IMG/VR virus record: IMGVR_UViG_3300036770_002242
Location: 1-63,505 of that record
Source: a virus
Length of the DNA stretch: 63,505 nucleotides
Reading direction: 5' to 3' (one strand)
Shown one piece after another: positions 1 to 63,505 of this stretch. Both the position numbers and the translations under genes were made by a program. The first letter of the stretch is position 1. Every line of letters begins with the position of its first letter. A model generated the notes under the pieces. That model was not told where the DNA came from, searched no databases, and worked only from the letters and a program-made list of their open reading frames with translations.

Positions 1-14
1 GAGCTGACGGCCAT
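1..14 (-). CDS. 5' end of the next minus-strand gene (partial)
   Basis: The helicase stop TGA overlaps an ATG in the arrangement TGATG (ATG at positions 14-12), the stop/start coupling used throughout this operon. Only Met-Ala-Val-Ser lies in the window, so no function can be given. Confidence 0.4.
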
Positions 15-1246
15 CATACGGATAATGAAGATCCATATTCCTCAAACCTTCCCTCTTCCCAATCCCAGAGTAGCTCTACTTCCGCAGGGCCACAGTTGCG
101 ACTTGCAACAATTTTTAACAATCTAGAAGTGTCATCTGTTTCGTCTTGCCGCTGTAATCCAAATATAACGTCTGAGTCTTGGAAGAAAGATGATGAGTAA
201 CCAATGGAATCTGCAGTTACCTGTCCTCTACGCATCTTGTGAGTCAGCACCTGAGTAGTAATAACTATTGGCTTCTCATGCTGTTGTGCGAGGCGCTTCA
301 TAGACCTGCTTATATTTGTAAGAGCTAGAGGAGTAGTCATCTCCCCTGTCATCTCATCTACCATCAAGTAAACGCCGTCAACAAAAATAATATCGGGCTG
401 AAGCTTTTCTATCTTTAAAGATAAAGTGCTTATGGTCTGAGCTGACACGGACTCGGTTAGGAAGAAGTTGTGCATGTTCTCCATCTTCTCCAAGGTCCGC
501 TTGTATCGTATTTCTTCTTCAGGCTTAAGTGCCCCACGCATTAAACGACCACTGGAGATGTGAGCACGCATCGCATCATGACGACGTTGTTGCTCTATGT
601 TGCTCATCTCAAAAGATTGGAACATAGGAACAAACCCGTCTTCGTGTACGTTTACTGCCATTTGCATAGCCAGAACTGATTTACCAGTCTTGGGTGGAGC
701 AATAATTGTGATGAGCTGTCCTGGCTGTAAACCAGCAGTAGCAAAGTCCATAACCTGAAAACCGGTAGCCATTCCAAGTAAACCGTTAGGCCTGGTCTTT
801 ACATTAAGGTACTCATCAAATCTTTTTAAAGGATCTCTTGTAAGGTTTATATCAGTTACTTGAGATACGCCTTCTTCAGTTAACTTTGCAACACCAGCAC
901 CCATAAGAGTGAGAGCTTCGTGATGGTCTCCAGAAGAAATAGCGTCTGCAGCTAACTGAACTACTTCTATAGTCTTCTGACGTTTTCTATATTCAATTAA
1001 CTGATCTAGAAGATATAAAGAACTATCTTGTACATCTAAAAGCCTGTATGTTGGGAAGTTATCTTTTACTGTTACCGCGGTAGGTACTTCGCTGTACTTC
1101 TTCCAATGATCGTGTATGAATCTCCATACAGCTCGGTTATCGTCTACATAAAACCAATCGTCGCGGATACCGCGCTCTAGCAATGGCGCGATGTCTCTAT
1201 CACGTATGGCTTTTGATATAAGCCGTACTTCGTTATCCGCTGCCAC
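14..1246 (-). CDS. DnaB-like replicative DNA helicase
   Basis: A 410-residue RecA-fold ATPase of the DnaB/gp41 replicative helicase type, expected to form the ring that unwinds DNA ahead of the phage fork. Residues 1-125 look like the alpha-helical DnaB N-terminal domain. The Walker A motif APPKTGKS lies at about 184-191 and the hydrophobic strand ending in Asp290 (IIFVDG) is Walker B. The start is GTG, overlapping the upstream stop as TAGTG. It sits in one operon with a DnaC-like loader and an initiator-like protein, which supports a replication role. RecA/DnaB-superfamily membership is firm; the exact helicase role rests on motif order and context. Confidence 0.85.
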   Translation of the reverse strand: MAADNEVRLISKAIRDRDIAPLLERGIRDDWFYVDDNRAVWRFIHDHWKKYSEVPTAVTVKDNFPTYRLLDVQDSSLYLLDQLIEYRKRQKTIEVVQLAADAISSGDHHEALTLMGAGVAKLTEEGVSQVTDINLTRDPLKRFDEYLNVKTRPNGLLGMATGFQVMDFATAGLQPGQLITIIAPPKTGKSVLAMQMAVNVHEDGFVPMFQSFEMSNIEQQRRHDAMRAHISSGRLMRGALKPEEEIRYKRTLEKMENMHNFFLTESVSAQTISTLSLKIEKLQPDIIFVDGVYLMVDEMTGEMTTPLALTNISRSMKRLAQQHEKPIVITTQVLTHKMRRGQVTADSIGYSSSFFQDSDVIFGLQRQDETDDTSRLLKIVASRNCGPAEVELLWDWEEGRFEEYGSSLSV

Positions 1247-1653
1247 TAAATGCTCCTACCGATATCTATAAATCTGCTGCCGTATCTTAGACCCCTGTCA
1301 GGCAAATCCACAACTCCCATTAGCTCTGGCCTATAAGGAAGCTCACGAACCAGGTCTGACACAGACTGATAACAAACGTAGTAATTAAAAGGGTTGGTGC
1401 CTAAATTGTCAAGATCGTCTTGAATCTCTTTCATTTCTTTTTTTGTATATCCAAAACCAACCAACTCAAGGACGTAGTTGTACCTATTTGCGTATCTCCA
1501 AAATAAAGACAGAGCCTGACGGTTGTAAGTAATCTCTTCTTCAAAAACAGGGATACCAAATACTCGCTTAACGTTAGGCTTTTTATCTATTATGCAATCT
1601 AAAGTAACCGCAACTCTTAGCGGAACTTCGTTTGAGATATCCCCCCCTTTCAA
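1246..1653 (-). CDS. Hypothetical protein in replication operon, weakly HAD-like
   Basis: A 135-residue protein between the helicase and the SWIM protein. The N-terminal strand 'VAVTLDCII', followed by 'FGIPVFEE', and a C-terminal 'GVVDLPDRGLRYGSRFIDIGR' section recall the ends of HAD-fold phosphatases, but the classical DxD motif is absent, so this is only a suggestion. The best start is a TTG three bases after the upstream stop, with GAGG about ten bases before it. Function unknown. Confidence 0.6.
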   Translation of the reverse strand: MKGGDISNEVPLRVAVTLDCIIDKKPNVKRVFGIPVFEEEITYNRQALSLFWRYANRYNYVLELVGFGYTKKEMKEIQDDLDNLGTNPFNYYVCYQSVSDLVRELPYRPELMGVVDLPDRGLRYGSRFIDIGRSI

Positions 1654-1655
1654 GA

Positions 1656-1922
1656 TTAAATAACCTCTATCTTTCCGTACTTCATAAGTAAATTTCTAAA
1701 TTCATCATCAGATTCTTTTGCTTTTTTTATTGCAGAATCTGGAGTTGCCTTGTCTACCTGTATTGGGAAAACGCCATTAGCTAAACTCGTCTCGCACCAA
1801 GTTACGTGTTTGCACTTTTTACGTTGCTTAAAACCCTCACAAGTGCATGAAAGATTTGCCGCCGTATCAGTTAAAACTTCTTCTACTCCTGTAAGACCTA
1901 AAAAGAACTGAATGGTTTTCAT
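1656..1922 (-). CDS. Small SWIM-type zinc-binding protein
   Basis: An 88-residue protein with one clear SWIM zinc-finger signature, C-T-C-x8-C-K-H, at about residues 26-39 (CTCEGFKQRKKCKH). SWIM modules are small zinc-chelating units found in DNA-associated and recombination-related proteins. The position between loader and helicase fits a DNA or protein-binding accessory role, but no partner can be named. Its ATG overlaps the loader stop as ATGA. Confidence 0.7.
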   Translation of the reverse strand: MKTIQFFLGLTGVEEVLTDTAANLSCTCEGFKQRKKCKHVTWCETSLANGVFPIQVDKATPDSAIKKAKESDDEFRNLLMKYGKIEVI

Positions 1923-2608
1923 AGTTTTCTTCTATCCCCTTCCTTGGAAGTAATAACATATGGGAAAAAAGCTTCGTGTGCAAAACTTGCCATAGGACTG
2001 CCGTATACGTCTGCCCATTGTTGTAACGGAATGTTTGTTGTGATAATGGTAGGTAGTCCAGCATTAAACCTAGAACGCAATAGAGCGTCAAAAGTATTCT
2101 CAGACCAACCCGATACATTTCGGTATTCCTTGCCGAGATCATCGAGGATCAGAATCTTTACGTTTAAGTGATCCGGGTTATCCCCGTAAATGCCGTCTAC
2201 CAGGGTGGCTTCTAGATCGTCTGAGTCTGGCTCCCATTGACGCTTCTGAAGCCTTAGGAACCTTGGATAGTCTGTAAAGTACGCTGGACGGGCTGGGGAC
2301 CTTTCAAGAGACCCTAGGACCTCTCTAGGAATGCCCCGTAGAAGCTCCTGGAGGGCCGTAGAGGCCAGAGTAGTCTTCCCGTGACCTGGATTACCGATCA
2401 GAAGCAGACCCATACCGCAGGTGGGCTCCCCAACGGCTTTTATGACCTTGCCGGAATTGACCAGATCTATCCACTTCTTGACCCCGTCTACAACATTGCC
2501 TTCATAAGGCCGGAGGTCAGAAAGCTCCAACCCAACGGTTTTCATTGGGAGACTAGCCTTGTTGATGTAGGAGCGAATGCTAGGAGCTATAGTATTTAAA
2601 CTATACAT
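1919..2608 (-). CDS. DnaC/IstB-like AAA+ helicase loader
   Basis: A 229-residue AAA+ ATPase. Walker A is GNPGHGKT (72-79), Walker B is ILILDDLG (D156-D157), and PTIITTN near 190 looks like sensor I with Asn. This order matches DnaC/DnaI-type loaders, which place the DnaB ring on origin DNA. It lies directly upstream of the helicase gene and downstream of a winged-helix protein, the usual initiator-loader-helicase set. Its start ATG overlaps the next gene's stop as ATGA. Confidence 0.85.
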   Translation of the reverse strand: MYSLNTIAPSIRSYINKASLPMKTVGLELSDLRPYEGNVVDGVKKWIDLVNSGKVIKAVGEPTCGMGLLLIGNPGHGKTTLASTALQELLRGIPREVLGSLERSPARPAYFTDYPRFLRLQKRQWEPDSDDLEATLVDGIYGDNPDHLNVKILILDDLGKEYRNVSGWSENTFDALLRSRFNAGLPTIITTNIPLQQWADVYGSPMASFAHEAFFPYVITSKEGDRRKL

Positions 2609-3525
2609 CAGTTGCCACCAAGAAGTTTAAGCATCTTTTCTTGATGAGCCGCAAAGTCATCATCTACATACTCCTTCACCTCAGGTTGGATTACCTTACC
2701 GTGAACCGTAGGGTAGAACTGAAAGAATCTTCTGTAAAGTGGATGGCCAACTCCAGCGTCGCTGTAAAGTCTAGGATCGCTAAAGAACATCCGCATAGCT
2801 TTTAGTATTGCCACACGTGGAGTTCCTTTGCCAACAAGATCATTAATCCAAGTAGCAAGATATTTGCCGTTAACCTGACTAGGTACGCCGGGAGCGTGTT
2901 CTTTAACCAAATCATAAAACTCGCCAATGAGGTCTTTGGTATCCCAGAGATCTTCCGGCTTTTCGTATCGGCGCATCACGGCAGGTGTTGACTCAATCGT
3001 AGTCTTCTTGTACTTAGCGTTTCGTTTAGCGATCTTGTCTTCGACTTTGCCCACAGATCCTACTTCGTAGTCCGTGTCTAGTTCTCGCTTCTTTTTTGGC
3101 TGAGGTTCATCTATTGGCCAGGGCATAATCTCCTCTCTTGGCGCGTCAGCGCCTAGATTAGAAATACGTAGTATTTCTAATCTATTACTGCTATCTAGCT
3201 TACTAGTAGTGCCTGGTTCACCGACGGTCGGGATTCCAGGCATCGGTTGATAATTCCAGTTGAACAGGTCTAAGTAGTGCTGACCCATAGGTGTAAACCG
3301 TAGAGTTGTTACCCAACGGCCTCCTGCAACTTGTTCTTTGAATGCTTTGATGTACCCTGTACGCTTCAGCTCTGAGGCTGCAGCTCGTATGGCATCTCTG
3401 CCTTCGTTCATGTAATTAGATTCAATAACTTCTTCTGTAGACATGGGTCTGCCCACGGTTGCGTAAACCATCCATAGGGCACGAGCCATACCAGAAAGAT
3501 ATGGGTTTAGATTAGGTGCTTGCAT
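2608..3525 (-). CDS. Winged-helix replication initiator-like protein
   Basis: A 305-residue protein. Residues 10-80 form a likely winged helix-turn-helix (pattern 'STEEVIES...AIRAAASELKRTGYI' then a basic wing and 'GQHYLDLF'). A Lys/Arg-rich linker (about 145-180) leads to a C-terminal helical domain that could contact the loader. First gene of the replication operon as transcribed here. Origin binding is inferred from architecture and neighbours. Confidence 0.6.
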   Translation of the reverse strand: MQAPNLNPYLSGMARALWMVYATVGRPMSTEEVIESNYMNEGRDAIRAAASELKRTGYIKAFKEQVAGGRWVTTLRFTPMGQHYLDLFNWNYQPMPGIPTVGEPGTTSKLDSSNRLEILRISNLGADAPREEIMPWPIDEPQPKKKRELDTDYEVGSVGKVEDKIAKRNAKYKKTTIESTPAVMRRYEKPEDLWDTKDLIGEFYDLVKEHAPGVPSQVNGKYLATWINDLVGKGTPRVAILKAMRMFFSDPRLYSDAGVGHPLYRRFFQFYPTVHGKVIQPEVKEYVDDDFAAHQEKMLKLLGGN

Positions 3526-3545
3526 TTTCCCTCCTTAAGCAGATC

Positions 3546-3821
3546 TTATAGTCGATCGATCCTATTCGGCAAGCCACGCATTTGTCTTACCGACACTCCG
3601 GTAAAAGCTTGCTCTACTGCTAGGGATAATGTCAAACCGACAAACGTTGTGGCTAGAGCGTAGACAACCAAGGTATAGTCATGAACTCCTAGAATGAAAG
3701 GGAAGATCATTCCACCGAGTAAAGCTACTAAGCCTCGCCACTTTCCAATAGGCAAAATTAAGCCTTCTATGGCGGTAAGAATTGAAGCAGTGGCTAGAGC
3801 AGAAAGTACCAGAGTTGTCAT
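3546..3821 (-). CDS. Small three-helix membrane protein
   Basis: A 91-residue, very hydrophobic protein with about three transmembrane segments (2-20, 27-45, 48-75) and a short basic C-terminus. The size and topology would suit a class I-like holin, but it lies between the replication operon and a tail gene, not near the lysins at 51-53 kb. It is left as a membrane protein of unknown function. Confidence 0.6.
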   Translation of the reverse strand: MTTLVLSALATASILTAIEGLILPIGKWRGLVALLGGMIFPFILGVHDYTLVVYALATTFVGLTLSLAVEQAFTGVSVRQMRGLPNRIDRL

Positions 3822-3830
3822 GCTTCGACT

Positions 3831-6800
3831 TTACTCTCTGAAAACTACCCTGTCAACATGGAAGGTATGCCCCGGCTCTGGAGTGTCTACGTCAGCTGTT
3901 ATACGAACCTCAGCATAAGATGCGCCAATTGTCTCTGCGTTAGTCGCAAAGGTCGCTATATATGCCCAGCGATCATTTCGGCGTAACTCAATAGTTGAGG
4001 TCTTAATTAGAATCAGAACATCAAACTCGTCATAGAAGTTTACTGTTATAGTGTAGTCTCCAAAAGCGTCCACGTTTTCTGGACGTATAGCTGCTGAAGC
4101 ATAGTAACCTCTTTGGCTTTTAACAGAAATATCACCTGAGGTTATACCAAAAGTAGAGCTTGCGGTTGCGTTTACCCTACAAAACGCAGTTCCGTGTGTG
4201 GAAGTTTCATCAAATAAGGTACCTCGAGGAATAGATCTTGTTAAGTTCGCTGATATTCCCGCCCAAGATCCTAAATCGTTTTCAAAAGACGCAGAGGGTA
4301 TTAACGAATCTTCTAGCTCTGGGAATGAAAGAGTACTCTTACCTGGAACAATTGCCCAGGTACTTCCATTAGGCATGACTCTAGATAGAGTTGTGTATAG
4401 ACGGGCGTATTTATCTGCGTATGTTGTCCAGTAAAGACTTTTTCCACCATTTCTACTCTCGTACTTCATAGCGTACATGTTTACAGAAGGGTTAAGTAGA
4501 TTAGGTCTTGTAATGGTTTCTGGAGATGCTGGATCTGTAAACTTGCTAGGTATTCTTCCAAACTCAGCCTGTACTCCATCAAAATAAAACACAGCTGCTG
4601 CTCCATTACCTGTAGATAAAGATATGGATAGAGTAAACGACGTCTCTCCCGCAGGCAAAATTCTTTTAGTGTGTATTCTTGTCCATTCGTCTTTATTAGC
4701 TTCAGTTACTATGAAATTTCCTGCGGCCTGTCCTGTAGTGCTGATGGAGTAGGTTCCCGCCTTATTTCTTACATAGGCTGAAACTACTACATCTTCTCCA
4801 CCTATTGCCGCATATGGCAAATATACGGTAGTAGACACTTCTCCACCGCCAGCTTTACTTATCTTGCCCTGTTTATTTCCAAATAAAGCTGGAACTTCAG
4901 AAACAGAAGTAAGCGTAGATCCAGAACCTGCTGTCCAACCAGTTGTTGTTTCTAAAGAGGGAGTAGGTACGTAATTTAAAACACTCTTAGTTTCCCAACG
5001 GCAGTCTTCTATGTCAAAAAAAGTCTCTGTTATAGGAGATATAGGTGTAGGAGCACCGTCTCCGCAGAAAAATGCATCTAGTTCTGAGTTTTGTTGAAAT
5101 AACGCAGAATCAAAATAAAAGGTGTCGTTTATGTCTGCAGTGTCTATATACACGGACACTTTTGCAATAGGTTTACCAGAATCTTGAGAGAACACTGGAG
5201 ATATAGAGCTTACAGATATTCTTTGAGCAATTGAGTCTATTTCTGCAGGCGCAGAGTCTACGATATATGGTGTTTGAGCGTAGTATTGCCCGTCTTCATC
5301 TGAAAGGATTGTAGTCTGTTCATCAATGCTTTGTGGCACAGAGTACTCAATTCTTGCAATAGCATTATGGGCAGACCCACTAACGTAAATACTAAATGTA
5401 TAGCTTTTGCCTGGATCTACGGGGATCCAATCGGATACTAAAGCTACTCTGTCTTGATCAGTTGTAGCAGTAAGTTTAACTACGCAGTCTCCGTATACTA
5501 CGGAAGTAGCTGGGGCATTAAAGTCTTGACTTATGGTTGAGTTAAGAGAATACCAACCACCCAATCCTCCTTCAAAAGTAGGGTTAGGTATTAGGTTTTC
5601 AGATTCTCCAGAAACAACTACCTGAACGAGTCTTGCGTCTTGATACTCTAAGCTGTATTGAGCCTCTGCAAATTGAAGCATATCTAGATAGAACTCTACT
5701 TGATTGTCTATAGGAGTTAGCAATATATTTAAAGTTGCGTAAGCAGCATCTTCTGGAGCTATTTTTCCATTACGCCCAGCAACAGACCCCGAATTAAATT
5801 CTTGCCACGTAGTGCTAACCTGTAACGCAGAGCTGTATGTTTCAGAGGATATTAGCGTTCCAGACCCATCATGCCAGTTAATTCTTGCCTGTACTGAACC
5901 TACTTTGTTAGATACCGCACATCTTGTCCAACCAGTGAATAAATATCTTTTTCCTGGAGTTACAGGTATCCCATAAAGCACAGGATTGCTTTCACCTAAA
6001 CTGAGGGTTTCTGGAGAGTTGTGACCATGAGCTCTAGCAAATGCGTTTCCTCTAGGAGGAAATAAAAGATCGTACAGGCCTGGAGATGGGGCCGTTACCG
6101 CTACTCCTAGTTCTGATAAAGAGTTTGCAAAAGTGTGTCTATCAAAATCTCCAACGTCAGCTGTCCACCTACCAGTAGATTCTTCAAAAGAAGAATCGTT
6201 ATAATCCAGCATCAAGTTGTGCCCAGTTACTACTTCGTTAGTCCAGTGAGTCAAAGCAGTTGTATAAGATTTTACTCCCGAAGGGGTTCCCTTTAAGCTA
6301 TTAATAATGTTTCCAGAGCCGTATAAAGCTCTGTGATATAGATCGCCAAGAGCAGGCTCATAGCTAAAACCAAGGTCTGTTATTTTATTTTTTAATATAG
6401 CAGATGGAAGATACTGATAGTTTGAGCTTTTATACAGAAGTTCAGCCTCTGTTCTAAACTTATCGTATTCAAATGCATAAGCTGATAGTGTGTTATACAG
6501 GTCGGAATCTTCTGGCTCACCGGTAGCATCTCCTGGTTCGTTAAGCCAAGATCTAGGAATCCACTTGCTTATCTTATTTAAAGTATCAGTTTGACTTATT
6601 AAGACAGCTCTAGCGCTTCCGCAATTAATCCAACGAATTCCGTTAAAGATCCAAAAAGAATAGGTTACTTCTGACCCCTCACTTATGGTGTCAAAATCAA
6701 TCTTAGACAGACGATAGTTAGTAATAAGATCGCCGTCTACCAAAACACCGTCGTATGGGTTGTTAGGGGCACCTGCGTAGCTCTTAATCAATTTCCAATG

Positions 6801-7199
6801 AGTGGGGCGACCAACTGTTGCAGAGCCTACCGGATCTATTGTGGTCAGCGGGATATCTGCGTTTGACTTAGTATATGTAAAAGTAGTGGGTGAGAGGATA
6901 GAGCTAATTGTATAGTTTCCGTTTGTAGCCTCTAAAGTTCCGCTTATGTTTACTGGAAGGTTCTCAATAAAATTGTGAGCAGACGCAGTGGTTACGGTAA
7001 CAACGTTATCTTCTAACACAATAGAAACAACCTGGGCAATAATGTAGTCAGCAGGGTCGCTGGTTACAGAACCCCAAACTATAGAAACTGTTTGATAGTC
7101 ATAGGACCAGGCTCTTAAATTTACGTTGTTATAGACACGGGTGTTTTCTATTTCACCGTATTTGGGTAAGCCGTATGGAGCAAACGAATACTTAGCCAT
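3831..7199 (-). CDS. Large baseplate/fibre protein: gpI-like N-terminus plus carbohydrate-binding-like domains
   Basis: A 1122-residue structural protein. Residues about 200-320 (a segment with 'YNTLSAYAFEYDKFRTEAELLY', then 'LGDLYHRALYGSGNII') resemble P2 gpI/tail protein I, the baseplate wedge partner of J. An earlier stretch ('VVTVTTASAHNF...TFTYTKSNADIPLT') is a small beta module repeated in the 36-39 kb fibre. The C-terminal two thirds repeat a jelly-roll pattern ending in 'TFHVDRVVF' or 'FYLDMLQF', typical of CBM4/9-like carbohydrate-binding domains. It is therefore probably a wedge protein fused to receptor-binding domains. It follows J, gp25 and a small tail protein, as gpI does in P2. 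Confidence 0.65.
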   Translation of the reverse strand: MAKYSFAPYGLPKYGEIENTRVYNNVNLRAWSYDYQTVSIVWGSVTSDPADYIIAQVVSIVLEDNVVTVTTASAHNFIENLPVNISGTLEATNGNYTISSILSPTTFTYTKSNADIPLTTIDPVGSATVGRPTHWKLIKSYAGAPNNPYDGVLVDGDLITNYRLSKIDFDTISEGSEVTYSFWIFNGIRWINCGSARAVLISQTDTLNKISKWIPRSWLNEPGDATGEPEDSDLYNTLSAYAFEYDKFRTEAELLYKSSNYQYLPSAILKNKITDLGFSYEPALGDLYHRALYGSGNIINSLKGTPSGVKSYTTALTHWTNEVVTGHNLMLDYNDSSFEESTGRWTADVGDFDRHTFANSLSELGVAVTAPSPGLYDLLFPPRGNAFARAHGHNSPETLSLGESNPVLYGIPVTPGKRYLFTGWTRCAVSNKVGSVQARINWHDGSGTLISSETYSSALQVSTTWQEFNSGSVAGRNGKIAPEDAAYATLNILLTPIDNQVEFYLDMLQFAEAQYSLEYQDARLVQVVVSGESENLIPNPTFEGGLGGWYSLNSTISQDFNAPATSVVYGDCVVKLTATTDQDRVALVSDWIPVDPGKSYTFSIYVSGSAHNAIARIEYSVPQSIDEQTTILSDEDGQYYAQTPYIVDSAPAEIDSIAQRISVSSISPVFSQDSGKPIAKVSVYIDTADINDTFYFDSALFQQNSELDAFFCGDGAPTPISPITETFFDIEDCRWETKSVLNYVPTPSLETTTGWTAGSGSTLTSVSEVPALFGNKQGKISKAGGGEVSTTVYLPYAAIGGEDVVVSAYVRNKAGTYSISTTGQAAGNFIVTEANKDEWTRIHTKRILPAGETSFTLSISLSTGNGAAAVFYFDGVQAEFGRIPSKFTDPASPETITRPNLLNPSVNMYAMKYESRNGGKSLYWTTYADKYARLYTTLSRVMPNGSTWAIVPGKSTLSFPELEDSLIPSASFENDLGSWAGISANLTRSIPRGTLFDETSTHGTAFCRVNATASSTFGITSGDISVKSQRGYYASAAIRPENVDAFGDYTITVNFYDEFDVLILIKTSTIELRRNDRWAYIATFATNAETIGASYAEVRITADVDTPEPGHTFHVDRVVFRE

Positions 7200-7739
7200 T
7201 TACATCCCTGCAAGTAAAAACGGATCAAACCTTACCGCTTCAGCCTGAGCTAGTGCGGTGTTCGCTGTGTTATTTAGTGTGTTGTATTCAGTACTGCCTA
7301 CGTATAATACATTTGCCGCGTTCACTTTTGGTATGCCTGCGCTGTTTATATTAAAACCCAAAGTGTTATCAGAAGCCCTGGCTTCAAAAATATTAGAAGT
7401 TCCAGAAATAGTTTTAATGACTAAGCCGACAGTTCCAGCTGTAGGTTGGATAGCGTCGCCGGCTTTTTTAACGTATGGGCTATTGATACCAGTTCCGCTA
7501 ACTAATCCAGCTTCAATATTATTGATGCGCTGATCTAAGCTTGTCCACTCAGTAGTGGTAGAGAACGTGCCGGTATAGGTAGAGGTTAGCGGGTTTCCTC
7601 CTAGAGCTGTAGCTCCAAGAACTATTTCTAGAGCACGTACTTCGTCCTGGATGGCGTTTACGTGGTCGGCAAGTACGGTATCTACAAGGTCAACCTTGTT
7701 CGTAAATGTACGAATACTTGAGGGATATGATGCTGGCAT
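7200..7739 (-). CDS. Minor tail or short fibre protein
   Basis: A 179-residue protein with an N-terminal 'VLADHVNAIQDEVRALEIVLG' helix and a beta-rich, Thr/Ser/Gly-rich remainder ('LYVGSTEYN', 'GLVIKT'). This helix pattern recurs at the start of many phage minor tail proteins. It sits between the gpI-like fibre and baseplate J, which supports a virion location. Exact role unknown. Confidence 0.55.
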   Translation of the reverse strand: MPASYPSSIRTFTNKVDLVDTVLADHVNAIQDEVRALEIVLGATALGGNPLTSTYTGTFSTTTEWTSLDQRINNIEAGLVSGTGINSPYVKKAGDAIQPTAGTVGLVIKTISGTSNIFEARASDNTLGFNINSAGIPKVNAANVLYVGSTEYNTLNNTANTALAQAEAVRFDPFLLAGM

Positions 7740-7772
7740 TTTAGATACCTCTTCCTAGTTTTTGGTATTTTC

Positions 7773-9320
7773 TCACGATAGTCCACCAGTTGTCGTGATA
7801 ATCAGGTTGTCCGGTAAAAGAAATGGGATTTGGCTAGCGGTTAGGGAAATATTGCCGGCAGAGGCACCGTTGTCCGTATTTAACTTTGTTACGGTTACTG
7901 ACTCTACACCTTCAATTCCAGCAGCTGTAGCTATTACTTTAGAGAAAGCTATAGATCTTGCAAAGGTGTTTTGTTCAAATGAAAAAAGCTGATTATCGTC
8001 TAAGAAAGCTTTGATAAGGTTTAGCTTAACAGTGTTGTTTCTGTAAGACGGGTTTACGGTTACTGATAGTGAAACGTATAAAGGCACATATGTAGGCGGT
8101 TGAGTAGTAATAGTTGTTCCAACAGGAACCTTGTCCTGCATATACAGACTTACATTAGAAGCAAGATCTGTCCAAGCTGTTGTTGGGTTTCCACTCTGGA
8201 TTCCTGGGGTACTAGTGCCGTCATTTTGAGGTTGGATGTAAAGAGTGATGGAGCTATAGACTGCCCCTACCGCGTTTACTTTTCCAATTTGAGGTACTTG
8301 TAGCGCTATGTACTTGTAATCATCTAGGGTTACTGCTCGACGTCTAGCAATAATTGCAGCTTTAATTTTATTTCTAAGCTGGGTGTTGTCATCTGCGTCT
8401 GCTCCACCAAATGCGGCTGCGGAGTTAGTAGCGGTTAAATATGAAATAGCTTCTGGGTCTATGTTTCCTGGAATGAACGTTACTTCAGATATAGCATTAG
8501 AAACTACGTTTCCTGCTTCTCCTACGCTTGTTTTGTACAGAGCGCTAATTAGCTGTCCCGTAGCAGGGATAGAACCATTAATTCCATCCCCAAATACAAT
8601 TGTTAAACTTCCATCTTCATTTTGAGACGTAGTAAATACTAGATCCGTTGGACTAGCGTTAGACAAGCTGTCTGTGTATGTCCATGGGGCAAATGCAGCT
8701 CCCTGGCCTACATACACTATTAGAGACGCATCTACTACGCCAATATCAGTAATCGTGAACTCTTGATTAGACTCTCCGCTAGAAGTTCCTAGGCTTGAAG
8801 GAAGTGGCTTATTATTGCTAGGATTGATAAGATCTGGGCGATCTGTATTTACTGTTTTACCTTCTTTTGCAGTCAAGGTTATTTCTTGATTTGGCTGAAG
8901 CTGAATTGCAGCTTGAGTAGTTTCAAAATAAACTTCTGTATACGGACCAAATAACAGCGGGGCCATAACTTGAGTACCAATAGGTATATCTATAGCCGCT
9001 GTGCTTATATTTTCAAAAGTTACAGATACTGTGGCTGGGGTAGGACCAGAGGGTTTGTAGCCATACAACTCAGCAAAATTTAATAGGGTAGATCTTTGAA
9101 CAGCGGTGTCAACAGTGGTTTCATTAGCTACTCTGTCCAGGTAATAGGACATTATGTCGCCCATATAAGCAAAAGCCTCTACAAGAACTCCACCCAAATC
9201 AGATGGATCAGACGCATCCCAGTCAAGCTGAGTACGTGCATTTATAAGATTTATAAGGTCATTTTTTAGTGCCGCAAAATCTCTAGAGGTATAGTCTATT
9301 TGTATTTCGTTAGCCATCAT
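7773..9320 (-). CDS. Baseplate J-like wedge protein
   Basis: A 515-residue protein of the P2 gpJ/T4 gp6 baseplate wedge family. Diagnostic parts are the start 'DYTSRDFAALKNDLINLI', the segment 'DPSDLGGVLVEAFAYMGD' near 40-57 and the central 'RRRAVTLDDYKYIALQVPQ' near 315-335. It forms the baseplate ring with the gp25-like protein encoded just upstream, and its ATG overlaps that gene's stop. The downstream gpI-like protein completes the canonical W-J-I order. Confidence 0.88.
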   Translation of the reverse strand: MMANEIQIDYTSRDFAALKNDLINLINARTQLDWDASDPSDLGGVLVEAFAYMGDIMSYYLDRVANETTVDTAVQRSTLLNFAELYGYKPSGPTPATVSVTFENISTAAIDIPIGTQVMAPLLFGPYTEVYFETTQAAIQLQPNQEITLTAKEGKTVNTDRPDLINPSNNKPLPSSLGTSSGESNQEFTITDIGVVDASLIVYVGQGAAFAPWTYTDSLSNASPTDLVFTTSQNEDGSLTIVFGDGINGSIPATGQLISALYKTSVGEAGNVVSNAISEVTFIPGNIDPEAISYLTATNSAAAFGGADADDNTQLRNKIKAAIIARRRAVTLDDYKYIALQVPQIGKVNAVGAVYSSITLYIQPQNDGTSTPGIQSGNPTTAWTDLASNVSLYMQDKVPVGTTITTQPPTYVPLYVSLSVTVNPSYRNNTVKLNLIKAFLDDNQLFSFEQNTFARSIAFSKVIATAAGIEGVESVTVTKLNTDNGASAGNISLTASQIPFLLPDNLIITTTGGLS

Positions 9321-9727
9321 AACTCCGTTGCTGAGATAGTTCCGTCTATATTAAAAATTGCCGTGCTTACTGAAAGAGTAGTTATAGTGCTATTAGGAAG
9401 TTTAACTAGGATCTCAACTTCTGCCGACCCACTTTCATCTGGCAAAGACACGTTTATTTCCTCTATAGATATTTCTGGTAGCCAAACATTCACGGCGCTT
9501 CTTACTGCTTGATTAATGGAAAACTCAAGTTGGTTATCATTTTCGTAAAGGGCTCTAAGAACGTCTGTACCATACTCAGGAAGCATGGGCCTTTGCCCCG
9601 GACTAGTGGATAACAAAGTTAGCAAACGATCTATGTAGATTTTTACTGGGTTTTCCGTACTATCTAAAACACCTAGTGGGCTAAGAGTAAAGGGATAGGA
9701 TATTGCGCTCACTGTACTCCAATCCAA
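9317..9727 (-). CDS. Baseplate wedge protein, gp25/gpW family
   Basis: A 136-residue protein. The section 'LLSTSPGQRPMLPEYGTD' around residues 36-53 is the conserved core of T4 gp25/P2 gpW, where the Glu-Tyr-Gly stretch contacts sheath and wedge. gp25 nucleates sheath polymerisation. It overlaps the spike gene by 19 nt upstream and the J gene downstream. Confidence 0.87.
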   Translation of the reverse strand: MDWSTVSAISYPFTLSPLGVLDSTENPVKIYIDRLLTLLSTSPGQRPMLPEYGTDVLRALYENDNQLEFSINQAVRSAVNVWLPEISIEEINVSLPDESGSAEVEILVKLPNSTITTLSVSTAIFNIDGTISATEL

Positions 9728-10362
9728 ACAGGGTATTCGGGATCTCCGGCTATGAACATGACCCAGACCATCTGCCCCTTATATGGGATCAAACGATGAG
9801 GGGTATGTTCGGCTACTCGAGCTGGGTCAGAAGATCTATTGGTGCCAAAACCAGCAGCTATAGGGTCTATGTCTAAACCCCCGGCTGTTAGGTTTTGTTC
9901 CTGAGAATCATTCCACCGCTGAGTAGTGTTTGCTATTGTATCGTGGGCATGGGTTAATTTATAGGTTGTATCTGGAGTCTTTCCGGCATGGTTGTTTGTG
10001 TGGGCATCATGAGCAAGGCTTATTACTACAGGGTGAGTATGAGCTGTACCGGCTGATGCGGCCCCACTTGTTACCGTAGCTGAGTGGGTAGCGTGAGTCG
10101 CGTGTGCTTGCAGCAAATTAGCTACTTCAGAAGCTAGGTGAGGCAAATGATCTGGATGATTTGCATTAGCTATTATTGGGTTGCAAGCTCTTGCCCATCC
10201 CGTAACTTCTTGACCAGTTGTTTGAAATACCTTTACCTTAATACGTCCCTTTTTTAGGGGATCTTGAATATCTTCGACTTTAGCTTCGTATATGCCAAAA
10301 AACCTATTACGACCTACTGGGTCCATGCCATATTCAGAATCGGCTACATGCTTGTATTTCAT
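9709..10362 (-). CDS. Baseplate central spike (gpV/gp5-like OB-fold, His-rich)
   Basis: A 217-residue protein. The N-terminus 'FGIYEAKVEDIQDPLKKGRI' and 'GWARACNP' fit the OB-fold of phage spikes (gpV/gp5/VgrG). The C-terminus 'KGQMVWVMFIAGDPEYPVW' closes the fold. A middle region of about 60 residues is full of His (HATHATHS, HTHPVV, HDAHTNNH), which could bind metal, as HxH does in P2-like spike tips. The ATG at 10362 was preferred because it forms ATGA with the upstream stop and has GGAGG just before it; a second ATG lies at 10374. Confidence 0.75.
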   Translation of the reverse strand: MKYKHVADSEYGMDPVGRNRFFGIYEAKVEDIQDPLKKGRIKVKVFQTTGQEVTGWARACNPIIANANHPDHLPHLASEVANLLQAHATHATHSATVTSGAASAGTAHTHPVVISLAHDAHTNNHAGKTPDTTYKLTHAHDTIANTTQRWNDSQEQNLTAGGLDIDPIAAGFGTNRSSDPARVAEHTPHRLIPYKGQMVWVMFIAGDPEYPVWIGVQ

Positions 10363-10955
10363 ACAGCCTCCCATTTTACAGTTCTTTTAACTCTAGAAAA
10401 ATTAGGAGGTTTAACAGAATATGGATCTTCTGGTATGACAGTTTCTGGTACAGCTGTTTCTCTAGGCTTTACCACGGAGGTAGGCTCTGTCTTTCCATAA
10501 GTTGGGGTTAAACTAGAACTATTAATTGCAAAAGAATAATCTTTTAAATTAGATTCAGCAGACGTTAATGCTTGATTAGATAGCTCTCCCTGTATATCTC
10601 TTATAGGAGTAGCATTTCTAGCTGAATCAGTGGTATCACCAATAGTGTCAGTTCCTATATCTACTTCCATCATATAGTCAGCGGGACTTCCCCCAAAAAT
10701 ATGTTTTACAGAGAGTACCGTCCAATATCCAGAAAGCCCATTAGGCAACCCGTCTAGATAGATGGCCTCATAAGGCTTTACAAGAGAATTGCCTACAAGC
10801 ACTACTCTCGCCCGGTACTGGTATCGCTTTGCATCAGCTAAGTCGTTGGCAATGTACTTAGACTCAGTTAAGCTTGTAGCTACATCATAAACTTGATGCT
10901 TTTGAAAAGAAGCTACGTTTTCTTCGGTTCCTTTAGTATATCTAGAGAGTGTCAT
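10359..10955 (-). CDS. Baseplate hub C-terminal part (second half of split gpD)
   Basis: A 198-residue protein. Residues about 45-95 ('YRARVVLVGNSLVKPYEAIYL', 'GYWTVLSVKHIF', 'YMMEVDIGTD') match the C-terminal beta-barrel of P2 gpD/T4 gp27-type hubs. The N-terminal hub domains are on the preceding gene, so the hub seems encoded by two overlapping genes (14 nt overlap). The ATG at 10955 has GGAG seven bases upstream. The remaining C-terminal 100 residues are low complexity and may contact the spike. Confidence 0.6.
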   Translation of the reverse strand: MTLSRYTKGTEENVASFQKHQVYDVATSLTESKYIANDLADAKRYQYRARVVLVGNSLVKPYEAIYLDGLPNGLSGYWTVLSVKHIFGGSPADYMMEVDIGTDTIGDTTDSARNATPIRDIQGELSNQALTSAESNLKDYSFAINSSSLTPTYGKTEPTSVVKPRETAVPETVIPEDPYSVKPPNFSRVKRTVKWEAV

Positions 10956-11793
10956 CAAAGAACTCCTCGCTAGGTACTACAACACCTTTGTCTTCAAAAT
11001 TAAAGTCTTTTAGTTTATGCAATGTGGCAATGATGGTTCCAGTACGCTCATTGTAACCGGTGATTATGCGATCAACCTTTGCTCCCATTTCTGGAGCGGT
11101 ATCCGAGATCTCAGGCTTAAAGCTTATTATAGTTCCATAGCTGCGGTTATACTTAACAGATGTGCCGCCTATCTCTGAATCTATGTATTCAAAATAAGGA
11201 GCGCTTTGTTTACTTTTAGTAAAAATTTTATTCTTAGATACAAAATAAATAGTAGTTCCTTCAGATCTTAAAGCAAAACCCGTCTGCTTTGCTAGACGTC
11301 GTAGCAACTGCCAGTCTGTTTGCCCTGCTTGAACTATAGTTTTTCGTACTCTAGGATGGCGTTGAGTAACCGCTTTCATCCCTGTTTTTTCAGCAATCTT
11401 TTTAACTACCTGATCTGCAGTTACGTTTTTATATATTTTTTGATCTGTATTTTTTAATACGTGAGATGCTGAAATACAGATTATATCTGTATTGTTTGAG
11501 TCTAAATCGTCTTTAGGGTCTATAGCATAGACGTAGCCTACAAACTCTTGCTTTATTCTATCTGTAGTAAAGGTGAACCTAACTGGGTCTTCAGATTTAA
11601 TAACAGTATCGTCATTGAAGGGTTTGCCCTTAAAGTGAAGCACTAAACGGTCGTGCTGTTCAGTATCTTGATATAGCTCAGCTCCAATTAACAGCATTTC
11701 TAGATCTGGAGTTTTAGGCAACTCTACTTTATAGGTAGAGTAGTTAGCTGTAGACTCGTATACATAATTGCGTTGAAAGTTATTAGTTGTCAT
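10942..11793 (-). CDS. Baseplate hub N-terminal part (late control gpD-like)
   Basis: A 283-residue protein of the gpD/gp27 hub type. Evidence: an early 'LPKTPDLEMLLIGAELYQD' strand set, 'FVGYVYAIDPKD', and 'VTADQVVKKIAEKTGMKAVTQRHP' followed by 'QAGQTDWQLLRRLAKQTGFALRSEG', which is the classic gpD mid-domain. The hub joins tube, spike and wedges. The usual last barrel is missing here and appears in the next gene. Confidence 0.78.
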   Translation of the reverse strand: MTTNNFQRNYVYESTANYSTYKVELPKTPDLEMLLIGAELYQDTEQHDRLVLHFKGKPFNDDTVIKSEDPVRFTFTTDRIKQEFVGYVYAIDPKDDLDSNNTDIICISASHVLKNTDQKIYKNVTADQVVKKIAEKTGMKAVTQRHPRVRKTIVQAGQTDWQLLRRLAKQTGFALRSEGTTIYFVSKNKIFTKSKQSAPYFEYIDSEIGGTSVKYNRSYGTIISFKPEISDTAPEMGAKVDRIITGYNERTGTIIATLHKLKDFNFEDKGVVVPSEEFFDDTL

Positions 11794-12064
11794 ATGGAAT
11801 CCTAATAACAGTTCCTGGGGCTATGTTAGTTGGATCAACTATTTCTGGATTTATTTCTAAAATTTCCCACCAGTACTTAGAATGACCTATGTACACTTTA
11901 GCTAGGGCACCTAAACTATCTCCGTCAATCCAGGTGTATTCCACATATTGGACAGACTTGCTTTCAGGAAATTTTCTAAAAACTCCAATAGAGTACTGTC
12001 CCGTATATTTTTGTTTTATTTGAAACAAAGGCCCGTCGTAATATCGAGAAACTCTTTCTATCAT
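11783..12064 (-). CDS. LysM-type baseplate/tail protein (gpX-like)
   Basis: A 93-residue protein ending in a LysM-like module: 'WIDGDSLGALAKVYIG', 'YWWEILEINPE', 'IAPGTVIRIP'. Phage tail protein X and gp53-type baseplate subunits use such modules for assembly or peptidoglycan contact. It overlaps the hub gene by 11 nt and follows a large baseplate gene. Confidence 0.8.
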   Translation of the reverse strand: MIERVSRYYDGPLFQIKQKYTGQYSIGVFRKFPESKSVQYVEYTWIDGDSLGALAKVYIGHSKYWWEILEINPEIVDPTNIAPGTVIRIPYDN

Positions 12065-13785
12065 GACTTGGCCTCCTCTCCAGTACCAGCAACTTTAGCA
12101 GCACGATTTTGAAACTCTTGTTTAATCTTTTTCTTTGAAAGTTCAAGAGATGGGTATCTAATAAAGGAGATATTTACTACAGACAGCATTGGAACCATTT
12201 CTTGGGTAAACATAACGTGTTTTACGTCTAAGCTTGCCATGGATCCGTAATACTTTAGATTATTATGTAGATGGAACCAACAAGGAGTACCCGTTATATA
12301 ACCAAAGTCTGAAGTCTTTCCGTCGTAGTCTAATAGAGCAGTTTTTCCAGGATCTCCATTTAAAACTCTGTATAAGAACTCAAGATCGTATTCTGTTCCT
12401 CTATAAAGGATCCCTTCAATTTCTTCTTTTCTTAATGCTCTTGGATAACCATTTGTATAGTCTATTCCATTACTTGTTGTTACCGTTGATTTTAAATTTT
12501 TTAGGGCGGTCATGTCAACAATGCGGTTTAAGTAAAGCTCGATGTTTACTGTTGTATTTCCACCAAGAAGGTTTGCGGGATCTTTGCTGTTAAGCATCCA
12601 ATCTACAGACGTGTTTGTAGTAGTACCGTAATTCATAGATTGAGGGTTATAGGTAAATCTAAAACCCCACAATTTTCTTTCTCCTTTTGTGGGTTTATTT
12701 AGAGCTTCAGCACCATCCGTAGACTGGTATATCTTTCCAAGCCGGTTATTTCTATTATTTAATGCGGCTACAACTCCCCTAGGATCTATGGTTACATCGT
12801 CCCGTTTATTTATAATTTCTCGCGTTCTTTCCCCATGACCTACAGATCTAGTGACAAAATGGTTTGGTGGGTTGTACTGAATTTTGTCTAAATCAGGAGG
12901 GGGCAAAATTTCTCCAAGAGCTGGATTAGGGGTTTCTTCTTCCCCGCATACGGCTCTTACAGCCTGTAATAAAACTTCTTGAGCTTGTCCAAAATAGGTA
13001 TTAGGACCAGTAGCATCTACGGCTTCTCTTCCTAGGTACTGTTCACGTATTTTTTGACCATTTTTACTGTAGTAAACAAGCGTGGTATCAACTTTACCGC
13101 CAGCAACGTTTGTAAGATAAAACCCTACCCATTCATTAGTGCATCGATTCCATCGAGCTCTGTCTGCTCCTACAAGAGTTTTTAAGGCTGGCGGGATCTT
13201 TGGTTGAGTAGATGCTTTTGTAAAATTTAAGGTTTTCATCCTAGCATTTGGATATAAACCTATTTCAACAGGCTCAGGATTAAGAGGGTTTTCTTGACTT
13301 CCAGCTTCAAGGGTTACTTGTATTCTTGGAGTAATAACTCCCTTATCAGTACCGTTTATGAAAAAGGTAAATACTGTGTTTCCTTTTCCTGAAACAGGAG
13401 AGCTCTGTCTAACATAATTTCCAAAACTTTTTGGACAAGTTGCGTAAGAGGCAATGCTGTCTAACCAGCTTTGTAAAACAACTACCCTAACGCCGTCATC
13501 ATCTCCCAACAAACCTACTGGATTTGGACCAAGGCCCGGAGAAGTTTCTTTCCAAACACGTACTTCAAACTTTAATTGGTGCTTATAGTTTACTTGTTTT
13601 CCGTTATCTGGCGATAGCCAGTCTCCAGTTATAATTGGGTCATCATCCCAGCCATATATGCTTGCCCAACCATCAGAGTCTACAGCGTTAGTTGTTTCGA
13701 CCCCAGTGTTTCCACTGCCTAAGTTGTCATCTATAAACTCGTAATAGTCAATGGTATAGAAATATCCAGACTCATATGTCGGCAT
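12061..13785 (-). CDS. Tail/baseplate protein with CIS-tube-like C-terminal part
   Basis: A 574-residue protein. Its section 'GFRFTYNPQSMNYGTTTNTS' (about 370-390), followed by a long beta-rich part, resembles contractile-injection-system tube-associated proteins (Afp7/Pvc7 type), which are also coupled to LysM. The N-terminal 350 residues are not recognised. The position between tape measure and LysM/hub genes supports a role at the tube-baseplate junction. Starts as TAATG with the tape measure stop. Confidence 0.55.
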   Translation of the reverse strand: MPTYESGYFYTIDYYEFIDDNLGSGNTGVETTNAVDSDGWASIYGWDDDPIITGDWLSPDNGKQVNYKHQLKFEVRVWKETSPGLGPNPVGLLGDDDGVRVVVLQSWLDSIASYATCPKSFGNYVRQSSPVSGKGNTVFTFFINGTDKGVITPRIQVTLEAGSQENPLNPEPVEIGLYPNARMKTLNFTKASTQPKIPPALKTLVGADRARWNRCTNEWVGFYLTNVAGGKVDTTLVYYSKNGQKIREQYLGREAVDATGPNTYFGQAQEVLLQAVRAVCGEEETPNPALGEILPPPDLDKIQYNPPNHFVTRSVGHGERTREIINKRDDVTIDPRGVVAALNNRNNRLGKIYQSTDGAEALNKPTKGERKLWGFRFTYNPQSMNYGTTTNTSVDWMLNSKDPANLLGGNTTVNIELYLNRIVDMTALKNLKSTVTTSNGIDYTNGYPRALRKEEIEGILYRGTEYDLEFLYRVLNGDPGKTALLDYDGKTSDFGYITGTPCWFHLHNNLKYYGSMASLDVKHVMFTQEMVPMLSVVNISFIRYPSLELSKKKIKQEFQNRAAKVAGTGEEAKS

Positions 13786-16700
13786 TAGTAGATACCTAAT
13801 CCTTCCCCATACTTAATCTTTGCTTCTAATCTCTTTAGTACATCGTCGGCAAGTTTGTTTGCTTCTCCAACAGATGCTCTTGCTATATTAACGTTCATGT
13901 GTACCTGCACGTCTATTTTAGAGGACGCATTGAAGTTTGCTCCACTACTTCTTTGAACAACTACAGAAGAACCTTCAGTAGCCAAACCTCCAGAAGAGGA
14001 GTTACCCATTGTTTCTGGGCCCCCACCAATTCCAGATTTTTGAGCTATTCGATTAGCGTCGTCCATCCAATTAAGGAAAGTACCGTCTTTATAAACAGAC
14101 CAAGGCTCCCAATTTTTTCCGCCTTTGCTTATTTCAAGCGCTGCTGCAAGATTGTATTTAGGATTTTTTAGTCGAGAAGCATCTCTCCATGGATTACTAT
14201 AGGATTTCCAATTATTTAAAGACCTTATTTGAAACGGCCCATAACTTGGTCCCCACTTACGAGTTACTAAGCTTTTATCTCCAACAGCATCTACTCTTCC
14301 ACCAGATTCTGCCATAGCTACTGCAAAAGCAGTTTTTAAGGCGTCTCCTCTAAAACCAGCTTCATAGAGCATACGCATAAAGCCTGCTCTACTTCCTCCG
14401 GCTATGCCTTGTTCTCCGCCCCTACCCTCAGTATGCCCTGGGTCTAATATATCCTTGTATCTACTATCCTTTGGATTAATTCCGCTCATAAGCCTGTCGT
14501 AGTTAACCGGGCCGTTATTTCCAAACATACTAAGTAATTGCGCTATGGACGGGCTTGTATATTTCTTGCTTAATGGGGTGCCGAAGTCCTCAAGATTTCT
14601 ACTTTCAGCATTTGTTCCTTTGTGGCCCGTAAACGTATTTGCTACTGCGCCTACCATTGATTTTAGTCCACTAACAATTTTAGTTCCTACGGCTTTTATA
14701 AAGGAGAATGCTTTACCAAAGAAACTCTTAGGATTTTCTCTTCCTTGAGCACCGACTCCACCGTGGTCTCTAACTTCAAAGTGAAGGTGAGGACCTGTAG
14801 AACTTCCTGCTCCTCGAGCGCCCTTCTTACCGCCAGACTTTGCAATTACCTGACCTCTTTTTACACGTTGACCTTTTTGAACTAAGATCTCGCTTAAGTG
14901 GGCATACAGAGTCGATTTAACTTGATGTTTAATAATTATATAGAATCCGTATTGTGCATGAGTCCCAGTCTCGTAGACTATTCCGTCAGCTGCGGCTTGT
15001 ACAGGACTTCCTACTGCAACTGCGTAGTCAATACCTCTGTGATTAGAACTAATGCCTGGATTCTTTCTTGCTGCTTCTGCGCGAGGGCCATAATCAGAAC
15101 TAATACGTGTACCTGGTTTTACAGGTGGTTGAAAAACTTTACCGTATTGTGCTGGAGCTCCGCCGCCATCTCCACCAATACCATGTGAGCAACCCATATT
15201 TCCGTGGTTGCACCCGCCGCCATCTCCGCCCATACCAGCAAGGGTTTGTCCAACACCTATAGCTGTACCTATTGCAGCACCTATACCAGTTCCTATTACT
15301 GGTATAAAGCTTCCAATAGCTGCGCCAGTAAGGGCCATACCGCCAATATTTGCTGCGGCAAGGCCGGCTTTTCTTACGCCTGGACTTACTTTTTCTCCAA
15401 ATAACGCGTCTAATCCTTCAGCACCTAGTACTGCAGCTATTGATCCAAGCGTTAATTTACCTTTTGAAGATTTAAGTAGTTTTAATAGTGCTGCTCTTTT
15501 TGTAAGTGCTGCTGCACCAGTAGCTGTAGCTGCTGTTGCTCCAGCCGCAGCGGCTCCTGCGCTAACTCCTCCAGCTGCCATCGCACCTGTTCCCATAAAA
15601 CCAGCTTTGCCTCCAACACCTAACATACGGGCAGTTAAACCTAATTGGAGTGCACTTCCAGCCGCGCCTGCCATCATGCCGCCTAAACCAGATAAGGTAG
15701 CGCCTGTGTTTCCAGCCCCAGGTAAAGTTTGTAAAATTCCTTTTAGAGTCATCAAGCCATCGTTTACTGGACCTAAGATGTCAGCCATAGTGCTAAACGC
15801 ATCGTTTACAGACGCGGTTGTTCTTAGGGAGACGTTGTAGCCACCTACTAATCCTTCTTCGGTAGCTTGAAGTTTTCTTGCCTCAGAGGTGTTGTATCTA
15901 AACTGAGCACGGAGCGGGCTTTCTTTTCCAACGCCCATAATGTCTAATGCTCTGTTAGGATCTGATAAATCTTTTTTAGTTAGGGAAGAGCCTTTACTTG
16001 CTCTTGCAATAATTCCCATCTGTAGCTGTTGCAATAGCTCTGGATTTCCTCCAGAGAGTTGCATGAGGGTCGCATAGCCTTTAGATCCTGGATTAAGGAC
16101 CATCATGGCTTGCTCTTTAGTTATCTTACGTCCGCCATATAGGAAGCCATATGCCTGATTAACAAGCTGGTTAGGAGCAACGAGGTTTCCTTGGCGATCA
16201 CGTGCTCGTATACCCGCACGTAAGAAGCTCATCGCATTTATTCCAGCAAATGCGCCAGCTACTTGTTCATTAGACGCTCCGGTCAAAGCAGACATACCGC
16301 CTACTTGACCCATAATGCGTCGTGAGCTTAAAGTGTTAGCTAAATATCCGCCCTGATAGCCCAGCGTAGCTGCAGCCGCAGTAGGTCCCATGGCGCTAGT
16401 TGCACCGCCACCTACTAGCCTATTAGACTGTGCTATTAGGCCTTGAGCACCCATCCCGCTGAGTCCAGCAAGAGAATCAGCGTAGATTCTTTGTGTAACG
16501 GCGGACATGGTGTTTGGAGCCATGCTGTACGCTGTAGCTCCAGCAGCAAGGCCAATAACGCCCAAGCCCATGGCTTGCTGTTGACGTCTAGTTCCGCTAC
16601 TAAAAGCACCTAAACCTAGTGTTTGACCGCCAACACCTTTGTTCCCGGTTGTGGCTTCAAGTAAAAGATCGCGGTATTCTCTGGCGTTCTTAACTAGCTT

Positions 16701-16835
16701 TTCAGAATAATCTACAAGTTTTTTCATGCCCGCATCGCTCTTAGAAAATACTTTATCTAAGACTCCGGGCATGGATGTAAAGTTTTCGGAGTCCGAAGCT
16801 CCGACCATATTCTGTCCACCGGGTGGAGTTGCCAT
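13785..16835 (-). CDS. Tape measure protein with M23 peptidase and lysozyme-like domains
   Basis: A 1016-residue tail-length protein. Residues 90-540 are Ala/Gly-rich with hydrophobic segments. An M23 (LytM) domain spans about 575-700 with the metal ligands H599-x3-D603 and HLH at 683-685, plus H646. A lysozyme/transglycosylase-like domain follows at about 815-920, with the candidate catalytic E843 in AMAESGG and 'YGPFQI' near 865-870. Just before M23 is a C-N-H...C-S-H cluster (542-551). Such enzymes open peptidoglycan during DNA entry. The gene lies directly after the frameshifted chaperone. Confidence 0.9.
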   Translation of the reverse strand: MATPPGGQNMVGASDSENFTSMPGVLDKVFSKSDAGMKKLVDYSEKLVKNAREYRDLLLEATTGNKGVGGQTLGLGAFSSGTRRQQQAMGLGVIGLAAGATAYSMAPNTMSAVTQRIYADSLAGLSGMGAQGLIAQSNRLVGGGATSAMGPTAAAATLGYQGGYLANTLSSRRIMGQVGGMSALTGASNEQVAGAFAGINAMSFLRAGIRARDRQGNLVAPNQLVNQAYGFLYGGRKITKEQAMMVLNPGSKGYATLMQLSGGNPELLQQLQMGIIARASKGSSLTKKDLSDPNRALDIMGVGKESPLRAQFRYNTSEARKLQATEEGLVGGYNVSLRTTASVNDAFSTMADILGPVNDGLMTLKGILQTLPGAGNTGATLSGLGGMMAGAAGSALQLGLTARMLGVGGKAGFMGTGAMAAGGVSAGAAAAGATAATATGAAALTKRAALLKLLKSSKGKLTLGSIAAVLGAEGLDALFGEKVSPGVRKAGLAAANIGGMALTGAAIGSFIPVIGTGIGAAIGTAIGVGQTLAGMGGDGGGCNHGNMGCSHGIGGDGGGAPAQYGKVFQPPVKPGTRISSDYGPRAEAARKNPGISSNHRGIDYAVAVGSPVQAAADGIVYETGTHAQYGFYIIIKHQVKSTLYAHLSEILVQKGQRVKRGQVIAKSGGKKGARGAGSSTGPHLHFEVRDHGGVGAQGRENPKSFFGKAFSFIKAVGTKIVSGLKSMVGAVANTFTGHKGTNAESRNLEDFGTPLSKKYTSPSIAQLLSMFGNNGPVNYDRLMSGINPKDSRYKDILDPGHTEGRGGEQGIAGGSRAGFMRMLYEAGFRGDALKTAFAVAMAESGGRVDAVGDKSLVTRKWGPSYGPFQIRSLNNWKSYSNPWRDASRLKNPKYNLAAALEISKGGKNWEPWSVYKDGTFLNWMDDANRIAQKSGIGGGPETMGNSSSGGLATEGSSVVVQRSSGANFNASSKIDVQVHMNVNIARASVGEANKLADDVLKRLEAKIKYGEGLGIY

Positions 16836-16990
16836 TAATTCACCGCCTTAGGTCTGCTCATAGCTTTGTCTAACCACATCATTCTTTCTCTAAACGACAA
16901 CGATTTAATATCGCTTAAAGACCATCCTGGATAGAAGTACACTAAATAGTTATAGGCCTCTATAACTAATTCGTAACTTGTTTCATTCTC
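16835..16990 (-). CDS. Frameshift extension of the tail assembly chaperone
   Basis: This frame lacks any start codon before an internal ATG pair but stays open for 51 codons up to a TAA that overlaps the tape measure ATG (TAATG). It begins 'ENETSYELVIEAYNYLVYFY' and ends in a basic tail. It is reached from the upstream gene by a +1 shift at TTT-CGA (16994-16989), where Phe-tRNA can re-pair from UUU to UUC. The shift gives a 320-residue product instead of 271. Two-product chaperones just upstream of tape measure genes are a known tail-assembly pattern. Confidence 0.65.
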   Translation of the reverse strand, partial: ENETSYELVIEAYNYLVYFYPGWSLSDIKSLSFRERMMWLDKAMSRPKAVN

Positions 16991-17798
16991 GAAACAAGTC
17001 TGCCAGGGTTAGTGGCAGTGGTACCTCCGCTTCGCAAGATGTGCACGATTTCTTTATTTCGCTAAGTTGTGGTCCGGGGTTGCGGTCTGTTATGGCCTTG
17101 ATTAAATCACGGCGATCTTTAAGACTTAGGTCCTTGATCTGCTGTACGTTGAGTACAGGCATGCCGTTTATGGATTCAATACAGCTCTTTAACAAGATGG
17201 TGTCTAGTTCAGCTGCATTCTTATTTGTTGCATTTACTAGCGCTTTTTGAGCGCTTCCGGTAGGAAGTCCTACCGTTACTTTTCCTACTTTGCAATCAAG
17301 TGTAAAAACTCGGTCTGACTCATCTAGAGTTTTTGTCTCTACGTCTGTGCTTAGGTCTATCTCAAAGGTCTGCTCTTCTCCGCAGCTAGTGCAGATAGGC
17401 ATTACTTTTACCTTAGGTCCAAACGTTGCAACTCGGATTGCAAGAAGCAAGGCTTCTCGATCTCCGGCTAGAAGAGAATCTAAAGTCTCTTTGTCAGCAG
17501 GCTTATCGCCTACTTTTACTGTAGCTCTTTCTAGAATAGTCAATAGAGCTTTTCCAGGGTCTCCTATGCGAGCAATGATCTCTTCATCGGATCCGGTAAG
17601 TTCTCTAATTTCAGCAGTATTTATAGTTCCGTCAAAAGGATCTGTTAATCCTCCTGGAAGAACTACTGATGTATCAGGTGGTAGCGACACTTCTACTTTT
17701 GGTGTTGGTGTCGCTACCTCCTGAGCAGAAGTAGCTTCTGCTACAAGCTTATTTGCAAGTGCAGGGTTATTTGATGCGCTGATAGTTTCTGTAGCCAT
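16983..17798 (-). CDS. Tail assembly chaperone (T4 gp26-like), short form
   Basis: A 271-residue protein related to the T4 gp26-like baseplate/tail assembly family. 'VMPICTSCGEEQTFEIDLST' and the later 'KKSCTSCEAEVPLPL' supply two CxxC pairs that could hold one zinc. 'GLPTGSAQKALV' and 'LSLKDRRDLIKAITDRNPGPQ' are the conserved helical parts. It lies between tube and tape measure, the normal chaperone site. The end of the gene carries the +1 slippery site described in the adjoining feature. Confidence 0.75.
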   Translation of the reverse strand: MATETISASNNPALANKLVAEATSAQEVATPTPKVEVSLPPDTSVVLPGGLTDPFDGTINTAEIRELTGSDEEIIARIGDPGKALLTILERATVKVGDKPADKETLDSLLAGDREALLLAIRVATFGPKVKVMPICTSCGEEQTFEIDLSTDVETKTLDESDRVFTLDCKVGKVTVGLPTGSAQKALVNATNKNAAELDTILLKSCIESINGMPVLNVQQIKDLSLKDRRDLIKAITDRNPGPQLSEIKKSCTSCEAEVPLPLTLADLFRE

Positions 17799-17819
17799 TT
17801 AGTTTACCTTTTCTTTATT

Positions 17820-18458
17820 TTACAGTGCTGAAATTACTGTAGTGTCTGAGAGCTTCTGTGCAGAACCTGACTGAGTGTAGTTCTTAGCAAAGGTTACATC
17901 GAAGCCTTCGTGTACAAGAGTAATTGATTCAACGAGCAGGGTGTTTGATCCAGCATCAAGATCGCTGTAGGACAACGAAGTTATCCAAGCGTTGTTAACA
18001 CGGAATCGAACAGATGCATGTTGATCATATGCAGTATCCACTGCAGCTGTGCCACCAGATCCAGCGTATGCTGCTGGGTTTGGATGGCTTAGTACTGCGA
18101 TATCTAGATCGCAGCGGAAGTCCGCACCAATTCCACTGGTTGCATTTGGAGTCAACACAGAGAATAGACGGCGCATCCAACGAGCATGAGAATCATTACC
18201 AAGCATTACTCCCTTTGATAGGGTGATTGGTGTAAATGAGCTCTGTCCAGGAATCTGGTGGAAGTTAGTGTTATAGCCACCTTCACGGTAAGCTATAGAC
18301 TCAGTAGAGACACTTAGTCCAGAAAGAGAGACGAAACCCATCTTTCCAAAGGAAGATCCCCACTTAGAATCGTTAGTTTGAGGGAGAAATTCAACCACAA
18401 ACTTAAAATTACGTACCGGATCTGTTAAGAGGGTACTGAGGGTGTTATTTACGGGCAT
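17820..18458 (-). CDS. Tail tube protein (gp19-like)
   Basis: A 212-residue inner-tube protein. 'DPVRNFKFVVEFLP' at the N-terminus and 'GLSVSTESIAYREGGYNTNFHQIPGQ' near 47-72 are typical of T4 gp19/phi-family tail tubes, followed by 'ITLSKGVMLGND'. It is encoded immediately after the sheath gene, the standard myovirus order. Confidence 0.88.
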   Translation of the reverse strand: MPVNNTLSTLLTDPVRNFKFVVEFLPQTNDSKWGSSFGKMGFVSLSGLSVSTESIAYREGGYNTNFHQIPGQSSFTPITLSKGVMLGNDSHARWMRRLFSVLTPNATSGIGADFRCDLDIAVLSHPNPAAYAGSGGTAAVDTAYDQHASVRFRVNNAWITSLSYSDLDAGSNTLLVESITLVHEGFDVTFAKNYTQSGSAQKLSDTTVISAL

Positions 18459-18472
18459 CTTTATCTATCTCC

Positions 18473-20032
18473 TTATGCCGAAGCTGTTCCGGTTATCTGA
18501 CCAAGCTTGATCACAATAAACTCAGCTGGATACTCAAGGGCCACGCCAACTTCAATGTTAACACGACCATTTTGGATATCAGACTGGCTTGTTGTGCTTG
18601 CATCTACTTTTACGTAGTAAGCCTTGTCTGGACTGGATCCACGCAATCCGCCTTGCTGCCAGTAGCCACGTAGGAACGAGCCAAGGGCAACACGTAATTG
18701 AGACCACAGACGTTCGCTGTTGTTCTCAAATATTGCGAATGCGCTTCTATCAGTCAATTCTTTCTTAATATAGGTAAGAGAACGACGTACGCTGATGTAG
18801 CGATCTCCTGGAGTATTGTTCAGGGTGCGAGCGCCCATTACAACAATTCCGTTTCCAGGAACTTGGCGGATAGCGTTTACTGGAACTGCACCAGTATTTA
18901 GGTCATCCAACTCAACGTTGGTGAACTGACGCTCCGTTGCTACAGCTAGTGCTACGCGGTTTGTCAAACCTGCAGGGGCTTTGAAAACTCCGCGAGAAGC
19001 ATCTGTAGCCAAGAACTGGCCCATCATTGCTGCTCCTGGAGCTTGAGCTCTTGTTGCTCCGCCAGATGCACGTAGAGTGTCTGGAATAAGCAACCATGGG
19101 AAGTACGCGGCAGCGCATCCTCCGTCTGAATCTGGTGCAGCAGCCTTAACCTCTGTAAAGAATGTCTTAGCTGTTGCTACGGTTTCTCCGATAGGTGAAT
19201 CAATAATTGCAAATGCGTCTCCGCGAAGCTCGCAATAGTTGATTAGATCCCCCTGGATATTTATCGCAAGGGTTCTTTCTGTACTTGTTCCTGTTGGAGT
19301 GTAGATATATGCTGCAGCAGGAATGTTAAATAGAAGGGGATTCTGAATAGCGTCAAAAGTAGCTAGAGCTACAGAGTAATCAGTTCTGCTTGGAGCTGAT
19401 CCATTTACGCCACCAGTTAGATCCTTTAGACCATCAATTTCTGGAAGATCGTCAGGAGAAACAGAAGCAGAGTTTTGATCCGCTACTGTTACGTATGCTG
19501 AAGAAGAATTTATGACAGATACCACATAACGAGGATCTGTTGAGTCCATGCTTAGATCAGTAAATTGTTCAAGAAGATTTGAATTAGCTACAGAGCCAAT
19601 TGGAGCTCCATAAACTAAAAGAGTGAATCTATTGCTAGTTCCTGCTTCTTGTACTTCTACTGCAAGGTCATTTCCCCATGCTCCTTGGTTAGCTGCTCGA
19701 ACCAAGAGGGTGTTCAATGCTGAGTTTGAACGGTCTGTCAATACTACAGAGGCCTGCGCTGCTCCTGAGCCTAGAATACGTCGCACATAAAGCTGACGAC
19801 CACCATTGGCAAAGAAGTTGTATGCTGCCCATGTAGTTGGGTATGCGTCTTCAAGACTTCCAAAAGTCTTGACAAATTGTGTCCAAGAAGTTACAAGAAC
19901 TGGAGTTACTGATGGTCCCTTTGCAAGGGTACCCACCAAAGCTCCTGCTGCCGTGCCCACATCTGCAAGCGCGACTTCTTGAGGAAGCTCAACTTCTTGA
20001 ATAAAGACGCCTGGTCTACTATATGTAGCCAT
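18473..20032 (-). CDS. Contractile tail sheath protein
   Basis: A 519-residue sheath protein. The N-terminus 'YSRPGVFIQEVELPQ', then 'GALVGTLAKGP', 'SWTQFVKTFG' and 'YNFFANGGRQLYVRRILG' are sheath hallmarks. The C-terminal 'RYISVRRSLTYIKKELTDRS' and 'YYVKVDASTTSQSDIQNGRV' form the conserved contractile core. This gene is what identifies the phage as contractile. Confidence 0.95.
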   Translation of the reverse strand: MATYSRPGVFIQEVELPQEVALADVGTAAGALVGTLAKGPSVTPVLVTSWTQFVKTFGSLEDAYPTTWAAYNFFANGGRQLYVRRILGSGAAQASVVLTDRSNSALNTLLVRAANQGAWGNDLAVEVQEAGTSNRFTLLVYGAPIGSVANSNLLEQFTDLSMDSTDPRYVVSVINSSSAYVTVADQNSASVSPDDLPEIDGLKDLTGGVNGSAPSRTDYSVALATFDAIQNPLLFNIPAAAYIYTPTGTSTERTLAINIQGDLINYCELRGDAFAIIDSPIGETVATAKTFFTEVKAAAPDSDGGCAAAYFPWLLIPDTLRASGGATRAQAPGAAMMGQFLATDASRGVFKAPAGLTNRVALAVATERQFTNVELDDLNTGAVPVNAIRQVPGNGIVVMGARTLNNTPGDRYISVRRSLTYIKKELTDRSAFAIFENNSERLWSQLRVALGSFLRGYWQQGGLRGSSPDKAYYVKVDASTTSQSDIQNGRVNIEVGVALEYPAEFIVIKLGQITGTASA

Positions 20033-20075
20033 TCGATTTTACTCCTTACTGTTAGGTTTTCTTTGGGTTCCGAAT

Positions 20076-20675
20076 TTATATCTCTATTGGTTCGAAGTCT
20101 GTAAATTGCTCTTCTAGTGTGATGTTTGGTGGTGTTAGCACTTCGTATACTTGGTTCAACTGAGCTGGGAGGAATTCCGAGCTAACTTGAACATTGTAGA
20201 TATTACTGAACAGTCTTTTATCTTGTTCTGTAGTATCTCGTTTAACGAACCCCAGCACATCTACCCTGCGTACAGTGCCATCTTCAGGGATTTGTAGGAG
20301 TCCGAACCTAAGTGGTAAACGACCTGGAGCAAATAACGCATTGATTATTTGTCGATCATGTCGTGGTTGACGAGAGTATGTAGTTATCTGATATAACAAG
20401 TTAACTGGTATTGGATACCAACCCTCGTACTCTTCTTCTGAATCTGCTCCTTCTGGAAGATATCCATAAGGAACATAGCCTCTGTGTGCTCGTTCAAAAG
20501 CTTCATTTATTCCAACAAGCTCAATTGTAATGTATGGGTAGCTCTGTTGACGGATCTCAACGTCTGGCTGACCAAACCAAACCCCTACAGATCTGGTTGG
20601 ATTCCCGGAATCCGCAACAGTTATGCCAGATAGCAGAGTCTTTAGAGCTTGATCTTCATTTATTAAATAAGGCAT
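20076..20675 (-). CDS. Probable tail completion/terminator protein
   Basis: A 199-residue protein encoded directly before the sheath. 'IRQQSYPYITIELVG' and 'PVNLLYQITTYSRQPRHDRQIINALF' match the alpha/beta pattern of tail terminator proteins. A terminator caps the tube and sheath and joins the neck. The assignment rests on fold pattern and synteny, not on a diagnostic motif. Confidence 0.55.
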   Translation of the reverse strand: MPYLINEDQALKTLLSGITVADSGNPTRSVGVWFGQPDVEIRQQSYPYITIELVGINEAFERAHRGYVPYGYLPEGADSEEEYEGWYPIPVNLLYQITTYSRQPRHDRQIINALFAPGRLPLRFGLLQIPEDGTVRRVDVLGFVKRDTTEQDKRLFSNIYNVQVSSEFLPAQLNQVYEVLTPPNITLEEQFTDFEPIEI

Positions 20676-20998
20676 CAGATCAACCTAGCCTTCTTTAAAT
20701 GTTTTTCTATCTCATTTTCCATACCAGTCTGGTACAGATCTTGAAGAAAAGTTCGTATGGCAGGGGCTGGAGGGATTGACTGGGTGCCGTATTCCAGGGT
20801 CAGAATTGAGTTTTTAAACATAGGTGGGTATTGGACGACGTATTCCCCGTCCTCGATACTTACACGTAGATGTGAAGAGACTTCTGCAGGCCAACCTAAA
20901 TCTTTGGCAAAGTCTCTAAGCTCCATAGTTAACTCTGAAGCTGAGTCTTCTGCCGCTTCTGCGTACGCCTTTACTAAGAATTTGGAGAGTGGATTCAC
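20675..20998 (-). CDS. Head-tail joining protein, HK97-gp10-like
   Basis: A 107-residue protein with a helical N-terminus, a central beta hairpin ('GEYVVQYPPMFKNSILTLEYG') and 'PPAPAIRTFL' followed by a C-terminal helix. This matches HK97 gp10-like neck proteins. Its start is GTG, overlapping the previous stop as GTGA, and its end abuts the tail completion gene. Confidence 0.6.
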   Translation of the reverse strand: MNPLSKFLVKAYAEAAEDSASELTMELRDFAKDLGWPAEVSSHLRVSIEDGEYVVQYPPMFKNSILTLEYGTQSIPPAPAIRTFLQDLYQTGMENEIEKHLKKARLI

Positions 20999-21150
20999 TT
21001 ATTCCGAATCCTATTCGTGAGTAGATACCCTGCAACAAGGCCAACAAGAAGGGGTTTCTTGGTGTCTTTGAGGTTAGCTAAACCACGAATGAATTCTTCT
21101 TTATCGGCTTGGGTCTCAGCCCTATTTAGCCGGTTAATAAGTGCAATCAT
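20995..21150 (-). CDS. Small hypothetical protein with C-terminal hydrophobic segment
   Basis: A 51-residue reading frame with a strong ribosome binding site (TGGAGG, six to seven bases before ATG at 21150). Residues 1-30 are polar and helical. A stretch 'PLLVGLVAGYLLTNRI' (33-48) could cross a membrane. The stop overlaps the GTG of the gp10-like gene. First gene after the terminator at 21221-21244. Confidence 0.65.
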   Translation of the reverse strand: MIALINRLNRAETQADKEEFIRGLANLKDTKKPLLVGLVAGYLLTNRIRNK

Positions 21151-21220
21151 AATTCCTCCATTGAGGCGCAAGGTAAAGCAGCAGGGTTCCGGGTTTCCCC
21201 GGCGTCAATCCAAGGATAAA

Positions 21221-21244
21221 GAAAAAGCCCCCATATTGGGGGCT
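21221..21244 (-). terminator. Rho-independent terminator, minus strand
   Basis: AGCCCCC (21226-21232) pairs with GGGGGCT (21238-21244) across a five-base loop. In the minus direction the stem is followed by TTTTTC. It lies seven bases past the end of the Lys-rich gene at 21251. Confidence 0.85.
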
Positions 21245-21250
21245 AAATTC

Positions 21251-21571
21251 TTACTTCTTTTTCTTCTTTTCCCGCTTCTCTTCGGCCTTTTCGCCCTTCT
21301 TGCCCTCTTTCTTTTCGTGGGCTTTTTCCTTCTTTTCTATGCCTTTGATAATCTTCTTGTCAATAGCGATATCTTTACGCATAGTCTTAGGGTTGGCTTT
21401 TTTGCCGTGAGCTTTGTCTTTCTTTTCAAACTCTTCTTTTTGTTCTTTGTCAAGCTTCCTGGTTAGGTAAGCATCGACCGGTTCGTCCTTGGACTTGACG
21501 TACTTGCCCTTCATCATCTTAGCCTTAGGCTTTTTCATTAGGGTCTTCTTTCTGACAGGTGCAGCCACCAC
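21251..21571 (-). CDS. Very Lys/Glu-rich basic protein
   Basis: A 106-residue protein made mostly of Lys, Glu and Ala, ending in a run of Lys. No fold motif is visible. A GTG start at 21571 is used here; an ATG lies at codon 12. Such charged proteins may bind DNA or RNA or be packaged, but this is speculation. It is the last gene before the terminator. Confidence 0.55.
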   Translation of the reverse strand: MVAAPVRKKTLMKKPKAKMMKGKYVKSKDEPVDAYLTRKLDKEQKEEFEKKDKAHGKKANPKTMRKDIAIDKKIIKGIEKKEKAHEKKEGKKGEKAEEKREKKKKK

Positions 21572-21580
21572 AGCCGCAGG

Positions 21581-21685
21581 TTACTTCTTCTTGCTCTGGC
21601 GAGCTGATTTGCACGTGTTGCAGCGGCATTTGCATCCTTTCATAGCTTTGGACTTAGTACATTTACAACCACAGGAAGCACACAT
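21581..21685 (-). CDS. Metallothionein-like cysteine-rich micro-protein
   Basis: A 34-residue frame with eight Cys in two clusters: CASCGCKC at 2-9 and CKCRCNTC at 18-25, then a Lys-rich tail. The Cys-x-Cys spacing resembles metallothioneins, so metal binding is likely. Its ATG shares an A with the upstream TAA (TAATG), and AAAGG lies upstream. The reading frame is too short for statistical proof, but the coupling and Cys pattern argue that it is real. Confidence 0.6.
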   Translation of the reverse strand: MCASCGCKCTKSKAMKGCKCRCNTCKSARQSKKK

Positions 21686-21822
21686 TATTTTTTACCTTTC
21701 TTAGGGGCAGGTACCTTAGATTTTCCTTTACCCTCCGGCACACAGTTAGGGACTTTCTTACCAGCTTGGCTTTTAAAGCCCACCTGGACATAACCTTTCC
21801 AGCAGGGATTACTTTTTGCCAT
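21685..21822 (-). CDS. Small 'CWKGY...VPNCVPE' protein
   Basis: A 45-residue Lys-rich protein with 'NPCWKGYVQVGFKSQAGKK' and 'VPNCVPE', a small motif I have seen in proteins of phages and large viruses of aquatic hosts. Two Cys frame the motif. Function unknown. The start overlaps the previous gene by 14 nt and the end overlaps the next start as TAATG. Confidence 0.65.
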   Translation of the reverse strand: MAKSNPCWKGYVQVGFKSQAGKKVPNCVPEGKGKSKVPAPKKGKK

Positions 21823-21943
21823 TCTTCTTTTTCACCTTCTTGGGTAGTCGCTTACCTTTGGGAGTCTTTTCTTCCCACTCAGCAGCCATCTTAGGGTCAT
21901 TAGCATACATCCACTTACGCTGAGCTTGGGACTTGAATGGCAC
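21809..21943 (-). CDS. Small basic protein, 'FKSQAQRKWMYAN' family
   Basis: A 44-residue protein from a GTG start (GAGG seven bases upstream), beginning 'VPFKSQAQRKWMYANDPKMA' and ending 'LPKKVKKKNGKK'. The pattern PFKSxAQRxWMYAN..P is a recurrent small phage protein of unknown function. It lies four bases after the stop of the 193-residue neck-region gene. Confidence 0.7.
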   Translation of the reverse strand: MPFKSQAQRKWMYANDPKMAAEWEEKTPKGKRLPKKVKKKNGKK

Positions 21944-21946
21944 GGT

Positions 21947-22528
21947 TTAACCTCGGTTTGTTCTAGAAACGAATGGGGTGTAGTTAGCGTATTCCTGGAA
22001 CTGGGGATCATTGATGAGCTCTTCAGCATTAACCTGGTTACAGTCAATTGTAAAGAGGGTATAGTCGTCAGTAATGATTCCCTTAGGGAAGATCTGCTTT
22101 ACCGCAAATACTTGTTTTCTAAAGACCACCCTATCGCGTAGATATGCGTCTGGGTTAGTAGGCAGATACTGAAGCTCTGGGATAACCCTTGATTCTCCAC
22201 CAGATAAGCTGGATCCATCGATGATATCCATGTTAATGGTAATTCTAAGAACGTCGGTGTTGTAGAAGCCTCGTTCACTCTGTACAGTTACGCCCTGGAA
22301 TAGAGCAGCATTAACTACTGGGATTGTATGAGGTCCGTGATATCTACGACCTCCTCCTACGCTGCTTCCCACGTCATAAAGAGCGTCTACTTGGGTTAGG
22401 TCCTGGTCATATAACCACCAGTCGATTTCGTAACCTACAGTACGAACAACTTCTTTGGTGGTACCAGAAATAATAGACCCACGCTCATGTTGGATACTAA
22501 ACCGGCCCTCCCGCTGTTCTCCACGCAC
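21947..22528 (-). CDS. Neck/connector-region structural protein (hypothetical)
   Basis: A 193-residue, mainly beta protein. It has no motif I can name, but its position between capsid-side and tail-side genes and its lack of enzymatic motifs suggest a head completion or neck role. The GTG start at 22528 has GGAG five bases upstream. It lies two bases from the stop of the 74-residue gene. Confidence 0.5.
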   Translation of the reverse strand: MRGEQREGRFSIQHERGSIISGTTKEVVRTVGYEIDWWLYDQDLTQVDALYDVGSSVGGGRRYHGPHTIPVVNAALFQGVTVQSERGFYNTDVLRITINMDIIDGSSLSGGESRVIPELQYLPTNPDAYLRDRVVFRKQVFAVKQIFPKGIITDDYTLFTIDCNQVNAEELINDPQFQEYANYTPFVSRTNRG

Positions 22529-22530
22529 TT

Positions 22531-22755
22531 TTACTCCTCTACTGGAAGGCTGTACTCATCGATTAGAGGGTCGTATGTTGCTCCAACTACTATGTTATGT
22601 GATTCGAGTGGCATTTTGTCTGATACGTCTTTAATTACAGGTTCGCTTAAAAAGATAGCGCCAAGGCGTTCATCGGTATGTAGGATGTCTACAACCTGGT
22701 TATCAATGATAAAAGCAATCTTGACTGGTGGTATTTCTTGAGTGTAATCAGCCAT
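22531..22755 (-). CDS. Hypothetical small beta protein
   Basis: A 74-residue acidic protein ('VKIAFIIDNQVVDILHTDERLGAIFLSEP') with alternating beta strands. The phrase 'KIAFIIDNQVVD' recurs in small phage proteins near neck genes. Function unknown. Its start overlaps the zinc-ribbon gene by eight bases. Confidence 0.55.
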   Translation of the reverse strand: MADYTQEIPPVKIAFIIDNQVVDILHTDERLGAIFLSEPVIKDVSDKMPLESHNIVVGATYDPLIDEYSLPVEE

Positions 22756-22990
22756 TTATTTCCTCCTTATAGATATTGGTTACTGCTTCCCACTTATGTA
22801 ATGGGCAAGAGGCGTTAGGAAGCTTTGTCTTAAGCTTCATTATGCAGCCACACTCTTTGCATTGAGTGGTGGCCTTTATAAATCTATCGCAGGTCTGACA
22901 GATCTCTAGTCTTTTCTGGGCAATATCGGTTTCTACTCGACCTATATTCTTATTGAATAGGTCCCAGGGACGGGCGGGTCTTTCGCTCAT
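22748..22990 (-). CDS. Zinc-ribbon protein
   Basis: An 80-residue protein with CQTCDRF (31-37), CKECGCIM (44-51) and 'KLPNASCPLHKW' (near 57-68). This five-to-six Cys arrangement is a known small phage zinc-ribbon type of unknown function. The conserved Cys-Pro-Leu-x-Lys-Trp end is intact. Confidence 0.75.
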   Translation of the reverse strand: MSERPARPWDLFNKNIGRVETDIAQKRLEICQTCDRFIKATTQCKECGCIMKLKTKLPNASCPLHKWEAVTNIYKEEING

Positions 22991-22998
22991 TTATACTC

Positions 22999-24774
22999 CT
23001 ATATTGTCGCCAAGAAATTGTCTACGGTAGATCCTTGACTTCCTGTGGAAGGCGCCTTAATTATACCCACAGAAGTTCCCTTGGTGGGGGAAGTTGGGGT
23101 ATGGCTTAGATCAGCCCCAAGTTGCGATCCGCCAAGGTTTGATCCAGAATAGGCCTTTGCCGTTATTACGTTACCTACAGTAGTTACGTATACAGAGCCG
23201 ACTGTAGTAAAGCCAGAGTTATTGCTAGATATCTGTAAAGAAGCGGCCTCGCTTACTACTTCAGACACAGAGCTGGCTATTACTAGGGACGATACATAGG
23301 TAGTTACGCTCCTAGTGCCGGTGTAGCAAGAATAAGTTGTGACGCTTCTAGTGCTGGTGTAGCAAGAATAATTAGTGGTGTACGCGGTATAGCAAGAGTA
23401 ATTTGTGGGCTGGTTTACTTGCTGTGTATAGCAAGAGTAGACTGTTCTATTTCTAGTCGAAGTATAACAAGAATAACTTACCGGATTAGTTACGGTACGT
23501 GTAGAGGTATAGCAAGAATAGGTAGTAGGGGTTGTAGTAGTACTATTACTGGTGTAGCAAGAATAAGTGGTTGGCGTAGCTGGGTTATAGCAAGAGTAGC
23601 TAGATAGCTCTTGTCCAGGGCTGCAATAGTAACAAGCAGTATAGGTGTTAATACACTCTCCGGAAATACCTTGACAGCAGTCATATCCAGCTATGCGCTG
23701 CTCATAGGTTTTAGTAATTGATGTTGCCGAATTTGAATAAGATCTAGCAGATCCTGGATTAGTAGTGACGCCAGAACAGCAGCTTCCTGATGGAGGGTTA
23801 CTAGTACTTGTTACTTGACCTTGATTGCAGACTGTGGTGGTTCCACCTCCAGAACTAGTGACGCCAGAACAACAGCTTCCTGAGGGAGGGTTACTAGAAC
23901 CACTAACCTGTCCTTGATCGCAGACTGTAGAGGTTCCACCACCGCTTGTTATAACGCCGGAGCAGCAGTTAGTTCCAGAACAGCTTGAGTTTGAGCACCC
24001 AGTTAGGCCCTGATCGCAAACACTAACAGTTCCACTAGAAACTCCTGAGCAGCAGCTTCCAGAGGGCGGATTACTATAAGAATCTACGTATCCTCCGGTA
24101 CATGCAGTTCCACCTCCGGAAGTAGTTACTCCAGAACAGCAGCTTCCAGAAGGAGGGTTGTTTGTGTTGGTGACCTGACTTTGGTTACAGGTTTGAGAGC
24201 TAGTTATGTCAGAGCAGCAATTTCCAGCAGGAGGACTATAGGTGTTAGTTGCCTGACTCTGATCGCATACTGAAGTGCTTCCAGTAGTTACTCCAGAACA
24301 GCAATTGCCAGCAGGAGGGTTTGAGGTATTGGTAACTTGACTCTGATCACAAAAAGTTTGAGTGCTTGAAGTATACCTAGGATAAGCAGCCCACCAAGAT
24401 CCAGCGGAGCTTATCCAGAAAGAAACGCCAGTTCCACCAGTGGTATCTGTTTGTATCTTTACATCAGTATTTCCAAGGTTAGCCGAAGCTATTGGATATG
24501 TGCTAGCCGCATCATCTGCAATAGCTGTGTTAGAACCACTGATACGCCAGTTTCCGCGTAGAGCTGTCCACACCTGACCTGAGTCAGCTGTTCCTAATCC
24601 ATTTACAGTAGAAGTTCTATTAAACGCATCTTGTATTTTGGATGCAAACCATTGTTTCCATTGTCCACCCACTTTTACGAAGGCGCCAGTAGCGGTTTTC
24701 CATTGACCGCTTACTTTTACAGAAAGACCGCTAGCAGTCCTCCAGACGCCTCCTACTTTGGATGAACCCGGCAT
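22999..24774 (-). CDS. Tail adhesin with cysteine-rich repeat insertion
   Basis: A 591-residue protein. Residues 1-45 hold three short 'VKVSGQWK'-like repeats. A beta-sandwich (laminin-G/concanavalin-like pattern 'DAFNRTSTVNGLGTADSG') begins at about 48, is interrupted at about 135, and resumes at about 492 ('SSLVIASSVSE') to end in 'TVDNFLATI'. The insert holds seven units of about 26-31 residues (C-x-QxQ...NPPSGSCCSGV, CC pairs at 158, 186, 212, 241, 270, 301, 332), a variant unit, then eight YSCY units (393-487). It probably extends a surface loop of a tail fibre or adhesin. No family is claimed for the insert. Confidence 0.7.
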   Translation of the reverse strand: MPGSSKVGGVWRTASGLSVKVSGQWKTATGAFVKVGGQWKQWFASKIQDAFNRTSTVNGLGTADSGQVWTALRGNWRISGSNTAIADDAASTYPIASANLGNTDVKIQTDTTGGTGVSFWISSAGSWWAAYPRYTSSTQTFCDQSQVTNTSNPPAGNCCSGVTTGSTSVCDQSQATNTYSPPAGNCCSDITSSQTCNQSQVTNTNNPPSGSCCSGVTTSGGGTACTGGYVDSYSNPPSGSCCSGVSSGTVSVCDQGLTGCSNSSCSGTNCCSGVITSGGGTSTVCDQGQVSGSSNPPSGSCCSGVTSSGGGTTTVCNQGQVTSTSNPPSGSCCSGVTTNPGSARSYSNSATSITKTYEQRIAGYDCCQGISGECINTYTACYYCSPGQELSSYSCYNPATPTTYSCYTSNSTTTTPTTYSCYTSTRTVTNPVSYSCYTSTRNRTVYSCYTQQVNQPTNYSCYTAYTTNYSCYTSTRSVTTYSCYTGTRSVTTYVSSLVIASSVSEVVSEAASLQISSNNSGFTTVGSVYVTTVGNVITAKAYSGSNLGGSQLGADLSHTPTSPTKGTSVGIIKAPSTGSQGSTVDNFLATI

Positions 24775-25004
24775 TAGACGTACTGCACCCAGATATCTCC
24801 GTCATTCCCACCTGCTGGAGCGTTGGTGGAGACGGTTATGTTTCTAACAACGTTAGAAGATGTAGAAGCAGTAGTTACCTGACCATTGACAACGTTAACT
24901 GCGCCAATAGCTGAAGGGGTTATACCTAAAGCTGCAGGGTTTAGTTGTGGGCTACCAAAAGCTTCCCACTGACTTGTAGTGTTATTCCAGCGCTTTATAG
25001 CCAT
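24774..25004 (-). CDS. Minor tail protein with 'GDIWVQY' end
   Basis: A 76-residue protein: 'IKRWNNTTSQWE' at the start, and a C-terminal 'NAPAGGNDGDIWVQYV', the short motif found in many phage tail and fibre proteins and also in the next gene. It is coupled on both sides by TAATG-type overlaps. Probably a virion component of the fibre block. Confidence 0.6.
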   Translation of the reverse strand: MAIKRWNNTTSQWEAFGSPQLNPAALGITPSAIGAVNVVNGQVTTASTSSNVVRNITVSTNAPAGGNDGDIWVQYV

Positions 25005-25573
25005 TAATTAACTCCATACACTAAAGCTGTACCACCAGAGAATGTTCCGGTAGATAGCGAGATTGTCATTTTAGTTAAGGCTCCAGGAACGGTAAAGGCA
25101 TTTGTATTGTCTAGGATCGTTACGACGTTAGAGTTGTTGGTATACACGCCTTTTAGATATCCCCATGAAAAGCTGGTGGTATCTTGGGTATCTACTATGT
25201 CTACAGACCAGTGGTTAGTATCTACCCCAGATTTTACGTTTGCGATACTAAATAGGGCTGTTCCAGAGGCATAGTTAGTCACATCATCATTTAGAGTTAT
25301 GTTAACCGTAGCGTTTGCTGATGGTTTTACGCCCCTAAATACGACGTATACGTCCTTGTAAAGAGAGATGATAGAAAGATCTACAGATGATCCCGTAAGG
25401 GTTGCTATGGATACAAGGTTCTTACCAGCATTGTTTTGAACGTCAGAGTCCACCCAGATGTCGCCATCGGTAGGGTTAGTGGGCTGGTTAGCACCAAAGA
25501 AAACTCTTTTGCCAGGATAGTCGTCGGTAAATAAAATAGGTCCGACTGGCTGGCCGTTATTTTGAACGGCCAT
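25004..25573 (-). CDS. Minor structural protein, 'GDIWVDS' motif
   Basis: A 189-residue protein with 'NQPTNPTDGDIWVDSD' near 28-43, followed by a beta-rich domain (60-185) without enzymatic motifs. The shared GDIWV motif links it with the 76-residue neighbour. Probably a fibre or fibre-attachment protein. Confidence 0.6.
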   Translation of the reverse strand: MAVQNNGQPVGPILFTDDYPGKRVFFGANQPTNPTDGDIWVDSDVQNNAGKNLVSIATLTGSSVDLSIISLYKDVYVVFRGVKPSANATVNITLNDDVTNYASGTALFSIANVKSGVDTNHWSVDIVDTQDTTSFSWGYLKGVYTNNSNVVTILDNTNAFTVPGALTKMTISLSTGTFSGGTALVYGVN

Positions 25574-25575
25574 GG

Positions 25576-25917
25576 CTATGCTACCTCAGAACCAAATGCC
25601 TGGAATGTAAGGTTTGCTGTAGATGCGACAACAGTGATCGTATCTGAAGCAGACAGGGTAACTCCAAGGGTAAAGGTGGTAGTAGTGTTAGCCGGGATAG
25701 CGGCATCGTAAGCAAGATACTGCTTGTTATCCAGGGCAGCGTTATCCTCACGGATAGCTATACGGTAGGTTGCTGCGGAGGTTCCGCGATTACAAACTAC
25801 GATGGTAGATACCACAGCAGCGCTTCCCGCAGTAGAGGAGACAGCATACAGTTGGCTTCCTCCAGATACGTTGGCTGCTGGGGCAACCTGACCTAAAATT
25901 TTATAAGTCGTCGCCAA
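25576..25917 (-). CDS. Small beta-rich virion protein
   Basis: A 113-residue protein: 'YKILGQVAPAANVSGGSQLY', 'VVSTIVVCNRGTSAATYRIAI' and a Thr-rich 'NTTTTFTLG' strand. It has a single jelly-roll-like beta domain pattern, common in small phage structural proteins. Its start lies inside the end of the glycosyltransferase gene (17 nt overlap). Confidence 0.6.
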   Translation of the reverse strand: MATTYKILGQVAPAANVSGGSQLYAVSSTAGSAAVVSTIVVCNRGTSAATYRIAIREDNAALDNKQYLAYDAAIPANTTTTFTLGVTLSASDTITVVASTANLTFQAFGSEVA

Positions 25918-26974
25918 GAGATTGCTCCTTCGAGTAGAAAGCTAGATTCGCTGTAAGGCGCGGATCATTTGGGTTCAATTCTACGGCTTTAGTCCCGTAT
26001 TGAACTGCCTTATCTGACAAACCTAGGCGATACGCCGCAATTGCTGCATAATCCCAGGGATCTGATCCCCAGGCAAAGTCTTCGCATAAATACTCTAGGG
26101 GCTTTTCCGTTATTTCTAATGCGTTTTCTGCCGCATCTAGGCAGTCAAACCAGCGGTTGTTTTCATAGTAAAGCTTGGCTAGCTCTACATACCCCTCTCT
26201 ACGATCAGGAGCTTCTTCTACTGCTTTTTTTAACCAGTCTTCTCTTTCAACAAAGTCTTCCATCATTTTGGATATATACCTCATAGACGCCGCTCGTTCG
26301 GGTTTCCATACCGCTTTTGGTAAGGAAAGATGTCTCTTAAATTCCTCCACTGCTTCTGCAAAACGCCCATAAAAGTATAGTTCTCTAGCGTGATAGAAGG
26401 CGTTTCTATCGTCGTAGGGATCTTCTTTTACCGACTGAGCTAGCAAAGGAAAGTATTGAGACCTAGGCTTTGTGTTATCTGCGTGATGGTGGATTTCTAA
26501 ACCTATCCAGCTTTGGACCTCATCTATGCGGTCAGAGACCAATACTTCGTGTACAGGGTGCTTCCACCTATAGCCATGTCTACGGTGGATCTTATCTCCA
26601 CCGTATTGCAGGCCTGGACTTCCATCTATATTCCAATTCCATGTATATTGGTATCTAGGGCGAGTAACGTATTTATCGATAGATTCTAAATGCGCTCGCC
26701 ACCCAGGAACTAGTACCTCATCCATATCAAGAGCAATACATAGATCTATATCATCAGGCAATACAGCAAGCGCAGCATTACGGGCGTCATCAAAACGCCA
26801 AGGTTTTACTGAAATTGATACCACATTTATACCAAGTTTCTTAGCTGCTTTAACTGTGGAGTCGGAAGATCCGGTATCAGCTATGAGAAGATAATCAGCT
26901 TCTTTTGCTGACTCATACCAGGGCTTTACAAACTGTTGCTCGTTTAACGCGATAGTGTAGATCGCTATCTTCAT
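25901..26974 (-). CDS. Family 2 glycosyltransferase with TPR-like C-terminus
   Basis: A 357-residue enzyme. The N-terminal GT-A fold shows 'IAIYTIALNEQQFVKPWYES', 'IADTGSSDST' (31-40) and the metal-binding DMD at 83-85 ('CIALDMDEVLVPG'). This is the GT2 pattern that transfers a sugar from a nucleotide donor. Residues 200-350 contain helical TPR-like repeats ('AVQYGTKAVELNPNDPRLTANLA'). The location inside fibre genes suggests glycosylation of virion proteins or of the host surface; the substrate is unknown. Confidence 0.82.
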   Translation of the reverse strand: MKIAIYTIALNEQQFVKPWYESAKEADYLLIADTGSSDSTVKAAKKLGINVVSISVKPWRFDDARNAALAVLPDDIDLCIALDMDEVLVPGWRAHLESIDKYVTRPRYQYTWNWNIDGSPGLQYGGDKIHRRHGYRWKHPVHEVLVSDRIDEVQSWIGLEIHHHADNTKPRSQYFPLLAQSVKEDPYDDRNAFYHARELYFYGRFAEAVEEFKRHLSLPKAVWKPERAASMRYISKMMEDFVEREDWLKKAVEEAPDRREGYVELAKLYYENNRWFDCLDAAENALEITEKPLEYLCEDFAWGSDPWDYAAIAAYRLGLSDKAVQYGTKAVELNPNDPRLTANLAFYSKEQSLGDDL

Positions 26975-26985
26975 TTATGCTCCGA

Positions 26986-27096
26986 TTATTCTTCAGGATA
27001 TACTAGGTCGTAACCTACTACTACTCCTTCATCGTTCTTGACTTCAAACTTCTCTGCGCCAGTTTCTGGATCAATTCCTAGGCTTGTACGTATCAT
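26986..27096 (-). CDS. 36-residue acidic micro-protein
   Basis: A small frame overlapping the fibre stop as ATGA. The protein is Glu/Val-rich ('IDPETGAEKFEVKNDEGVVV') with no recognised domain. The stop/start coupling and location in an otherwise empty 118-base gap support translation. Function unknown. Confidence 0.5.
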   Translation of the reverse strand: MIRTSLGIDPETGAEKFEVKNDEGVVVGYDLVYPEE

Positions 27097-29231
27097 GAGA
27101 ACCTTCCCCAAACGCTAATTGTACTAGAGGACATGCTGCTAATAGTGGTAGGTAAATCTGTCTGAGCGGCCACTGCTCCAGTAAGTCTAGGAGCTAGTGT
27201 AGATAGGGTAGCCGGCACAGAACTATACGCAAGTTGTAGGTTTCCAGTTGTAGATGCTAATACTATGATTCCAAGGGCGTATCTAGTTCCCGCAGTAAGG
27301 GCATAAGTTGAGGGGAAACCTCCCGTAGTATCAAGATTTCGTGTGTAAAGGGTGTTAGTAGTGCTAAACAAGGTAGTGTCGTTAGCTGTTCTGGCTACTA
27401 AAGTTGCAGTATTTCCAGAGACTGTATAGATACCTAGTCTGATTAAAGAAGCTCCGGTAGTTGCAATAGTAGATGAAGCTACACTTATTGAATCTACTAC
27501 GGCATCCCAGCTAGGGGTAAACATAGTTAGGTAAACAGTTCCGCTTGTAGGCGTTCCAGTAAAGTTACCGATTCTTGGGTAAACATCAACAATATCTGAG
27601 CTTTGATTTAAAGTACCCGCAGCAGCTATTAGAGGATTATCCCAGACCAATCCCGTAGATTCTGCAGAGTTTGCTGATAAGAACTTTCCATTTGCTCCAA
27701 CCGCTAAGTTATCTATAGTTCCACTAGCTGTAGCAGCTAATAGATCTCCCTTTGCCGTAACTAAGTGGGTACCCAAAAGAGTTGTATTCTCTGCTGGAAC
27801 CGTAACGGTTACGTCTGCTACAGGATCTGTAAAACTTAAAGTTGTCTCAAAGTCGTTAGCAGTTCCCTCTACGGTTAAGCTTGAATCAGAAATATATAGA
27901 CCTGATACTGTTGGGGTTGTTAAAGTTAAATCTGCAACTGAAGTTGTAGTGTCACCTAAAGTTATAGCTGTAGATCCAAGCGTTATTCCGGAATTTTCAA
28001 GCTTATCATTTGTTACGTCACCGTCAACAATTTTTGCTGTGGTAACCGAACCGTCTAGCGGAGTTCTTTCATCAGATAGACGACTATCATCTCCAAGGAC
28101 AACCTCTCCCGCTGCGGCATCTCCTGTGGTTGAATAATTTTTACCTGCTGCGGTTCCCGCATCAGAAACCTGTGAAAGGGTTATAGATAACAGAGATTGA
28201 TCAAGACCTAGCACTGCGGCGGTAGATGTTCCAGTATTTGTAACAGGACCCGTTACAGAGATAACTCCAGATGGACCGGTTGGGCCTATATCTCCCTGAG
28301 GACCTGTTGGGCCGGTGTCTCCCTGTGGTCCAGTAGGACCTTGTGGACCAACAATCTGACCGGCGCTGTACCAGCCAGAGATATCGCTCCAAACGTAAAC
28401 ATCTCCATCTGAGTCAACAATGTAAGCATCATTTTGGTTTGGAGTTGGAGTTGTTGGTAAATCTATAGGAGTAGCAACGCTACCAATAAGGTTGATAGCA
28501 ACACCTTGTGGACCTGTAGGACCAAGCTCTCCTTGAGGTCCTGTTGGTCCCGTTTCACCTTGAGGACCGGTTGGTCCAAGGTTTGAAACCGCGATTGCTC
28601 CAGCCATTGGTGGGTGGTATTGGCAAACGTAATAAAGTTGCGGTGCGTCAAAAGGAACTTCAAAAATAATAGTTCCACTTTGAGTACCATTGTTAGTAAT
28701 TCCTGTGCTGTAAATATTTCCAGAACTATAGGCTCCAGATACTGTTTGAATCCAGAATGGATGGCCTACAGCATTAACATTAATTACATATCTGTGACCA
28801 CGAATGAAAGATAACGTTGGGTTGCTTTCGCCATTAATTACGTAAGCGCCTGATCCAGAGTTAGTTACATTTAGAACAATACCGCCACTAGGACCAGTTG
28901 GTCCAGTTGGTCCTGTTGGACCTGTAGGACCGGTGACACCTTGAGGAATACCAAAGTTGTATACGGCTGCAGTTGCAGTTCCTGTATTAACAACGGTTGC
29001 AGAAGATCCTGGGGCTAGGGTAGAAACAACTCCTACAGTTGCTGTAGAACTTGGGCCTGTTGGACCTGTTGGTCCGGAGGAGTAGGGCAAAGAGTTCCAA
29101 GCAGATGAACCATTTCCAATTTTAAACTTACCAGTGTCGTACTCGTAACCAACTTCTCCTTGGGAAAGGATTGGGTTTGCGGTTGCCCACTCAGATACAG
29201 TTCCGCGTCTAAATTGAACTTTAACTGCCAT
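27093..29231 (-). CDS. Collagen-like tail fibre with cupredoxin-like domain
   Basis: A 712-residue fibre from the ATG at 29231 (TAATG coupling). It begins with a short beta motif 'VQFRRGTVSEW...GYEYDTGKFKIGNG', then several Gly-x-y stretches (GPTGPTG). Around 115-215 is a cupredoxin-like domain: 'HRYVINVNAVGHPFWIQT' and 'LYYVCQYHPPMAG', which keep the His, Cys-x2-His and Met of a type I copper site. Next come a 'DAYIVDSDGDVYVWSDISGW' module shared with the 41 kb fibre, a 'SDERTPLDGSVTTAKI' stretch and a C-terminal beta domain. Probably a trimeric fibre. Confidence 0.8.
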   Translation of the reverse strand: MAVKVQFRRGTVSEWATANPILSQGEVGYEYDTGKFKIGNGSSAWNSLPYSSGPTGPTGPSSTATVGVVSTLAPGSSATVVNTGTATAAVYNFGIPQGVTGPTGPTGPTGPTGPSGGIVLNVTNSGSGAYVINGESNPTLSFIRGHRYVINVNAVGHPFWIQTVSGAYSSGNIYSTGITNNGTQSGTIIFEVPFDAPQLYYVCQYHPPMAGAIAVSNLGPTGPQGETGPTGPQGELGPTGPQGVAINLIGSVATPIDLPTTPTPNQNDAYIVDSDGDVYVWSDISGWYSAGQIVGPQGPTGPQGDTGPTGPQGDIGPTGPSGVISVTGPVTNTGTSTAAVLGLDQSLLSITLSQVSDAGTAAGKNYSTTGDAAAGEVVLGDDSRLSDERTPLDGSVTTAKIVDGDVTNDKLENSGITLGSTAITLGDTTTSVADLTLTTPTVSGLYISDSSLTVEGTANDFETTLSFTDPVADVTVTVPAENTTLLGTHLVTAKGDLLAATASGTIDNLAVGANGKFLSANSAESTGLVWDNPLIAAAGTLNQSSDIVDVYPRIGNFTGTPTSGTVYLTMFTPSWDAVVDSISVASSTIATTGASLIRLGIYTVSGNTATLVARTANDTTLFSTTNTLYTRNLDTTGGFPSTYALTAGTRYALGIIVLASTTGNLQLAYSSVPATLSTLAPRLTGAVAAQTDLPTTISSMSSSTISVWGRFS

Positions 29232-29374
29232 TAGCAATCACACTTCTTTCCTTTTTTCATTTTCCACCACATCCAAACATGGTGAGCCGCCATTAGTCCC
29301 ATAAGAGCCCACATAACTTTCATCTCAGTTATTTGAAAAGAAAAGTCTGTTGAGTGATTTGTATGATCATGCAT
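29231..29374 (-). CDS. Small Met/Trp-rich membrane protein
   Basis: A 47-residue frame: a His-rich start (MHDHTNHS), one hydrophobic Met/Trp-rich helix ('MKVMWALMGLMAAHHVWMWW') and the basic Cys tail KKGKKCDC. Both ends overlap neighbouring genes as TAATG, strong support that it is translated. A single-pass membrane protein of unknown role. Confidence 0.65.
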   Translation of the reverse strand: MHDHTNHSTDFSFQITEMKVMWALMGLMAAHHVWMWWKMKKGKKCDC

Positions 29375-29667
29375 TAGTCGTTAGGCCCTCCGCAATCAAT
29401 AGGGACAACTCCACCGTACGTAGAAGACGGAGTTCCGCAATCTACGTTTTGAAAGATAGGACCAGTCGGTCCAGTTGGACCAGCAGATCCAGTGGGCCCA
29501 GTTACAGCAGGACCGGTTGGCCCGGTTGGACCAGCAGGACCTGTAGGTCCGATTGGACCTAAAGACTCTTTAATGACCCACTTGTAACCGTCCCAAAGCC
29601 AAGTAGTTCCTGCAGCACTGAACTCTTCGTTTAGCGCAGGGGAATTAGGAAAGTCAATTGCTGGCAC
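29374..29667 (-). CDS. Short collagen-like fibre protein
   Basis: A 97-residue protein with an N-terminal '[16 protein letters not shown]' motif common to phage fibre bases, a Gly-Pro-Thr collagen-like section (36-72) and a short C-terminus containing two Cys. Probably a short fibre or fibre-base component. Confidence 0.7.
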
Positions 29668-29689
29668 ACCTTAGATTTTACCTTAGGGG

Positions 29690-30391
29690 CTAGTCGTAGG
29701 ACTTCTTAACCCAAACTACTTTTCTGTACCCGTCGTATAGGTATTTAGCGACTTGGAACAGCTGCTTGTTTAGCCAGTTCTTGTCAGTCTCTTTGACTTC
29801 GCTTTGCCAACCTTCTCTTTTAAAAGGGATGATTTGCATTATGGGGGTGCCCGCAGGGATGGTTCCTTCAAACCCTTCTTTTAAGAAGAAGGGTATCTCC
29901 CCACCAAGGGAGAACCCGTCAGAGTCAACAACTCCAGAGGTAGTTGTAAACGGGAGATCAAACCTATTTAAAGGGTGGGTGAACACACAGCTATATCCTT
30001 GAGGAACAGATACTGCCCAATAGGTGTGCCAAGCGTACAAGTCATGGTCATGACCAGACGGTCTGGGCAAAGTAGAAGCCATGTCTTTTGGTCTAATTTC
30101 TACAATGGATGGGGCTTCGTTCCAGAAAAACCCCACCTCATTGCCTTTACGTTGAACTAGCAAATCTACTGGCAGTGTCAGCATATAACCAGTAGTTAAA
30201 GCGTCTAAAAATGGAACGCATAGCTTTATGTCTTTATTAATTCCACCAGCCTCTCCAAGAATTTCCATTTTACCGCTACGAAACCTTTTGGCTTTTTTGT
30301 ACCAATCTGGAACATAGGACTTAGCGGATTTTGGTGGTTCGAACTTAGACACGTCCTCATTCATAGGCATAAAACTAATGCGCTTTGTCAT
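29690..30391 (-). CDS. Conserved phage protein of unknown function
   Basis: A 233-residue, beta-rich protein starting 'MTKRISFMPMNEDVSKFEPP' with 'SYVPDWYKK' and 'LPVDLLVQRKG'. The order 'P.WYK...CVPF.DA...GY.L....DL.V' recalls uncharacterised proteins of aquatic phages. The ATG at 30391 is chosen because it avoids overlap and has GGAGG eleven bases upstream; another ATG lies at 30409. No enzymatic motif is visible. Confidence 0.5.
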   Translation of the reverse strand: MTKRISFMPMNEDVSKFEPPKSAKSYVPDWYKKAKRFRSGKMEILGEAGGINKDIKLCVPFLDALTTGYMLTLPVDLLVQRKGNEVGFFWNEAPSIVEIRPKDMASTLPRPSGHDHDLYAWHTYWAVSVPQGYSCVFTHPLNRFDLPFTTTSGVVDSDGFSLGGEIPFFLKEGFEGTIPAGTPIMQIIPFKREGWQSEVKETDKNWLNKQLFQVAKYLYDGYRKVVWVKKSYD

Positions 30392-30392
30392 T

Positions 30393-31343
30393 TTATAGAA
30401 TTCCTCCATAGTACAGGGTTATACCCATCAATACGACAGGCACTACAAGCGCAAGGATAGCCTTATAGTAATCTTTAAGCGGAGTCCTAAAATAACTCTT
30501 TCCTACAACTAGGCACTTGTGGGCTGGGGATAGCATGTACCCAGCGTAGTCAACGGCAAAGAACAATGGCAAGGTTTCAACGCCAAATACTCCTACAGAT
30601 AGGACCACAAATCCAGCAAACTTGCTACTGCTTCCTAGGGCAAAGCTGGCTAGAAAACCAGTAAATGCTACAAGAATAAGTAGGTTGTTTTTATGGGCGG
30701 CCTCAATCCATCCGTTAATCGTGTCGATATTAGCCTTAACAATGTTGCTAAGCACGATAACAATGGCGGTGAATACTAAGACTCGTGCGTAGTCAATGAG
30801 TTGCTTACGATCACGCTTGGAATCTGCCTCTAACTGCCAAGACTCCTTATCCTTCTTCTTTAGCGGTTTCCCTGGAATAACGATTTCAATATCATTTTCT
30901 TTTAGTACCTTAAAGATATAGAACAAAATAACAACTGCTGCGGTAGCAAGTAAGGGCGAAATTTTACTCATTAACTCCCAGTAACTAATGCTTAGAGCTG
31001 CCATAGGCAATAAAACAGTAGCCTCTAATGGGGACCAGAAGTAAAAATGATGCGTAGATAGGTAGTCAATAATTCCGTAATTCTTACGCTTTTTGTGATC
31101 TTCTGGAGCAATGGTATCTAGAGCACCAGCCGAAATAGCGACGCGACCTGAAATCGGTAGTACACCAGAAAATAGGGAGATCAGCGCTACGACTGCTCTC
31201 TTTGACTTAACACGTGTAGCAATCCATGCGTAAAACGGCATGAATACTTGTGTCTTTTTTGCAGCAAAGGAAAGTCCCATTACTGCGGCCAGTAGAATGA
31301 GGAATTGCTGATTATCCAGCAACAACGATGATGTAAATTCCAT
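30393..31343 (-). CDS. DUF401-like integral membrane transporter
   Basis: A 316-residue polytopic membrane protein with about eight to nine hydrophobic segments. The loop 'FSGVLPISGRVAISAGALD' (about 58-76) and the C-terminal 'SPAHKCLVVGKSYF' (about 272-285) match the paired re-entrant regions of DUF401/GntP-like ion-transporter-superfamily proteins. A basic cytoplasmic loop lies at 150-185. Transporters are rare in phages; this could alter host uptake during infection, but the substrate is unknown. It overlaps the fusion gene upstream by 32 nt. Confidence 0.7.
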   Translation of the reverse strand: MEFTSSLLLDNQQFLILLAAVMGLSFAAKKTQVFMPFYAWIATRVKSKRAVVALISLFSGVLPISGRVAISAGALDTIAPEDHKKRKNYGIIDYLSTHHFYFWSPLEATVLLPMAALSISYWELMSKISPLLATAAVVILFYIFKVLKENDIEIVIPGKPLKKKDKESWQLEADSKRDRKQLIDYARVLVFTAIVIVLSNIVKANIDTINGWIEAAHKNNLLILVAFTGFLASFALGSSSKFAGFVVLSVGVFGVETLPLFFAVDYAGYMLSPAHKCLVVGKSYFRTPLKDYYKAILALVVPVVLMGITLYYGGIL

Positions 31344-32955
31344 TCCACCACATCCTTTCGTTTTCGATGCTGTTTAGCATCTTTTTGGAGTATACGGGTG
31401 TAAGACCCGCGGCTTTCACCGCATCGTCAGCTGCACGCACCGTATCTGTCCAATTCGCGTCATCGAACACAAGGATGGCTTGCTTAGCGAAGCAGTCCCT
31501 ATAACGGGTCACGGCCTTATAAATATGCTCGTACTCGTGAGGTCCGTCATAGAAAAATAAATCCACATCTTTGATGGTGGACACATCAACTTCGTGCATA
31601 TCCTCATTAATGATGTGCACTTTGTTATCGCCCACATATGGGGCTATATTTTTTTCAAACTCATCTTGGTTATTAGGCGGGAGCTCTCCGTGCTCTTCTC
31701 TAACCGGCTGTAGGTCTTCTTCCCACATGTCGATAAAGTAGGCGTCCAGATTATTTCCCGCTAAAGCGGCCGCTCCTGTAGCGCCCAGATAAGCGCCTAT
31801 TTCTAGGTAAACCTTTGATTGAGAGGCCAACCCATTGAGCAGTTGTTGAATACGTTTGCTGGTAAGTCCAGGGATATTAATATCCAACTTTCGGTTTACC
31901 GAATCAACCAGTTCTCTAGTTACAACCAAGGTGCGAGGCTGTCGCTTGTCTCCATACTTAGCCGCAACAATTTTGTCGCAGTACCCGCAGTCCCAGCAGT
32001 CAAACTTGCAAGTCTTAATCTTTTCACGCCAGATATTAATTGGTCTGTCTACCAAGTTTCCTTCTTCTACGAAGTCCTTGAAATGGTCAAACAGAATTTC
32101 TTTACCAGCAATATAATTGCGGATAATCTGCATAGTCTCTCTGAGCCTAGAGCGAGATTCACGACCGTGCATCTTTATGACATCAATACCAAGTTCGTTT
32201 AAGAAGTAATCCCAGTCCTCTTTCCATGGTGGAAAGTTGGCTGTTTTTAACGGAACTGCTTGATCCTCATAGTCCCACTTCATACAAGAAACACGGCTAA
32301 TAGAGTCCGCAAAATATTGTGAAGATTCGGACCTAGTGTTGTTAAAGTGGTAATGCTCGTCCATCATAGGGCAACCACCCAGGCATCCTTCGTTAGCCAA
32401 CAGGGATAGTTTTACCCCGTATTGTTCTTTTGCCTTTTTAAATCTTTTTAGTTTTTCATGATCTCGCATCAAATCTCGGTCTAGATTTATGTAGTTAAAC
32501 CCAGCCTTTGCCAAATGAGATATTTCCCGTGGTTCAGATACATTTCTAAGAATAGTGTTCTTAATAAAGATTCCGGGAAACTCCGCCTGGATTTGACCAC
32601 TAGCAACCCAGTGAGTGTGTGGGATTGTGATTGATCGAATACCAGCCTCGTATAAAGGCCTAAAGTTTTCAATAAATAGGTCTAAGTTCTCTTGGGTAGG
32701 TGGTACATATATGTTGTTAAACACGGCAGAAGCTGTGATGCCGGTAAAGGTTTGAATATTTATAGCAAGTTCGTTTAGATACTTGTGGTCTTCTTCGGGG
32801 TTGGAAAAGACATCACCCATCGCATCTTGCATAAAAGGCGGTATACGGCAGGTAAAGTAAAAGTCATAGATATAGCTTTTGCACTCATCTAAAAATTCTA
32901 TGAACTCTTCAAGTTCCTCTTGATTCAGCTTGGGATTTAAGGGTACTGTGAACAT
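31312..32955 (-). CDS. Fusion of U32-like TIM-barrel domain and SAM methyltransferase domain
   Basis: A 547-residue two-domain protein. Residues 1-335 form a TIM-barrel-like part with U32-peptidase-type features: 'ANEGCLGGCP' (C191, C195), C224, and 'CKFDCWDCGYC' (C316, C320, C323, C326), which could hold an Fe-S cluster. Residues 375-547 form a class I methyltransferase (motif I 'YLEIGAYLGATG' at 383-394, later 'DLFFYDGPHEYEHI'). Such a fusion is unusual. It lies between a transporter and unknown genes in the fibre block. Nucleic acid, glycan or protein modification are all possible. Confidence 0.65.
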   Translation of the reverse strand: MFTVPLNPKLNQEELEEFIEFLDECKSYIYDFYFTCRIPPFMQDAMGDVFSNPEEDHKYLNELAINIQTFTGITASAVFNNIYVPPTQENLDLFIENFRPLYEAGIRSITIPHTHWVASGQIQAEFPGIFIKNTILRNVSEPREISHLAKAGFNYINLDRDLMRDHEKLKRFKKAKEQYGVKLSLLANEGCLGGCPMMDEHYHFNNTRSESSQYFADSISRVSCMKWDYEDQAVPLKTANFPPWKEDWDYFLNELGIDVIKMHGRESRSRLRETMQIIRNYIAGKEILFDHFKDFVEEGNLVDRPINIWREKIKTCKFDCWDCGYCDKIVAAKYGDKRQPRTLVVTRELVDSVNRKLDINIPGLTSKRIQQLLNGLASQSKVYLEIGAYLGATGAAALAGNNLDAYFIDMWEEDLQPVREEHGELPPNNQDEFEKNIAPYVGDNKVHIINEDMHEVDVSTIKDVDLFFYDGPHEYEHIYKAVTRYRDCFAKQAILVFDDANWTDTVRAADDAVKAAGLTPVYSKKMLNSIENERMWWNGIYIIVVAG

Positions 32956-33334
32956 GTGGTTTCATGACTTGCCAAAACGCGTCGGCTTGTCTTTTGTCCT
33001 CCTCAGTTAACTCGTATTTGTACCGCATAGGGCAATCAACTAGGTCGCCCATCTTATTACGTTTTGGGTGTTCCACAAATCGCGTTTTTTGCTCTGGAGT
33101 GAACTGATCCATTACATTTGAGTGCGCCCAGACGTGAATGTACCCCCTATTAATATCGTAGTATTTGTACCCCATAGCCTCATACTCGCTCATGGGTATA
33201 TACGGAAGTTCCTCTGGCACGTTCTCTACTTCAGTAAAGTACCAAAACATAAAGGACCCTTTTATCTTTAGGGCGTCCCATTGATCCGGGCTAAACTTAT
33301 AGATATCGTCGTGAAATAGTCCGGCGAAGGTCAT
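32909..33334 (-). CDS. Hypothetical protein
   Basis: A 141-residue protein rich in aromatic residues ('GSFMFWYFTEVENVPEELPYIP'), with no motif I recognise. It overlaps the fusion gene by 47 nt and the coiled-coil gene by four (ATGA), so it belongs to the same cargo operon. Confidence 0.5.
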   Translation of the reverse strand: MTFAGLFHDDIYKFSPDQWDALKIKGSFMFWYFTEVENVPEELPYIPMSEYEAMGYKYYDINRGYIHVWAHSNVMDQFTPEQKTRFVEHPKRNKMGDLVDCPMRYKYELTEEDKRQADAFWQVMKPHVHSTLKSQAESRGT

Positions 33335-34104
33335 TCTATTTCTTTAGGCTTATCTATTAACTCAATTGTAAATTGTTTGTTAGCCAACTCTTTAATCTTG
33401 GCTGACTGAATTTGACCTAAAGCATTATCTACACGTGTCGCCCAATCCACAGCAACAGTCAAAGCTGCTACAGCAGAATCAGTGTCCATCTGAGAGATGG
33501 CGTCCATGTTTCCCGTGCCAATTTTTCCCATAGCCATTAGGTCCAAGGCAGCCTGTTTTCCTAGGCGCTGAACCCAATGGTCTGCCTCAAGCTTGGCTGA
33601 CAGCTCTTCATTTTGCACAGCATCTTTTAAATCAGTTCCGTCTGGAAGGTACGCCTCACCTGTCTGGTACATCTCTTCTAACGCAATTATGTAATTTTTA
33701 CGTTCTACATAACATTGGTTTAGCCTGCGGTGCATTTTTATGAGGTCGTTTTTATTAGTAATTAATTCAAACTCTTTTAATTTAACTTTTGCCGGAGATG
33801 TGGTTTCTGACATCTCTTCATGAACCACTTCTATCTGAGCCTCTTGTTTTGCAATGTTCATTAGAAGGTTTTCAATAACCTCTTCACGAGATCTAATTTC
33901 TAAAAGAAACTGTTTGTATTTTTGATAAGGTGTAATTTGGGCGTCACCCACAAAGTGCTTAATCTTAAAGTAAGGGGTGCTATGGTCTATGTCTAAAGAG
34001 AACTTTAGTAGTTCTACTTGCTTATCATTAAGGTCCCCGGTGTCGGTAACCAACTTTTGACGAGCTGCTTCTAGGCGCTCTTCAAGGCTTGTAATATTAT
34101 CCAT
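33331..34104 (-). CDS. Coiled-coil hypothetical protein
   Basis: A 257-residue, mostly alpha-helical protein with heptad-like stretches ('SLEERLEAARQKLV', 'EEVIENLLMNIAKQEAQIEVV') and no enzymatic motif. The ATG at 34104 is favoured by a GGAG six bases upstream and avoids a 53 nt overlap with the fibre gene; a longer frame starts at 34191. Possibly an assembly factor for the nearby fibres. Confidence 0.55.
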   Translation of the reverse strand: MDNITSLEERLEAARQKLVTDTGDLNDKQVELLKFSLDIDHSTPYFKIKHFVGDAQITPYQKYKQFLLEIRSREEVIENLLMNIAKQEAQIEVVHEEMSETTSPAKVKLKEFELITNKNDLIKMHRRLNQCYVERKNYIIALEEMYQTGEAYLPDGTDLKDAVQNEELSAKLEADHWVQRLGKQAALDLMAMGKIGTGNMDAISQMDTDSAVAALTVAVDWATRVDNALGQIQSAKIKELANKQFTIELIDKPKEIE

Positions 34105-34138
34105 GTTGTTCTCCATGTTGTTAGTGTACCAGGTGCTG

Positions 34139-35161
34139 TTAATCTCTCCAGAACCCGTGTCCTGAGGACCTTCCGTTAATGGCGGCTCCATTTGTATGAG
34201 TACCAGTAAGAGAAGTTGATGTTACGCGGAAGCCAGAATCCGTAGCAAAATCAAACTTTCCAATATCATTGGTTTGACCTGTCGTGGATGCGTTACCACC
34301 TGTGGTATCTGAGTAGTGACCCAGCATAATGCCGTGAGTCTGGCTCATAGAGAAGTTTTCTTCACCGCAGAACCACACGCTCTTTTGTGGGGTTGCTACT
34401 GTGCTCTCTGTAGTGTAATTCCACTTTCGGAAATAACGACCAGACCCATAAGTCCCCTCGTTACCTCCATAACCAAATCCGGTTTTAGCCGGAGAACCCT
34501 TTTGCTGTCCGTGGAACCCTGGAGAAGATCCAGGAGTAGACTCTGCTTCCGTTGCAAAAACAAACTTTCTACGATATGTAGAGTCGCCATCTGCGTTGTC
34601 TCCCCAAAAATAACCCCAGTTCTCGCTCATGTGAGCCCCTGCGCCGGTACCGGCCTGTCCAAAACCAGTTCCTGCCGTCGAGGTGTGGACTTCGGTTGTT
34701 AAATTAAACTTTTGATATACGGCTGTACCTTGGTTTCCTGTTTGCCATGAGAATGTGTAGTTTCCTGTAGTGTCTTGGGCAAGAATAGTGGCTGAATCTC
34801 CAACAGTTTGAGCGGTGTTCATGGCCGCTTGTTTTGTATACGTTGTATCGTTTCTCATACTAAATACTGAAGTAGAGGTAAATGCGCCAACACCACCAGT
34901 GCCCCAAACAAAACCTATATTTCGGTTATGAGCACCGGACGTATAGTTAGCTGTTTCTGTAAGGATGTTTCCTAGGTTACTTGCAACGTCTGTAGAAAAT
35001 GCGTACTTGTTTACATTCTGCCATGGAACGCTGTCTTTGTATCCAGCGGCTACATAACCAGTTGTTAAAACTTGACGCGTTAGAAAAGGAAGAATTCCAC
35101 CTCGCTTATAGCGAGCGCTGAAGACACCATTAACAGATCTTTGGGATGCAAAAATAGGCAT
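34139..35161 (-). CDS. Beta-propeller-like tail fibre, copy 1
   Basis: A 340-residue protein that shares its first 26 residues with the next gene (MPIFASQRSV...RGGILPF) and is similar over its length. Repeats of about 45-60 residues such as 'VAAGYKDSVPWQNVNKYAF' and 'GSGRYFRKWNYTTES' resemble kelch-like propeller blades. It probably attaches by the common N-terminus and binds the host with the variable body. Confidence 0.65.
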   Translation of the reverse strand: MPIFASQRSVNGVFSARYKRGGILPFLTRQVLTTGYVAAGYKDSVPWQNVNKYAFSTDVASNLGNILTETANYTSGAHNRNIGFVWGTGGVGAFTSTSVFSMRNDTTYTKQAAMNTAQTVGDSATILAQDTTGNYTFSWQTGNQGTAVYQKFNLTTEVHTSTAGTGFGQAGTGAGAHMSENWGYFWGDNADGDSTYRRKFVFATEAESTPGSSPGFHGQQKGSPAKTGFGYGGNEGTYGSGRYFRKWNYTTESTVATPQKSVWFCGEENFSMSQTHGIMLGHYSDTTGGNASTTGQTNDIGKFDFATDSGFRVTSTSLTGTHTNGAAINGRSSGHGFWRD

Positions 35162-36201
35162 TAGTCACTCCACATTCCTGCGCCAGATGAGCGCCCTTCA
35201 ATAGCCGCTCCAGCCGAAGATCCTGTTCCGCTTTGTGTTCCAGTAGGCCATTGTCCTGAAGGCCATAGCGCTCTAGCACCAGTAGCAAACTCATAGTAAC
35301 CGGATTCGTTTACTTGAGCTCCATTGTAGTGACCAAGCACATACCCACGGGTCTGCGACTGAGAATGGTTCTCTTCTCCAGAATTAAGGATTGCTTTTGT
35401 ATTAGCGCCAAGAGTTGTAATGGTGCTAGTTGCGTAAGTGTACTGTCGGTATGAGTAGCCCGCATTATAGCCGCCCTCGTTACCGCTCCAACCTTTTCCA
35501 TCTTTAGAGACAAGACCTTTTTGTTGAGATGCTGGAGATGCTCCGGAAAAAGATTGTCCGGGGTTTGTCTCCGCTTCTGTAGCATAAGTAAAAGAGCGTT
35601 GACCGTCTGCAGCTGTGGTTGCAGTACTATCTGCCCAATAAATAGCGCGAGTCTCATCAAAGTGAGCTCCGGCTCCAGTACTCGCATTGTTCATGCCAGT
35701 TCCTGGTCCTGTAGTCCAAACATCATTGGACATATTAAATTTGTAATAGTTAGCGCTAGAGTTTCCGCCCATTACATAAGCTATCCAGCCAGTTCCAAGT
35801 GTGTCGTAATAAATAGGCGACTCAGCGTCAGCCATAGTTCCTGGGGCTGTTCCAGGTTGAGTTTGGGTAGTAAAGTTTTTTAAATGAAACTTAGAAGTCT
35901 TGTTGTAAGAGCCCATACCTTCATTACCAGTACCGTTAGTACCAAAGACATAACCCATGGTACGACTCATAGCGCCACACACGTAACCGCCAGCTTCATT
36001 TAAAATGTCACCGCGGTTAGTTGGGGTCTCAGTTGACCATGCGTATGAGTTAACGTTGCGCCAAGCAACGCTGTTTTTATACCCAGCAGCTACATAGCCT
36101 GTAGTGATGACTTGCCTAATCTTAAAAGGCAGAATACCGCCGCGTTTGTATCTAGCGCTAAATACGCCGTTAACGGAACGCTGCGAGGCAAATATTGGCA
36201 C
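35161..36201 (-). CDS. Beta-propeller-like tail fibre, copy 2
   Basis: A 346-residue paralogue of the preceding fibre (common first 26 residues, matching blade starts 'YVAAGYKNSVAWRNVNSYAW', matching end 'IEGRSSGAGMW' against 'INGRSSGHGFW'). The pair looks like a tandem duplication followed by divergence. TAATG coupling joins the two genes. Confidence 0.65.
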   Translation of the reverse strand: MPIFASQRSVNGVFSARYKRGGILPFKIRQVITTGYVAAGYKNSVAWRNVNSYAWSTETPTNRGDILNEAGGYVCGAMSRTMGYVFGTNGTGNEGMGSYNKTSKFHLKNFTTQTQPGTAPGTMADAESPIYYDTLGTGWIAYVMGGNSSANYYKFNMSNDVWTTGPGTGMNNASTGAGAHFDETRAIYWADSTATTAADGQRSFTYATEAETNPGQSFSGASPASQQKGLVSKDGKGWSGNEGGYNAGYSYRQYTYATSTITTLGANTKAILNSGEENHSQSQTRGYVLGHYNGAQVNESGYYEFATGARALWPSGQWPTGTQSGTGSSAGAAIEGRSSGAGMWSD

Positions 36202-36214
36202 TCTAGCCTCCTAA

Positions 36215-38989
36215 TTAACCGAAGTTTACGCTTGCGTTACCTAACGCTGTCCAAGCACCGCCACGTCGTACTAGGGTGAAATTGTACACGTCAATGCGTC
36301 CTGAGGTAGATGTTGGAGTTGGCGCTTGTGCTCCGTACCATCTAATTGTTACTGGTGAACCGGCAACTTGTAGGGTAGCAGGGTAATAACCAGTTCCGCC
36401 TTGGGTAACAAAACCGGTAACGGTAAATGTTCTGCCATCTGTTGTAGGAGCGTTAGTGATGTTCCAGGTCATATTTCCAGAAGGAGTAGATGTAATCCAG
36501 AACACTGATCCGGATTGGTAGTTTAGAGTCGCAACGTTTGAGGCAAGCGCTACGTCTACTACATCTTCTACCAGCTCCTGCATACGGAATCCGCCAGTTA
36601 TTGTTACCTCACCGCTAAATGAAGCGTTTCCAGATACATCCAGAGTTCCGGTAACTGTAGTGTTTCCTACACGTACTGGAGCAAAACTTACTCCAGCCTC
36701 TGCAAAGTTAACAGTTGAGACAGGTCGCTCTACTAAACCTCTAAATAATTTAAACGTTCCACCATCGTTTGCATCTCGAGCCACACCAGAGTATTCTCTG
36801 CGTGAAGACACAGAAGCAGAACCGGCTGGAGAAACAGCGGCTGATGTTACGTTCGCATTTGTTTTGTCATAAGTAAACGTTGTAGCGGTTGGTACGTCTT
36901 GGATGATGTAAGTTCCATTGAATGTAGCATCTACTCCAGATACAACTACCTGGTCTCCAGCACGATACGTGTGAGCAGCCGCAGTTGTTAATGTTGCTAC
37001 GTTTGAGGTCAATGCTTTGTTTGTCACTGAGGCTAAGATTGGCGATACGGTTACTCCGTAACGAAGCACAAGTCCTAGATCTAAAGCATCTGCAGCGTTA
37101 CCGACACCCGCAAAGATTAGCGGGTCAGAAACTGCCAAGTTGTCTGTGGTAACTGTGGTTCCACCACCACCGAAGGTAATAGCACCGGTGATATTTACGT
37201 TACCAAGGATGTTCATATCACCCTGGATACCAACTCCACCTACAACGGTAAGAGCACCTGTAGTTGGGCTGGTTGACGGTGTTGGGATTTCAATGTGGAC
37301 TGAGACATCTGGGGTAATAACCATCTGTGTGTTGTCAGAGGCAAGACCACCGGCTGCAAAAACAATAGCGTTTTCTTGTCCAGTATCGCTTGTTGCAAGG
37401 ACTAGGTTTCCGTTACCTGGGGTTCCGTATGGAGCGGCCATAAAGATATAGCCATCGTTTACTCCAGTAATAGTGAACTCAGGGTCACCAAATGTTGAGG
37501 ATGTAATGCCCATATCAATGTAGCCAGAGAAGTCATTTCCATTATCTGGGTACGCGATAAAGTCAGTTGATACGTTAGTTCCAGAAGAGGTGTTGTGGAT
37601 GATTAACTGTGAGAAGTCCGAGTCTGCATCAGTAGTAAATACGGCGATTGGGTTTGTCCAACCTGTTACCGCACTTGCAGTTAATCCTGATCCTATAACT
37701 GAGGTTAGGGCTACATCTGCGCCAGCGCTATCGTAAGTGAAGGTGGTAGGTGTAGGGACGTCGATAATTTCTACTTCTCCGTCAAAATCCACATCGCCAA
37801 TAGCAACAGTAACGAACTGGAATGGAGAAAACCCGTGAGCAACGGATGTAGTAATAGTTGCTACGTTGCTGGCCTTCTCTTTAGCACTTACGGTTTTTAC
37901 GTTTTCACCAATAGAGTCTGTTAAAGTTCTAGCGTCTGGTCCAACGTAAATAAGCTCTGAATCGGCTTCAATCGCACCAGCCGTGTAAACATCTCCTGTG
38001 GCTGAGTCGACTGTAAACTTATTGGTGTCTACCTCAATGCCGCCATTGGCCGCTAAAGTGCCGGTTAAAGTTGTAAGACCTGTTACGTCTAAGTTGCCTT
38101 CGGTAGAGATATTTCCAGTAACTGAGGCTGATCCAGCAGGAGAAACTACCCCACCCGCATCAGTTGCTGTAGAGGTTGAATAACTAAACGTTGTGTCTGT
38201 GACCGCGGTAAGTAATGCTCCACCAGCGTTATACCCTGCGCCAACTCCGGTTACGATTACTCGGTCTCCAACGTCAAAGTAATGTTTTCCGTCAGTAGTT
38301 AGAGTTACTACGTTACTAGCAATAACCTTTTGAATAACATCAACTGATCGTGATGTGGTGGCAACATTTCCTTTTACGTTTGCGTCTCCGTCAACAGTTA
38401 TGTCGGAAAGAGTTGATAGAGTTGTTACTGTTGGGGTACCTGACCAAGATGTAGCTGATCCATCAGTTACTAAAACTGTGTTCTCATTTCCTACTTGATT
38501 AGGGAATGCGCCATCTACAAATAACTCCCAATAAGTTGTGTCAGTTGGAGTGTTTCCTGTTGTGCGTAAAATACAAATATATGCAGAACCACCGTAGGTT
38601 ACTACGTCGCCAGGTTGGTAAGTTGTTACTCCAGCGTATGCTCCCTCATATTGAATACCATCAACAATGGTTGCCCAGTAAGTTCCATTAGGTGGACGGT
38701 TTCCAGTTGTGTCAGCAATGCAGATGTAACCTTTGGCGCCTTCAGTTACGAGGTCACCAATCTTGTACGCAGTTGCGTTGTCGTAAGCGCCTTTAAAGTC
38801 AAGGCCCTCAAGCATCAAATCCCAGTAGGTTGTGCTTGTTGGGAGATTACCGGTTGACTCTAGCGCGTTCTTGTATACGTAGAGGTTACCACCATAGCGG
38901 ACTACGTCATTTAGTTCGTAGGCAGTGGCTCCAGAATAAGTCCCTTTAAATACGAAACGAAGTTTGCCTAGATCGATAATCTGAGCCAC
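36215..38989 (-). CDS. Long tail fibre with three CBM5/12-like repeats
   Basis: A 924-residue fibre. Three repeats near the N-terminus ('FKGTYSGATAYELNDVVRYG', 'FKGAYDNATAYKIGDLVTEG', 'YEGAYAGVTTYQPGDVVTYG') resemble carbohydrate-binding modules of family 5/12. Three later beta modules of the type 'ASNVVTLTT.GKH.FDVGDRVIV..VG...N' also repeat. A GTG start at 38989 is chosen because it shares its G with the upstream TAG and has GGAGG seven bases upstream. Probably the main host-recognition fibre. Confidence 0.75.
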   Translation of the reverse strand: MAQIIDLGKLRFVFKGTYSGATAYELNDVVRYGGNLYVYKNALESTGNLPTSTTYWDLMLEGLDFKGAYDNATAYKIGDLVTEGAKGYICIADTTGNRPPNGTYWATIVDGIQYEGAYAGVTTYQPGDVVTYGGSAYICILRTTGNTPTDTTYWELFVDGAFPNQVGNENTVLVTDGSATSWSGTPTVTTLSTLSDITVDGDANVKGNVATTSRSVDVIQKVIASNVVTLTTDGKHYFDVGDRVIVTGVGAGYNAGGALLTAVTDTTFSYSTSTATDAGGVVSPAGSASVTGNISTEGNLDVTGLTTLTGTLAANGGIEVDTNKFTVDSATGDVYTAGAIEADSELIYVGPDARTLTDSIGENVKTVSAKEKASNVATITTSVAHGFSPFQFVTVAIGDVDFDGEVEIIDVPTPTTFTYDSAGADVALTSVIGSGLTASAVTGWTNPIAVFTTDADSDFSQLIIHNTSSGTNVSTDFIAYPDNGNDFSGYIDMGITSSTFGDPEFTITGVNDGYIFMAAPYGTPGNGNLVLATSDTGQENAIVFAAGGLASDNTQMVITPDVSVHIEIPTPSTSPTTGALTVVGGVGIQGDMNILGNVNITGAITFGGGGTTVTTDNLAVSDPLIFAGVGNAADALDLGLVLRYGVTVSPILASVTNKALTSNVATLTTAAAHTYRAGDQVVVSGVDATFNGTYIIQDVPTATTFTYDKTNANVTSAAVSPAGSASVSSRREYSGVARDANDGGTFKLFRGLVERPVSTVNFAEAGVSFAPVRVGNTTVTGTLDVSGNASFSGEVTITGGFRMQELVEDVVDVALASNVATLNYQSGSVFWITSTPSGNMTWNITNAPTTDGRTFTVTGFVTQGGTGYYPATLQVAGSPVTIRWYGAQAPTPTSTSGRIDVYNFTLVRRGGAWTALGNASVNFG

Positions 38990-39309
38990 TAGTTTACCTC
39001 CAAGTAGAGATGGTCCGAGGACCAAGAGAACTTAAGCAGGCTGGTGGTCCAAACCCATACCTTGTAGTCATTATTCCTTAAAATGTTGTCTTTTGGTAGG
39101 TCAACCGCGTCTCCATCATTAGATTCAATTTTAGTGATGGTTAATTCTCCGGTAGAAGGGTTTAGTTTCCATCCGTAGAACGTCTTATCGCCTATTTCCT
39201 CAATTGTTGGGTAGCCACCGACAGCGCTTGCTAATGGCAAGGTGTCTCGGGAGTCATACCCTATTACGGTCGCCCCAGTTAAGTCACTAGGGTCTGCATA
39301 TCCTGGCAT
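38989..39309 (-). CDS. Small virion/fibre-associated protein
   Basis: A 106-residue, beta-rich protein ('ATVIGYDSRDTLPLASAVGGYP') without a known motif. It lies between two fibre-region genes and is coupled to the CBM fibre. Probably a fibre adaptor. Confidence 0.5.
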   Translation of the reverse strand: MPGYADPSDLTGATVIGYDSRDTLPLASAVGGYPTIEEIGDKTFYGWKLNPSTGELTITKIESNDGDAVDLPKDNILRNNDYKVWVWTTSLLKFSWSSDHLYLEVN

Positions 39310-39317
39310 TTCTTCTC

Positions 39318-39656
39318 CTATACCGTAGCTACTTGATCAATGCCCTGTAGGTAAAAAGCAATGCCTTCAGAGCCTGCTACTTTAACTACGTCTGTTGGGT
39401 TTACCCCAAATCTATATGTTTCATACCCATTGAACCCAGTCACAGGTAATGAGTATGCAATTATCCCATATTCAACTTCAGTAGTTGCTCCGTTAGGTAT
39501 TACGTAAACGTAAATTACTCCGTCGGTAGCTTTTTTGTTAATAGCAATAACTGAAATTAGGTAGTTGTCATCTGCAGTAAATAGGGTAGTTCCGCTGGAT
39601 CCAAAATCTACATCTGTAGCAAGATGAACTATTCCTCTGCGTTCAATTGCCGCCAT
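39318..39656 (-). CDS. Small beta-rich structural protein
   Basis: A 112-residue protein with a jelly-roll-like strand pattern ('NKKATDGVIYVYVIPNG', 'TGFNGYETYRFGV'). It probably attaches to the collagen-like fibre encoded immediately upstream; its start is joined to that stop. Function unconfirmed. Confidence 0.5.
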   Translation of the reverse strand: MAAIERRGIVHLATDVDFGSSGTTLFTADDNYLISVIAINKKATDGVIYVYVIPNGATTEVEYGIIAYSLPVTGFNGYETYRFGVNPTDVVKVAGSEGIAFYLQGIDQVATV

Positions 39657-41609
39657 TTAGTATCCTAACCACCACGTAGTTGCTAAATCAGCACTGCCAG
39701 CAGTGCCTGTTCCCGCTGGTCCTGTTGGACCAATCTCTCCTTGCGGACCAGTTGGTCCAGTATCTCCTTGGATACCTTGTGGTCCAGTTGGTCCCGCAGG
39801 CGATGCGCCAACTTCAACCCAATAACTGTCATAGTATACAAAAGCTTTACCTGTTTCTGGGTCAAACCAAGCATCACCAGGATTAGCAGTTACTGGTAAT
39901 GTTGAATAAGCAAAAGCTCCTAAAGGACCAGTTGGTCCAGTTGGTCCTGTTGGACCAGTTGGACCGGTTGGACCTGCAAGTTGCCCAGCGTCATCCCATG
40001 TAGAAGTTAACGCATCCCATACCCAAACGTGCCCACCGTCTTCTTCAACAATCCAAGCATCACCAGGATTACCGGTTTCAGGAAGATCAGCAATTAAAGT
40101 TTTTGTTCCAAGAAGATTAAATGATTCTCCTTGTGGTCCAGTTGGTCCAGTTGGTCCAATATCACCTTGTGGTCCCGTCGGACCAGTAATACTTTCTCCT
40201 TGCTCACCTTGAGGTCCAGTAGGTCCTGTTTCTCCAATAGGACCAGTTGGTCCCGTTGGACCTTCTGCACCTTCTAAACCAGCTAGACCTTGTTCACCTT
40301 GCGGACCAGTTGGACCTGTTGGTCCTGTTGGTCCTGTTGGTCCTTGAGAGCCGGTAGGTCCTTGGATACTTCCAACGTTTTCCCAGTCAGAAGTAGTTGC
40401 GGACCAAACATATAAACTTCCATTTACTAAATAACTGTCACCAAGATTTCCAGTCGGATGAGCGGCAACTAAAGCTTCAAAACTCTCATAGGATCCAAGT
40501 ATTGTTACGCCAGTTCCCTGTGCTCCAGTTGGGCCAATTTCTCCCTGAGGACCAGTAGGACCAGTAGCTCCAACTTCTCCTGTTGCGCCAGTAGGACCTG
40601 TTGCACCAATTTCGCCTTGAGCACCTGTTGGACCGGTTGCACCATCGGTACCAGGTAAACCCGCTAAACCTTGTTCACCCTGAGGACCTGTTGGACCAGT
40701 ATCACCTTGTGCACCTGTAGGTCCAGTGACGCCTTGAGCACCTGTTGGACCAGTAGCTCCTGCTGCACCTGCGGGTCCTGTAGGACCTGTTACATTGCTA
40801 TCTGCTCCAGTAGGACCAGTTGCTCCGGTAGGTCCGATTTCGCCTTGAGGTCCAGTAGGACCTGTAACGGTCGATGCCGCACCAGTAGGGCCGGTGGCAC
40901 CAGTAGGACCTTGAGGACCTGTTGGACCGACAATTTGTCCTACGTTATCCCAAGTATTGCCTTCCCAAACGTAAAGATCTCCGTCGATGATGTAAGCATC
41001 GCCCTTGACCTGTCCAGTTATTGCATACAGTTGAGCGGTATTAGCTAAAGATCCTTGAATAGATATTCCGGTTCCCATTGGTCCGGTAGGACCTGTAGGA
41101 CCAGGGACTGTTGAAGCAGCTCCAGTAGGACCAGTAGGACCAGTTGCACCTTGTGGACCATAAGGACCTGTAACACCTTGTGCTCCTGTTGCTCCTGTAG
41201 GACCAATAGCTCCAGTTGGACCAGTGGCTCCTGTTGGACCAATTGGACCTGTTTCACCACGAGAACCAGTTGGACCAGTTGCTCCCGCTGTACCAATAGG
41301 CCCTGTTGCACCCGTTGGACCAGTGGGTCCAGTTACATTTGATGCAGCACCAGTAGCGCCAGTCGGACCTGTTGGTCCCTGTGCACCTGTAGGGCCTTGT
41401 GCACCAGTAGCACCGGTAGCTCCTGCAGCGCCTGTTGCGCCGGTAGCTCCGGTAGGACCAGTAATTGATGTGCCAGCAGCGCCTGTTGGTCCGGTTGGAC
41501 CAGTTGGACCAGCAGGGCCTGTTGGTCCACTGCCGCCAGTTCCAGGCTCAACAATAACTACAGGAGTTGAATCCTCAGTTATTTCTATAATCTCGATTTC
41601 GTCAGACAC
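39657..41609 (-). CDS. Long collagen-like tail fibre
   Basis: A 650-residue fibre with several long Gly-Pro-Thr/Gly-Ala-Thr collagen-like runs. These are separated by at least three copies of a module of about 50 residues, '[20 protein letters not shown]', '[20 protein letters not shown]' and '[20 protein letters not shown]', each ending in a Gly-rich 'GQIVGPTG'. A shorter '[20 protein letters not shown]' form is near the end. Collagen-like runs trimerise and the modules probably form beads along the rod. Confidence 0.85.
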
Positions 41610-42696
41610 TGAAATTTCCCTGGGTAGTCGTTACTTCTGTGCGAGTAAATACCTTGCCAGTCAGATACGTCTTAACTCCACCCAAGGAGTCTGTGAGTTG
41701 TATATCCCAATATGCAGTTCTAGGCAATGTTGCCGTCACTTCTGGATCAAGGTGAAGAAGCAGAGTATCTAGAGTTCCGCCAGAAACAGACGCTTCCTTT
41801 GTAATGTCAAATGTAGCAAGAATAAGAGGCCCAACTTGATTAACAGGATACTTTGGAAATAGCCGTATCTGCGAAAGAGGGGTAAGTGTAGCCAAATCCT
41901 TGTTGAACTTGAGACGGAGATTGAATTCGTCCCCAGCGTATATAGAAAGATCTCGTGTAGGTACTGGACCTTCTGGAGTAATGTCGCCATAGTTTGGCAT
42001 TGGAAGAAATACTCTTTGTGGCAGGGATCCGTCGTCGATTTCCTGTGGACGATAAACAGGTACGTAGCGGTTTGTACGACGGCTGATACGACGTAAAGTA
42101 AAGGTTTCGATCTTGTACATTCCAAGACCCAGCATGTTGCAAAGCTCACGGTACTGTTCTTTACGTTGCTGTACTAGCTCCATAAGCTGGCGATAGCGCT
42201 CAGAACGAGGGATAGAAACACCGTCTGGAGAGATAATATCAATGTCAAATGCGGCGTCTGTAGCTAGGGTATATAGGGCCATGCTTGAAGCCAAAATTAC
42301 TAGTGGATACTCATCGATAGAAGGCAGCGTAGTCATAGTTGCCCTTGCGCCATTACTATCTACAGTAGTTCTTGCATGCTCGTTAAAGGCAGTCTCTACG
42401 TAGTATTGAATTTCAGAGTCTGTAAAGTATTTAAATGTTGTGCCAGAAATAGTAACAGTGGCACCGTCTACGGGAGCTGTAGCTAGCTCAATCATTCCAA
42501 CGACCTCTTCTACAACTGAGGTGCTTGATACGTTGGTACTGCCCACCTTAACAATCAAGGTAGATGCTTTTACTGGGGCATAAGTTAATTGAAAGCGTTT
42601 ATTAACGCCGTCACCTTGAAAGGTTTCTACAAAGGATCGGCCAATATCACCGATCTCAGCACGAAGTCTGTCAGAAAGCGCTGTAAGCGTGGCCAC
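41602..42696 (-). CDS. Structural protein, possible head-tail adaptor
   Basis: A 364-residue protein with '[15 protein letters not shown]' and '[19 protein letters not shown]' in the N-terminal half, of the helical adaptor type, then a basic stretch and a beta-rich C-terminus. It starts from GTG at 42696 and its stop overlaps the fibre start. It lies on the capsid side of the fibre block, consistent with a connector, but no diagnostic motif was found. Confidence 0.5.
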
Positions 42697-42752
42697 AAGA
42701 TCCTCCGGCTATCATCAATCTAATCATCCAATTGTTTTGGATATTAATCCTG

Positions 42753-42801
42753 CTAAACATAAGAAGCCCACTCCAACAGGAGGGCGTTTGTTGGAGCGGG
42801 C
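42753..42801 (-). terminator. Strong hairpin after the 121-residue gene
   Basis: GCCCACTCCAAC (42766-42777) pairs with GTTGGAGCGGGC (42790-42801). The one mismatch in plus-strand reading becomes a G-U pair in the minus-strand transcript. It is followed there by TTCTTATGTTTAG, a T-rich but imperfect tail. Terminator or processing hairpin. Confidence 0.55.
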
Positions 42802-42816
42802 AACTTAATAGACGGC

Positions 42817-43182
42817 TTAGAGCCTGTCGTACAGATAGCCCTTCTCCTGAAGATGCTGAGCCACTGCTTTTGATACTTTGTATTTTTTACCAGCTTGGAA
42901 TGAGTAATGATTACCCACACCAATGGTTACAAAGTCCAAATCTTCCGCTACTCGGATTACTGTTGATTCATCTGCGGTGGAAACTCCAACGCTTTCGACT
43001 TCATCAATTACAGTAGGAACGCCTGGTACTGTTAGATCCACTACCTCTGTTTCTAAACGAGCTACGTCAACTGCCGTAGCAATTGACATTTCTTCTGCTC
43101 GCTTTGCTAGAGCCTCAGCATTTTGCTTAATAAGCTCTTCGCGTTGACGTCCAGTGACGTCAGTTACTTTTGCTTTTGCCAC
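42817..43182 (-). CDS. Hypothetical head-region protein
   Basis: A 121-residue, acidic protein between capsid and connector genes, starting GTG. The C-terminus 'YSFQAGKKYKVSKAVAQHLQEKGYLYDRL' recurs in small proteins encoded beside phage capsid genes. Possibly a decoration or stabilising protein; not certain. Confidence 0.55.
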   Translation of the reverse strand: MAKAKVTDVTGRQREELIKQNAEALAKRAEEMSIATAVDVARLETEVVDLTVPGVPTVIDEVESVGVSTADESTVIRVAEDLDFVTIGVGNHYSFQAGKKYKVSKAVAQHLQEKGYLYDRL

Positions 43183-43209
43183 GATTATTGTTCTCCTAAA
43201 AGTTTAGTA

Positions 43210-43240
43210 GGGGAGCCGGTTTTCAAATATCCGGCTCCCC
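43210..43240 (-). terminator. Hairpin after the major capsid gene
   Basis: GGGGAGCCGG (43210-43219) pairs perfectly with CCGGCTCCCC (43231-43240), ten bases past the capsid stop. The minus-strand tail TACTAAACTTTT is only moderately T-rich, so it may act as a partial terminator or RNA stabiliser. Confidence 0.55.
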
Positions 43241-43249
43241 CAAGATTTA

Positions 43250-44326
43250 CTAGTTGGTTTCTGCCAACACTACAGACTGGTCAGTAATTAGACCAAGACC
43301 GTAGATAGCATACCAAGCAAGCGCATGCTCACGACCGAAGTCAAGAATACCGCCATCGCGGAGCTCAACTGGTAGAGAGATTGCGTGACCAAATGCATTG
43401 TCACCAATAAAGATAGCTGTGTAGCGATCCTTGTTACCGTTACCGGTCTTTGTTACTGGAGTGGTGTAACCGCCACCAGTTGGGTAGACAATTGAGCCAG
43501 GAGCAACAGCGGTATCGGTGGTGTAACCAGAACCTGCACCGTTTGTTACTTTCTGGATTTGGGTTGTCTCAATGAATACTGTGTCGTACAAACGACCGAT
43601 TTCACCGAGCATGAAGTTACCTGGAGCAGCGTACTTAGTTACTTCGATGAACTCTGGGAGGTCACGAAGACGACGGCTCTGGTGTGGGTGAACGAATGCC
43701 ACATAGGTTTCACCCAACCGTGGAATGTTCTTGGTTGCTAGAGTCTCGACAGCGTCCTTAACAGTGTGAGTTGTAAGGTGGAAGTTACCAGTCAAGGAAG
43801 CACGTGATGTTCCAACGGTTCCTGAGGTATACCAGTCGTTAACAGCAACGTTAGCAGAACGATCATAACCGTAAATAACGGAAGATGCTGCCATGAGTGT
43901 GTCACGAGCTTGTCCATCGAGATAGAGGGCCATGTTACGGCCAAGTAGACGTGAGGCTGATGCCATTACGTCATCGAATGATGCGTTCAATAGAAGCTCA
44001 GAAACTGCAATAGCATAACCATGCTCAGCAACAGTAATTGAGAATTGCTGTGCGGTTAGTGCCTTAGTTTCCATGCGAACACCTTCGACAAGTGCTGATG
44101 CAAAGCCGAGGTTGTTGTAACGCATAAAGTTGATCTGAAGACCTGGTGCAACGCCAAGCTCTGTCTTCTTAACAGCGAACTGTTCGAAGCGAAGAATTGG
44201 CATCGACTGGAAAAGAATTTCCTTTGACCAGATCGTCTGGATTGCTTGCGTAAGCTGGCTATTTGCGCCAGAGTACGCTGTAGGTGCGGCAGCTAAATTG
44301 CCGGTACCTGTGAGGGCTGATGCCAT
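43250..44326 (-). CDS. Major capsid protein, N4-gp56-like HK97 fold
   Basis: A 358-residue protein. 'GLQINFMRYNNLGFASALVEG' near 66-86, 'FSITVAEHGYAIAVSELLL' near 94-112, and 'YVAFVHPHQSRRLRDLPEFIE' near 205-225 follow the N4-gp56 capsid family pattern. The next upstream gene is the scaffold and beyond it the portal, the standard order. Its 5' region has AAGGAG just upstream of ATG and a perfect 14-base palindrome. Confidence 0.88.
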   Translation of the reverse strand: MASALTGTGNLAAAPTAYSGANSQLTQAIQTIWSKEILFQSMPILRFEQFAVKKTELGVAPGLQINFMRYNNLGFASALVEGVRMETKALTAQQFSITVAEHGYAIAVSELLLNASFDDVMASASRLLGRNMALYLDGQARDTLMAASSVIYGYDRSANVAVNDWYTSGTVGTSRASLTGNFHLTTHTVKDAVETLATKNIPRLGETYVAFVHPHQSRRLRDLPEFIEVTKYAAPGNFMLGEIGRLYDTVFIETTQIQKVTNGAGSGYTTDTAVAPGSIVYPTGGGYTTPVTKTGNGNKDRYTAIFIGDNAFGHAISLPVELRDGGILDFGREHALAWYAIYGLGLITDQSVVLAETN

Positions 44327-44356
44327 GTCGGTCTTACTCCTTAGTGTTTAGTTTAA

Positions 44357-44370
44357 TAAGTTATAACTTA
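44357..44370. promoter_or_regulatory. Perfect 14-base palindrome upstream of capsid gene
   Basis: TAAGTTATAACTTA lies in the 45-base gap between scaffold and capsid genes, about 30 bases before the capsid start. It could be an operator, an RNA stem or a chance AT palindrome. Confidence 0.35.
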
Positions 44371-44371
44371 A

Positions 44372-45145
44372 CTACCCGAAGATTCCCTTGCCACGATCAG
44401 CTGCTACTGTTCCTAGCAACTTCCCGCGGTATTTTGCGTACTCGGTAACCGACATAGCGGCTATTTGCTCCGCTGTAAACTGCTGTTGGTCCGAATTTGT
44501 GTCCAGGGGTCCGGAAGGTGGCGCGGTTACCCGGCTACCTGTCATTTCACGACGAGCAGACTGCATAGCCTGCTGTGCTGAGTCAAGGATACGCGATGAG
44601 CGCTCCTTTAATCCTGCGATACTTTGCTCTATTTCTTCCTTGGTATTACCAGTGATTAGGTCGAGCAACTCGGGGATGATGTTTTCACGCTCCTCATTTA
44701 GGCGACCTGAGCGATACTCGCTTAATTCAGCGAATTGGCGCTCGCGCTCTAGGAGGGTGAATGCTTTTTCCCTCTCGAGTCTTTCTGACTCAAGTTTTTC
44801 CGCCCATTCTTTTTCTTTTGTTTCCAAAAGCTGACGGACGTCCATCTCAGCTTCGGCCTTCTTACGGGCCTCAGCTTCTTGTTCTGCACGAAGCCTCTCA
44901 GCTTCTGCGAGACGTTCTTCGCGCTCCTTCTTCAGAACGGCAAGCTCTTCCTTTAGAGAATCTATTTGTGGGTAGAGCTTAGATTTCTCTTGCTCACGCA
45001 CTTTCTTTAGATCCTCCTCAGTATAAGACTTGTTAGGAGTCTGCGACTGGACGGGTGCTACGAGTGTATCTGTCGTTGCCGGAACATCCTGGAAAAACGC
45101 TTCCTGGGCTTCAGGCGAATCAACAATATTAGTTGTTTCTGACAT
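44372..45145 (-). CDS. Capsid scaffolding protein
   Basis: A 257-residue, highly charged Glu/Lys/Arg-rich protein with a central coiled coil (about 45-150), 'QAMQSARREMTGSRVTAPPS' and a C-terminal 'EYAKYRGKLLG'. This is typical of scaffolds encoded between portal and major capsid. It should guide prohead assembly and then leave. Confidence 0.75.
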   Translation of the reverse strand: MSETTNIVDSPEAQEAFFQDVPATTDTLVAPVQSQTPNKSYTEEDLKKVREQEKSKLYPQIDSLKEELAVLKKEREERLAEAERLRAEQEAEARKKAEAEMDVRQLLETKEKEWAEKLESERLEREKAFTLLERERQFAELSEYRSGRLNEERENIIPELLDLITGNTKEEIEQSIAGLKERSSRILDSAQQAMQSARREMTGSRVTAPPSGPLDTNSDQQQFTAEQIAAMSVTEYAKYRGKLLGTVAADRGKGIFG

Positions 45146-45241
45146 ATATATTCCTTAGGTTTTGGAGGTCGTTGTCCGAATTAATGCCACGATGACCTGC
45201 GGATTTATTTGGGAATAGGCTTGCAAAGAAATGGTTTTTTG

Positions 45242-45252
45242 TCAGCCTAAAC
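45242..45252 (-). promoter_or_regulatory. Shared motif GTTTAGGCTGA in intergenic gap (site 2)
   Basis: On the minus strand the 11-mer GTTTAGGCTGA directly follows the portal stop, about 100 bases before the scaffold start. The same 11-mer occurs at 47772-47782, and a related 10-mer at 42753-42762. It also forms part of a weak stem with 45216-45221. Role unknown. Confidence 0.35.
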
Positions 45253-46965
45253 TTAGTTATCCCCGTATTTAGAGTCTTCTGGTGAAGTACCTCTACGTTG
45301 AGGGATTTTGGTTCCATATGCTTTGGTAACCAACTCTGTGGACATTTGCTCGAGTGTCTGTGCCTCGAACGGAGTTACGACGCCAGGTTGTCCTGAAGGA
45401 CCTGGGCCGACACCAGCGCCAACATCATTTCCAGGAGCGGGTTCCATGCCCTGGTTTTCTGGTAGCAAGCCGGTTAGGGAAGCAATAGCTGAGTTAATTT
45501 GGGACCTAATTAGGTTAAGAGCCCCATCTGCCTTGGCATCTTCAATGAGCTCTGTACGAATTTCGTCGAGCTTCTCGTCTGGGAATTCTTCGCCAAGAGT
45601 GCGAAGGGCGCCTTTACGGCTTTCAAGATTCATTCCCATCTTAGTTTGGATCTCGTTCAACACAATCAATTTATCAAGAGGCAACGGTTGTGGGAAATGT
45701 ACGGTTGTCTCGTAAGTTAGAGGGTCATTAATGTCTAGAACTGGACGTTGATCTGGCTTTATTGGTCCATTAAATTCTGGATTGTATATAAATAGTTCAG
45801 GCTCTTTTACAGCAAGAGTTAGGAGAACTAGTTCATTGATGCGTGTAATTCCTTGGCTGTACTGCGTAATCTTTTGATTGTATCTGTTCATCAAAGGCTG
45901 GTATTGAATAGCCAATGCAACACCAGAGGTATTTGAGATCGGTTGAACTTCACCCAACGCTGACTGAGGAACTCCGATCATTTCGTGCATTGCACGTTTA
46001 ATAATTTCTAGGTATTGAATTGCTCCCTGCAGACCTTGTCCGCCACCTTCTAGATTAAATACTTGGGCATCCTTAGGGAGACCTCCCCAGACCTTTTTAG
46101 GTCCCTTCTCAAGGGAAGATGCCTTAGCTCCAGTGATAACTGTTACAGGAGCAGCGTGGTAATTAACAATGTCTGCTACGTCTGTAGCAATTTCGTTATA
46201 GCTTCTGTTAAGAACAATTATGTCGTGGCAATCAGATAATCCCCATGGAGATCCGGATACTCGAACATTTGGTATGTGAACAATAGGAACTTTACCTATT
46301 GGGTTAGGACGTGAATCAATCAACTCATCGTTGATGTATTCTTCAATTCTGTCGTCAGTAAGAATTTCTGTATATGTATAAACTTGACGTGTACCTTCTA
46401 AAGATGTGCCCCAGAAACGATACTTTAATTTAAATCTAATCAATCGATCACGATCATGCGGGTGAAACTCTGGAAAACAGAACGAGGAGTTAAGCGGGAG
46501 TATTCTTACTCTACCTGGATTGCGTCTTCCTACGCTATCTTCAAATGCTTCTTCATATGCGACCTTAACAAAACAATCGCCTGATACCCCGCCTTGCTGA
46601 CCCATTTCCCACATAACGCCGTGCTTATTGTTATCTACTTCCCATACACGCTGTAGGATGTCTGGAACTATTGCTTCTGTTGGATAAGGGCTACGGAAGA
46701 TAGCTCCACGTCCAAAACTAAAATTAATTATGTAATCTGTAAACGCCCTGTAGTAGTTGTATACCATTTGAGATTCGCCGATTTCTCTGCGATATGCCCA
46801 ATGATGTCCTAGATACATCGCCCAGTTAAGCGAGTAACGATTTAAGCGAGGACCATGTACTTCAAATTCTTCGTCTGCAAGTTCTACAAGTCCAAGAGGA
46901 GAAATTGATATTGTTAAGTCAGAGGAGGCGGCCCTATACGACGGAGGACTAAAATCAATACTCAT
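45253..46965 (-). CDS. Portal protein
   Basis: A 570-residue protein. The core includes 'YNYYRAFTDYIINFSFGRGAI', 'GKVPIVHIPNVRVSGSPWG', 'DCHDIIVLNRSYNEIATDVA' and 'GVPQSALGEVQPISNTSGVALAIQY', a standard portal layout with the long helix and channel loop. A Pro/Gly-rich C-terminal section follows. The portal dodecamer is the DNA entry gate and packaging motor dock; it is encoded between the terminase side and the scaffold. Confidence 0.88.
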   Translation of the reverse strand: MSIDFSPPSYRAASSDLTISISPLGLVELADEEFEVHGPRLNRYSLNWAMYLGHHWAYRREIGESQMVYNYYRAFTDYIINFSFGRGAIFRSPYPTEAIVPDILQRVWEVDNNKHGVMWEMGQQGGVSGDCFVKVAYEEAFEDSVGRRNPGRVRILPLNSSFCFPEFHPHDRDRLIRFKLKYRFWGTSLEGTRQVYTYTEILTDDRIEEYINDELIDSRPNPIGKVPIVHIPNVRVSGSPWGLSDCHDIIVLNRSYNEIATDVADIVNYHAAPVTVITGAKASSLEKGPKKVWGGLPKDAQVFNLEGGGQGLQGAIQYLEIIKRAMHEMIGVPQSALGEVQPISNTSGVALAIQYQPLMNRYNQKITQYSQGITRINELVLLTLAVKEPELFIYNPEFNGPIKPDQRPVLDINDPLTYETTVHFPQPLPLDKLIVLNEIQTKMGMNLESRKGALRTLGEEFPDEKLDEIRTELIEDAKADGALNLIRSQINSAIASLTGLLPENQGMEPAPGNDVGAGVGPGPSGQPGVVTPFEAQTLEQMSTELVTKAYGTKIPQRRGTSPEDSKYGDN

Positions 46966-47234
46966 TAAAGTTGACCGCTCATTTTCTTAGCTCTTTTCAT
47001 GCGAGCCACTTTTGCCTTCTTTTTCTTTTCTAATTCTGCTTTAGGGTCCCTTAACTTTGGGTTTACTTCTTTTAATGAGCCTACCCAAGATCCACCACTT
47101 TTTTCGTATTGTTGGCTTGCCCAACGATTTGCAGCAAATGATGTGTGAGCTTGTGGACTTCTTGGAGGATATTTAGCAAGAGCTTGCTTCATTAAGCTGT
47201 TCCACAGCTTTTGATTTGCAGCAACTTTTGCCAC
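46965..47234 (-). CDS. Small basic head-region protein
   Basis: An 89-residue protein: 'LMKQALAKYPPRSPQAHTSFAANRWASQQYE' followed by 'GSWVGSLKEVNP' and a Lys-rich tail. It starts GTG and joins the portal start by an overlap. Small basic proteins beside portal genes often bind DNA or plug the head; function unknown. Confidence 0.55.
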   Translation of the reverse strand: MAKVAANQKLWNSLMKQALAKYPPRSPQAHTSFAANRWASQQYEKSGGSWVGSLKEVNPKLRDPKAELEKKKKAKVARMKRAKKMSGQL

Positions 47235-47255
47235 GGCTCTCCTAAATCTAAATTG

Positions 47256-47297
47256 AGGTGCCCGGCTTCAAAGAAGGGAGTATGAAGCCGGGTACCT
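47256..47297 (-). terminator. Long hairpin between two head genes
   Basis: A 14-pair stem (47256-47269 with 47284-47297, core CCCGGCTTC/GAAGCCGGG). No clear T-run follows on the minus strand, so it may be a processing or stabilising hairpin and not a full terminator. Confidence 0.5.
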
Positions 47298-47309
47298 AGT
47301 GTAGCGTAA

Positions 47310-47708
47310 TTAGTCAGTAACTGATGCAGGGTTCATGCGCTGATAGCGAGAACCTGTACGGAAGACCTCTTCGATCTTCGTTTCTGCATAATCACTAAAT
47401 GTTCCTTGAGAGAACTCGTTTGTATAGGTAGGTGCTTCTACCCATGCAGCTGAGCCCACATGAGCACGCTCACGCATTGTCTCTTCTGGGTACTTCTCGA
47501 AAACATTCATGTTGTGATTAGGGCGGCCAGCTGGAGTTTCATATCCATGATCTATGCCTGCCTGAAACTGTGTAGGAACGTCGGTGTCAGTTGCTACGCC
47601 CTCTTCGAAACGAAGTGGTCCACGAAGACCTGGGGTAGCTGGAGACATCTTACGCTCATACATGTTTCCGGTTTTCTCCGGAAACTGTGGTGTTGGAGCA
47701 ATTGCCAT
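47310..47708 (-). CDS. Hypothetical head-region protein
   Basis: A 132-residue protein with no motif I recognise ('GLRGPLRFEEGVATDTDVPTQF', 'ETMRERAHVGSAAWVEAPT'). It sits alone between a hairpin and the terminase gene, with the GTTTAGGCTGA motif about 65 bases upstream of its start. Possibly a structural protein. Confidence 0.55.
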   Translation of the reverse strand: MAIAPTPQFPEKTGNMYERKMSPATPGLRGPLRFEEGVATDTDVPTQFQAGIDHGYETPAGRPNHNMNVFEKYPEETMRERAHVGSAAWVEAPTYTNEFSQGTFSDYAETKIEEVFRTGSRYQRMNPASVTD

Positions 47709-47771
47709 TATTTTTTTCTCCTTACGGATAAAGGATCCTTAGTATGAGTTTGGTCCTAATACCTTGAATTA

Positions 47772-47786
47772 TCAGCCTAAACATAA
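47772..47786 (-). promoter_or_regulatory. Shared motif TTATGTTTAGGCTGA (site 1)
   Basis: Minus-strand TTATGTTTAGGCTGA lies between the terminase stop and the start of the 132-residue gene. It shares 11 bases with site 45242-45252 and 10 bases with site 42753-42762, each in a gap upstream of a structural gene. This looks like a recurring late-gene element, not proven. Confidence 0.4.
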
Positions 47787-47795
47787 ATTTTCTTA

Positions 47796-49433
47796 TCAAA
47801 AGAAGGGTGACGAGCTGACCTCTACGGTCGGCATAACCATCTCTTGGGTAAGAGAACAAGCCAAAGCCAATGAATCCACAAAATCATCGTGAGCGTGCGC
47901 CTCGTCAGGAGCCGCCACCAAGAAATTAGGACCCTTATATTGTACTTCTGCATCGGTCATTTGTTGGTAGAAACGCTTCCAAATACGCAATCTCCGGGTT
48001 TTGGCATGGGACGGCCAAGAAATCATTTGGCGTTGAATTAAAGCCTGTAAGTGTTTCCAGCGTTTGGACTGTTCTCCTGGGGTAGAAAGAGAAGATATTA
48101 CCTCCGCCCTAGGTAGTAAAAGCTTTAGTCTTTGAGCTACAGCGTCTCCAACTCCATTAGAGTCCACGGCTACGGCTAAAACATCGTAGTTCCCAAGGAA
48201 GTTAACTATCTGAAAGTACTGGTCTTCCCAATCATCGCCTTGTAGTTCCATCCAGTTTAGAACTCTATGGTCGTAGTATCCGAATTCGTCCGGCCTATCC
48301 CAGTCAACCCAGACTACAGTAACGACTGTTGAGTCCATTTTACGAGCGGGATCTATACCCACGACGACTGGAGATCTATGCCATGTCTTAACTAGTTCCT
48401 GGGAAGTATCCCCAAGATCGTCCATAACGGATGAGGTTACGAACATTCCTCGTTCTAACAACCACTTACAGTTATATGAAAGCTGAAATTCGTCCGAATC
48501 CTCGCCGATACGAAGCATCTCTTTTCGTATGAACTTTTCATAGTTAGCGTTAAATTTAGACACATCTTTCCAGTCCCATTGGAAATGGTTCTGTCTTGCG
48601 TTGCGCCCCGAGTTCTGGCGGCGCTTGTTTAGCTGTATAGACCTGTAAAAGTTATTCTTGTGAGTTGTAGGGGTCCCAGTCTTAACCATAGTTGCGTTGT
48701 AGTACGCACCCATAGGAGCAATTGATTTAGAGACTATGAAGTCATCAGCTTCCTGACACTCATCTATAACTATCAAATGGAAGGACTTAGACTCAATTTT
48801 TGCTCTTGGGTTTGCGGTCATCATCATTAGCTGAGAGCCAGAGTTTTTGAGTTTAATGTTTCTGGTTACGCCTGGAGTTTTAGAAGGAATATCATCAATC
48901 TCAGGGTCGCCAAGAACTTCCATAGCTCTCTCGCTAGTTAGTCTAGATACAGTTCTAGAGAACAAAGTTTCTACCTGAGCTTGAATTGGGGCAAACATGC
49001 CTACCCAGATTCCATCATGGAATTTGCCTAGTAGCTCTGGGTACATCTTAGCTAGTCTAGGTAAGAGCACCATAAGAGTGGCTACAGTATTAGCTACAGT
49101 TTCCGACTTACCAGACTGACGAGAAGCAAGAGCGGTGATCTCTTCTCCGTCATTTATGATTACACTTTCAATGATTCTTTTGGCTAAAGGCTTTTGATAT
49201 GGGTGGAGTTCGTGACCTGTTAACAGGGTCATAAACTGCATGACTTTATCAATTAACGCAAGAACAAACTCTTTAGATAGCTCGTCAAGTTCTTCTTCTT
49301 CGTGAAGGTCTTCAAAATCTTCATCTTCTTCTTCAACTTGTTCTTCTTGTCCATCGAACTCATCATCCTCAAAATCTTCGAAGTCTTCCTCATCATCCGC
49401 GTCATAATCCTGAAAATCAAAGTCTTCTTTCAT
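47796..49433 (-). CDS. terL: Large terminase subunit
   Basis: A 545-residue packaging motor. The ATPase shows a Walker A variant 'ASRQSGKS' (103-110) and Walker B 'LIVIDECQEADD' (220-231). The RNase H-like nuclease carries the Asp triad candidates D361 (VVGIDPARK), D424 (AVDSNGVGD) and D517/D520 (HDDFVDSLALA). Unusually, residues 1-55 are almost all Asp, Glu and Phe, a very acidic tail not usual in terminases. The gene overlaps the upstream 75-residue gene by four bases. Confidence 0.93.
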   Translation of the reverse strand: MKEDFDFQDYDADDEEDFEDFEDDEFDGQEEQVEEEDEDFEDLHEEEELDELSKEFVLALIDKVMQFMTLLTGHELHPYQKPLAKRIIESVIINDGEEITALASRQSGKSETVANTVATLMVLLPRLAKMYPELLGKFHDGIWVGMFAPIQAQVETLFSRTVSRLTSERAMEVLGDPEIDDIPSKTPGVTRNIKLKNSGSQLMMMTANPRAKIESKSFHLIVIDECQEADDFIVSKSIAPMGAYYNATMVKTGTPTTHKNNFYRSIQLNKRRQNSGRNARQNHFQWDWKDVSKFNANYEKFIRKEMLRIGEDSDEFQLSYNCKWLLERGMFVTSSVMDDLGDTSQELVKTWHRSPVVVGIDPARKMDSTVVTVVWVDWDRPDEFGYYDHRVLNWMELQGDDWEDQYFQIVNFLGNYDVLAVAVDSNGVGDAVAQRLKLLLPRAEVISSLSTPGEQSKRWKHLQALIQRQMISWPSHAKTRRLRIWKRFYQQMTDAEVQYKGPNFLVAAPDEAHAHDDFVDSLALACSLTQEMVMPTVEVSSSPFF

Positions 49434-49657
49434 TTAGATCTCTCGCTAAGGGTATTTACTACCGCCAACAGCGCCTCAGCGCCTAATTTAGCCTCTTTTA
49501 GATAAAACGGATCTTTGCTGGACTGCCAAGAAGAAAGGTTACGACTAACTGAATAAAGAGTAGTTTCAGACCAACCTACAAGTTCTGAAGTAGGCATCGT
49601 CTCAACACGCTTTTCTATCTTAGACTTTTCTTTTTCTGCCTTGCTTTTTTTAAACAT
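49430..49657 (-). CDS. Hypothetical small helical protein
   Basis: A 75-residue Lys/Ser-rich helical protein placed directly before the large terminase. This is often the small terminase position, but the size is small and no HTH is evident. Function unknown. Confidence 0.5.
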   Translation of the reverse strand: MFKKSKAEKEKSKIEKRVETMPTSELVGWSETTLYSVSRNLSSWQSSKDPFYLKEAKLGAEALLAVVNTLSERSK

Positions 49658-49940
49658 CGTCCATCTCCATCGACCGTATTTTATCCCAGTTAACTTCGCT
49701 CTTTTTTAATCCCCTCCCTTTTATTGCATAGGTTAGGGCCTGGCTTTCAGTATATCCTGTTTTTTTCCATACTCCTACAACTATAGCTTTACGACTGAAG
49801 GGTACACGAAAAGCTATGCCTTTTCCTCTGCGGAAAGGGCTATCAAGCTCCTGTGTATCCGCTCTTTCAGCTAGACCTCTAGGCTTATACGGGTATGTAA
49901 GGGGATGCCAATATAGGTTTCCTACGTCTTTGGTTTGCAT
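49650..49940 (-). CDS. Hypothetical basic protein
   Basis: A 96-residue protein with Trp/Tyr-rich N-terminus ('LYWHPLTYPYKPRG') and a basic middle. 'KTGYTESQALTYAIKGRGLKKSEVNW' could be a DNA-binding helix region, but this is weak. Operon member next to terminase. Confidence 0.5.
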   Translation of the reverse strand: MQTKDVGNLYWHPLTYPYKPRGLAERADTQELDSPFRRGKGIAFRVPFSRKAIVVGVWKKTGYTESQALTYAIKGRGLKKSEVNWDKIRSMEMDDV

Positions 49941-50563
49941 TACGTAGTTTTCCTAGGAGAAGTAGCTTTTTGAATCTGTGCGCCTCTAGCAATTACATAC
50001 GCTTCAGATCTCATATCAGCAGGCAAATCAGACAAAGATGCTGGTCCTCTTGGCTTTACATCAAGATAATCTCGTATGTATTGCCATTTGCTGTCTCGAT
50101 CTCTAAATGCTATCCATTCTTCTAATTCCACATCATAGTAGTTGTAAAGAGTTGAGTCTCTAAACATAACTGTTAAGACGCCACGTTCTGGGTTGTACGC
50201 AGCTGCAACAGTTCGTGGACGATCTGGATTACTGGTTTTTGTAGGAACTTCGTATAAATCTGGGGAGGTGTATCCAGCTGGAGCATAAGCTCGATCATCT
50301 GTTGGATATATGGCACGTAGAGGATCTGTTCGGATCTCTGCGTTCGCTCCACGGATGTCTATATTCTTTTCAATGAATTCTTCGCCAAATTGCTCCAAAG
50401 GCTCCATAAGGGACTTTCTGCCCTTTTGGAAAGACCATCTTAGATCTTGAGGGAGTAATGAGGAAGCAACCTGCTCATCAGTTATGCGGTTTCTACGCAT
50501 AGCCGCATTAGCTCTGCGACCAGCTTGAATTGAAGGGGATGTCTTTTTTCGTCTTGGTGGCAC
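49940..50563 (-). CDS. KTSC-domain protein
   Basis: A 207-residue protein. Residues about 122-172 ('AAAYNPERGVLTVMFRDSTLYNYYDV') fit the KTSC domain, a small beta/alpha module found in phage and lysyl-tRNA synthetase-associated proteins. The N-terminus is basic. Role in packaging or head assembly is possible from position. Confidence 0.65.
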   Translation of the reverse strand: MPPRRKKTSPSIQAGRRANAAMRRNRITDEQVASSLLPQDLRWSFQKGRKSLMEPLEQFGEEFIEKNIDIRGANAEIRTDPLRAIYPTDDRAYAPAGYTSPDLYEVPTKTSNPDRPRTVAAAYNPERGVLTVMFRDSTLYNYYDVELEEWIAFRDRDSKWQYIRDYLDVKPRGPASLSDLPADMRSEAYVIARGAQIQKATSPRKTT

Positions 50564-50564
50564 G

Positions 50565-50828
50565 TTATGCCTCGCAAATATGGATCTCTATTTGGGTTTC
50601 AGCAACTAGCATTTCGCATAGGTTGCACCTAAACCACTTAGTTTCTTGGTAATTGTTTTGAGCAGTTCCTTCTACAGGCAACTCTTCTCCACCATTGTCT
50701 GATTGACGATCATAGTCATAGACGATACGTGGTTCAGCCAATATTTCTGGGGGAAATGGTCCCCTTGGCCTAGTGACTGTAGGCGGTACGTAATGTACCT
50801 GCTTAGTTACTATCTTCTCGATCTTCAT
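50565..50828 (-). CDS. Small protein with C2HC-like zinc motif
   Basis: An 87-residue protein ending in 'WFRCNLCEMLVAETQIEIHI' then Cys: a CxxC...HxC arrangement that could bind zinc. The N-terminal half is Pro/acidic. Possibly a nucleic-acid-binding accessory. It overlaps the next gene by 26 nt. Confidence 0.55.
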   Translation of the reverse strand: MKIEKIVTKQVHYVPPTVTRPRGPFPPEILAEPRIVYDYDRQSDNGGEELPVEGTAQNNYQETKWFRCNLCEMLVAETQIEIHICEA

Positions 50829-51018
50829 CGCTCACCGTTTCTAGAACAACTACTTCTTCCTCTTTTACTTCTTCCTTCTTGGCTTTTGTAGTTTTCTTTT
50901 CTTTTTCTGGGAGCGGAGCTGGTTCCTCTACAACTGGGGCAGGAGTTTCAGCAACAGGTAGTACTTCAGGCTCAATGGATATATTGGCATTGAGTAGAGC
51001 TTGCTTTTCTTTTTCCAT
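50803..51018 (-). CDS. Small Glu/Val/Pro-rich protein
   Basis: A 71-residue low-complexity acidic protein with a Lys cluster. The ATG at 51018 is chosen since AAAGGA stands five bases upstream; an earlier ATG is at 51039. It is the first gene of the minus-strand packaging operon and diverges from the plus-strand lysozyme gene. Confidence 0.5.
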   Translation of the reverse strand: MEKEKQALLNANISIEPEVLPVAETPAPVVEEPAPLPEKEKKTTKAKKEEVKEEEVVVLETVSDEDREDSN

Positions 51019-51081
51019 GAAATTCCTTTCAAAGGACATAGTCTACACGTAATTTGTCCGATTTATCCTTTTATAGGTTGT

Positions 51082-51223
51082 GGGTTGCATCAGTACTGTA
51101 ATTACTGCTACGGTAGACCACGTGGCCGGAGAAATCCGGCCATAAGCACCTCCGTAACAAAAGGGTTGCATACCGAATTCGGCAGAAAGAGGCCGAATTG
51201 CTTAGTGTGGGTGACAGGCACAC
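51082..51223 (+). ncRNA. Structured leader upstream of the plus-strand lysozyme gene
   Basis: The 219-base gap holds three consecutive hairpins: TGGCCGGA-GAAA-TCCGGCCA (51123-51142), AATTCGGC/GCCGAATT (51176-51183 with 51192-51199) and GTGTG/CACAC (51205-51209 with 51219-51223). A direct repeat GGGTTGCAT lies at 51082-51090 and 51163-51171. Together they may form a regulatory 5' UTR. I could not define a promoter. Confidence 0.45.
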
Positions 51224-51258
51224 GAAGTCAGGAATGGCCCTCTAGCCTAGGAGAAAGA

Positions 51259-51801
51259 GTGCTAAAGGATGAAGCAAAACGCTATATAGCAACTTGGTCG
51301 GCCGCCCTGCTTATCGCAGGCATACCTGCGGCTTTAGCAAGTCAAACAGACGGCGCTACAGTGACAGTAGCTGTCGAAGTAGAAGAAGTGGACCCCCTAG
51401 ATAAGTACCGTAAAGCAAAAGAGCTTTCTGATACTGAGCTAGTTGAGTTATTGTCTTTAGTAGGTTTTGAGGGCAGAAGCCTAAAAATAGCTTGGGCAGT
51501 AGCTAAAAAGGAGTCTAACGGAAGACCAAAAGCTCACAATGACAACATATCTACAGGAGACGATTCCTACGGAGTATTCCAGATAAACATGATCGGATCT
51601 CTTGGCGAAGATCGTAGAGAGAAGTTCGGCATAGAAACTAACAAGGAGCTGTTCGATCCAGTAAAGAACGCTAAAGCGGCCTTTTATATGACCGCTAAGG
51701 GAACAAACTGGGGATCTTGGGGCTACGGCCCAGATGCTTATGACGGAACTTCGTCAGAGCCCAAGATAGAACAATGGTTAGAAAACTACCCTAAGCAATA
51801 A
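51259..51801 (+). CDS. Secreted lysozyme/transglycosylase-like protein
   Basis: A 180-residue protein from GTG at 51259, supported by AGGAG five bases upstream. It has a signal peptide ('YIATWSAALLIAGIPAALA' with cleavage near Ala-Ser). Residues 65-160 form a lysozyme-like domain, with catalytic Glu candidate in 'VAKKESNG' and 'SYGVFQINM', similar to the tape measure SLT-like domain. It is the only clear plus-strand gene before 62 kb. It may be a secreted muralytic enzyme or superinfection-related; the pathway is not established. Confidence 0.7.
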   Translation: MLKDEAKRYIATWSAALLIAGIPAALASQTDGATVTVAVEVEEVDPLDKYRKAKELSDTELVELLSLVGFEGRSLKIAWAVAKKESNGRPKAHNDNISTGDDSYGVFQINMIGSLGEDRREKFGIETNKELFDPVKNAKAAFYMTAKGTNWGSWGYGPDAYDGTSSEPKIEQWLENYPKQ

Positions 51802-51836
51802 AAATAAGGGGCCGGGTAACCGGCCCCTTATCTTTA
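51800..51836. terminator. Bidirectional terminator between convergent lysozyme and endolysin genes
   Basis: TAAGGGGCCGG (51805-51815) and CCGGCCCCTTA (51820-51830) form an 11-pair stem with a GTAA loop. TCTTTAG follows on the plus strand and TTTTATTGC on the minus strand. Confidence 0.85.
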
Positions 51837-51854
51837 GATAGGGATCACATCCTT

Positions 51855-52427
51855 TTATTTGGGACGACCACAACAAGAGCATGTCTCTGCAGCTGAGGCT
51901 TCAGGAGACGGAGATGATTTAGCAGCCCCTTTAAACTTTGGGCGACCAAATCCAACGATGGAGACTTGCACATTCTTTTTATTTTTTCTATATGCACGTA
52001 GTTTTTTGCAGACCTCTCCTCCATTACGCTGGCTACCTTTGGAATCTCCAGAGGTATTTCCCTCTATGCACCATACGGTGCCGTCTTCGTTGTCTTTGAT
52101 GACAATTCCGACATGGGAAATTCGATCTACCCCATCCGATGGAAAATCAAAATAAGCTATATCGCCTGGCTCTGGATCAGCCATATCTCCGTCAATCCAA
52201 GCGTTTTTCTTCTTAAACGCTGCTGCACCATTTGGGGTGTAGACAGTATTAGGGACCTTTACTCCCGCTTCATTAGCGCACCAATTTACAAAGCTTCCGC
52301 ACCATGGCTGAAAGTTAGCTTTTGTATAAGCGCCGTACTTTGTTTCGTTGTCTTTAGGGCCTTCTACAGTGCCGAGCTCAGCTTTTGCAACTTCAATAAG
52401 ACGAGCTGCTGTTCCTTGTTCCGCCAT
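51855..52427 (-). CDS. CHAP-domain endolysin
   Basis: A 190-residue CHAP amidase/endopeptidase: the catalytic Cys in 'FQPWCGSFVNWCANEAG' (about 38-54), His in 'DRISHVGIVI', and a later 'CIEGNTSGD' that can supply the third residue. The C-terminal 'CSCCGRPK' is an unusual Cys-rich end. It cleaves peptidoglycan at lysis and is adjacent to a holin-like gene. Confidence 0.85.
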   Translation of the reverse strand: MAEQGTAARLIEVAKAELGTVEGPKDNETKYGAYTKANFQPWCGSFVNWCANEAGVKVPNTVYTPNGAAAFKKKNAWIDGDMADPEPGDIAYFDFPSDGVDRISHVGIVIKDNEDGTVWCIEGNTSGDSKGSQRNGGEVCKKLRAYRKNKKNVQVSIVGFGRPKFKGAAKSSPSPEASAAETCSCCGRPK

Positions 52428-52837
52428 TAGTCGTTATCCCAATCTTCATCTATTGGTTGTGGTTCTGGCATAGCACCATCTGGCTTAGCTAATCTACGAG
52501 CTTTAGCTTCATCGATCTCTGCTTCAAGCTTCTTGTCAGCTTGAGTATTTTTGGCATCCATCTCTTTATTTGCAAGTTGTGCTGCCATAACATCTTTAGC
52601 GCCTGATTGGCCAATGAGAAGTCCTGCAAGAGTTCCGGTGATGAATGTTGCTACGCTACCAAGAACGTTAAAAAACATCTTGTCGTTTTCAGACTGAGCC
52701 CCAATAGGCTGAGTAACGAATAAAAGGCCATAAAGAATACCTATGGCTGTAAAAAATAAAATAGAACCTAGAGTGATACCTAGAATGAACTTTAGGCGAG
52801 CATCTAGTTCTTGGGGCGTAAGTCTTTCTTTAGCCAT
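52427..52837 (-). CDS. Holin-like protein
   Basis: A 136-residue protein with two transmembrane helices (about 18-40 and 56-76) and a charged helical C-terminus ending in acidic residues. Its position directly upstream of the endolysin (TAATG coupling) makes a holin role likely, though the sequence has no diagnostic family motif. Confidence 0.6.
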   Translation of the reverse strand: MAKERLTPQELDARLKFILGITLGSILFFTAIGILYGLLFVTQPIGAQSENDKMFFNVLGSVATFITGTLAGLLIGQSGAKDVMAAQLANKEMDAKNTQADKKLEAEIDEAKARRLAKPDGAMPEPQPIDEDWDND

Positions 52838-52859
52838 TTTGTGTTCCTTCTTGTTCTTG

Positions 52860-53039
52860 TTATGGTTTTACTAAGTCTTCTGGACAAGAACCATTTGACG
52901 TGCAAATAGGTGGCTTGCATTCCGCTGTTTCCCAGTTTGCGGGATCTTGACATGGATACCTAAAGTGTCCGTCATACCCACAACCTGTCAGGAATACTAA
53001 AGATATTCCTGCTAGGAATAGTTTACTCTTATTCTTCAT
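52860..53039 (-). CDS. Small lipoprotein, 'GCGYDG' family
   Basis: A 59-residue frame with a lipoprotein signal: basic start, hydrophobic helix and lipobox LTGC (Cys20). The mature part 'CGYDGHFRYPCQDPANWE' and 'ECKPPIC' has several Cys and matches a small lipoprotein type of aquatic phages. It may be a spanin-like or superinfection-exclusion lipoprotein; the lysis context favours the former only if the host has an outer membrane. Confidence 0.65.
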   Translation of the reverse strand: MKNKSKLFLAGISLVFLTGCGYDGHFRYPCQDPANWETAECKPPICTSNGSCPEDLVKP

Positions 53040-53202
53040 CCTTTGGGTTCCTCAGGGGGTAAGTTACTGCCCAAGCAATAAATGTTCCAACAATTGCCCA
53101 TCCTACAACAGTCTTAGCTGACCCGTCTAGGACAACCCAAGCAATAAACATACCTAGAACAGTCCAAAGCTGCTCTGCCATGTCTTTTAATAGCTTTACC
53201 AT
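53029..53202 (-). CDS. Small two-helix membrane protein, possible second holin
   Basis: A 57-residue protein with two hydrophobic segments (about 12-24 and 31-47) joined by 'LDGSAK' and a charged C-terminus. It overlaps the exported Pro-rich gene by seven bases and the lipoprotein gene by eleven. The location in the lysis cassette fits a holin or antiholin. Confidence 0.6.
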
Positions 53203-55553
53203 TTTCCTCGTCTCCTAACGATTTTGTCTCCGCCCTTTGCGGTTCCACCTGAAGGGGCCCCACCACCGGTATTGGTAGTGGTAGCCGCCGCTGCCATAGT
53301 TGCCGCATTTACGGCAGCTTGACCAGCGATGACGGCAGCAACGATTATTTTTTCGGATTCTTCACGTTCTTCAGGTGACATATCGGCACCTATGCTTCCT
53401 AGAGCCATTAGTACCTGTCCAGGATCTTCAAATAGTGCGCCAAGTAATTCTGTGGGGTTCTCAAGAAGAACCAGAGCCGCAGCTACTTCTGCGGTAATTA
53501 TGACAGCATTGCCTTCCTCATCAGTTCTAATCTCAACCGGTGTTTGTGGCGGCAAGTCTTCATAGCTGACGCCGGCCTCTACAAGCTGCTCTACAGTTAT
53601 AGGCTCGTCTTGTTCTAATAACTCTTCTATAGGTGTATTATTAGAGGATGATTCTATGGACTGATTTTCTTGCTCTATCTCTTGTGACGGCTGTTGTGGT
53701 TCTGGTTCCTCAACTACGGTCTCTTCCTCCGTCTGCTCCTGCTGTTCTTCGGATTCCGATGAAGGCTCTTCCGTATCTACTGTTTCTTCTGTGGGTGTCT
53801 GCGGTTCTTCTGTGGAAGGCTCAGTAGATGAATCAGTCTCAGTTGGTATATTCTCAGTATCATTATCACCATCATCAGGCGTATCAATATCTTCTTCGAG
53901 TTCAGGTTCATCTACAGGCTGCTCAGGCTGGGGCTCTTCTGGAGTTTGAGGAGATTCCTGAGTGGCTTCTTCGTTTTCGGAAGGAGCTTCAGGTTGCTCT
54001 GGAGACGGTTCCGGAGTTGGTTCTGGCAGAGGTTCGACCGGAGGTTCAACAGGCTGTTCAGGAGTTATTGGAGGATCCTCAGACTCAGGTTCTGATGGAG
54101 CGTCTGGCTGAGGCGGAATTACAGGATCCTGGGGTTGCTGAGGCTCGGGAGAGGTTGGCTCAGGCTGAGGCTCAGGTTGAGGTGTTGGAGCCGTGGGCTC
54201 AGGAACGGGAGTAGGTTCAGGTGAAGGTTCGGGTGTGGGCTCTGGCTGCGGTTGCGGCTCTGGCTGCGGCTGTGGCTCTGGTTCAGGCTCTGGTGCGGGA
54301 GTTGGCTCAGGTTCTGGAGTCGGAGTGGGATTGGGCTGAGAATCAGGAGAAGGAGTAGGTTCAGGTGAAGGAGTTGGTTCTGGCTGTGGGGTTGGCTCAG
54401 GCTCTGGGGTGGGCTCAGGAGTTGGTTCTGGCTCAGGCTCCGGTGTTGGCTCTGGCTCAGGTGTCGGCTCTGGTGTCGGCTCTGGTGTTGGTTCTGGCTG
54501 GGGCTCTGGCTCGGGCTCTACTGGGGTAGGAGCAAGCTCAACTGCTTCTTCTATTTGCGTAACACCAGCTTCTTCTAAAGTAACAACAGTTCCATCTTGT
54601 AATCTAGCGCCAGTGCGCTCGCCGCCATATAGCGGTCCATCTACTGTGTAGGTATAAGCAACAGTCCCGTCAGTTTGAATCTGACCAGTGATAACAATCT
54701 GTGTAGTTTCTCCGGCCATCTGTCCAAACGGACGATAGACGCCATCTACTTGGAACCCACCTTCGCTTGTACGAATGATGAAATGAGTGTCTGGCATCTG
54801 TTGCGGAAGAACCCACCAGTCACGAGACTCAACAGAGATAGATGGAGTATTTGGATAAGTCCAATAAGTTCCGTCTGCTTGACCAAAGGTAATTACTGAG
54901 TTGGTTGTAGCATATACGTTCTCGTATGTAACTCCGTTAAAGACTACAGATGTCTCTAGAGGAATGCGATAAGATGTGTCATCTCCGCCAGGAGTTACTG
55001 TTTCAGTTACTACTGGCTCTGGTTCTGTAGGAGGAGTTGTAGATGCTTGACTTTCAGGGCTCGTGGATACCGTGGGCGTGGACTCTGTATTGTTTGTTGA
55101 CTGGGATGATTCTGGGGAAGTTGTGGACGTCGGCTCCACTAAAGCGTCAGATTGAGTTTCTTCAGTCGTCTGGGATGGAGCGGGTTCTTCTGTTTGAAGA
55201 TTTGTATCGGAAGGAGCAGGAGAAGGTTCAGTGGCTTCAGGCGAAGGTGAAGGCTCAGGAGTCGGACTTGGATCGGATGAATCAGAAGTTGGTTCAGGGC
55301 TCGGGGATGGAGGCTCCGCAGTGGAATATGTCGTACTGGAAGTTTGAGGGTCCGAAGTTGCAGAAGAGGGTTCTGGAGTTGGAACAGGAGTTGGAGTCGC
55401 TTCGGTCGAAGACTCTGTGGAAGGACTAGGCGTAGGAGTTGATTCTCCTTCTGCGCGAGCAGGAGCTATCGTTAACAGTACATATATTGTTATAAATCCA
55501 AGAACGAAATAAAGTTTTCCGGTTAGTGCTGCGAATAGACGCAGTAATTTCAT
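53196..55553 (-). CDS. Exported Pro/Glu/Thr/Ser-rich repeat protein
   Basis: A 785-residue protein. A signal peptide-like start ('[21 protein letters not shown]') precedes a Ser/Thr/Pro stretch, a folded segment at about 185-330 ('[21 protein letters not shown]'), then some 250 residues of EPEPTPEP-type repeats, a Glu-rich linker and a short helical C-terminal domain (about 640-760) ending in a basic tail (KIVRRRGKW). It looks like a surface or envelope protein. It lies in the lysis block; it could display on the host, modify adsorption, or help release. Confidence 0.55.
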
Positions 55554-55571
55554 CTCTTAATTACTTTATCA

Positions 55572-55610
55572 TAGTAAAATACAAATGGCTGGCCTTACGG
55601 CCAGCCATTT
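55572..55610 (-). terminator. Terminator after the PASTA protein gene
   Basis: AAATGGCTGGCC (55583-55594) and GGCCAGCCATTT (55599-55610) form a perfect 12-pair stem with a TTAC loop. The minus strand continues TGTATTTTACTATG. Confidence 0.75.
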
Positions 55611-55627
55611 CGTTATTAAGTTGTTGT

Positions 55628-56173
55628 TTACGGTGCGGTGTAAGCGTATTTGACAAGTGCTACTGCATCGCCAAGGTTCTTGACAGATGCTGCTGCAGGA
55701 GTCTGTGTCTTTACAAGACCGTCGTTTTCTGATGTTGCACCAGCAGCATTATCTGCAGTAGTTACAGCGCCCTTTACAAAGCCAGCTGCAATAAGAGCAG
55801 ATTCAGCAGCTGCCTCGGTTAGACCAACTACGTTAGGTACTGCTGCCTGATCAGTTGTATCCAAGTATGGAGCTTCTGGTGTGTAGTCTGGATAACCGTT
55901 CCAGTTATTTGTAACTACGCTGTGGTTGTTTCCAACAACTGAGCTTAGCCCTGGGCTAAGGTTAACGGTAATAGCTGTCTTTGTTAGAGCTGGGCTCTGC
56001 TTTACAGAGTAACCGCTCCAATCTACGTTCTGTGCAGCGTCGGCAGCAACTACTACTGTTGCGTTTCCGTCGCCTGTGCGATCGTCGTCCGGCTGCATAG
56101 GGAAATTACCCCATACAAAGTCAACGGCGATGTTTCCGGCAGTGTTATTTGGATAACCGGTGTCTCGTGCCAT
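55628..56173 (-). CDS. PASTA-domain protein
   Basis: A 181-residue protein. Residues about 112-178 are a PASTA domain ('VPNVVGLTEAAAESALIAAG', 'GLVKTQTPAAASV'), a module that usually binds peptidoglycan fragments in Gram-positive kinases and PBPs. The N-terminal 110 residues are Thr/Val-rich and beta-like, without a signal peptide. It may be a virion or host-wall-binding decoration protein. Confidence 0.75.
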   Translation of the reverse strand: MARDTGYPNNTAGNIAVDFVWGNFPMQPDDDRTGDGNATVVVAADAAQNVDWSGYSVKQSPALTKTAITVNLSPGLSSVVGNNHSVVTNNWNGYPDYTPEAPYLDTTDQAAVPNVVGLTEAAAESALIAAGFVKGAVTTADNAAGATSENDGLVKTQTPAAASVKNLGDAVALVKYAYTAP

Positions 56174-56197
56174 TAAAGTTCCTATTCTCTAGAGAGT

Positions 56198-56470
56198 TTA
56201 ACAATCCCATGCGCGAAGGGATTTGTTAATTCTACTATTTGGGTCTCGGGCAGTCTTGCTAGACGTGTTCTTTTTCTTCATACCCTCCATACGGGCGCAG
56301 AAGGACTTACGACGTGCTGCAGACTTCTTTGACTTACTGGCTTCAGCCTTCTTTACAGGAGGCTTTAAATTACCCCCGGTTTCACGGTTATAGGAGGCAC
56401 GGCCTTTGGCGTTTAACCCACCCTTTGGGTTCTTGCCCTCAGATCTTTGCCAAGCAGCGGATTTAGCCAC
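56198..56470 (-). CDS. DUF6321-like basic protein
   Basis: A 90-residue, strongly basic protein with 'AWQRSEGKNPKGGLNAKGR' near the start, 'RRKSFCARMEGMKKKN' in the middle and 'DPNSRINKSLRAWDC' at the end. This complete pattern matches a DUF6321-type protein common in aquatic T4-like phages. Function unknown. Confidence 0.85.
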   Translation of the reverse strand: MAKSAAWQRSEGKNPKGGLNAKGRASYNRETGGNLKPPVKKAEASKSKKSAARRKSFCARMEGMKKKNTSSKTARDPNSRINKSLRAWDC

Positions 56471-56753
56471 GTTTCTTAGCCACCTTCTTTGTTAGAGTCG
56501 CCTTCTTCTTTGTAGGCTTCTTTTTAGCAGACTTCTTTGCAGCCTTTTTCTTTGCAGGAGCTTTCTTAGCTGTCTTTTTCTTAGCTGCGGCTTTCTTTTT
56601 GGCTTTTGACTTAAATTCAATTTCATCAAGTGTTTTAAGAGCGTCTGAGATGAAGAACTCCATCATTTCGTCTTCTTGACGCTTCTTATCATTTATGATG
56701 GCCCAAGTACCAATACCTACAGCCATAGCTCCTAAAATTATCCATAGTTCCAT
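56463..56753 (-). CDS. Membrane-anchored Lys/Ala-rich (histone-tail-like) protein
   Basis: A 96-residue protein from ATG 56753 (the stop of the HNH gene is one base away, and the longer frame lacks support). Residues 1-18 are a transmembrane segment ('MELWIILGAMAVGIGTWAII'), followed by helices, then a tail of AAKKKTAKKAPAKKK type, like histone H1. Such a tail can bind nucleic acid; a membrane-linked version is unusual. Confidence 0.6.
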   Translation of the reverse strand: MELWIILGAMAVGIGTWAIINDKKRQEDEMMEFFISDALKTLDEIEFKSKAKKKAAAKKKTAKKAPAKKKAAKKSAKKKPTKKKATLTKKVAKKRG

Positions 56754-56754
56754 G

Positions 56755-57054
56755 TTACTTACCGTCTTTCTTTCCTGCTCGCCGTTTATTTTCTTTGCCC
56801 ACATTTTTACTGTGGGATATTGCTCTAAGGTTACCCTTAGAGTCATTGTTCTTGTTGTTATCTTTGTGATCTACGTCTGTATCTTTAGATAACTTCCCAT
56901 TTTTCTTCTCGTACTTATGACGAGCAGCGTTTTTAGATGTAGTTCTCCATTTACCAGACGAGTCCTTGTAGTGTATGACGACGATCTTACGGCCGCCGTT
57001 CTGCTTAGAGCCTTTATACTCCTTGCCTTCACCTACTACTTTTTGTTTAGCCAT
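56755..57054 (-). CDS. HNH endonuclease-like protein
   Basis: A 99-residue basic protein with the HNH pattern 'DTDVDHKDNNKNNDSKGNLR' followed by 'AISHSKNVGKENK' (D-x-DH...N-L...N/H-x3-N). HNH enzymes cut DNA and may act in packaging or as homing endonucleases. The N-terminus is Lys/Gly-rich. A stand-alone gene in a basic-protein operon. Confidence 0.8.
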   Translation of the reverse strand: MAKQKVVGEGKEYKGSKQNGGRKIVVIHYKDSSGKWRTTSKNAARHKYEKKNGKLSKDTDVDHKDNNKNNDSKGNLRAISHSKNVGKENKRRAGKKDGK

Positions 57055-57235
57055 TTTTTCTGTGCCACACTTTCGTAGCTCTTACACCCTGAGCAACAGT
57101 TTTAGCACCAGCTTTTTTAGTTAGGTTAATCTTGTCGTACTTGCCTTTCTTACCGGCATGGTCGACAATAACGTCACCTTTCTTGTTTTTCTTGACTGTA
57201 TGCTTTTCTCCGTCAGCTTTAAATGTCTTAGCCAT
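57047..57235 (-). CDS. Small basic phage protein
   Basis: A 62-residue protein: 'HTVKKNKKGDVIVDHAGKKG', 'KYDKINLTKKAGAKTVAQGV' and 'KVWHRKNG' at the end. This pattern recurs in aquatic phages without known function. It overlaps both neighbours by eight bases. Confidence 0.7.
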   Translation of the reverse strand: MAKTFKADGEKHTVKKNKKGDVIVDHAGKKGKYDKINLTKKAGAKTVAQGVRATKVWHRKNG

Positions 57236-57377
57236 TCTTTTTCACCCTTGGATACGGTTCTAGCTTAGCTTTTATAGTTCCATCTTTGCGAAGACGTACG
57301 ATCCAACCGTCTTTTATCTGTGTTTTGTTAAAACCATGGTGTGGTTTAAACTTTCCGCTACTCAAATGGACCACCAT
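57228..57377 (-). CDS. Small basic hypothetical protein
   Basis: A 49-residue frame from ATG 57377 ('MVVHLSSGKFKPHHGFN', 'GWIVRLRKDGTIKAK'). A GTG 12 codons earlier would overlap the zinc-ribbon gene by 52 nt and seems less likely. The short beta pattern has no known function. Confidence 0.5.
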   Translation of the reverse strand: MVVHLSSGKFKPHHGFNKTQIKDGWIVRLRKDGTIKAKLEPYPRVKKNG

Positions 57378-57520
57378 CCTTCGTATTTTGCGTTCGGGTT
57401 GGCTTTTTTCCACTCCCTAGCAAGCTGATTTTGAAGAGCCCAGTCTACCTCATGGGTATCTTTGCCACATTTGGGGCATATTTTTGTCCCAAAATTTTTA
57501 TAAACGTGCTCGCAGTACAT
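57362..57520 (-). CDS. Small zinc-ribbon protein ending in GWWSI
   Basis: A 52-residue frame: 'MYCEHVYKNFGTKICPKCGK' with C-x2-H... C-x2-C (possible zinc site), 'THEVDWALQNQLAREWKK' and the end Gly-Trp-Trp-Ser-Ile. The full pattern matches a small conserved phage protein. It starts as TAATG with the previous stop. Confidence 0.75.
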   Translation of the reverse strand: MYCEHVYKNFGTKICPKCGKDTHEVDWALQNQLAREWKKANPNAKYEGWWSI

Positions 57521-57771
57521 TAGCAGCCACACTTTGTCTTAAATTGACCACAAGGACGGCAAGTAAGACGGTCTTTTGACTCTAAAATGCCTTTATCTTC
57601 GATGGTGTTCTCGAATTCGTGCACTTTTTTGTAACTTCCAAAGCCTCGCCTGCCCATTCCATGATAAGAATTAGCAGCTACAACTTCTGGATCGTTCCAC
57701 GGACGCGCTGATTTAGCAGTTCTGTCGTGGATCGCTCCAGAAGTAGTGGCTTTGTTACGTCTTTTTGCCAT
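57520..57771 (-). CDS. Small Cys-tail protein
   Basis: An 83-residue basic protein whose C-terminus 'TCRPCGQFKTKCGC' holds a CxxC...CxC set that could bind metal. Otherwise no motif. Member of the basic-protein operon. Confidence 0.6.
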   Translation of the reverse strand: MAKRRNKATTSGAIHDRTAKSARPWNDPEVVAANSYHGMGRRGFGSYKKVHEFENTIEDKGILESKDRLTCRPCGQFKTKCGC

Positions 57772-57780
57772 AAACGTGTC

Positions 57781-59448
57781 TTAATCTAAGCTAAGACGCT
57801 TCTTAGGCTTCTTAACTTCAACAAACTTAGGACGCTTACGAGGTACACGCTCAGAAGTTGTCCCTCCACCTTCAACAGGCTTGGTGCTGATGTACGCACC
57901 GCCAGTGCCTAGAGGTGGACGCTCTGTCTTAGGAGCAGCTTCTCCGCCACTCATAGCAGCAGTAAGAGCAGATGTAGCTCTATCCTGACGACGTTGACGA
58001 TTGGCCTCACGAGTATCTTGCGCCTCCATAGCTTTACGTTCTTTGTGCGCGTGAATCTGAGCGTTTAAATACTCAGTATGGGTCAAAGAACCCTTAGGAG
58101 CTCTAAACTTTTTATATACTTTTATATTTCTGCCCTGTTCATCACGGGTCTTTGTTTGATGCCAACCCTCATAGCTACGAGACTCTTTGTACTCTCCACT
58201 AGAAGGGTCGATACTCCAACGGGTTATCTTTCCGGCAGAACGAGTCATTTTGCTACCTGGAGGGCCAACTTTTGTTTTTTTAGTACTAGCCGAGTGTGCT
58301 TCAGTAACATGCCTATGGAAAGATGGCATATCTGAACCGCTATGTTTTACATAATCCATAATCTCTGTAGCGCTGTGATCCGGGAAATGTACACGAGCAA
58401 GTTCTTGAGCCATAGCTTCATGTGAGTAGGTATATTCGCTCATGCTTGGTACTGATACAGTAGCTTTAGGATTTTTTGCTTGAGCAGTTTCTCTATCAAG
58501 AGTTTGAGCAGCAAGAGCTGACTCACCAATCTTTGATGGAAGTTTTATTTTTCCTGATGCAATGCGTTTAGCAAGCTTTGCCGCAGCACGTTTGCGCTTG
58601 CGCTCGCCACTTGTAGAGCGACCAGCAATATCCATAGGACGGTACTCAGTAGTCTTTAATCCGCCAGGAAGTCTGCGCTTTGCTTTGCGTCTAGTTTCTT
58701 TAATGCTTCCTGCACTACGCATTTCGCGTGTTTCTGAATTAGTTGCTTCAATTTTTGGTGCGGAGGTAAGTACTTCTCTGGTCATAGGTACACCAGCAGC
58801 AGTAGTTACTGGAACATCTTTTTTCTTCTTTTTTACTGTAATTGGTTCTTTTTTTACACCTACTTTAGACCCAGCATAACCTCCGGAGAGTGCATCTGGA
58901 GCGCCGGCACCTTTACCAACGACCATAGCTCCGCCGAATTCAGCGCCACGATCTGGTTTTGCAGGTGGAGTTCCTGGGGCAGTTCCGCGTCCTGGAACAA
59001 TGGCTGGGCCAGCTGCCTTATCTGCAGCAACGGCACGCATTGGTTTTCTCTTTGGACGTGGGCTAGAAGGCATTGGTGTTTCAGAGATTGAAGCTTCAAG
59101 CTCTGCTTTTCTGCTTGCAAACTTATCTTTCTTATATGCAGGTAGATCAGATAGGTTTTGTGCACCTAATTCTCTGTCTGCAGCTTTTCGTTCTCTTACT
59201 TCAGCAGCTTCTTTTAGGCGAACACCTTCGTTTTCTGCCCTAACTTCGTCAGCACTCTTATAACTACGGAAGTCGCTTTGTTTTCCTTCACGAGGATCAA
59301 CAATACCTCTACGACTTGCTGGTTTATCAGCACTTGTTTTTTCTTTCTTTATGCCGCCAGTTTTTCCGCGAAGCTTGCTCTTAACAGGAGCTTTCTCGTC
59401 AGGAACATAGGTGTAGGTAGCCTTAGGGCTTGGTTTGCGCTTAGCCAT
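57781..59448 (-). CDS. Large basic hypothetical protein
   Basis: A 555-residue Lys/Arg/Ala/Ser-rich protein (long stretches such as 'KKTKVGPPGSKMTRSAGKIT'), largely predicted disordered. One ordered-looking part, 'YTYSHEAMAQELARVHFPDH' followed by 'TEIMDYVKHSG' (about 335-370), may be helical. Strongly basic, so DNA or RNA binding is plausible; possibly an internal virion protein. Function unknown. Confidence 0.55.
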   Translation of the reverse strand: MAKRKPSPKATYTYVPDEKAPVKSKLRGKTGGIKKEKTSADKPASRRGIVDPREGKQSDFRSYKSADEVRAENEGVRLKEAAEVRERKAADRELGAQNLSDLPAYKKDKFASRKAELEASISETPMPSSPRPKRKPMRAVAADKAAGPAIVPGRGTAPGTPPAKPDRGAEFGGAMVVGKGAGAPDALSGGYAGSKVGVKKEPITVKKKKKDVPVTTAAGVPMTREVLTSAPKIEATNSETREMRSAGSIKETRRKAKRRLPGGLKTTEYRPMDIAGRSTSGERKRKRAAAKLAKRIASGKIKLPSKIGESALAAQTLDRETAQAKNPKATVSVPSMSEYTYSHEAMAQELARVHFPDHSATEIMDYVKHSGSDMPSFHRHVTEAHSASTKKTKVGPPGSKMTRSAGKITRWSIDPSSGEYKESRSYEGWHQTKTRDEQGRNIKVYKKFRAPKGSLTHTEYLNAQIHAHKERKAMEAQDTREANRQRRQDRATSALTAAMSGGEAAPKTERPPLGTGGAYISTKPVEGGGTTSERVPRKRPKFVEVKKPKKRLSLD

Positions 59449-60143
59449 TACATGCCGCCCTTCTTGTTACCATTAGAACTAGAAATATTTCCATTTGCCT
59501 TTGGTTTAGGAAGTGAAGGTTTCTTTGACTTTGTTGTCTTTTTAGTTTTAGGAGTAGTATCCATTTTTCCAGCACTATCTTCACGTTTTGCAACCATAGA
59601 ATCATAAGCCTTATTAAGGCCAAGACCTTCGGCTTCCTTAATCTTTCCGCTAGTAACAGCCTCAGAAACTTCTTTTTTGGTTACATATGGTTTTCTACCG
59701 CTAGGGGTTTTTCCCGACTTCTTACCGGTATCTTTCATATCTGATGTAGAAGTATCTGGAGTAGATTCTGGGGTGTTAGTGGTAGTACCTTTTGTTTCAG
59801 GTTTAGCTCCGCTCTTGCCCTTAGTTCCTTTTTTATCTGAACCAGGCTTAGGAGTTGGAGGCGTATATGTTGGTTGAAACTCCATACCTTGACGCCCAAA
59901 CCTCTTTACATTTTGGTCTTTAAGAGTAGGGATTAATTTCATCATCTCATCACGACCAATGCGATCAGCTGCAAGATTCATACTTGCTTCATTTGCGCGA
60001 TCGTATTGCTTTAAAAGCATATTTCTTTTTCCGCTAATCGAATCGATTGCGAATTTACCGAGGCCAGCTAGAAGATTACCTGTTCTGCTGCCACCTGTAG
60101 CATCTGGGCCGAATCCACCTGAACGGAAGGGCTGTTTTGCCAT
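59448..60143 (-). CDS. Basic hypothetical protein
   Basis: A 231-residue protein with Arg/Gly-rich N-terminus ('QPFRSGGFGPDATGGSRTGN'), a helical section (30-85) and a Lys/Ser/Thr/Pro-rich disordered C-terminus. It couples to the next gene with TAATG-like overlap. Likely partner of the 555-residue protein. Confidence 0.5.
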   Translation of the reverse strand: MAKQPFRSGGFGPDATGGSRTGNLLAGLGKFAIDSISGKRNMLLKQYDRANEASMNLAADRIGRDEMMKLIPTLKDQNVKRFGRQGMEFQPTYTPPTPKPGSDKKGTKGKSGAKPETKGTTTNTPESTPDTSTSDMKDTGKKSGKTPSGRKPYVTKKEVSEAVTSGKIKEAEGLGLNKAYDSMVAKREDSAGKMDTTPKTKKTTKSKKPSLPKPKANGNISSSNGNKKGGM

Positions 60144-60155
60144 TTATTCCTTCTT

Positions 60156-60338
60156 TCAAAATAACGGGGTAGCTTTTGCTCCCTTTTGTTTTAACGCCGT
60201 AGCATGTTTATTGTAATGGTGCATACAGAAGAATAAAGTCCCAAACGGCATAGAACAGCGAATCAGCGCCTTAGCGCTGCAGGAATCGCAGGTTTCAGGA
60301 AGCCGAGCCTCCGCCGTCTCCTCCTGCAGAAGATCCAT
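60156..60338 (-). CDS. DUF7455-like zinc protein
   Basis: A 60-residue protein from ATG 60338: 'CDSCSAKALIRCSMPFGTLF' then 'FCMHHYNKH'. The C-x2-C...C-x2-HH arrangement is the DUF7455 pattern, frequent in actinobacteria and their phages. The overlap with the previous gene is 44 nt. This is one of the better host clues in the window. Confidence 0.6.
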   Translation of the reverse strand: MDLLQEETAEARLPETCDSCSAKALIRCSMPFGTLFFCMHHYNKHATALKQKGAKATPLF

Positions 60339-60537
60339 CTGTGCCTGTGCCACTAGTGGAATCCTTTCCAAAATCGTTTTGAGCGGTTTCATTTGCTCCT
60401 CCGGGACCACCGTAGGGAGCCATAAAATTAGTTCCACCATACCAAAGATAGTAATATGGCAAAGCAGGAAGGGAAACGCCCGCAGTTACATATTTTCTTT
60501 TCTTGGGCGATTTAAATTGATGGTTCTTTTTATGCAC
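60295..60537 (-). CDS. Small Gly/Ser-rich protein
   Basis: An 80-residue protein with a basic N-terminus (MHKKNHQFKSPKKRK), an aromatic middle 'LPALPYYYLWYGGTNFMAPY' and a disordered Gly/Ser/Thr tail. Function unknown; possibly membrane-associated or structural. Confidence 0.5.
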   Translation of the reverse strand: MHKKNHQFKSPKKRKYVTAGVSLPALPYYYLWYGGTNFMAPYGGPGGANETAQNDFGKDSTSGTGTDGSSAGGDGGGSAS

Positions 60538-60552
60538 AGATGGAGTATAGAG

Positions 60553-61119
60553 CTATCGTCTTTGTATGAAAGTGCGAACAGTCCCACCTGAATATACATC
60601 GTGCTTCTTAGCAATCTCGATAGACTTCCTAACCACTTTTTCGGCGGACTTAGGGTCAGTACATTTGTTGTAGTTTAAAGCCTCAAGTGCACCTAGAGCG
60701 TAATCTCCTCCAGAGCCGGCTACATAAAAGCCTCTAGCATCTCTATCCCAGGAGTAGTCTTCAAAGACGATGTACATAACACCGTGTACAGCAATGATGA
60801 ATTCTGAGTCGTGAGAGGCGAACTCGCCTTCTTCTTTCATGTCATAGCCTGCATCCATGAATGTAAGACGCATTTGCGGGATGAATTGAACGCTCATCCA
60901 TTCATCTAAGTTTTGATTAACGCGGGGTTTTGCTGGCTTCCAACCATAATGCATTAAGTTAGATCCGCGTCCTGCACCAGCACCAGCAATAAGAATGCCG
61001 TTGTTCTCAACAATTTTTGGGGTAGCGGTATCTAATAGTCGTCCGCTATCAAGTGATGCTCTGGATTCAGATCCGAGAACACACCATCCGTCGCCTTGCA
61101 CACCTACTAACGTCGTCAT
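60553..61119 (-). CDS. HslV/proteasome-beta-like Ntn hydrolase
   Basis: A 188-residue protein. The sequence starts MTTLVGVQGDG, so Met removal exposes Thr1-Thr2, as in HslV. Further parallels are E17 (Asp in HslV) in 'GSESRAS', 'TPKI' with Lys at about position 34, 'IAGAGAGRG' and 'YVAGSGGDYALGALEAL', which corresponds to the HslV 'GSGGPYA' region. This is the beta-subunit fold of self-compartmentalising proteases. Whether it is active or assembled as a ring is unknown. It is transcribed from a near-consensus TATAAT at 61143-61148. Confidence 0.75.
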   Translation of the reverse strand: MTTLVGVQGDGWCVLGSESRASLDSGRLLDTATPKIVENNGILIAGAGAGRGSNLMHYGWKPAKPRVNQNLDEWMSVQFIPQMRLTFMDAGYDMKEEGEFASHDSEFIIAVHGVMYIVFEDYSWDRDARGFYVAGSGGDYALGALEALNYNKCTDPKSAEKVVRKSIEIAKKHDVYSGGTVRTFIQRR

Positions 61120-61127
61120 CTACAGCC

Positions 61128-61184
61128 CTTTCGTCTTTGGCTATTATAGATGCCCGTCGCGTATGTTGACCCAAGAGACGAAAG
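61128..61184 (-). promoter_or_regulatory. Promoter candidate for the HslV-like operon
   Basis: A perfect TATAAT (minus strand, 61148-61143) lies 24 bases from the start codon. An inverted repeat CTTTCGTC/GACGAAAG (61128-61135 with 61177-61184) flanks it, suggesting an operator or stem. The -35 region is not clear. Confidence 0.5.
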
Positions 61185-61280
61185 CAGAAAGGACTTAATC
61201 ACCATACCACGGGCTGTCGGCCCAACCGATAACCGACCTTAGCAGAAGTATATACCAAAACGGCGGGGAAAGGGGTGTAG

Positions 61281-61730
61281 CTACGCTATTTCGATAACCT
61301 TAGGCTTATGTTCCTCAGGGATGCGGCGCTCCAGGTCAATGAAGAGGATGCCGTCGACGAAGGAGGCTTTAGCGACCTCCACATAGTCAGCCAGGACGAA
61401 TTCGCTCTTGAAGTCTCTCATGCCGATCCCGCGATGGACGAACTCGTCATCACGCTTCTCAGCCTTAGATCCCTCAATGGTTAGGACGTTATCCTTTAGC
61501 TGGATAGCGATCTCCTTCTTAGTGAAGCCGGCCACAGCCATCTCCACCGTATAGGTGTCCTCACCGTGCTTAACGATGTTGTATGGAGGATATGAAGACC
61601 CCCGACCCATAGATTCGCTCATACGAGCTAGGGTGTCGATTTGTCTCTCAAAGCCGACCATCCATGGCCAAGCAGTGAATGGTACGCAAGAATTTGCAGA
61701 TTTGAATGAAGTGTTGAATGTAGGTATCAC
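61281..61730 (-). CDS. Small heat-shock protein (Hsp20/alpha-crystallin)
   Basis: A 149-residue chaperone. The alpha-crystallin domain runs from about 45 to 140, with 'DTYTVEMAVAGFTKKEIAIQ', 'LTIEGSKAEKRDDEFVHRGI' and 'FKSEFVLADYVEVAKASFVD', then 'GILFIDLERRIPEE'. Hsp20 genes are known in aquatic phages and may protect proteins during infection. GTG start, with AAGGAG five bases upstream. Lies next to the HslV-like gene, so a protein-quality pair is likely. Confidence 0.9.
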   Translation of the reverse strand: MIPTFNTSFKSANSCVPFTAWPWMVGFERQIDTLARMSESMGRGSSYPPYNIVKHGEDTYTVEMAVAGFTKKEIAIQLKDNVLTIEGSKAEKRDDEFVHRGIGMRDFKSEFVLADYVEVAKASFVDGILFIDLERRIPEEHKPKVIEIA

Positions 61731-62204
61731 TTTAACTCCTTAAAGCAAGTTAGTTTAGGCATCCCCAAACGGCAGATGCGTACCCAGTATAAGGCCACTG
61801 CCCCCCGTTTTATTCCCCTGAAAATTTTTGAATTGTGTCTCAGATCACGAAATTTTACCTTTTGGGACCCCATAACCCCCCAATTTAAATTTTAGGGCCA
61901 CTGCCTACTATTTAAATAGCTGCTAGTGGATCTCTCCTGGCTAGAAAATCGGACATTTCGGACTAAAGGTGCGGGGGGGACAAAACGGACATTTCAGACA
62001 TTGACAGGTCGCTAGTAAAATAAGCGCGTCATTATGGCTCGGCTAGTAAGGTAGAGCCCGACACTAGGGCGGTAGCATGTCTATGCTACCGCATTTCTTG
62101 TTGCTTCCAATGTGATGGGTCGGTAGGGGGTGCGACTCCCCCTGCCGACACGCATTGGCAAATCGCCATGCCCGCAGTAATGCGGTATCACTAAGGAGAT
62201 ACCT
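61731..62204. promoter_or_regulatory. Divergent intergenic regulatory region
   Basis: This region separates Hsp20 (minus) from the plus-strand gene at 62205. It contains the direct repeat CGGACATTTCGGAC (61950-61963) and CGGACATTTCAGAC (61986-61999), a TTGACA at 62001, and a GGCTC/GAGCC stem (62036-62058). A perfect hairpin GCGGTAGCAT-GTCT-ATGCTACCGC (62069-62092) follows. Next are a 12-pair hairpin (62119-62151) within an outer CCAATGTG/CGCATTGG stem, and CCGCA-GTAA-TGCGG. Finally, GGTATC/GATACC just before the ATG puts the AAGGAG ribosome site in its loop. It looks like a promoter plus a regulated leader. I see no tRNA. Confidence 0.5.
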
Positions 62205-62732
62205 ATGTCATTCATTGACCTAGTTATTGAGAAAGCCAGCGAGCGGGGCACTAAGGGCACGGAGCGTGTCCTATTGTCCCTAACTGAACTCGCTGGGCAG
62301 GAGGGTCATAAGTGCCCTAACCCTGCCGACATCGTTGCTCTGCTACCACGCACGAGCAAGGACGAGCCAGAGGTTGAGCCTCTGGTGTTTGCCTACGCCC
62401 TCTACCTCATGGTGGAGTATGCGTTTGAGGTGGGAGAAGCCCGCCGATACGCCAACAACTTCCGTCAGGAGTTGGACAACCTCATGGTTGAGGGTAATGT
62501 ATTGGTCACCAAGACCAACATCACTAAGGCAGACATTGAGCGTAAGACCTCGCTCAAAGATACAGCCATCGAGCGTAAGATCGAGGCGCTAACCAATAGC
62601 GTCAAGTCTTTCCGTAAGATGGTCGCTGATGGTCGCACTCTATCCGATGAGGACGAGTTGGCTATCGCAAACTTGGTGTCTGACCTACAGACACTAGTCA
62701 CCCATACATCACGGGTGGAAGCACTAGTCTAA
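62205..62732 (+). CDS. Hypothetical plus-strand protein
   Basis: A 175-residue mainly helical protein: 'FIDLVIEKASERGTKGTERV', acidic middle, and 'NFRQELDNLMVEGNVLVTKT' with Lys-rich helices. The ribosome site AAGGAG sits four to five bases before ATG. GC content is clearly higher than in the minus-strand genes. No family recognised; it opens the plus-strand transcription unit that also contains the structured non-coding stretch. Confidence 0.7.
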   Translation: MSFIDLVIEKASERGTKGTERVLLSLTELAGQEGHKCPNPADIVALLPRTSKDEPEVEPLVFAYALYLMVEYAFEVGEARRYANNFRQELDNLMVEGNVLVTKTNITKADIERKTSLKDTAIERKIEALTNSVKSFRKMVADGRTLSDEDELAIANLVSDLQTLVTHTSRVEALV

Positions 62733-63327
62733 TAGTTCTAGGCCACTACATCGTTAGCCGTGGGCTGTGTATCAGCACGGCCAGGCTAGCGGTGGGGGTG
62801 GCTCACTATTAGCAGGTAAGAGTGTTGCTAACACTCCTATCGCTCACAGGCTCTCTAGTCTGTGGGCGGTGGAAGGGTTAGCGCCCTAGTCCATTGGATA
62901 GCACAAGAAATAGCCCTGCTGTGTGGGGTGTCAATCCTCCGATTACTAGCCAAGTATCACGCTAGTCGGTGAGGGCTATCAACCTAGTGGATGACAAATG
63001 TTCTGCCTTCCTATAGTAGGTAAGGGGTGGGGAGTCAAATCCCCGCCCCTTATCTATGTCCTAGATGGTTATTGGAGAGCAGACAGGACACGACACCCCC
63101 TGCAGTATTACCGCTTATGGCCCTGCTAACAGGAGGCCATAGGTTAGAGGGATGCTCGTTCCCACAACGATTGGACGCCTTGATGAGCCCGGTATGTCGC
63201 AAGACCTCTACGCCCTAAGATCCCAGTTAGCTCGTTGTGGTAATACAGAGCCAAGTGGATAGGCTGCTGATAGTTCCTCGTTCTGTCTGTTCCCCACTAC
63301 CTATCTAAGGTAGTAGATGGGAAGGTT
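62733..63327 (+). ncRNA. Candidate large structured RNA (about 595 nt)
   Basis: No convincing frame is present between two plus-strand genes. Instead many helices can be drawn. They include GCCGTG/CACGGC (62757/62776), GAGTGTT/AACACTC (62820/62830), CGCTCACAG/CTGTGGGCG (62841/62860) and ATAGCCCT/AGGGCTAT (62910/62972) enclosing ACTAGC/GCTAGT. A 13-pair TAAGGGGTGGGGA/TCCCCGCCCCTTA follows (63021-63052). Beyond it are TGTCCT/AGGACA (63057/63085), TATGGCC/GGCCATA (63116/63135), CCACAACGA/TCGTTGTGG (63162/63232) and ACTACCT/AGGTAGT (63296/63308). The TAGAGG/CCTCTA pair (63145/63205) would cross the 9-pair stem as a pseudoknot. Size and location recall large ornate phage RNAs (GOLLD, ROOL), but identity is unverified. 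Confidence 0.55.
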
Positions 63328-63505
63328 ATGAAACCCGACAAGATACAGCGTAAGACTCTATTGGTTAGTATCTATTATTACCAAGATGAGCCTATCACCT
63401 CTCTTGAGGACCCTAATGATGAGCAATGTAACTTTATGGACTTGCCCGATTATTTATTCCTCAACGATGCGATATACGACACCATGAAGAAGTACAACCC
63501 CGCTT
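63328..63505 (+). CDS. Plus-strand gene, truncated by the window end
   Basis: The frame starts at ATG 63328 (GGGAAGG just upstream, spacing short) and remains open to the end, 59 codons. It begins 'MKPDKIQRKTLLVSIYYYQD' and continues with an acidic, helical-looking segment. No family recognised from this fragment. It follows the hairpin-rich non-coding stretch. Confidence 0.6.
   Translation, partial: MKPDKIQRKTLLVSIYYYQDEPITSLEDPNDEQCNFMDLPDYLFLNDAIYDTMKKYNPA

Follow-up and report, generated by a model that had tools for sequence, protein, structure and literature searches.

A structured RNA locus lies between two plus-strand genes of the phage analysed here, and its existence and its conservation within one phage clade are near certain. 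It is an RNA-level locus, it is uncatalogued, and by covariance model it is neither GOLLD nor ROOL. A sequence-only reading had proposed a large structured RNA at this site, and the analysis supported a conserved plus-strand structured RNA between the two genes, of a class absent from Rfam.

The window, i.e., the whole stretch of DNA that was analysed, is virus record G000 (63,505 bases), with contractile-tail phage genes on the minus strand; TerL, major capsid, tail sheath and DnaB helicase genes were found there. The TerL of the window is 52-53% identical to those of Streptomyces phage BRock and its relatives, and WhiB genes, which are described as an actinophage marker in part of one report (PMC6802176), were present in six of eight related records (G001 among them) and absent from the window and from contig G002. 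Based on the TerL likeness and the WhiB genes of the related records, the host is very probably an actinobacterium. The rightward arm starts with gene A, and the stretch under study (62733-63327) lies between gene A and a small gene at 63328, for which a likely homologue was seen by eye in G003 (Table 1). Genes for an HslV/proteasome-like protein (60553-61119) and an Hsp20 (61281-61730), both with homologues in relatives, lie beside the divergent region.

Judged by sequence comparison, gene A is a true coding sequence under protein selection, with dN/dS values of 0.16-0.24 in 11 of 16 homologue pairs, 0.03-0.34 in 14 of 16 and about 0.5 in the remaining pairs. Neither Pfam nor PHROG gave a confident match for gene A, and its predicted model (pLDDT 60.6) was too poor for interpretation. 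A scan for sigma-70-type patterns in 61750-63505 gave three promoter-like sites on both strands against 2.0 expected, and the site ahead of gene A is therefore weak, since this frequency is near chance. One terminator-like site was found in the same interval against 1.2 expected, also ahead of gene A. No plus-strand promoter or terminator of its own was predicted within 62733-63327. The leader of gene A also contains a long hairpin with a T-arm-like tip (62107-62158) that resembles the HP-A hairpin described below in look.

Table 1. Coordinates of the features in the rightward arm of the window
Feature	Position	Strand	Remarks
Promoter-like site	61993-62021	+	TTCAGA-17-TAAAAT, 9/12; sole plus-strand site predicted in 61750-63505
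Terminator-like hairpin	62069-62092	+	gene A leader; 10 pairs and a T-rich tail; weak
Gene A	62205-62732	+	175 aa; first gene of the rightward arm; highly variable between phages
E4	62741-62815	+	GGCCACT..GCCAGG-N23-TTAGCAG; one copy in the window; GCCAGG replaces ACCAGG of the pattern
Nested set	62910-62979	+	closed by ATAGCCCT (62910-62917) and AGGGCTAT (62972-62979); read in the sequence
SD-closing segment	63003-63012	+	CTGCCTTCCT; predicted to close the Shine-Dalgarno (SD) sequence of gene 63328
HP-A	63016-63057	+	18-bp GC-rich hairpin; loop GUCAAA (GUAA in G002); counterparts in 25 loci
E5 basal helix, 5' arm	63072-63087	+	14 of 16 positions pair in the window
E5 apical domain	63088-63281	+	crossing stems; other sequence in G002
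E5 basal helix, 3' arm	63282-63297	+	pairs with 63072-63087
E5 terminal hairpin	63296-63314	+	ACUACC/GGUAGU; loop begins UAUCU
SD-like sequence	63319-63326	+	GGGAAGGT; serves gene 63328
Downstream small gene	63328-63505	+	92 aa in G002; the window end truncates its copy

Folding signal and paired modules

The plus strand of 62733-63327 folded with a minimum free energy of -255, compared with -209.1 ± 7.2 for shuffled sequences (z -6.36), and none of 100 shuffles was as good; on the minus strand z was -3.76 and one of 100 shuffles was as good. The longest plus-strand frame inside the stretch was 63 aa from a GTG. The stretch of about 595 nt had been described as lacking a credible frame, which held: no long frame was present, and the lengths of the indels against G002 (2, 2, 1 and 2 nt), not one of them divisible by three, contradict a conserved protein frame. 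Twenty stretches of 257-595 nt, from 18 relatives, the window and G002 and with ends chosen by the analyst, all had a plus-strand z of -5.73 or lower (mean -7.9). The minus-strand mean was -4.3, and the plus strand was better in 19 of the 20. As controls, 50 random 220-nt windows from five phage contigs gave a mean z of -0.70 (minimum -4.04, one below -4), and eight 430-nt stretches farther down the arm gave a mean of -2.4 (lowest -4.39).

The structured block is wider than 62733-63327. In 220-nt steps along the window, the signal started at 62101, at the leader and start of gene A, continued through gene A and was gone at 63201, and in the analysed stretch of G003 it extended from 1421 to about 2500. 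In G005 the gene A signal was weaker (-2.2 and -2.7), and an extra strong 220-nt window at 21781 (z -5.89) lay outside the block. The mRNA of gene A was itself structured, with a z of -6.9 for the whole gene in the window and a mean of -5.6 (range -3.4 to -7.8) for the coding RNA of 11 copies of gene A, from the window and 10 relatives.

The helices proposed from the sequence alone were present in the window. The 9-pair stem of CCACAACGA (63162-63170) with TCGTTGTGG (63232-63240) and the crossing candidate TAGAGG (63145-63150) with CCTCTA (63205-63210) were found, the latter inside the apical part of E5, as was the nested set with its complementary ends; its eight closing pairs are preserved by eye in G002 as GUAGCCCU/GGGGCUAU. 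In relatives with HP-B, the usual order was gene A, HP-A, HP-B, E3, E4 and E5, where E3 is a stem region, defined by eye, after GUGUCYU. The match to HP-A and HP-B started 8-50 nt past the gene A stop codon in 34 of 36 contigs and about 290 nt past it in the window and G002.

HP-A had 21 distinct stems in 25 loci, and all 199 of 199 basal cells were paired in these hairpins, which were selected for pairing; after arm swaps the mean was 75% and the maximum 82%. Its loops were of UUCG/UACG, GNRA, UUAU and other types. HP-B, an 18-bp hairpin CUCUAUCUAUGUCCAUAG..CUAUGGGCGUAGAUGGGG directly after HP-A, was paired in 96.8% of 432 cells over 24 distinct rows. Double changes affected seven pairs and 12 cells, and none of 500 shuffles reached the observed value on any of the five measures. 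When the partner strand was slid by 1-3 columns, pairing fell to 31-62%. G-U pairs were frequent in HP-B on the plus strand.

The E5 module consists of a long hairpin, GUGGAAG-helix..CUCUCAC, and after it a small terminal hairpin whose stem differs between phages and whose loop usually begins with UAU or UAC. The 5' arms of the long helix were picked by eye through the GTGGAAG anchor (28 rows, 24 distinct, the mis-anchored L245 being kept). In this set 345 of 384 cells were paired compared with a shuffled mean of 306 and maximum of 319, and 40 cells were changed on both sides compared with a shuffle maximum of 22, so that none of 2000 shuffles was as good; position 5 of the helix was unpaired in 22 of 24. 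The compensatory changes expected of a conserved RNA structure were thus found in homologues, in HP-B as well as in E5. Since the shuffles of both modules retain relatedness, more weight was given to the swaps and to how many distinct stems there are. Loci L399 and L400 are 96% identical before E5, yet their E5 arms are GGCGCAUCUG/CAGGUGCGCC and GGUACAUAGG/CCUAUGUGCC, respectively, and the window and G002 differ by the same kind of arm swap with 14 of 16 positions paired in each. Such pairs of near-identical phages, set apart by the exchange of a single RNA domain, provide a natural experiment. That the locus consists of chance inverted repeats, or of a compositional artefact in a non-coding gap, is a practically negligible prospect, which is contradicted by the compensatory changes in HP-B and E5, the strong folds in all 20 stretches, the random-window controls and the 37 module-free loci described below.

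The window and G002 were aligned over 15,519 columns with seven mismatches and four gaps. The non-coding block has six of the mismatches and the four gaps within its first 339 nt; beyond these the E5 region is exchanged in G002, and the next 211 nt differ at two sites. From this pattern we read the difference as a probable recombination boundary running rightwards from the block. Hypermutation of the non-coding RNA was considered and dropped, because the sequence to the right differs too (2 of 211) and because the non-coding RNA before E5 was no more diverged than gene A in five of seven other pair comparisons.

E4 is an element of 75-76 nt that starts 7-9 nt past the gene A stop in the window and in L398-L401. 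Its pattern, which fixes the motifs and not their distances, gave 30 distinct copies from 42 sources (one was a duplicate, and 11 sources, including the window and G002, had no match). The spacing from CCAGG to TTATCAGGTA was 23 in 21 of 21 distinct copies from all fetched loci when 5-60 was allowed, and GGCYACT lay 33-35 nt upstream of CCAGG in all 26 distinct matches to the longer pattern (25 with a spacing of 23, one with 22). The sequence between the motifs varies widely, and the constancy is partly inherited, because the copies are related. One copy each was found in the window, G002, G003 and G004, while G006 has a single spacing-22 match in another place and G005 has none of the fixed-spacing form. 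Of the 30 copies, which are of the GCCACTGGC type, ten make near-perfect hairpins, another four also have strong folds and the rest weaker ones, and RNAalifold gave no common fold for E4. The fixed geometry of E4 exceeds the needs of a processing hairpin.

These properties of E4, namely its fixed spacing, its single copy where found and its lack of a shared nested fold, would also suit a DNA-level site with inverted repeats for recombination, replication, packaging or a promoter, with E4 as the protein-binding core. The recombination boundary between the window and G002 falls here as well, and in L282 and L308 a small gene cassette after E4 is bounded on each side by a TTATCAGGTA repeat, with about 120 nt between the two. 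We regard a DNA site as highly improbable, because the stronger fold on the plus strand in 19 of 20 stretches and the frequent G-U pairs of HP-B both mark RNA; in addition, no recombinase of the Phage_integrase family (PF00589) was found in six records, which may be fragments, and an integron-like site thus found no support there.

Relatives and spread of the locus

A blast search with the window stretch against 50,697 phage records found nothing, the named phages had no direct DNA similarity to the copy of L282, and no similarity to gene A was found among them. With gene A as query, two near-identical contigs were obtained, G002 and G001; the latter ends 30 nt into the region and is identical to the window over the shared part. 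TerL identified at least 600 related stretches in the IMG/VR viral collection. In G003-G006 (93-104 kb) the rightward arm begins alike, with a gene of 166-189 aa followed by a non-coding gap whose core is shared, and these first genes have no clear mutual similarity. Loci were gathered by an HslV profile (80 loci kept from a larger set), by the core pattern and by the E5 pattern. In total, the non-coding stretch after the first rightward gene was collected from 42 contigs, the window and G002 included, several of which are near-identical.

Of the 80 HslV loci, 22 carry the HP-A/HP-B core. Among the other 58, the needed flank is shorter than 2.5 kb in 21; it reaches at least 2.5 kb in 37, and in these 37 none of HP-A/HP-B, E4 or E5 was found. 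By this comparison the locus is clade-limited. As an uncatalogued, well-supported structured RNA it extends what is known of a large phage group, only part of whose TerL relatives are likely carriers. No such region was seen by eye beside the HslV gene of the more distant relative G007, and a pattern search of genome contigs for HP-B gave no matches.

The search model R1 for HP-A/HP-B was built with HP-A unpaired, as MAFFT misaligned HP-A. It detected the two hairpins at E < 0.01 on the gene A strand in 22 of 85 sources, a count that leaves out weaker opposite-strand echoes of the same hairpins; in 41 kb of BRock R1 had no match. The usual form of HP-B was not found in the window, where R1 scored only 15.7 bits (E 1.7) because of an insertion. 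The homology of the window therefore rests on E4, E5, the CTGCCTTCC/HP-A segment common to L399-L401, and the gene order. L399-L401 are the closest to the window in layout, and their gene A is 31-32% identical to that of the window. E5 was not found within 330 nt after E4 in several phages, and in L364 (G006) an E4-like stretch was seen by eye inside HP-B. On these sequence comparisons, modules are lost, reordered and swapped between phages.

Known RNA families

The 4227 covariance models of Rfam 15 gave no family at the gathering score in the window, including GOLLD, ROOL, OLE and HEARO, and only tRNAs, elsewhere in the loci, in 14 relatives. GOLLD (RF01998) and ROOL (RF03087) were also absent from the relaxed matches, taken to E 10 for 61700-63505 and to E 5 for L392-L395, L397 and L003, so that the suggested membership in either family failed at the gathering score as well as among relaxed hits. 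Passages of one report (PMC12286853) describe many GOLLD members as longer than 800 nt with a universally conserved 3' region, an expression that rises at lysis and assembly into a 14-mer nanocage. The locus is similar to GOLLD in being a large structured phage RNA, and some relatives, though not the window, have tRNAs nearby. In contrast to GOLLD, it is shorter (257-595 nt as folded), matches no covariance model, lies between two genes with no promoter of its own predicted, and has E5 units that recur before small genes. It also has no universally conserved 3' region, as E5, its 3' module, was not found after E4 in several phages. Compared with ROOL, it is likewise phage-borne and complex with pseudoknot candidates, but lacks a covariance-model match.

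Other candidates were rejected. A tRNA or tmRNA was considered for the T-arm-like hairpins at 62119-62149 and 63016-63057, but neither ARAGORN nor Rfam gave a match, and the T-arm-like pattern GGGGAGTCAAATCCCC had many matches in viral contigs, which were taken as mostly chance. A Ro60/Y RNA was considered because of an RNA-binding protein and many tRNAs in BRock, and no TROVE-domain protein was found in eight records, which may be fragments. The protein at 6681-8252 of L407 is gp191 of BRock itself, the nearest named phage, an RNA-binding protein inside a large tRNA array that also contains two annotated RNA ligase genes. In the titles and abstract openings of the papers found on GOLLD and ROOL, structured RNA of freshwater phages, intercistronic phage RNA, actinophage non-coding RNA and new viral RNA families, no description of the locus was seen.

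Mode of action

The locus most likely acts in cis, and from its sequence and arrangement we infer processing, an effect on stability and early timing. Our leading reading is a modular cis-acting intercistronic region of a rightward mRNA that starts before gene A, and not a separate gene, to which we give an even chance. E5 units, selected by pairing, were found in 32 distinct forms in 42 sources, and 22 of the 32 had an SD-like run, a start codon and an ORF of at least 25 aa no more than 45 nt downstream, under a rule that accepts as little as GGA as an SD. Several units lie farther downstream before other small genes. Based on this position E5 resembles a leader unit, and the block as a whole an intercistronic region. 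The reading was further drawn from the absence of E5-like units from the 37 HslV loci that lack the core, the lack of a predicted own plus-strand promoter or terminator and the predicted SD lock described next. The 37 module-free loci, the 14/16 pairing of E5 and the SD spacing have no bearing on cis versus trans action. Against the reading stand the limited occurrence of the SD lock, the short SD spacing in the window, the fixed geometry of E4, the structure of the gene A mRNA, the strong G005 window outside the block and the fact that the locus is not universal.

In the window GGGAAGG ends 2 nt and GGGA 5 nt before the ATG at 63328, so that the spacing between SD and ATG is short. Pairing of 63005-63012 with 63319-63326 was predicted with probabilities per SD base of 0.86-0.97 in the window and 0.88-0.99 in G002, and an SD lock in the window lineage is probable from these folding models. 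Translation of gene 63328 would then need opening by E5 cleavage, by a protein or by co-transcriptional timing. The SD was mostly closed in five of 23 cases, the window and G002 being two of the five, and L399-L401 retain CTGCCTTCC with no SD pairing predicted; a general SD switch was therefore dropped.

In the proposed mechanism, HP-A, together with HP-B in most relatives, would be a very stable hairpin block guarding or setting a 3' end, and E5 would be a long hairpin leader ahead of the SD of the small genes. Cleavage by a double-strand RNase of the RNase III type in E5, protection of the new 5' end, or both, may then set mRNA life and translation, with 63005-63012 locking the SD of the next gene in the window lineage. 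Swapping of modules would let phages exchange small gene cassettes at the junction. Early mRNA of T7 has intercistronic RNase III hairpins, and phage mRNAs carry processing hairpins. The locus is similar to these in having long hairpins between co-oriented genes, here presumably early and co-transcribed, followed by the SD of the next gene. It differs from the T7 hairpins in being far larger, multi-module and swappable, with a fixed-geometry E4, and cleavage is hypothetical here. To our knowledge, no swappable multi-module intercistronic block of such size has been known before. The loci offer concrete sequences for testing modular intercistronic RNA control of phage gene cassettes.

A single free-standing giant RNA became doubtful given the lack of a predicted own promoter or terminator, the variable content and order of modules and the E5 units before other genes. 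The locus suggests that a large RNA of a phage may also be other than free-standing. A related possibility is a trans-acting ornate RNA of a new, GOLLD/ROOL-like class, excised from the gene A transcript, pseudoknotted, abundant and perhaps oligomeric. The very strong folds in 20 of 20 stretches, the several domains common to phages and the crossing stems of the window are consistent with it. Opposite-strand tRNA genes were also found within a few kb of the locus in seven of 14 relatives (L270, L282, L290, L391, L245, L262 and L317; none in the window), and GOLLD and ROOL are phage-encoded, often beside tRNA islands, in passages of the report cited above, according to which phages with large structured RNAs are already known (PMC12286853). 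However, the lack of a predicted own promoter and terminator, the recurrence of E5 before other genes, the variable content and order of modules, the absence of E5 within 330 nt after E4 in several phages and the lack of an Rfam match make the trans-acting RNA unlikely, if a serious contender. Another form of it appears rather unlikely: a new class of giant modular phage RNA, a unit of about 1.1 kb made of leader, gene A message and intercistronic block, with a constant scaffold (HP-A, E4 and the base of E5) and an apical domain swapped to retarget a host factor; once excised, this RNA would act in trans.

HP-A and HP-B may instead act on RNA polymerase as a nascent-RNA element for attenuation or antitermination. 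The put element consists of two adjacent stem-loops. In part of one report (PMC9378689), put of HK022 is described as an RNA of early genes that works in cis to suppress pausing and termination. The two adjacent stable stem-loops past the first gene of the arm and the terminator-like hairpin in the leader are consistent with such an element. The locus resembles put as a presumed cis RNA in a phage early operon with two adjacent stem-loops. Unlike put, it lies after and not before the first gene, and an effect on RNA polymerase is hypothetical here. Such an element is improbable, because the loops and stems of HP-A vary freely, unlike a specific polymerase contact, and because the window has no T-run terminator predicted after HP-A and no HP-B of the usual form.
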